Shown piece after piece: positions 1-20,109 of a stretch of DNA of 20,109 nucleotides. Position 1 is the first letter of the stretch, and each line of letters opens with the position of its first letter. The notes under the pieces were generated by a model. It saw only the letters and a program-made list of their open reading frames with translations. It ran no database searches and had not been told where the DNA came from. The position numbers were made by a program, and so were the translations under genes. Source of the stretch: a virus; IMG/VR virus record IMGVR_UViG_3300042555_002565, positions 1 through 20,109 of that record; one strand, written 5' to 3'.

Positions 1-26
1 GTAATTTTACGAATTAAGTCTTGCAT
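1..26 (-). CDS. Start of a probable gp45-like baseplate assembly (V) protein, partial
   Basis: An ATG at 26-24 overlaps the stop codon of the gpP-like gene as TAATG, which is typical of translational coupling. The eight visible codons read MQDLIRKI and then run off the window. In Mu-like phages the gene after gpP is gp45, the baseplate hub/spike protein V, whose members often start with a similar Asp-Leu-Ile-Arg stretch. The assignment rests on position and this short start only. Confidence 0.45.
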
Positions 27-1060
27 TATACACTCATTTCCTCGCCAATTTTTGAAGAATTTCTCTCCTCTGTAGGGTTGTATGCGTCTTTGATAACAAG
101 TTTTAATTCTGTTTTAAATCCATTTTCGTCAAATATAAAATTAGTTTCTTCAATTAAAAAATCACCTTTTAATTTAAATACAGGATAATCAATATTAACT
201 AGTGTATTTATTTCCCAAATTTTACCATCTTCATATTCCCAACTTGGTAACTCAATGCTTAATGAAAAAGCTTTGGCAATTTGTTTTGCCATTTCCCATT
301 TTGCACGCTCTTTGGCTTCATTTAATGTTATTGATTTTGTAATTGGAACTTGTTTAACTCGTGGCCTTTTTACGCTATTATCAATTACTTCAGCTATTTC
401 TTTTTTGTGTTTGTTTTTAGGACTTCCTACATTTACATAAACTCTATATGTTTGAAATTTTTCTGAATCTTTTTGTGTAAAATTTATTGAACTTATATTT
501 TCACCTTGTTTTAAACTTGTTACTACAGAGCTTGCAACGTCTGAAAAAATAATGCCGCCATCATGATCTGGATAGGCTAACACACCCTGATATTTTGCTA
601 ATTTTGAAATTGATTCCCATATTGTTTCGTTTTGTTGTAAAGATATATTATTTATTATTGAATTACTTTTATTTGATTTTCCGGAAACATTTATACCAAA
701 TGGGCTTGCTAAAGTTTCAGCCATAAATTTTAAACTTACATTTTTAAATGATCGATTATTATTTGTGTTAGCTGAATCAACAAGATCTCCTGTTTTGTCT
801 CTTCCAGTAATATCAAAACTTATAGAACTTTCATCTAGTGAATTACTAATCTCATCTATATAACCCGTAATCAAAGGCTTATCTTTAAACAATAAAGTAC
901 AAAGATCATCATTGCTTAAGTAATCTGTTGGGTTTATTGGATCATCAATATTTGAGGTGTAGGATATTTCAAATTTACCAGAAATTGCGGCAAGAGAACG
1001 AGTAACTTTAACATTTAGCCAGTTATCAAATATATAATTATTTACTTTTAACCTTATCAT
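26..1060 (-). CDS. Mu gpP-like baseplate hub protein (late control D family)
   Basis: This 344-residue protein probably forms the baseplate hub at the tip of the contractile tail tube, the role of Mu gpP/gp44 and P2 gpD. The N-terminal third (about 1-110) is beta-rich. A middle region has the hub-like stretch around residues 125-165 (ETLASPFGINV..., ETIWESISKLAKYQGVLAYPD), which resembles the phage late control D domain. The basic C-terminal part contains the typical motif ITLNEAKERAKWEMAKQIA. The size fits Mu gpP (about 380). The start overlaps the gpN-like gene by 23 nt and has a GAGGT Shine-Dalgarno element 8-9 nt upstream. The downstream gene starts in its stop codon. No active-site claim is made. 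Confidence 0.75.
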   Translation of the reverse strand: MIRLKVNNYIFDNWLNVKVTRSLAAISGKFEISYTSNIDDPINPTDYLSNDDLCTLLFKDKPLITGYIDEISNSLDESSISFDITGRDKTGDLVDSANTNNNRSFKNVSLKFMAETLASPFGINVSGKSNKSNSIINNISLQQNETIWESISKLAKYQGVLAYPDHDGGIIFSDVASSVVTSLKQGENISSINFTQKDSEKFQTYRVYVNVGSPKNKHKKEIAEVIDNSVKRPRVKQVPITKSITLNEAKERAKWEMAKQIAKAFSLSIELPSWEYEDGKIWEINTLVNIDYPVFKLKGDFLIEETNFIFDENGFKTELKLVIKDAYNPTEERNSSKIGEEMSV

Positions 1061-2375
1061 CTAAAATTACCTCAATAAAGTCTCCTTCATTTAAAAATAA
1101 AGGATTTTTAATATTATTAAGGTAAACAATATCATCTATGTTATTTAGTGTTTCAAAATTTTCAAAACAGAAGTTAAATATTGTCTGGTCTTTTTTTAAG
1201 GCGTATTTATTTATAGATGGAATTTCATCTGAGATGGAACTTAAAGCGTTATATGTATTTATTCTTAATTCATACAAAGATTTAAACACATCGCTTGATA
1301 TTGTTGGATCATTCATTAGTTGATCGATTTTATTTATAAGGTTGTCTCTAATTTTATTAGCTTCATTGATATTTATAAAAGTTGCTTCTGTAGTGGCAAA
1401 GTTACAAGCTGATGCTATTACATGGGTTTGCATTAATTTTTCAATTTCTTTTATATTTGTATCTGTATCACTTTTTTGTAATTTATTGGTATAAATTCTT
1501 TCGTATTCTAAAAGAATTTCCTTTGTCTCATTTGCTTTTTCTATTTTATTTTTATTATCATTATTACTTTTAAATTCCATCATGCTAGGTAAAACAAGTG
1601 CAGAAATCGCTTGAGGTAAAGCCTTTGACGCTTCGGAATTATTTAATAATCTATTAAAAGATTCAAGAACCCCATCTATTAAATCAGCCGTAAAACTAGG
1701 AATATTTGAAACCCGATCTATCATGGATTTTGCATTGTAAACTAAATAAGTGAAATCTGTTCCTATCTGTGCTACAGAAGCAATAAAACCTTCAACATCT
1801 CTAACAGAATCTACTACATCTGAAATTGCTTTTTGAGCATCATAAATTTTTGATGATGTTTCTTTAACAAGATCTTTAACAAAGCCATATGATTCTTTAA
1901 ATGCTTTTAATGCATTAAATTTAGTATCCTTTGTTGAATTTTCAACCAAAGCTTTTGTATTTATTTTTGGTTTTATGGCAATGTTTTTGCTTGATTCAAC
2001 AAATTCAAATTCTATAGAACATTTACCTATTTTTGTATTCTCTTCTGATATAGAAACCTTTTGACAAAAAACAATAAGTCGTCCTAAAAATGGGTGTATT
2101 AATTCACCTTCAACCCCATCTTCAATTAGTTTTTTTAAATTATCTCTTATTTTAAAAACATTTTTACCAATAATAAATCCTTTAACTTTAAAAGAAGCTT
2201 GCATTTTTCCAAATTTTTGGATTACAAATTTATTATTAAAAGGAAAAGATTTTAAAGAATTTCTATGGCCAAACTCGCTATTATGGCTTTCAATTTCAAA
2301 ATATATTCCTAAGAAACAAGCTTCTTCTAATTCTTGTTCAAAAGGCTTAAATCCTTCTAGCTCTAAATTTTCCAT
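1038..2375 (-). CDS. Mu gpN-like tail/DNA circulation protein
   Basis: This 445-residue protein matches in position and layout the Mu gpN family, historically named DNA circularisation protein N and now seen as a baseplate or tail-tip component. The N-terminal domain (about 5-130) fits this family: an SFPF motif, a KMQASFKVKGFIIG beta stretch, and GELIHPFLGRLIVFCQKVSISEE, the usual 'hPfyG...v' motif. It is followed by long helical, partly coiled segments (about 150-400) and a short beta-rich end. It sits between tape measure and gpP-like hub exactly as in Mu. The start has only a modest AAAGAGA Shine-Dalgarno. Confidence is high for the family, low for the biochemical role. Confidence 0.78.
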   Translation of the reverse strand: MENLELEGFKPFEQELEEACFLGIYFEIESHNSEFGHRNSLKSFPFNNKFVIQKFGKMQASFKVKGFIIGKNVFKIRDNLKKLIEDGVEGELIHPFLGRLIVFCQKVSISEENTKIGKCSIEFEFVESSKNIAIKPKINTKALVENSTKDTKFNALKAFKESYGFVKDLVKETSSKIYDAQKAISDVVDSVRDVEGFIASVAQIGTDFTYLVYNAKSMIDRVSNIPSFTADLIDGVLESFNRLLNNSEASKALPQAISALVLPSMMEFKSNNDNKNKIEKANETKEILLEYERIYTNKLQKSDTDTNIKEIEKLMQTHVIASACNFATTEATFININEANKIRDNLINKIDQLMNDPTISSDVFKSLYELRINTYNALSSISDEIPSINKYALKKDQTIFNFCFENFETLNNIDDIVYLNNIKNPLFLNEGDFIEVILDDKVKSK

Positions 2376-2387
2376 TTTTTTTCTCTT

Positions 2388-4505
2388 TTATTCGTAAGCC
2401 AAATCCTGAAAGCCCATATTTGAAATATTTAATTTAGTAGGATTATTTCCTTTTGTTGCTGAAGATACGCTTAGATCCTTGGGCGCATTATTAAAATTAA
2501 TATCAATAATTGATTTACTTGTTAGCTGGTTCATTTCAGCGTTACTTTTTGGGACATACAAACTAATTGGCTCTAACTTCTGAATCTCTTTTTTAGTAAT
2601 ATTTATTTGATCAGGAATGCCTTTTATTTCATTACTATCACCAAATAATTTTGACTTTATTCTAATATAATAACCATATAATTTATCAAATGCTTTTGTA
2701 AGAACGTCTAAGCCGCTATTAATTAAACCTTTAAAAGAATCCCAAGCACCATATAACCATATTTTAATTTTATCCCAATTCTTATATATCAAATATCCAG
2801 CGGTTGCTATTAATGCAACAGTTGCAGTTATTGCGAGAGCTATCGGGTTAGAAATAGCAAATATAGCTAATCCTCTACCTATGCCTAAAATCAATGATTT
2901 AAACTTAGAAAAAATACTAATTATATTTTTAAATTTGCTAAAAAAGCTAAATGCTTTTTTTAATGTTTTTAATTTTTGACTTTCGGCTACAAGCTTAGAA
3001 AACTCAAAAACTTTTTTAATTGCAAATACACCTTCGGCAACCTTAGCAATCATACCTAAAACTTTAAAACCAGCTAAAGCAAATAAGCCAAACCCTGCAA
3101 CCCATTTTAACATTGAAGGATGTTGTTTTGAAAAAGTGCCTACTCTTTCCATTATATTTCCAAGTTTACCTACAAATTTAATTGCAAGATCAAGAATCCC
3201 ACTACTCGCAAGCTTCTCTTTAAAATTATCTACTTCTCCAGAAAGTTTATCTAATTTTCCTCTATAAGAATTTTGATAAAATTTAAATTGCAAAGAAGTT
3301 TGTCCTTGATATTTCTGCATTCTCTGATGAGTTTTAAAAATATCTGTACCGCCATTTTCAGCACTTGCGGCCATTTTGGTAATTCCTGCAATACCTTCTT
3401 TTCCAAACATATTTCTTAATGATTCGCCGTAAATATTTGGCTCGAGTTTTTTTTGTGCTAATTGCAATTTAGGCACTAAATATTCAAAAAATTGTAATTT
3501 TCCTTTTTGCCAAATTTTATTTTCATCCAAACCTAATACTTTTGTTGCCCGTGTCCATTTATCTAAAGATTTTGCATCATATGTAACTGTTATTCCATCT
3601 TCTTTTAAAGTGTCTGCAAATTTTGAATCGTTTTTAGTTAAATTTAAAAGTGTTTTGGGTGAAATTGTACCATACAACATATTTTTTATTGAAGTACCAG
3701 CTTTAGAACCTTCAACGCCACCTAATGCCATTTGTGCATAAATTGATGCAAGATCAACTTTTGGAAGATTAAAAGATTTTGCAACGGGCGCACTGTTCGC
3801 TAACCCTGTATTAATTTCACCCATATCAGACCCTGATATTTCTTTAAGCCAAACCATTAAATCTGCGCTATCAGTAAATTTATCCTCTTTTTCTCCATAA
3901 GCATGTGTAACTCTTACAATGGATTTTAAGGATTCAGCCGGATCATAATTTAAATCTTTCCCAAACATCGATCCTAGTTTACTTGAGTTCACTAATCCAT
4001 CTATTGATTGCACGCCACTTCTTACAGAGGTGAGCATCAATTTGCTAAATTGTGCTGTACTTGTTCCTATAGATGTAGCTGTACTTTCAGCTTTATTTTT
4101 TAAGCTATCAAATTCTTTATTTGTTAAATGTGTTATTGCAGAAATTCTATTCATGTTTGTATTTAAATCATCTGCAAGAAATAAACCAGAATTAAAAATA
4201 TTTCCTAACCTATTATTAATTGAATCAAATGGTCTTGTTACTTCATTAAACCCATTAAATAAAGATTTATTAAAGTCATTCCACTTCTTTTTATTATTTG
4301 TGGTTGCATTGTCTAAATCTTTAGAAAGTTTTAAAACATATTTAGAAACACTATTTAAATTTAGCTTTAACTTATCAAAATTAGTATTATTATCTAGTTT
4401 TTTCATTTGAGACATAAAGCTATTTAAAGGGCTTTCCATATTTTTAAATACTTTACTAAACCCATCTATAGCTTTAAGATCTATTACTAATTCTGATTTG
4501 TTCAT
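2388..4505 (-). CDS. Tail tape measure protein
   Basis: This 705-residue protein sets tail length and is probably threaded through the tail tube. Helical N-terminal residues 1-110 lead to a TP901-type core (about 115-290) with the phrases TATSIGTSTAQFSKLML and IYAQMALGGVEGSKAGTSIKNMLYG, which are characteristic of phage minor tail/tape measure domains. Two hydrophobic segments follow (about 465-490 and 538-574, the latter with GLAIFAISNPIALAITATVA), then a KNWDKIKIW motif seen after the membrane segment in many tape measure proteins. The start lies 32 nt inside the end of the frameshift-accessed GpE-like frame and has AGGA upstream. It follows the tail assembly chaperone genes, the usual order in myophages. 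Confidence 0.93.
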   Translation of the reverse strand: MNKSELVIDLKAIDGFSKVFKNMESPLNSFMSQMKKLDNNTNFDKLKLNLNSVSKYVLKLSKDLDNATTNNKKKWNDFNKSLFNGFNEVTRPFDSINNRLGNIFNSGLFLADDLNTNMNRISAITHLTNKEFDSLKNKAESTATSIGTSTAQFSKLMLTSVRSGVQSIDGLVNSSKLGSMFGKDLNYDPAESLKSIVRVTHAYGEKEDKFTDSADLMVWLKEISGSDMGEINTGLANSAPVAKSFNLPKVDLASIYAQMALGGVEGSKAGTSIKNMLYGTISPKTLLNLTKNDSKFADTLKEDGITVTYDAKSLDKWTRATKVLGLDENKIWQKGKLQFFEYLVPKLQLAQKKLEPNIYGESLRNMFGKEGIAGITKMAASAENGGTDIFKTHQRMQKYQGQTSLQFKFYQNSYRGKLDKLSGEVDNFKEKLASSGILDLAIKFVGKLGNIMERVGTFSKQHPSMLKWVAGFGLFALAGFKVLGMIAKVAEGVFAIKKVFEFSKLVAESQKLKTLKKAFSFFSKFKNIISIFSKFKSLILGIGRGLAIFAISNPIALAITATVALIATAGYLIYKNWDKIKIWLYGAWDSFKGLINSGLDVLTKAFDKLYGYYIRIKSKLFGDSNEIKGIPDQINITKKEIQKLEPISLYVPKSNAEMNQLTSKSIIDINFNNAPKDLSVSSATKGNNPTKLNISNMGFQDLAYE

Positions 4506-4665
4506 CTTGCTCTTTCCTAATTGCTTCAGTGTAAAATATAAGTTGACTTATCGTTAATTTTTCAATTTCTGAAGGTGTCCAATTAAAATTAACAATTAAT
4601 GATCCAATTATTCTGTTAATTCCCTCGGAACAGTGCCGAAAAAATATTGTAACATTAATGAGCAT
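4474..4665 (-). CDS. GpE-like C-terminal extension of the tail assembly chaperone (read by -1 frameshift)
   Basis: This 63-codon open frame overlaps the end of the gp41-like gene in the -1 frame. It contains FNWTPSEIEKLTISQLIFYTEAIRK, which matches the short GpE-family motif ('FhWpP.el..ms..eL..wr..A') used in P2 E' and Mu gp42. Its own ATG (4665) has no convincing Shine-Dalgarno and lies upstream of the slippery site. The likely product is instead a fusion: 115 residues of the gp41-like protein, a -1 slip at 4638-4644, then 54 residues of this frame, for 169 in total. The fused form would be the tape-measure-binding chaperone, by analogy with lambda gpGT and P2 gpE+E'. Confidence 0.75.
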   Translation of the reverse strand: MLINVTIFFRHCSEGINRIIGSLIVNFNWTPSEIEKLTISQLIFYTEAIRKEQDEQIRISNRS

Positions 4666-4982
4666 AGTAGATAATCTTTACCGCTCATTTTATTAAATGT
4701 ACTTAATGGATAACCTGTAAGTTTTGCGGTCATGTGAATTACAAATTTGACTCTACTAAATTCAGATTGATCATAGTTTATATAATCTTTGACCTCTATT
4801 TCTTGAAAGACAAGTTTAGTAATTTCGGAATCTTCATTTTTAACATCATTATCTTTATTTAATTTTGTTATATCAATTAAAGGTTTGTTAAGTTTTATTG
4901 TACGATTCTTAAAATCAATATTTTCCATAGATTTATCATTATCAATATCGTTATTATTTAGAACTTCATTATTTTCATCCAT
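4608..4982 (-). CDS. Mu gp41-like tail assembly chaperone, zero-frame product
   Basis: This 124-residue protein has an acidic, low-complexity N-terminus (about 1-30). A TAC-type core follows (KLNKPLIDITKLNK, then VFQEIEVKDYINY and KLTGYPLSTFNKMSGKDYLLCSLMLQYFF), resembling the Mu-like phage tail assembly chaperone/E family. It probably coats or delivers the tape measure during tail tube assembly and is absent from the virion. It has a strong Shine-Dalgarno AAGGAGATAT. It follows the tube gene and precedes the tape measure. Near its 3' end, T_TTT_TTC allows a -1 shift into the GpE-like frame; without the shift it ends nine codons later. Confidence 0.8.
   Translation of the reverse strand: MDENNEVLNNNDIDNDKSMENIDFKNRTIKLNKPLIDITKLNKDNDVKNEDSEITKLVFQEIEVKDYINYDQSEFSRVKFVIHMTAKLTGYPLSTFNKMSGKDYLLCSLMLQYFFGTVPRELTE
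4638..4644 (-). promoter_or_regulatory. Programmed -1 ribosomal frameshift site T_TTT_TTC
   Basis: Read on the minus strand in the gp41-like frame, the codons are TAT TTT TTC GGC. This creates the canonical slippery heptamer T TTT TTC. A one-base backward slip gives TTT TTT CGG and enters the GpE-like frame. A short stem TCGG/CCGA begins at the site. Further downstream, ATTAAC and GTTAAT could pair across about 21 nt as a weak stimulator. Such sites are established in tail chaperone genes of lambda, P2 and Mu-like phages. Confidence 0.8.
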
Positions 4983-5031
4983 TTTTATATCTCCTTAAAA
5001 TTAAATTAAAATCATTTTAAAAAATCTATTA

Positions 5032-5409
5032 TTAGTTTGTCTTTACTTCCATACCTCTTATACCCTCAAATTTAATTGGGGTTTTAGAATCTTTTGTACT
5101 AACCTCGCCTCCTTTATCATTAACTGTCCACGCATTATATAAAGTAAATATTTTCCCATTTTCTAGTTCAAGTGTAATTGTGGCATCTTTTATTTTTATA
5201 ATATCATCTAAAGTAACATCTTTTAAAAATATATTACCTTCAATAAATGGGACTTGTGGTTCTGCTGTATATCCTACTACGTAATTAGTCCCTTTTTGTG
5301 CAGTTCTAAGTCTTCCAATACCACCATATTTAAATTCACCTTCACAATGTAGACCCCTACCATTGTATTTTAGTGTGACATATCCACCTAATAAATTACC
5401 ATCTGCCAT
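5032..5409 (-). CDS. Tail tube protein (Mu gpM-like)
   Basis: This 125-residue protein fits the contractile tail tube of the Mu gpM family (about 118 residues). It is beta-rich, with GYVTLKYNGRGLHCEGEFKY near the start and the central phrase PQVPFIEGNIFLKDVTLDDI, which resembles the conserved 'tG.it.l.d.t...L' region of tube proteins. The end has TPIKFEGIRGMEV. It lies directly after the sheath gene, as in all Mu-like tails. The Shine-Dalgarno AAGGAGATATTAAT before ATG is among the strongest in the window, fitting a protein needed in many copies. Confidence 0.87.
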   Translation of the reverse strand: MADGNLLGGYVTLKYNGRGLHCEGEFKYGGIGRLRTAQKGTNYVVGYTAEPQVPFIEGNIFLKDVTLDDIIKIKDATITLELENGKIFTLYNAWTVNDKGGEVSTKDSKTPIKFEGIRGMEVKTN

Positions 5410-5421
5410 ATTAATATCTCC

Positions 5422-6924
5422 TTATTTAAATCTAATCTGTACAGCAACTTGTAATAATTGTTTGATTAAAGTTGGCGACATCATGATATCAAGTCGTCTA
5501 CTATTATTTTTATTTAATTCGACTTTTAAATCTTCAATAAAATCATCCAAATTTTGAACAAGTCCGTTTTTTTCCCATTGCATAAAACAAGCTATAGCTT
5601 CGCATTTAGCTAAATTAGGCGTTAAAATTTTTAAACTTGGATCTAAATTGTTTTCATTTTCTGCCAAGTTGTGCCTGTTATATTTAGTCCAAAAATATTG
5701 CTTAAAATCACTTCTTAAAAATGATAGCGTTAACATTGTTTCTGCACATTGGTAACTATCATCTGGCATGCCCGCATTATTTCTTTTGTAAGATGTAACA
5801 ACTCTTTCAAGTGTAGGAGTATTTCCTATTGTAGTAATTGAACCAACACCCTTTAAAATTTGTGAATTTCTTGTGTCAATATCAATTCTATTATTTTGAA
5901 ATGGCGGTTTAATTCCAACTAATGGGATATTTTGCAACGGACTTGCCGGATTAATGGAGCCACTTAATGCAATTTGTGCGGCTGCGGCTGCATTTATTAA
6001 ATATGTTGGAGATACACTATTTGCATAGTTTAAAGGGATAATTGCTTCACAATTTAAATTGTCTAAATTTGCTTTAAAAATTTTATCGTTTGAATCTTCT
6101 TTATTAATTGTGATTAGCAATAGGCCATCGGTTTGTGAATTTGAACTCCATCTATTTTTCAAAATATCTGCCATTTTGTTATTAAATTCATAACTAAAAA
6201 ATGGGGTTACGATTAAATTAAATTTATTGTCTTTTATTTCTTCTTTAAATAATGCGTCAATATCTTCCAAATATTCTTTTGTTGCACCTGCAAATTTAGT
6301 GATAATTAAATTATCTTTATCTGCATAAGTCATTTTTAAATTAGTTGGTAAAGGTTTATCTTCATACCCATTAAGGTAAATAGCGTAGTCATTATAAATT
6401 GATGACTTATGAATTGTTTTTATTAGAATCGCATTTGGCTTTGTTTGATCTAAAATACAAGTAACAGGTATATCAATATTGTTAGAAATTTCTTTTACTA
6501 CTGCATTACAGATATCTTTTAAATCTTTTGTTGAATTAATTGTAATGTTTAAAATTTCACCAAAAATAATAATTGAAAGAACCCCATCTAGTATTGGTTT
6601 TGTAGGGTCTTCAAAATCAAAAACCAACGAAGTTGATGCTTCTTTATCTCCTTCAGCCACGGCAATACAACTTACTTCAATTTTTTTGTCGTTCTTTTTA
6701 TATTTTAAATATTGTTGAAATAAATTAGATCCAAGGCCAAAAAGATCTTGAGCCTGTTTATCAGAATTAACTTGATATATTTTTGATAAATTAGCTTTTC
6801 CCAAGGTATTTTTAAAACCTATCAATAAAGTTTTAAATCCTTGTTGTTTTGTATTTGCAAGCGAGTTATCAAATTCTGCGCTCATACAAGGGACTTGTGA
6901 ATCTGTAATTGTATTAAAAATCAT
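5422..6924 (-). CDS. Contractile tail sheath protein (Mu gpL-like)
   Basis: This 500-residue protein has the length of Mu gpL (about 495). The N-terminus begins with IPDSQVP-like wording (MIFNTITDSQVPCMSAEFDN), as in Mu-type sheaths. The middle has an alternating alpha/beta sheath domain with DALFKEEIKDNKFNLIVTPF and NAAAAAQIALSGSINPASPLQNIPL. The C-terminal part (about 350-500) carries RNSQILKGVGSITTIGNTPTLERVVTSYKRN, typical of the conserved inner sheath domain that touches the tube and neighbouring subunits. It shows that the virion is a myovirus with a contractile tail. The upstream Shine-Dalgarno is AAGGA; the gene lies between tail terminator and tube. Confidence 0.93.
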   Translation of the reverse strand: MIFNTITDSQVPCMSAEFDNSLANTKQQGFKTLLIGFKNTLGKANLSKIYQVNSDKQAQDLFGLGSNLFQQYLKYKKNDKKIEVSCIAVAEGDKEASTSLVFDFEDPTKPILDGVLSIIIFGEILNITINSTKDLKDICNAVVKEISNNIDIPVTCILDQTKPNAILIKTIHKSSIYNDYAIYLNGYEDKPLPTNLKMTYADKDNLIITKFAGATKEYLEDIDALFKEEIKDNKFNLIVTPFFSYEFNNKMADILKNRWSSNSQTDGLLLITINKEDSNDKIFKANLDNLNCEAIIPLNYANSVSPTYLINAAAAAQIALSGSINPASPLQNIPLVGIKPPFQNNRIDIDTRNSQILKGVGSITTIGNTPTLERVVTSYKRNNAGMPDDSYQCAETMLTLSFLRSDFKQYFWTKYNRHNLAENENNLDPSLKILTPNLAKCEAIACFMQWEKNGLVQNLDDFIEDLKVELNKNNSRRLDIMMSPTLIKQLLQVAVQIRFK

Positions 6925-6936
6925 TTAAAAAAATCC

Positions 6937-7374
6937 TTATGCTAAAGGAACGTCGTATTTAATTGTCTCGCAATATTTGACACTATAAGTAATAACTGTA
7001 ATTTCATCATTACTTATAGTTTCAGTATTTCTACTATCGTAACTAGTTTTAATATATCTAATTTCAAAACCTTTAATTTTAATATTTGCAATTTGCTCTT
7101 CAATTTGGTTGGCTATAATATCACTTGAATTGTCATTATCTGGATTATTTAAACGATTGTAAATTACAAAATTTACATCTGTATCTCTTATTGATCCTCT
7201 TGGGTGTATATCTTCTATCTTTTCTTCACTTGATATATATATTCCTATTGCTGGTAGATCTATATCATCATCAAATGTTAAAAAGTTATGAACATAAATA
7301 TTTTCTTTACACTCTGTTTTATTTATAATCGAGTCTTTTAATAATTTTTTAATTTCTATTCTCTTGTGAGTCAT
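6937..7374 (-). CDS. Tail terminator / minor tail protein U-like
   Basis: This 145-residue protein resembles lambda gpU-type tail terminators, which cap the tail tube and join it to the head. It opens with a helix (HKRIEIKKLLKDSII). It then has DDIDLPAIGIYISSEEKIED, close to the conserved 'fP.i.Vy...e' motif, and an acidic helix near DNDNSSDIIANQIEEQIANI. It ends with EITVITYSVKYCE, matching the terminal strand of the family. Its position just before the sheath gene agrees. The identification is by motif and position, and Mu gp37-like proteins occupy the same slot. Confidence 0.65.
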   Translation of the reverse strand: MTHKRIEIKKLLKDSIINKTECKENIYVHNFLTFDDDIDLPAIGIYISSEEKIEDIHPRGSIRDTDVNFVIYNRLNNPDNDNSSDIIANQIEEQIANIKIKGFEIRYIKTSYDSRNTETISNDEITVITYSVKYCETIKYDVPLA

Positions 7375-7379
7375 TTTTT

Positions 7380-7703
7380 TTAAACTTTCTTTAAATATAA
7401 TTTATTAAAACCTTCATTTTTATATATTTTTTCATGAATGATATATTTGTTATTTTTATATTCTATGCTGATAATATCTTTTTTATTTATATCTATATTA
7501 TTTGGAATATTTAATATTAGACTGTAATCAATGACTGTGGAATAATTTCTTTTAGAAAACCTGCTTTCATTAAATTGGACAATACAATCAATTACTTTAG
7601 TTGTATTGTCCTTTAAAAATAAGGTTATTTCTTCCTTAAATACTTCAGTCATTTCTTTTGTAGCGTCTAAAATTAAATCATCCCATTTTGATGATTTAGG
7701 CAA
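7380..7703 (-). CDS. Probable head-tail joining protein (gpFII-like)
   Basis: This 107-residue protein lies between the DUF2190 protein and the tail terminator, where head-tail connectors such as lambda gpFII or the 'ATP-binding sugar transporter-like' phage family are found. A helical N-terminus (about 5-30) is followed by beta strands (YSLILNIPN, DIISIEYKNNKYIIHEKIYKNEGF), which fits that small beta-barrel fold. The start codon is TTG (7703-7701), overlapping the upstream stop. A GGGAG Shine-Dalgarno six bases upstream supports it, and the next ATG would remove 16 residues. The family is inferred mostly from size and place. Confidence 0.5.
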   Translation of the reverse strand: MPKSSKWDDLILDATKEMTEVFKEEITLFLKDNTTKVIDCIVQFNESRFSKRNYSTVIDYSLILNIPNNIDINKKDIISIEYKNNKYIIHEKIYKNEGFNKLYLKKV

Positions 7704-8037
7704 TTAAAGCTCCCGTTGAAATGAATGAAGAAAATAGAAGCCTCGAATAAATGCCACTTCCAGCATCAAGAGTGTAGCCAATTGCTAGTGATCCAGCTTC
7801 CTTTTTACATGAAATAACTTTAGTTGTGGGTGCATAATATGCCATTTGTCCGGCTGTAAAATCTCCAGTAATTTGAAATTTATAGATACCGGATGTTATA
7901 GCGGTTACTCTCTCGCCTTTTTTTACATTAATTGCACTTACAAGGACAAGGCTTCCTAAAACAAATAGTTCTCCTCCTTTTAAAGTATCCGGTGCAATTA
8001 TTCCAAAATTATTAGCATCTGAATTATAGTTACGCAT
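7696..8037 (-). CDS. DUF2190 capsid-associated protein, possible decoration protein
   Basis: This 113-residue, glycine-rich, beta-rich protein has the DUF2190 layout. LKGGELFVLGSLVLVSA and a VKKGERVTAITSGIYKF strand come first, then AGQMAYYAPTTKVISCKKEAGSLAIGYTLDAGSG, which is close to the 'G..vyw......vt......iG.al.d...g' signature. DUF2190 genes commonly follow the major capsid gene and are thought to encode head decoration or structural proteins. It lies 48 nt after the capsid fusion gene and has an AAAGGAAAG Shine-Dalgarno. A role on the capsid surface is inferred. Confidence 0.75.
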   Translation of the reverse strand: MRNYNSDANNFGIIAPDTLKGGELFVLGSLVLVSAINVKKGERVTAITSGIYKFQITGDFTAGQMAYYAPTTKVISCKKEAGSLAIGYTLDAGSGIYSRLLFSSFISTGALIA

Positions 8038-8080
8038 TTTATACTTTCCTTTATTAATTAAATATATTTTTTTACACTAT

Positions 8081-8105
8081 CTAAATTAGGTTTTAGCTAA
8101 TTTAG
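8081..8105 (-). repeat. Inverted repeat over the capsid gene stop codon
   Basis: CTAAATTA at 8081-8088 and TAATTTAG at 8098-8105 form a perfect 8-bp inverted repeat with a 9-base loop. It spans the end of the protease-capsid gene including its TAA. There is no T-tract after it on the minus strand, so it is not a standard terminator. It could be an mRNA processing or stability hairpin, or chance in AT-rich sequence. Confidence 0.35.
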
Positions 8106-10023
8106 GATTATGTAAGTAAAATCCTTTAGTATCTATTGCTTTAGAAGCTGCAAACATTTTACAAGTAAATGTAACGGCATTGATTTTTGGATCATCTATT
8201 CTTGTTATTTTTGGCTCTTCATAACCTTTTAAATAAGATAAAATTAAACCGTCAATATCTTCCGGACTTGAAATAAAAATAGCCGCATTTTTCCCTAATT
8301 CCTCAAGTCTATTTTCAACTATTACTTCAAATCTTCCAGCATAAATATTTAAATCTTGTGATTTTACTGCTGGAATAGAAGCTAAAACTCTTCTTACTAT
8401 TGGTTCATTTGTTTTAGTTGTATAAACATATTTATACTCTGGAATTTCAATCAAATTATTATCAGCATCTTTTAATCTTGTTAATGCAACTAGAGCTTCT
8501 GTAATAACATCATCACTAAATATTTTATCTTTTGTTTCAACCGCAATATTTCCTCTTTTTTCATGAAATATAGGAAGACCATCTGATAAATTAGTATTAT
8601 TTTTGGTTAAGTTATTATATACGAGTGTTGAAATCTTTTTAGCTGTTGAGTCCGCAAACATTTGAAAGGCTCTTGGTAAAACATTTAAACGGTCGTTTAA
8701 AAACATTTCTTCAGAAAATGAAAAACTATTTCCGTGTTTAGATGTCTTATAAGTTTCTGCACTTTCACCAAAAGTAACTTCGTTATATGCTTCTAGTTCT
8801 CCAAGATCCGCTAATTCACCAAATGATCCCGTTTGTAATTCAGTTTTGATATTTAGGTCACTTACTTCTACTTTTCTTACAATTTTTTCATAAGTCTTAC
8901 TAACTATTTTATATCTATCTCTTAAAGTTTTATCTGCAATATTAGATAGAATTAAAGGTAAATCTGTTGATGTAATTGCACGCTGGAATAGGTCAACTGG
9001 ATTATATAAATCCCCATTTCTAACTAAACGCCTAGCTATTTCTACCATTGATAAATTCAAGAATCGTTTACTATTATCATCAATTTTATCTTTATCGCCT
9101 AGCATTCTATATGTAAGTGCGCTTTCAATTCCTGATCTTGTAAACTGGCTTTCATCATGACCTGTTGAAGTAACAGGAGCATGTCGCATTTGTGTATTCT
9201 TTTCTTTAAAATCTTTTAAAACAATTTCAGATATTCTAACTTTTGCTTCATCCAAACTTGTAACTGATTTAATTATCTCATTAGCTCTTGTAAAATCTAA
9301 AAAAGACTCTGAACAAATACGGTTTATTTCAGAACAATCATTTGCTGATAATTCTTTTTTTATTGCACTTACAGGCTCAGAATTTGCATTTGCACGAACT
9401 TGATTTACAGGTTCAGGACTTGCAATTGTCTGTGTAGTTGTTGCTGTTTGGTTATCTGTTAACATTAATAATCTCCTATTTTCAATAATTATTTGAGGGA
9501 TATAATCATCATCTAAAGCACGCACGCCAGCGTCTGGATCTGCTGGTACAGTTACAAAGGAAAGTTCAAGTGGTAAAATCTTAGTGGCTCTTACGGTTTC
9601 GTATTTTTCACCTTCATTTTTATATTTTTTGTAATCTAAAACACGATATCCTATTGACACATTTCGCAAAATGCCATCTAAAATATCTTGATAAATTGGT
9701 TCAACATCATCTCTTTTAGAGAATCTTATTTTTGCTTTAAGCTTTCCCTCCTCAACCCATGAATTTTCAATAACTCCAATTTGACTATTTAATTCGTAGT
9801 AATGGTCTTTTAGTAATGGTGCACAACCAGATCCAAATCTTGAAAAATCAATTGAATCTTTTGTGATTTCAATTTCCTCATAAACTGGGTCTTCGAACCA
9901 TCTATAACGCAAAACTTTTGCTCCAGTGGAGGCGATAACTTCAATAGTTCTATTTTCTGCATCTTTATTATGTACTTCAAATGAAATAGATCTTATTGCG
10001 CTATTTCTTTTTATTATTGTCAC
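8086..10023 (-). CDS. Prohead protease-major capsid fusion protein
   Basis: This 645-residue fusion joins three parts. Residues 1-175 are an HK97/U35-type prohead protease: probable His74 lies in LLKDHYY and Ser123 in ILRNVSIGYRV, and ELSFVTVPADPDAGVRAL is the usual end motif. Residues about 176-290 are a polar, Gln/Thr-rich linker that may act as scaffold. Residues about 290-645 are a Mu gpT-like major head protein (DLPLILSNIADKTLRDRY, SFSEEMFLNDRLNVLPRAF, SKAIDTKGFYLHNP). Similar protease/capsid fusions are known from other prophages; self-cleavage should release the coat domain. The start is GTG at 10023, 23 nt inside the portal gene, backed by an AGGAG Shine-Dalgarno eight bases upstream. 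A second start inside is described separately. Confidence 0.87.
   Translation of the reverse strand: MTIIKRNSAIRSISFEVHNKDAENRTIEVIASTGAKVLRYRWFEDPVYEEIEITKDSIDFSRFGSGCAPLLKDHYYELNSQIGVIENSWVEEGKLKAKIRFSKRDDVEPIYQDILDGILRNVSIGYRVLDYKKYKNEGEKYETVRATKILPLELSFVTVPADPDAGVRALDDDYIPQIIIENRRLLMLTDNQTATTTQTIASPEPVNQVRANANSEPVSAIKKELSANDCSEINRICSESFLDFTRANEIIKSVTSLDEAKVRISEIVLKDFKEKNTQMRHAPVTSTGHDESQFTRSGIESALTYRMLGDKDKIDDNSKRFLNLSMVEIARRLVRNGDLYNPVDLFQRAITSTDLPLILSNIADKTLRDRYKIVSKTYEKIVRKVEVSDLNIKTELQTGSFGELADLGELEAYNEVTFGESAETYKTSKHGNSFSFSEEMFLNDRLNVLPRAFQMFADSTAKKISTLVYNNLTKNNTNLSDGLPIFHEKRGNIAVETKDKIFSDDVITEALVALTRLKDADNNLIEIPEYKYVYTTKTNEPIVRRVLASIPAVKSQDLNIYAGRFEVIVENRLEELGKNAAIFISSPEDIDGLILSYLKGYEEPKITRIDDPKINAVTFTCKMFAASKAIDTKGFYLHNPKLAKT
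9463..9477 (-). promoter_or_regulatory. Probable internal ribosome binding site and start within the capsid fusion gene
   Basis: Codons for Arg-Arg just before Met187 read AGG AGA, followed by TTA TTA ATG. This gives an AGGAGA Shine-Dalgarno seven bases from an in-frame ATG at 9465. Initiation here would make a 459-residue scaffold-plus-capsid protein without the protease domain. Lambda Nu3 and Mu Z are established examples of nested in-frame starts after a protease. Use of this site is inferred. Confidence 0.55.
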
Positions 10024-11488
10024 TTTTCTTACTCCTACTAGAATTTAATGAGCCATTTTGTGTTGTATCCTTAGGGTTGCAATCCAGCTTTATTCCCATC
10101 CTATCTAGCTCATCAAATATGTGCTTAATTTTTTGCAAAACGGTTGCACTATTTTGTCCATATTCTCGGTGAATTTCATCAAGGGAACAAAATCCATTTC
10201 TAATTTTCATAATATCTGCTTGAACTTCTTTAAGTGGATCAATCATTTCTCTTCTTGGAGGTGTCCAATTTACTTTAATTTTTGTTGTGTCAATTCCGTA
10301 ATATAAGTTAACAGATTGTAAAAACCATTTAAAAACAGGTTCACAAAACATTGGAATCAAAATATTCCACCGCCACATCTCAATATTGCGATAAAATTCT
10401 AACCAACCCATACGACCGCTTGAAAAATTTACTTGCGATAAATCACCGCTTAATACCTCATAAGTAACACCTAAACCGCATGCTATTTTCTTTAAATAAG
10501 AAGCACAAAAAGCCTCGTGTCCTGTAACTGTTGGAGGTTTTGATAAGGTAACAGTGCGGCCGGCTGGTAAAGTTACGGTAAGACCTGGCATCATTTCTAT
10601 ATTTTTATTTTCTTCATCATCTTCATTTGATTCTGTTGGACAATTCCCATCAATATCATGAACAAATGCGGTATATAAGGATGCTATTTTTCTTCTTATA
10701 AGTTCTGCATGTTGGTAATCAGACAAATCTTTCACATCTAATAAAATAGGAGCTAACCAAGGAATACCACGAACTTGAGAAGTATTTTCCATTCTTAACA
10801 TTTGCAACATTTCATTAGATGATATTAATGTACTTTGTGAATAATAAGAATTAATATTATTTTTAACAAAATAGCCAAGTCGCCTACCTCTCTCATTAAA
10901 TTTAATTCCTTGGCTAATGATATCAGGATCGCTAGGGTCTTTTATTCCTGTATTATCTTTATTTATATCAATTAACTCTGATCTTATTAATTTTAATTCA
11001 AAAGGAATTTTTCCATTTTCAAATTTATTAGGAAATTTTCTAGCAAAACAATCTCCTGATTCAGCTACTTCTTTCATAATTAATGCTTGCATGCCTGAAA
11101 ATGTAAGCATTTTTTCAGCATCAAAATCTGTCGATTCTGTAAAATTATTCCAAAGCTCTTGAACTTGTTCATGCGGCTTTCCGTCTTTAACAATTTCAGC
11201 GGTGATTCCAGTTCCTACCGTGTTGCTTTCAATAGCTGTAATTCCACGGCGTGAATAGCCATCATTCTTTACTAAATCACGGGATCTTGCTCTTAAAATA
11301 TCAAGTCCTAAACGTGAATCTGAATTTATTGAGCTATTATTTAACTCCCAATATTTATATCGATCCGATTTTGTAGCACCTTGGAAATTTCTTATTTCAT
11401 TTAAAAACTCTTTTTTATGCCTTATTAGTTGCCTTTTTTTACTTTCATTAGAAGAAAATAAGTCTTTAAATTTATCAATGAAGTCCAT
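10001..11488 (-). CDS. Portal protein (lambda gpB family)
   Basis: This 495-residue protein would form the dodecameric portal at the packaging vertex. It has the features of the lambda-type portal family: RARSRDLVKNDGYSRRGITAIESNTVG near residues 65-90, an ESGDCFARKF stretch, GIPWLAPILLDVKDLSDYQHAELIRRKIAS in the middle, and the SGDLSQVNFSSGRMGWLEFYRNIEMWRW region followed by FCEPVFKWFL. The last motif, VNWTPPRREMIDPLKEVQA, is diagnostic. The length is close to lambda gpB (533). The C-terminus is basic and polar. The gene follows the gpW-like connector by five bases and overlaps the capsid fusion gene, all consistent with a head operon. Confidence 0.95.
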   Translation of the reverse strand: MDFIDKFKDLFSSNESKKRQLIRHKKEFLNEIRNFQGATKSDRYKYWELNNSSINSDSRLGLDILRARSRDLVKNDGYSRRGITAIESNTVGTGITAEIVKDGKPHEQVQELWNNFTESTDFDAEKMLTFSGMQALIMKEVAESGDCFARKFPNKFENGKIPFELKLIRSELIDINKDNTGIKDPSDPDIISQGIKFNERGRRLGYFVKNNINSYYSQSTLISSNEMLQMLRMENTSQVRGIPWLAPILLDVKDLSDYQHAELIRRKIASLYTAFVHDIDGNCPTESNEDDEENKNIEMMPGLTVTLPAGRTVTLSKPPTVTGHEAFCASYLKKIACGLGVTYEVLSGDLSQVNFSSGRMGWLEFYRNIEMWRWNILIPMFCEPVFKWFLQSVNLYYGIDTTKIKVNWTPPRREMIDPLKEVQADIMKIRNGFCSLDEIHREYGQNSATVLQKIKHIFDELDRMGIKLDCNPKDTTQNGSLNSSRSKKSDNNKKK

Positions 11489-11493
11489 TTTTT

Positions 11494-11709
11494 TTAGACT
11501 CCCTTGTTAAATATAGAGTAACTTAACATAGTTCTTTGTTTTTTTGTTACTTTAGATAATTCATTAAGAAGTATTTGTCTTGCCTTAAGCATTTCATCTA
11601 TAGATCTGTAAACAACTTCTTTCCCATCATCAAATTTCACAGAATGAATAGATTTTGATATGGAAATATTTAAAGCTTCTAATCTGTTTTCAATTTCTTC
11701 TTTTTTCAT
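11494..11709 (-). CDS. gpW-like head-tail connector
   Basis: This 71-residue protein resembles the lambda gpW family of small connectors that bind below the portal. A first helix (EIENRLEALNISISKSIHSV) is followed by a short hairpin FDDGKEVVYRSI and a second helix DEMLKARQILLNEL, the helix-hairpin-helix layout of gpW. It lies directly before the portal gene, where gpW genes usually sit. There is no normal Shine-Dalgarno. The only purine-rich element is a run of five G about ten bases upstream, inside the terminator-like hairpin described at 11711-11744. Confidence 0.7.
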   Translation of the reverse strand: MKKEEIENRLEALNISISKSIHSVKFDDGKEVVYRSIDEMLKARQILLNELSKVTKKQRTMLSYSIFNKGV

Positions 11710-11710
11710 T

Positions 11711-11744
11711 AAAAAAAACCCCCAAATATGATTTTATTTGGAGG
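11711..11744 (-). terminator. Intrinsic terminator or attenuator ending one base before the gpW start
   Basis: On the minus strand, a ten-pair stem (CCTCCAAATA with TATTTGGGGG, one mismatch) around a six-base loop is followed by eight T, one A, and the ATG of the gpW-like gene. That is a textbook Rho-independent terminator shape. The same stem puts CCTCC opposite the only G-rich candidate ribosome site, so it could also control translation. Confidence 0.7.
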
Positions 11745-11833
11745 TGAAATATTTTACTCAAAAATTTGCAAAATGGCTTAATATTAACGTTTATTTACCG
11801 AAATTAAGTAAATTATAGAGAAAGGAGAGAAAA

Positions 11834-12070
11834 ATGATATTAAAAGGTAACTTTGAATTGACTATTGATGAAATGATAAAATTGCAAGAGAAAAATAAAA
11901 ATAAAGTTTTTTATATAAAAGATTTATCTGGTCATTTGTATAAAGCAAAAGAGATTCAAAAGAATAATGATATTATAATTTTCAAATATTCTAAAGGCAT
12001 ATTTTGCGATCTTATAGCATATATTCCTATAAATAAAATTGTAGCAATATCAGAAAATGAAAAACAATAA
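11834..12070 (+). CDS. Uncharacterised 78-residue protein on the opposite strand
   Basis: This is the only supported plus-strand gene. Its strong AAAGGAGAG Shine-Dalgarno sits five bases before ATG. The 78-residue product is Lys/Ile-rich. It has an N-terminal LTIDEMIKLQEKNKNKVFY stretch followed by beta-like segments (LSGHLYKAKEI, DIIIFKYSKGIF, AYIPINKIVAI), suggesting a small compact fold. No signal peptide or membrane segment is evident. It is convergent with dprA and divergent from gpW. A weak promoter is possible at TTGCAA (11766) and TTTATT (11790), 18 bases apart. The isolated, independently oriented unit inside a late operon looks like a phage moron, expressed apart from the head genes. 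The family is not recognised. Confidence 0.6.
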   Translation: MILKGNFELTIDEMIKLQEKNKNKVFYIKDLSGHLYKAKEIQKNNDIIIFKYSKGIFCDLIAYIPINKIVAISENEKQ

Positions 12071-12097
12071 AATGATGAACTTTGTGCCATCTTTATC

Positions 12098-12132
12098 AAA
12101 AATCGAGCTAAAAACGGCCTTAAAACGATTCT
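12098..12132 (-). terminator. Weak terminator candidate after dprA
   Basis: In the 91-base gap between the convergent 78-residue gene and dprA, AATCG (12101-12105) can pair with CGATT (12126-12130), extendable by two weaker pairs. On the minus strand about five T follow. The loop is long (20 bases) and the T-tract short, so this is a weak call. Nothing else is evident in the gap. Confidence 0.25.
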
Positions 12133-12161
12133 GAAATAATGCAACAATATTAATATGTTAC

Positions 12162-13019
12162 TTAATAAGAGAGATTAATTAAAATATCCTCAATGTTTTT
12201 CACTCGAATTGCGCCCAAAGCCTCTAATTCATGTGGCCATTGCAAATTAGAATTTTCAAAATTATTATTTAATATAAATAATGGCCTGCCCTGTTTTAAG
12301 ACAGTCCTAGCATTTGATAAAGTCCCTGATCTGTCCCTTGCTTCCACAATTATTGTCCCATTTGCTAGGGCTGACATAGTTTTGTTTCTTTCAATAAAAA
12401 ATCTTTTTTTAAAAGGAATTTTTAATCGCTCATATATAATAAATGGAACCTGTGAAATTAAAAGATGATTTTTAGCAATTTCATTCATTAAATCTTTATT
12501 ATTTAATGGGTAACAATGATTTAAGGATGTTCCTATTACTGCAATTGTTTGACCATTTTCTTCTAGACAAGCTTTATGTGCGGCAGTGTCTATACCTTCG
12601 GCAAGCCCCGAAATAATTACAAAACCTTTTTTTACTAACATTTTTGATATTTTTGATGCTCTTTTTAAGCCTTCATTGCTTGCGTCTCTTGACCCAATAA
12701 TTGCAATTGATGGCTTATTTATTAGTTCATATTTACCCATATAATATAATAAATATAACTTAGTATTTAAATCTAAAAGTTTTTTCGGATAATTATCTTT
12801 ACCATAAATAATAGATTCGAAAGAATTTAAATCTTTTGTCATACTTTTTATTTCTTCAAAATATTTTAAGGCAATATCTTCTTTTACTAATTCTTTAATT
12901 GAATCACTATCTATAAAGTTTTCTTCTATCATTTTAAAAGAATCTGTTAACTGATAATAGTGATTTATTTCTTGTTCAAAAAAAGCTTCGTATCTTCCTA
13001 TTTCTAATTTATTATTCAT
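12162..13019 (-). CDS. dprA: DprA/Smf family DNA processing protein, phage-borne and short
   Basis: This 285-residue protein has a complete DprA Rossmann domain: YPKKLLDL at 77-84, then LYYMGKYELINKPSIAIIGSR (GSR at 109-111), ISGLAEGIDTAAHKA at 136-150, IAVIGTSLNHCYP at 159-171, ERNKTMSALA at 210-219, and IIVEARDRSGTLSNA at 223-237. DprA binds ssDNA and, in transformation, loads RecA onto SSB-coated strands. The C-terminal winged-helix domain found in many longer DprA proteins is absent; the protein stops after GAIRVKNIEDIL. The helical N-terminus (1-70) is not a clear SAM domain. It starts in the stop of an 82-residue unknown gene (ATGA overlap). It lies inside the packaging/head operon, so a phage role is likely: replication, recombination or anti-defence. 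Confidence 0.9.
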   Translation of the reverse strand: MNNKLEIGRYEAFFEQEINHYYQLTDSFKMIEENFIDSDSIKELVKEDIALKYFEEIKSMTKDLNSFESIIYGKDNYPKKLLDLNTKLYLLYYMGKYELINKPSIAIIGSRDASNEGLKRASKISKMLVKKGFVIISGLAEGIDTAAHKACLEENGQTIAVIGTSLNHCYPLNNKDLMNEIAKNHLLISQVPFIIYERLKIPFKKRFFIERNKTMSALANGTIIVEARDRSGTLSNARTVLKQGRPLFILNNNFENSNLQWPHELEALGAIRVKNIEDILINLSY

Positions 13020-13264
13020 ACTTTCACCGATGCTATTTTAATAGTGGAATCTCTTAATTTTTTGCCATCAAAATAAATTTCCATGTATCTATTTTTTTCG
13101 TTCTCATTGTTACTAGTAAGATCTAAAAAAATAAGGCCTTTTGAAATATTTGAATTTACGAGATTTTGTTCAATTTCATCAAATTGCTCTACTAGTCGAT
13201 CACTATTAAGAGAAGTCACAACAGCTTTGTATTGCCCATTGGTTTGTTTAATTTGAAAGTTCAT
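13016..13264 (-). CDS. Uncharacterised 82-residue protein coupled to dprA
   Basis: This 82-residue protein shares an ATGA stop/start overlap with dprA and so is probably co-translated with it. Predicted elements are an N-terminal strand pair (NFQIKQTNGQYKAVVTSL), a helix (DRLVEQFDEIEQNLVNS) and then strands (GLIFLDLTS, YMEIYFDGKKLRD, IKIASVKV), an alpha/beta layout without cysteines or a membrane segment. An AAGGA element lies rather far (about 14 bases) from the ATG. No family is recognised. Its place after the terminase gene could make it a small head protein, but the coupling to dprA makes a functional partner as likely. Confidence 0.6.
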   Translation of the reverse strand: MNFQIKQTNGQYKAVVTSLNSDRLVEQFDEIEQNLVNSNISKGLIFLDLTSNNENEKNRYMEIYFDGKKLRDSTIKIASVKV

Positions 13265-13297
13265 AATTTTAATAAATCCTTATCTAATAAATAAAAG

Positions 13298-13405
13298 AAT
13301 GTATTCATTACCTTACAGGACTTTAGCGAATGCGTTCGTTTTAATTAATAATTACTTTAATGTATTCATTATTTTACGAGACTTTACCGTCCGCGTGCGG
13401 TTTAA
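13298..13405. repeat. Two diverged 47-base tandem repeats, each with a hairpin
   Basis: Copies at 13298-13344 and 13359-13405 match at 37 of 47 aligned positions without gaps. Both begin AATGTATTCATTA and contain GACTTTA. Each then has a G+C-rich hairpin: CGAA/TTCG in the first, ACCG/CGGT in the second. The stem positions vary together: a G-T pair became C-G and an A-T became T-G. They fill most of the 159-base gap between the 82-residue gene and the large terminase. Neither is followed by a good T-tract. Confidence 0.7.
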
Positions 13406-13420
13406 AAAAATGATTTATTG

Positions 13421-13438
13421 TTTTCACCAATGTGAAAA
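13421..13438. repeat. Inverted repeat across the large terminase stop codon
   Basis: TTTTCAC (13421-13427) and GTGAAAA (13432-13438) form a perfect 7-bp inverted repeat around CAAT, spanning the TGA stop of the large terminase gene. On the minus strand a run of seven T occurs about ten bases later, too far for a standard terminator. It may be a weak transcription end or processing signal. Confidence 0.4.
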
Positions 13439-15382
13439 CCTTGAACTATTATTAAGCCAGCTATGAGTTTTTCTAGTTGGTTTTTTCATAGTTTGTACAT
13501 TTTTATTAGGTTCTTTTGTTTCTTTAATTTCCCTTTTATCACCTAAAGAGGATTTAATAATCATATTTTCACTTTCGATTGCAATATTATTTGTTTTTAT
13601 TATCTCAAGTTTTCTTTCTAGTTCAAACCAATCTTTTTCTTTAAATCTTTCAATTCCAAATATTGAAGCGCAAGCCCTAGCGTAAACACGGCAGTCTAGG
13701 GCTTCGTTTCTGCTTCTTTGTTTAATCCATTTGCCTTTAAGCTCGTATTCACAAGTTAACTCTTTAAAAAAACTCTCATGATAATTTGGAAAATGGCAAT
13801 AACCCATTAATAAATCAAAATCAGATTTATTTTTGCTTAAATAATCCATCAATTCTGCTTTATATGCGTTAACATTTACCCTATAAATTTTAATACCTTT
13901 TAAAAGTTTATGGCCTGTTTTTTTAAATTCCCTTAATGGGGATATATTAAAATACTCAGTCATTTTATCTCTTCCTTGTATAGGAAAAACATGAGTAAAT
14001 TTAAAATTTTGACAGAAAGAATAAACATAAAAAGCGGTGTTGCCATCGCTTGCATCAATTCCCATTTTAGAAATTTTCATTTTTAAATCTGATCCTTCGA
14101 TATCAAATTCTTCATTTACAATTTTAGCGAGTTCTTGCCAAACTTCATTTTGATCAGTTTTTCCATATAAAATACGATAATCAACTGACCAACTTTCCTT
14201 ATTTCTTCCCCATGCGACAACTTCACAATGCAAACGATCATGTTGGACATCGACCCCACAAGTTAAAAATAAGCCGCCAATTGGTACCTTATTTAATTCG
14301 TAATTTTCCCTACGGTTATATATTTTTTCCCAATCTATTATTTCGCCTGTTTCTTCAAATGGAAGTCCTAAAACAGTATTTACAAAACTTTTATATTTAT
14401 TAATATCATTTTTAGATTCCTCAAATAATTTTACAGCTTCCCACCATTTAAACCAGCCATCCGGTGAATAAAGTCCGCTAATAAAATAGCTAGCATGTGT
14501 TGAATCTTTACTTACGGCCGTAGCTCTCCATTCACCATTATTTAACATTTTAGATTTTTGATATTCTTCAATTAAATATTTACAGCTAATACACTCATAT
14601 TTTACACTGTGATATTTACCTTCTTCCCATTTTAATTGCTCAAATTCCAATGTTTGATAAAAATTACATTCGGGACATGGGACAAAATACTTTCTTTGAT
14701 CACCTTCTAAATATGATTTATTAATTTTAGATCTTGAAGCACCTAGAGATGGTGTTGATATTAAAATAATTTTTTTATTAGGAAATGTATTTGTTCTTTG
14801 CATTGATAATTCAATTGGGCAGCCTTCACCTTCGACATCGTCGGGCATGCGGTCAATTTCGTCTAATACTAATTTACCAATGGGTAAAGAACATAGGCTT
14901 GAAGCACTATTTGCCCCTGATATCGCTAAATAGCCTCCTTCAAATTCTTTCATTAGAATAGTATTTCCAGAATCTCTTTCTCTTGCATCTTTTATTTTAT
15001 TTTTAAGAGATTTAGAATTTTCAAACATAGGTTTTAATCTAGTTTTAGAAAACTTTTCTGCAAGTTGAACAGAAGGTAACACATACATAATAGGAGATGG
15101 CGATATATCAACGTAATAACCTATAAAATTACATGCTGCATTAGTAAACCCTAATTGTGCACCTTTCATTATCGTAATTTTTAAAAATTTAGAACTGCAT
15201 GATAAATTTTTTAATATTTCCCTCAAGTATGGCGTTATGCTTAAACGATATAGACCCGGACTTGAAGAAGAAACAGAAGATAAAATGATATTTTGCTCTG
15301 ACCATTCATCTATATCTATTCGTTTTGTTGGCTTTAAACCACGCTTAAATGCTTCAATATAAAAAGAATTATTTATATTCAT
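13424..15382 (-). CDS. terL: Terminase large subunit (lambda GpA family)
   Basis: This 652-residue protein is the packaging motor ATPase and nuclease that cuts concatemers and drives DNA into proheads. The ATPase half has a GpA-style Walker A (MKGAQLGFTNAA, Lys73), Walker B (KLVLDEIDRM, 170-179) and a coupling motif ILISTPS (206-212). A zinc-ribbon follows with CPEC (236-239) and CISC (264-267). The nuclease half shows CGVDVQHDRLH (375-385), GIDASDGNTA and SRNEALDCRVYARA with conserved acidic residues. The length matches lambda gpA (641). It overlaps the small subunit gene by 14 nt. GpA-type enzymes usually cut at cos, which fits the candidate site upstream. Confidence 0.96.
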   Translation of the reverse strand: MNINNSFYIEAFKRGLKPTKRIDIDEWSEQNIILSSVSSSSPGLYRLSITPYLREILKNLSCSSKFLKITIMKGAQLGFTNAACNFIGYYVDISPSPIMYVLPSVQLAEKFSKTRLKPMFENSKSLKNKIKDARERDSGNTILMKEFEGGYLAISGANSASSLCSLPIGKLVLDEIDRMPDDVEGEGCPIELSMQRTNTFPNKKIILISTPSLGASRSKINKSYLEGDQRKYFVPCPECNFYQTLEFEQLKWEEGKYHSVKYECISCKYLIEEYQKSKMLNNGEWRATAVSKDSTHASYFISGLYSPDGWFKWWEAVKLFEESKNDINKYKSFVNTVLGLPFEETGEIIDWEKIYNRRENYELNKVPIGGLFLTCGVDVQHDRLHCEVVAWGRNKESWSVDYRILYGKTDQNEVWQELAKIVNEEFDIEGSDLKMKISKMGIDASDGNTAFYVYSFCQNFKFTHVFPIQGRDKMTEYFNISPLREFKKTGHKLLKGIKIYRVNVNAYKAELMDYLSKNKSDFDLLMGYCHFPNYHESFFKELTCEYELKGKWIKQRSRNEALDCRVYARACASIFGIERFKEKDWFELERKLEIIKTNNIAIESENMIIKSSLGDKREIKETKEPNKNVQTMKKPTRKTHSWLNNSSRFSHW

Positions 15383-15965
15383 CGTTAGATAGTTCCCTTA
15401 AAGCAAGCTCTATTTCTTCACGCAATAAAAAATAAATTTCATTACGATCATTCATTGCAACAAATTGAGAGGCTAAACGATCTGGTAGATTAAAAAGCGA
15501 TTCTTTAATGCGCTTACCAATTTCATAAAAATCTTTTTTTACTTTATTCCCATCAACTAAACGGCCGCTAAGTTCTTCTACTTCTAAACGTTCAAGTTCT
15601 GCTGAAAATTGCATTTTACGAGTGCGGGCTTGTTCATACGATTCTTTATTATCAATTTTAAAAATATTTGTTTCTGTTTCTTCCGGTTCTTCCGTTTCAA
15701 TTTCATTGGAGTTTAGAGATAGTTTAGTCTCTAAACTTTTTTTAGGCTCATTGTTTAGGGGTAGTTTAGTCTCTAAACTTTTTGAGTTATAATCAGGATC
15801 AGATTTAGATAAGACTTCTAAAACTTTTTTGTAATCAAATTTTAGTTGATTGCTTATAGGATCTCTTGCCATAGCATGATTGAGCCTCCCCTCTTTTTTA
15901 AGCTGCGAGATCCGACTTTTTGAAAGATTTAATTTTTTTGAAAGTTCATTTTGGTTTAGAAGCAT
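15369..15965 (-). CDS. terS: Terminase small subunit (Nu1-like DNA-binding protein)
   Basis: This 198-residue protein should recognise the packaging site and recruit the large subunit. Residues 3-30 (NQNELSKKLNLSKSRISQLKKEGRL) form a helix-turn-helix like that of Nu1. A polar linker (about 55-100) holds a duplicated KSLETKL segment and an acidic run. A helical region (about 105-198) contains ARTRKMQFSAELERLEVEELSGRLV, a motif common in phage small terminases and DNA-packaging Nu1 proteins, followed by FNLPDRLASQF. The start has AGGA eight bases upstream. It directly precedes and overlaps the large subunit gene. Confidence 0.87.
   Translation of the reverse strand: MLLNQNELSKKLNLSKSRISQLKKEGRLNHAMARDPISNQLKFDYKKVLEVLSKSDPDYNSKSLETKLPLNNEPKKSLETKLSLNSNEIETEEPEETETNIFKIDNKESYEQARTRKMQFSAELERLEVEELSGRLVDGNKVKKDFYEIGKRIKESLFNLPDRLASQFVAMNDRNEIYFLLREEIELALRELSNDEYK
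15711..15783. repeat. 22-base direct repeats with internal dyads inside the small terminase gene
   Basis: Identical 22-base copies at 15720-15741 and 15762-15783 lie 42 bases apart. Each contains AGTTTAG-TCT-CTAAACT, a 7-bp dyad. A third arm (GTTTAGAGA at 15711) can pair alternatively with TCTCTAAAC at 15728. In the protein this gives KSLETKL twice, 14 residues apart, in the linker. AGTTTAG occurs again at 16022, beside the cos candidate. Candidate roles are a terminase binding site or a small in-frame palindromic insertion. Confidence 0.7.
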
Positions 15966-16000
15966 ACCACAGTCCTAGGGGTTGGGGTTTTTTTTGTCTA

Positions 16001-16092
16001 AAGCGTTTATTTTAGCGGAAAAGTTTAGGTTATAAAAATTTTATAACCAGCCAAAACCGGAGCGCCTCGCTGCCACCGGGAAATAAACGCTA
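16001..16092. other. Candidate cos packaging site
   Basis: In the 194-base non-coding gap before the small terminase, a sharply G+C-richer segment (about 16048-16080) carries AGCG-CCT-CGCT (16061-16071) flanked by CCGG at 16057 and 16076, a hyphenated dyad like lambda cosN. Read in the terminase direction, GGTTTTGGCT and an AT-rich tract ending AAAATTTT follow; lambda cos, as I recall it, has GGTTTTCGCT and then GAAAATTTT. The element is enclosed by an 11-bp inverted repeat, AGCGTTTATTT (16002-16012) and AAATAAACGCT (16081-16091). Position and terminase type fit cos; cut positions are unknown. Confidence 0.5.
16028..16048. repeat. Perfect 21-base palindrome upstream of terminase
   Basis: GGTTATAAAA and TTTTATAACC flank a single central A, giving ten perfect pairs. 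It lies between the G+C-rich dyad and the small terminase gene, where lambda has cosB. It could be a protein-binding site or an architectural bend site. As a regulatory operator it would sit 63 bases upstream of the terminase start. Confidence 0.75.
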
Positions 16093-16159
16093 GGAAGAAC
16101 CTACAAATATAGATAACTATATAATAAATAATTACTTACTCTAAGTTAAATAAGTATTA

Positions 16160-16372
16160 TTATTTGTTAATTGCCAATTTGTTTTTCACACCGTTTTTAT
16201 TCTTTTCACAAGAAAGATATTCTTTAATATGTTTGTTTTTAATATAATCTAAACACTCTGAATCTAACCAATCTATTAAGTATTGCTTAAGTCTAATATC
16301 TAATTTATTAATATTGATAGCGAGCCTTTGAACTATTTTAATTTGTTTGTCATTTATTTCTTTATTAATCAT
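16160..16372 (-). CDS. Uncharacterised 70-residue protein
   Basis: This small, basic, mostly helical protein has about 70 residues, with INKEINDKQIKIVQRLAININKLDIRLKQYLIDWL as a probable helix pair and two cysteines (one in SECLDYIK, one in YLSCEK). AAAGAGAT lies about 12 bases upstream of ATG. It is the last gene before the cos candidate and follows a 152-residue unknown gene by 26 bases. The family is not recognised. The end before cos often holds lysis or late control genes, but there is no membrane segment here to suggest a holin. Confidence 0.5.
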   Translation of the reverse strand: MINKEINDKQIKIVQRLAININKLDIRLKQYLIDWLDSECLDYIKNKHIKEYLSCEKNKNGVKNKLAINK

Positions 16373-16398
16373 ATGTATATATATCTCTTTAATAATTA

Positions 16399-16857
16399 TT
16401 AATCACGGCAATTCTTATCACAATGCCATGTATAGAATTGATTATCTTCAACTAATTTGAAGTCATAAAAACCATAAGCTACAGGGTTTTTTCCTTCAAT
16501 ATCTTGAATTTCTCCGGCTTTTTCTTCTGTAAATTCTCCAGTATTATATACAGTAAAATGAATTTTACCGTTTTTTGAACTATCGTTATCATGTACAAAA
16601 TAAATAAACCCATCATATATTTTGGCTTGTTTAAACCAATTCATTTGTTCTTGAATTAGATTTAAATTATTTTCAAAATATTTAATCATTTTTTCATTGC
16701 CAAACTTAAAGCCTGTGTCGTAGGCGTATCTTAATAAATCAGATATTTTACTTATAAATTCTTTGTCAACTAACTCTTTTTCTTTCATATATTTTGTTAG
16801 AGCTTTTTTCTTTGATACTAGTAATAAATTCATTTCTTGAGATGTGCATGGTGTCAT
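16399..16857 (-). CDS. Uncharacterised 152-residue protein
   Basis: This 152-residue protein has a helical, charged N-terminal half (about 5-80, with KKALTKYMKEKELVDKEF). The C-terminal half is beta-rich (KIYDGFIYFVHDNDS, GKIHFTVYNTGEFTEE, AYGFYDFKLVEDNQFYTWHCDKNC) and ends with a His-Cys-X4-Cys cluster. Its ATG overlaps the stop of the Z-like gene (ATGA), with AAGGAAT as Shine-Dalgarno, so the two are translated together. No known family is recognised. Co-translation with a tail-like gene hints at a structural or assembly role; this is inference. Confidence 0.6.
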   Translation of the reverse strand: MTPCTSQEMNLLLVSKKKALTKYMKEKELVDKEFISKISDLLRYAYDTGFKFGNEKMIKYFENNLNLIQEQMNWFKQAKIYDGFIYFVHDNDSSKNGKIHFTVYNTGEFTEEKAGEIQDIEGKNPVAYGFYDFKLVEDNQFYTWHCDKNCRD

Positions 16858-17486
16858 TTTTTTAATTCCTTAAATGCTATGTTAACATAGTAATTCATAT
16901 TATTTGAAAGTTTTCTTTCGTATACTTCATTAGCTCTACTCTTTAATTTATCAAATAAGCTTGTGTTTTTTCTTAATATTTCAGACAAAGATACATCTGA
17001 TTTTAATTTACCGTATTCAGTTCTTTTACCATTTCTTTTTAAAGATAATAACGTACCAGCAATTGATCTACCTTTTTTAGGTGAAACCATGAAAGTATCT
17101 TTAGGTTCAACAATTTGTCCTTGAATAGTAGCTACAACTTTTAAAAATTTACGCCCGTTTTTTCCTCTTACAGGTTGCAATTTGTAAGGAAATGAAGAGA
17201 CGCTTTCGTTTATTTTAGAAAAAACTACACGAGCAAATAAACTAGGAATAGGAGTGCTCATATCTACCTGATCTTTACCTCGCCTAACTCTTTTTTTATA
17301 AAGCTTTTTATCTATTTTTAATTCATTTTGCTTAGAAAGTTCCTTTCTAGTTGTTACTAAAACTGTTTTTACAGTCTGACTTAAAGTTGTAACAAGAGCT
17401 TTTCTTATAGCTTCTTTTCTTAAATATTCTGTAAGCTGTGTTAATTTATAAAGTGATTCATATTTAATTTCTAATAATTTACTCAT
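16854..17486 (-). CDS. Minor tail protein Z-like protein
   Basis: This 210-residue, strongly basic protein resembles the phage minor tail protein Z family, whose lambda member helps complete tails. Similar features are the N-terminal helix with AIRKALVTTLSQTVKTVLVTTRKEL, the KIDKKLYKKRVRRG block, PSLFARVVFSK (matching 'a.i.v.......l..f'), and the late helical stretch SRANEVYERKLSNNMNYYV. The length is near lambda gpZ (192). It is coupled by ATGA overlaps to the gene before and the gene after. Its position far from the tail operon and upstream of cos is unusual. The family call is by motif impression, so moderate. Confidence 0.5.
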   Translation of the reverse strand: MSKLLEIKYESLYKLTQLTEYLRKEAIRKALVTTLSQTVKTVLVTTRKELSKQNELKIDKKLYKKRVRRGKDQVDMSTPIPSLFARVVFSKINESVSSFPYKLQPVRGKNGRKFLKVVATIQGQIVEPKDTFMVSPKKGRSIAGTLLSLKRNGKRTEYGKLKSDVSLSEILRKNTSLFDKLKSRANEVYERKLSNNMNYYVNIAFKELKK

Positions 17487-18031
17487 TTAAAACCCCCATT
17501 AAAATCAAATATTGTTAGAGGATGATTTGATAATTTAGTCCTAATCTTTTTTTTGATTTGAACCATAGGTTCATTTATATCAAGAAAAAAACCATTTTCA
17601 TTTTTATTTGCATCATCTAATTCACAATAATATCTAGTAATAGGTAGTTTTTTATGCTTTGGTGGTAATTCATTTTTTACTAATTCTAGTGGTAATTTTG
17701 TTAGCTCTGGATCATCTAAATTTAAAGACAGCATCCTATATAAATAAGGTAAAAGCATATTGAAGGCTATTAAAATGTGATAAGGCTCGACATCATCCCT
17801 TGTTGTCATATTAGTTTCATCAATTAAATCTTGAACTGTAATAATTTTATTGCGGTAAATTTCGCAATATTGATATCTACATAATATATAAGCCGCTTGT
17901 CTAACGTTCTCCGTAAAATAAGGGAACTCCATTTTCTCACGTTGTAACTTTGTAAATTGTGGAATCCGACCCATTCTTAAAACGGCACTTTTAATCGTTT
18001 CATTTCTTATTTTTTTACGGTCGACGTGCAT
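17483..18031 (-). CDS. Uncharacterised 182-residue protein
   Basis: This 182-residue protein has a basic N-terminus (VDRKKIRNETIKSAVLRMGRI). A helical, Tyr/Leu-rich core follows (FTENVRQAAYILCRYQYCEIYR, IAFNMLLPYLYRMLSLNL), then a C-terminal region ending in NHPLTIFDFNGGF. Helix content is high and no membrane segment is clear. The Shine-Dalgarno is AAAGG. Its stop overlaps the next start (ATGA), and the GGGGG near its end serves as the Shine-Dalgarno for the Z-like gene. No family is recognised. It links the recombination genes with the coupled Z-like block. Confidence 0.6.
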   Translation of the reverse strand: MHVDRKKIRNETIKSAVLRMGRIPQFTKLQREKMEFPYFTENVRQAAYILCRYQYCEIYRNKIITVQDLIDETNMTTRDDVEPYHILIAFNMLLPYLYRMLSLNLDDPELTKLPLELVKNELPPKHKKLPITRYYCELDDANKNENGFFLDINEPMVQIKKKIRTKLSNHPLTIFDFNGGFK

Positions 18032-18073
18032 ATTTTTACCTTTATTATAAAAATAAATTAGCAGCTTATAAAT

Positions 18074-18625
18074 TTATTTAAAAAACAATTCGTCGTCATC
18101 ATCATCTTTTTTAATATTTGTCTTTTTTGAAATAGGACTAGGCGTATTTTTATCAACTAAAATCGGTTCTGCTAGTGCTTTTCTTTGTATTCCATTCTTT
18201 TTATCTTCACCAATAGCAGGTCGTACATAATCTTTAATCTCAAATAATCTTACTTGTGGTTCATTTCTTCCATTATAATCATTAAATTTATGAAAAACAT
18301 CAGCACTAAATTCTCTACCAATTAAATTTTCTAATTCATTTAATTTAAGGTTTTTAAATTGACACGCTTTAATTATTAATGCTACTTTCTTTAAATTGTA
18401 TTCTGATTGTTCTTTTGTAGCAAATACTAAACCATAAAATACACAGTAATTTTTAAATTTTTGGCTTGTAACTTTAAATTTAAATTTAATCTGTGTATTA
18501 CCGTTTTTTGTAACTGAATTATCAACATTTTCAACTACAAAATTATATCTACCCTTTTCAATAATATCATTCTCATTGTCATATTCATCTGTATTAATTT
18601 CCATATTAAAATCAAAATCAATCAT
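18074..18625 (-). CDS. DUF669 single-strand DNA-binding-like protein
   Basis: This 183-residue protein matches DUF669 phage proteins. An early strand pair is EKGRYNFVVENVDNSVTKNGNTQIKFKFKVTS, followed by NYCVFYGLVFATKEQSEYNLKKVALIIKACQ ('...a.......l..l..a'), LNELENLIGREFSADVF, and a charged end. The C-terminal tail is DDDDDELFF plus Lys, much like the acidic, phenylalanine-ended tail of SSB that recruits partner proteins. DUF669 genes often stand next to Sak4/AAA_24 genes, as here, and may serve as the phage SSB. The gene has a GAAAGGG Shine-Dalgarno and lies 25 bases after the ATPase gene. Confidence 0.75.
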   Translation of the reverse strand: MIDFDFNMEINTDEYDNENDIIEKGRYNFVVENVDNSVTKNGNTQIKFKFKVTSQKFKNYCVFYGLVFATKEQSEYNLKKVALIIKACQFKNLKLNELENLIGREFSADVFHKFNDYNGRNEPQVRLFEIKDYVRPAIGEDKKNGIQRKALAEPILVDKNTPSPISKKTNIKKDDDDDELFFK

Positions 18626-18650
18626 AATAAAAACCCTTTCTAAATAAGTG

Positions 18651-19370
18651 TTATTTTAATAAAGAATAAAATTTTAAATAATCGTCTTTACTATTTCCTA
18701 TTGTAATAACTGTGTTTAATGAGTAGCGAGATTTTGCAAGAATAGAAGCGGTTTCTTGAGTATAAATTTTTCTTCCCATTTCTTCCCTTGGGATTTTTCT
18801 TTTGTCTTCTAATTCTTTAAAGGTGAAAGATTTTGAAACAAATAAAACAGCATCAACTTGAGCCACTATATATGAGCAACTTTTTTGATTTAATCTTAAG
18901 GAATAGCGATCAAATGATTCAGCTAACGGGTTATCAAATCTTTTAATTTGTTCATGAGCTATAAATATAATATTTTTATTATGATTTTCTAATAAACTTT
19001 TAAAGCTTTTTAATAATGTAACCCACTTTTTTTGAGCTTGCTCAAAACCTTTTCCATAGTCAAAATCCGTGATCGTTTTTTTTCCATGTTGATTACAAAC
19101 ATGCTCAAAAATCATTTGTTCTAAAAAATCAATACTATCTATTACAATAGTATCATATTGCTTAATCTCATTTAATTTAAAACAATCAAGAAATTCATCA
19201 AAATCTTTAATGCCTGATATTCTATTTACGTTTAGTTTTTTTGTACCATTTTCAACATCTAAAAAAATTGGATTAGGCGCAAAACTCGCTAGTGTTGATT
19301 TTCCTACACCAGCCGCACCGTAAAGAATTATAAAAAATGGTGTATCAATTTTCCCTTGATTTATTTCCAT
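18651..19370 (-). CDS. Sak4-like phage recombination ATPase (AAA_24)
   Basis: This 239-residue protein has a RecA-like ATPase core. FFIILYGAAGVGKSTLA holds the Walker A (GAAGVGKST, 18-26). FLDVENGTKKL follows, then YDTIVIDSIDFLEQMI with Walker B Asp78, and IIFIAHEQIKRFD (134-146), a sensor-like strand seen in Sak4 proteins. Phage members of this family are single-strand annealing or exchange proteins that work with a cognate SSB, here probably the DUF669 protein encoded next. Length and motif order fit the family (about 220-240). A helicase loader role is a less likely alternative. Confidence 0.85.
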   Translation of the reverse strand: MEINQGKIDTPFFIILYGAAGVGKSTLASFAPNPIFLDVENGTKKLNVNRISGIKDFDEFLDCFKLNEIKQYDTIVIDSIDFLEQMIFEHVCNQHGKKTITDFDYGKGFEQAQKKWVTLLKSFKSLLENHNKNIIFIAHEQIKRFDNPLAESFDRYSLRLNQKSCSYIVAQVDAVLFVSKSFTFKELEDKRKIPREEMGRKIYTQETASILAKSRYSLNTVITIGNSKDDYLKFYSLLK

Positions 19371-19384
19371 AATATTTTAAACCC

Positions 19385-19987
19385 TTAAACATGAAATGAA
19401 AGCTTAGAGCCTCTAAAAAAAGGCACAAATCTTTCATTATTTGAAATTTCATTATTATTTTTATTATTTCTACGCTCTAAATATCTTCTAATTTCAAACA
19501 CGCCAAAATGCCTTAATTCAATTCTATTTAAATCAATTAAAATGTTAGATATTGTTTTAAAAAATTCATTTACCACCAAATAACAATCATCTTTATGGAT
19601 TAGAAGACCTGAATTTTTTAAAGACTCGTGTAATTTTTCGGATAGTAAAATACTATAATTTGAATCACTGAACTGATCTGATTTGTTCTTTAAAGAGTAT
19701 TTAAAATTCTTAGAAAACTTACAACGTACTACTGGCTTAATATTAATATTGTTAATTTTTTCTTTTGTTTTAAAATTCATTCCTGATTTAATATTGTAAG
19801 TTTTTTTGTAGAAAACTCCCAAGTTCGTTATTTTTAAAACATTATTTGAATTAATTTCTTGAATACACAAATGAATTATTCTGTTTACAATAAGTTCTAA
19901 TTTGCAAGTATCCACTGTGTAATCTTCTAGCATTGTGTTAATTAAATCTTTTTTTGTATATGTTTTATTACTAACAGTTTTTTTCAT
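19385..19987 (-). CDS. Tandem HU/IHF-like DNA-binding protein
   Basis: This 200-residue protein contains two HU/IHF folds in one chain. Domain 1 (about 10-100) has TKKDLINTMLEDY, ITNLGVF in place of 'GFGtF', and GMNFKTKEKINNINIKPV. Domain 2 (about 113-200) has ELRHFGVFEIRRYLERRNNK and ends VPFFRGSKL. HU-family dimers bend DNA, and a fused pair could act as a single-chain dimer. The arm-tip proline that normally intercalates in DNA is replaced by Phe72 in domain 1 and by Lys176 or a neighbour in domain 2. I chose the ATG at 19987 (GAGG six bases upstream) over a TTG four codons earlier. Confidence 0.82.
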   Translation of the reverse strand: MKKTVSNKTYTKKDLINTMLEDYTVDTCKLELIVNRIIHLCIQEINSNNVLKITNLGVFYKKTYNIKSGMNFKTKEKINNINIKPVVRCKFSKNFKYSLKNKSDQFSDSNYSILLSEKLHESLKNSGLLIHKDDCYLVVNEFFKTISNILIDLNRIELRHFGVFEIRRYLERRNNKNNNEISNNERFVPFFRGSKLSFHV

Positions 19988-19995
19988 TTCTAACC

Positions 19996-20109
19996 TCAAT
20001 TTATTACAAAAACATCTTCAATTGCTTTGTTTATTTCTTGATCGTTAAGATATTTTTTTAGTAATAAGACACATGACAAACTTTCATTAGTCATATTTCC
20101 TCTGTCTCT
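19996..20109 (-). CDS. Small ORF or end of a longer gene, cut by the window edge
   Basis: This open frame ends in TGA at 19998-19996, just before the HU-like gene, whose GAGG Shine-Dalgarno overlaps the stop. An ATG at 20094 preceded by AGAGGA would give a 32-residue, helical peptide starting MTNESLSCVLLLKKYLNDQE. The frame stays open to the edge, so this may be the C-terminus of a longer protein. No family is recognised. Confidence 0.4.
   Translation of the reverse strand, partial: RDRGNMTNESLSCVLLLKKYLNDQEINKAIEDVFVIN

What the first reader, a model, noticed from the sequence alone, without database searches (positions are those of the whole stretch)
12162..13264. A DprA protein coupled to an unknown 82-residue protein inside a phage head operon
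A DprA with all core motifs sits between terminase and portal, outside any competence context. It lacks a winged-helix C-terminal domain and shares an ATGA overlap with an unknown gene. Phages rarely need transformation proteins. Inferred roles include loading host RecA or the phage Sak4-like protein on ssDNA, protection of incoming ssDNA, or anti-defence sensing through the nucleotide-binding-like fold.
Basis: partly seen in the sequence, partly recalled or inferred. Interest (0 to 1): 0.72.

Follow-up and report, generated by a model that had tools for sequence, protein, structure and literature searches.

The report
Phage carrying two orphan antitoxin genes
A bacterial virus carries two overlapping genes that resemble antidotes of bacterial anti-virus toxin systems (ShosA and RnlB) but neither toxin, so it probably disarms its host's self-destruct defences rather than using a DNA-uptake protein.

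Summary
In detail: a 285-aa DprA-fold gene and an 82-aa gene share an ATGA overlap between the large terminase and the head-tail joining/portal genes. The interpretation changes. The DprA-fold protein is not a transformation-type DprA. It groups with ShosA, the DprA-like antitoxin of ShosTA defence systems, in a tree, has the ShosA signature residues, and has lost the acidic RecA-contact triad of pneumococcal DprA. The 82-aa gene is not unknown: it matches RnlB, the antitoxin of the RNase RnlA (Pfam 45.6 bits, cut-off 27). Among 75 related viral ShosA loci with sequence downstream, 72 have the phosphoribosyltransferase toxin nearby; this phage has none in 25.6 kb. RnlA is also absent. A collinear Silvanigrella phage lacks the ShosA gene and carries its RnlB-like gene at another site, also without a toxin. 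Best reading: a moron-like cassette of two orphan antitoxins that protects the phage against toxin-antitoxin (abortive infection) defence. That function is inferred, not shown. Phage antitoxins are a known kind (T4 Dmd, ICP1 AdfB); an adjacent ShosA-type plus true RnlB-type pair is a variant I did not find described in the open-access papers searched.

The parts
12162..13019 (-). ShosA-type DprA-like protein (orphan antitoxin candidate), 285 aa
   Evidence: PF02481 198.5 bits; PADLOC ShosA PDLC03961 273 bits (canonical DprA score 222-229, known ShosA-type 310-343); tree; residue test; model pLDDT 90.3
13016..13264 (-). RnlB-type antitoxin homologue, 82 aa, shortened at the C-terminus
   Evidence: PF15933 RnlB_antitoxin 45.6 bits, cut-off 27; 29% identity over 79 aa to E. 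coli K-12 RnlB; 51% to an orphan copy in a Silvanigrella phage
13016..13019 (-). ATGA stop/start overlap coupling the two genes
   Evidence: read directly from the sequence
11834..12070 (+). 78-aa ORF on the opposite strand with a good ribosome-binding site; unknown, inside the same insert
   Evidence: no family at cut-off, no homologue in phage records
11718..11745 (-). intrinsic terminator between the cassette and the head-tail joining gene
   Evidence: 11-bp stem plus T run; region folds at -14.5 kcal/mol, z -3.0
13280..13401 (.). tandem 61-bp direct repeat (72% identical) between TerL and the RnlB-like gene; possible control region
13424..15382 (-). terminase large subunit (left flank of the insert)
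11494..11709 (-). head-tail joining protein (right flank of the insert)
   Evidence: NCBIfam NF047331, phrog_2545
10001..11488 (-). portal protein, lambda family
18074..18625 (-). phage SSB; SSB-DNA complexes are a reported or proposed trigger of ShosTA
   Evidence: phrog_378; literature PMC10732053
18651..19370 (-). Sak4-like recombinase
   Evidence: phrog_124, PF13479

Best explanation
The insert is a moron-like counter-defence cassette: two orphan antitoxins translated from one coupled unit. The ShosA-type protein would cancel a host or prophage ShosT phosphoribosyltransferase toxin, by binding the toxin or, as described for ShosA, by binding DNA and favouring repair. The RnlB-like protein would bind and inhibit a host RnlA RNase. 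Without a toxin of its own, the phage gains immunity to abortive infection set off by its own SSB/recombination intermediates or by loss of the host antitoxin. Shown here: family assignments, gene coupling, absence of the toxins from 25.6 kb of the phage, and insertion relative to a collinear phage. Inferred: neutralisation of host toxins, the toxins' presence in the host, and the host itself (probably a Silvanigrella relative).
For: ShosA identity: canonical DprAs form one clade (support 100), and the window lies with the ShosA group (98). At pneumococcal position 258 canonical DprA has G (13/13), the ShosA set W (86/86) and the window W; position 243 is acidic in 13/13 canonical, 1/86 ShosA, and P in the window. 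Toxin missing: 71 of 77 viral ShosA loci have ShosT nearby by profile, one more (L151) has an adjacent Pfam PRTase, and two end at the contig edge, so 72 of 75 testable. The window and its extension have no ShosT, no PRTase match and no remnant, and no RnlA match (phmmer with E. coli RnlA). RnlB: Pfam 45.6 bits; the one cellular copy found in the survey sits directly after an RnlA toxin, whereas both phage copies have no RnlA match in their records. Insertion: about 28 genes collinear with the Silvanigrella phage, in which TerL is followed at once by the joining protein. RnlB is under purifying selection like TerL (pN/pS 0.46 vs 0.44). Precedents: phage antitoxin mimics and clustered anti-defence genes (PMC11481870, PMC10286901); ShosA is an antitoxin acting through DNA (PMC12593503); phage SSB activates ShosTA (PMC10732053).
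Against: No neutralisation was tested, and no host genome was available to show that the toxins exist there. The RnlB-like protein lacks about 30-40 C-terminal residues of RnlB. The phage records are fragments (largest 25.6 kb), so a distant toxin is not excluded. A site in the head operon followed by a terminator is not an obvious place for an early-acting counter-defence gene, and no convincing own promoter was found. The solved ShosA (8zva/9vzo) is of a different ShosA subtype, more distant from the window than pneumococcal DprA by sequence.
Confidence: 0.55

Rival explanations
1. The DprA-fold protein is a phage recombination or DNA-protection factor: it binds ssDNA and works with the phage SSB and Sak4 (or host repair) to support phage replication; the RnlB-like gene is a passenger.
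For: The phage encodes SSB and Sak4. The ssDNA-contact arginine (Spn R115) is kept. ShosA is reported to bind DNA and promote recombination (PMC12593503).
Against: The acidic RecA-contact triad and two dimer-interface residues are lost. The gene is absent from the collinear phage, which has its own SSB and Sak4. Its coupled partner is an antitoxin-family protein.
Confidence: 0.17
2. The pair is a new two-gene or three-gene module (with the 78-aa opposite-strand ORF or an unseen effector) used for superinfection exclusion or addiction rather than counter-defence.
For: ShosTA systems are often carried by prophages as defence (71 of 77 viral ShosA loci have ShosT; PMC9122126). Another toxin-less viral ShosA (L135) follows a predicted membrane-protein gene. 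The 78-aa ORF is unexplained.
Against: Both coupled genes belong to antitoxin families. None of the 77 other viral ShosA loci has an RnlB-like neighbour. In the related phage RnlB occurs without ShosA.
Confidence: 0.13
3. The genes are remnants of two toxin-antitoxin loci whose toxins were lost; they persist by chance and do nothing now.
For: The RnlB-like protein is shorter than its relatives (82 against 107-123 aa). Broken ShosT remnants exist elsewhere (L102, L016).
Against: Both frames are intact and identical in four records; RnlB pN/pS equals that of TerL; no toxin remnant is visible in the window.
Confidence: 0.12
4. A recently captured host chromosomal (transformation-type) DprA.
For: Same fold (Z 30.5 to S. 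pneumoniae DprA).
Against: The tree and residue tests exclude the canonical clade; the score is below the curated NCBIfam dprA cut-off (183 against 191).
Confidence: 0.03

Closest known systems
ShosA of ShosTA / DprA-PRTase phage defence systems (PADLOC PDLC03961 type; E. coli P2-like hotspot, Burkholderia phage Mana, Pseudomonas phage Riah)
   Same: Same DprA-fold subfamily, 35-47% identity, same signature residues, carried by phages
   Different: The adjacent ShosT phosphoribosyltransferase toxin is missing; it is coupled to an RnlB-like gene instead and sits between terminase and head-tail joining genes
RnlB antitoxin of E. coli RnlA-RnlB
   Same: Pfam RnlB_antitoxin above the curated cut-off; 29% identity over 79 aa to K-12 RnlB
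   Different: No RnlA beside it; C-terminal part missing; phage-borne
T4 Dmd, ICP1 AdfB (Gp145), RB69 AdfA, pseudo-ToxI: phage antitoxin mimics
   Same: Phage genes that supply an antitoxin without the toxin
   Different: Dmd, AdfA and AdfB show little or no similarity to the bacterial antitoxins; here two recognisable antitoxin homologues lie in one coupled unit
Orphan antitoxins in anti-defence islands of plasmid leading regions (PMC11541004)
   Same: Antitoxin without toxin on a mobile element, proposed to counter host TA systems
   Different: Phage structural operon; families ShosA and RnlB
Silvanigrella aquatica phage MWH-Nonnen-W8red 2 (CP017837)
   Same: About 28 collinear genes; orphan RnlB-like gene (51% identity)
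   Different: No ShosA gene; its RnlB-like gene lies before the terminase small subunit

Membership tests
ShosTA (DprA-PRTase) system | ShosA-type DprA-like protein | tested here: met
   Tree support 98-100; W at Spn position 258 as in 86/86 ShosA-like and 0/13 canonical
ShosTA (DprA-PRTase) system | adjacent phosphoribosyltransferase toxin ShosT | tested here: not met
   No PRTase/ShosT match in the window or the 25.6-kb record; present in 72 of 75 testable viral loci
canonical DprA | groups with chromosomal DprA | tested here: not met
   13 canonical rows form a separate clade, support 100
canonical DprA | acidic RecA-contact triad (Spn E235/D243/E265) | tested here: not met
   R/P/L in the window; the full triad is rare even among the 13 canonical rows (1 has all three), but position 243 is acidic in all 13
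canonical DprA | dimer-interface residues (Spn I263, L269) | tested here: not met
   E and R in the window
canonical DprA | NCBIfam dprA equivalog score above cut-off | tested here: not met
   183 against 191.15 bits
canonical DprA | conserved ssDNA-contact arginine (Spn R115) | tested here: met
   R in the window
RnlB antitoxin | Pfam PF15933 above gathering cut-off | tested here: met
   45.6 against 27 bits
RnlB antitoxin | RnlA toxin next to it | tested here: not met
   E. coli RnlA (phmmer, E <= 1) finds nothing among the ORFs of the window, its left extension or the Silvanigrella phage
RnlB antitoxin | full-length fold like 6y2p chain C | tested here: inconclusive
   Single-sequence model, pLDDT 69; 6y2p_C at Z 4.1, rmsd 3.4, 74 aligned, not above unrelated rows; C-terminal part absent
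phage antitoxin mimic (Dmd/AdfB kind) | neutralises a host toxin during infection | not testable with these tools
   needs experiment
phage antitoxin mimic (Dmd/AdfB kind) | antitoxin gene without its toxin in the phage | tested here: met
   (25.6 kb of an incomplete genome)

The most novel reading that the evidence does not exclude
A dedicated phage anti-abortive-infection cassette that stacks two unrelated, genuine antitoxin homologues (ShosA type and RnlB type) in one translationally coupled unit, giving one phage simultaneous protection from a nucleotide-pool/DNA-damaging toxin and an mRNA-cleaving toxin.
Probability: 0.45. Interest if true: 0.7.

Novelty: new variant of a known kind. Interest (0 to 1): 0.52.

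Why it matters
It would show that phages acquire real antitoxins of ShosTA and RnlAB, not only unrelated mimics such as Dmd, and stack them, turning a defence gene family into a counter-defence tool. It also warns that DprA-annotated genes in phages are often antitoxins rather than transformation proteins, and gives residue tests (W against G at Spn position 258, loss of acid at 243) to tell them apart.

Tried and rejected
Rejected: unknown 82-aa protein (Pfam RnlB); transformation-type DprA; a complete ShosTA system (no ShosT). A PADLOC ShosA hit alone was rejected as proof because six canonical DprAs score 222-229 bits on the same model. Led nowhere: no Silvanigrella or other Bdellovibrionota genome could be reached, so the host's RnlA/ShosT could not be sought (one search returned none; searches failed). 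The PF15933 survey of 398 genomes of one phylum, and an A2-profile survey of 284 genomes of another, found nothing; PF15933 in 345 genomes of a third phylum found one RnlA-RnlB pair. No plasmid match for the 82-aa protein. The RnlB fold search was not significant by itself. The RnlA-RnlB structure paper was not held. A consensus promoter scan found no more sites than shuffles.

Full report
What is there. The two ORFs exist as described, overlap by ATGA and lie between TerL and the head-tail joining/portal genes. The window is a 20.1-kb virus record. Three other records hold the same DNA with 0-1 mismatches, one of them 25.6 kb long.

Who the phage is. About 28 genes are collinear with Silvanigrella aquatica phage CP017837 at roughly 28-60% protein identity, TerL at 54%. 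A Silvanigrella-like host is therefore likely (inference). In that phage TerL is followed directly by the joining protein, so the 11.7-13.4 kb stretch is an insert in the window phage. It holds the RnlB-like gene, the DprA-like gene, a 78-aa opposite-strand ORF, a tandem 61-bp repeat at the TerL side and a terminator at the joining-protein side.

The DprA-like protein. General DprA models match it, but not best: it falls below the NCBIfam dprA cut-off. The PADLOC ShosA model gives 273 bits. As a control, six canonical DprAs score 222-229 on the same model and four ShosA-type proteins 310-343, so the score alone is only suggestive. Two independent tests separate the groups. In a tree of 61 proteins the 13 chromosomal DprAs form one clade (100) and the window lies in the ShosA-like set (98), its exact place there being unresolved. 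In an alignment anchored on S. pneumoniae DprA, position 258 is G in 13/13 canonical and W in 86/86 ShosA-like proteins and the window; position 243 is acidic in 13/13 against 1/86 (window P); position 269 is mostly L against R (window R). Positions 235, 243 and 265 form the RecA-contact triad, and 263 and 269 belong to the dimer zone (PMC4066776). So RecA loading in the pneumococcal manner is unlikely, while DNA contact (R115 kept) remains possible. The model is confident and has the DprA/SLOG fold.

The 82-aa protein. It is an RnlB_antitoxin family member, 29% identical to K-12 RnlB over 79 residues and 51% to the orphan copy in the Silvanigrella phage. It is shorter at the C-terminus. pN/pS between the two phage copies is 0.46, like TerL at 0.44. 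The one cellular relative found in the genome survey sits directly behind an RnlA toxin.

Toxins missing. Of 77 other viral ShosA-like loci, 71 have ShosT nearby by profile, one more has an adjacent Pfam PRTase, and two end at the contig edge: 72 of 75 testable. These loci include near-copies, so the number is not of independent cases. The exceptions are L098, L102 (broken remnant) and L135. The window phage has no ShosT, PRTase or remnant and no RnlA match. None of the 77 loci has an RnlB-like neighbour.

Mechanism. ShosT is reported to disturb purine metabolism and damage DNA, with ShosA binding DNA and counteracting it (PMC12593503). Phage SSB activates ShosTA according to PMC10732053, and this phage encodes an SSB and Sak4. 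RnlA destroys phage mRNA once RnlB disappears, and T4 answers with Dmd (PMC5308261). Dmd has no apparent similarity to RnlB (PMC11481870). Two coupled antitoxin-family genes without toxins in a phage are most simply a counter-defence cassette. This is inference from family membership and context; no activity was measured and the host was not available.

Novelty. Phage antitoxins and clustered anti-defence genes are known. I found no report of an orphan ShosA-type or RnlB-type gene in a phage in the open-access library searched, which lacks most subscription papers. Hence 'new variant of a known kind'.

Noticed in passing
window 11834-12070 (+): 78-aa ORF with a strong ribosome-binding site on the strand opposite to all neighbours, inside the insert; no family or phage homologue found.
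   Followed up: partly
window 13280-13401: Tandem 61-bp direct repeat, 72% identical, each unit ending in a small GC-rich palindrome-like element.
   Followed up: partly
window 19385-19999: 204-aa protein with two HU/IHF-like domains fused in one chain; the Silvanigrella phage has a counterpart.
   Followed up: no
L135:3359-4849: Another viral ShosA-like gene without ShosT, directly after a 197-aa predicted membrane protein and before a DNA polymerase sliding clamp; possibly a different effector.
   Followed up: partly
L017:2950-4139: Leptolyngbya plasmid ShosA-like gene overlaps a 103-aa antibiotic-biosynthesis-monooxygenase-domain gene (ABM) instead of ShosT.
   Followed up: no
PADLOC model PDLC03961: The ShosA profile scores six canonical DprA proteins at 222-229 bits, so automatic calls of ShosA from this model alone may be wrong.
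   Followed up: yes
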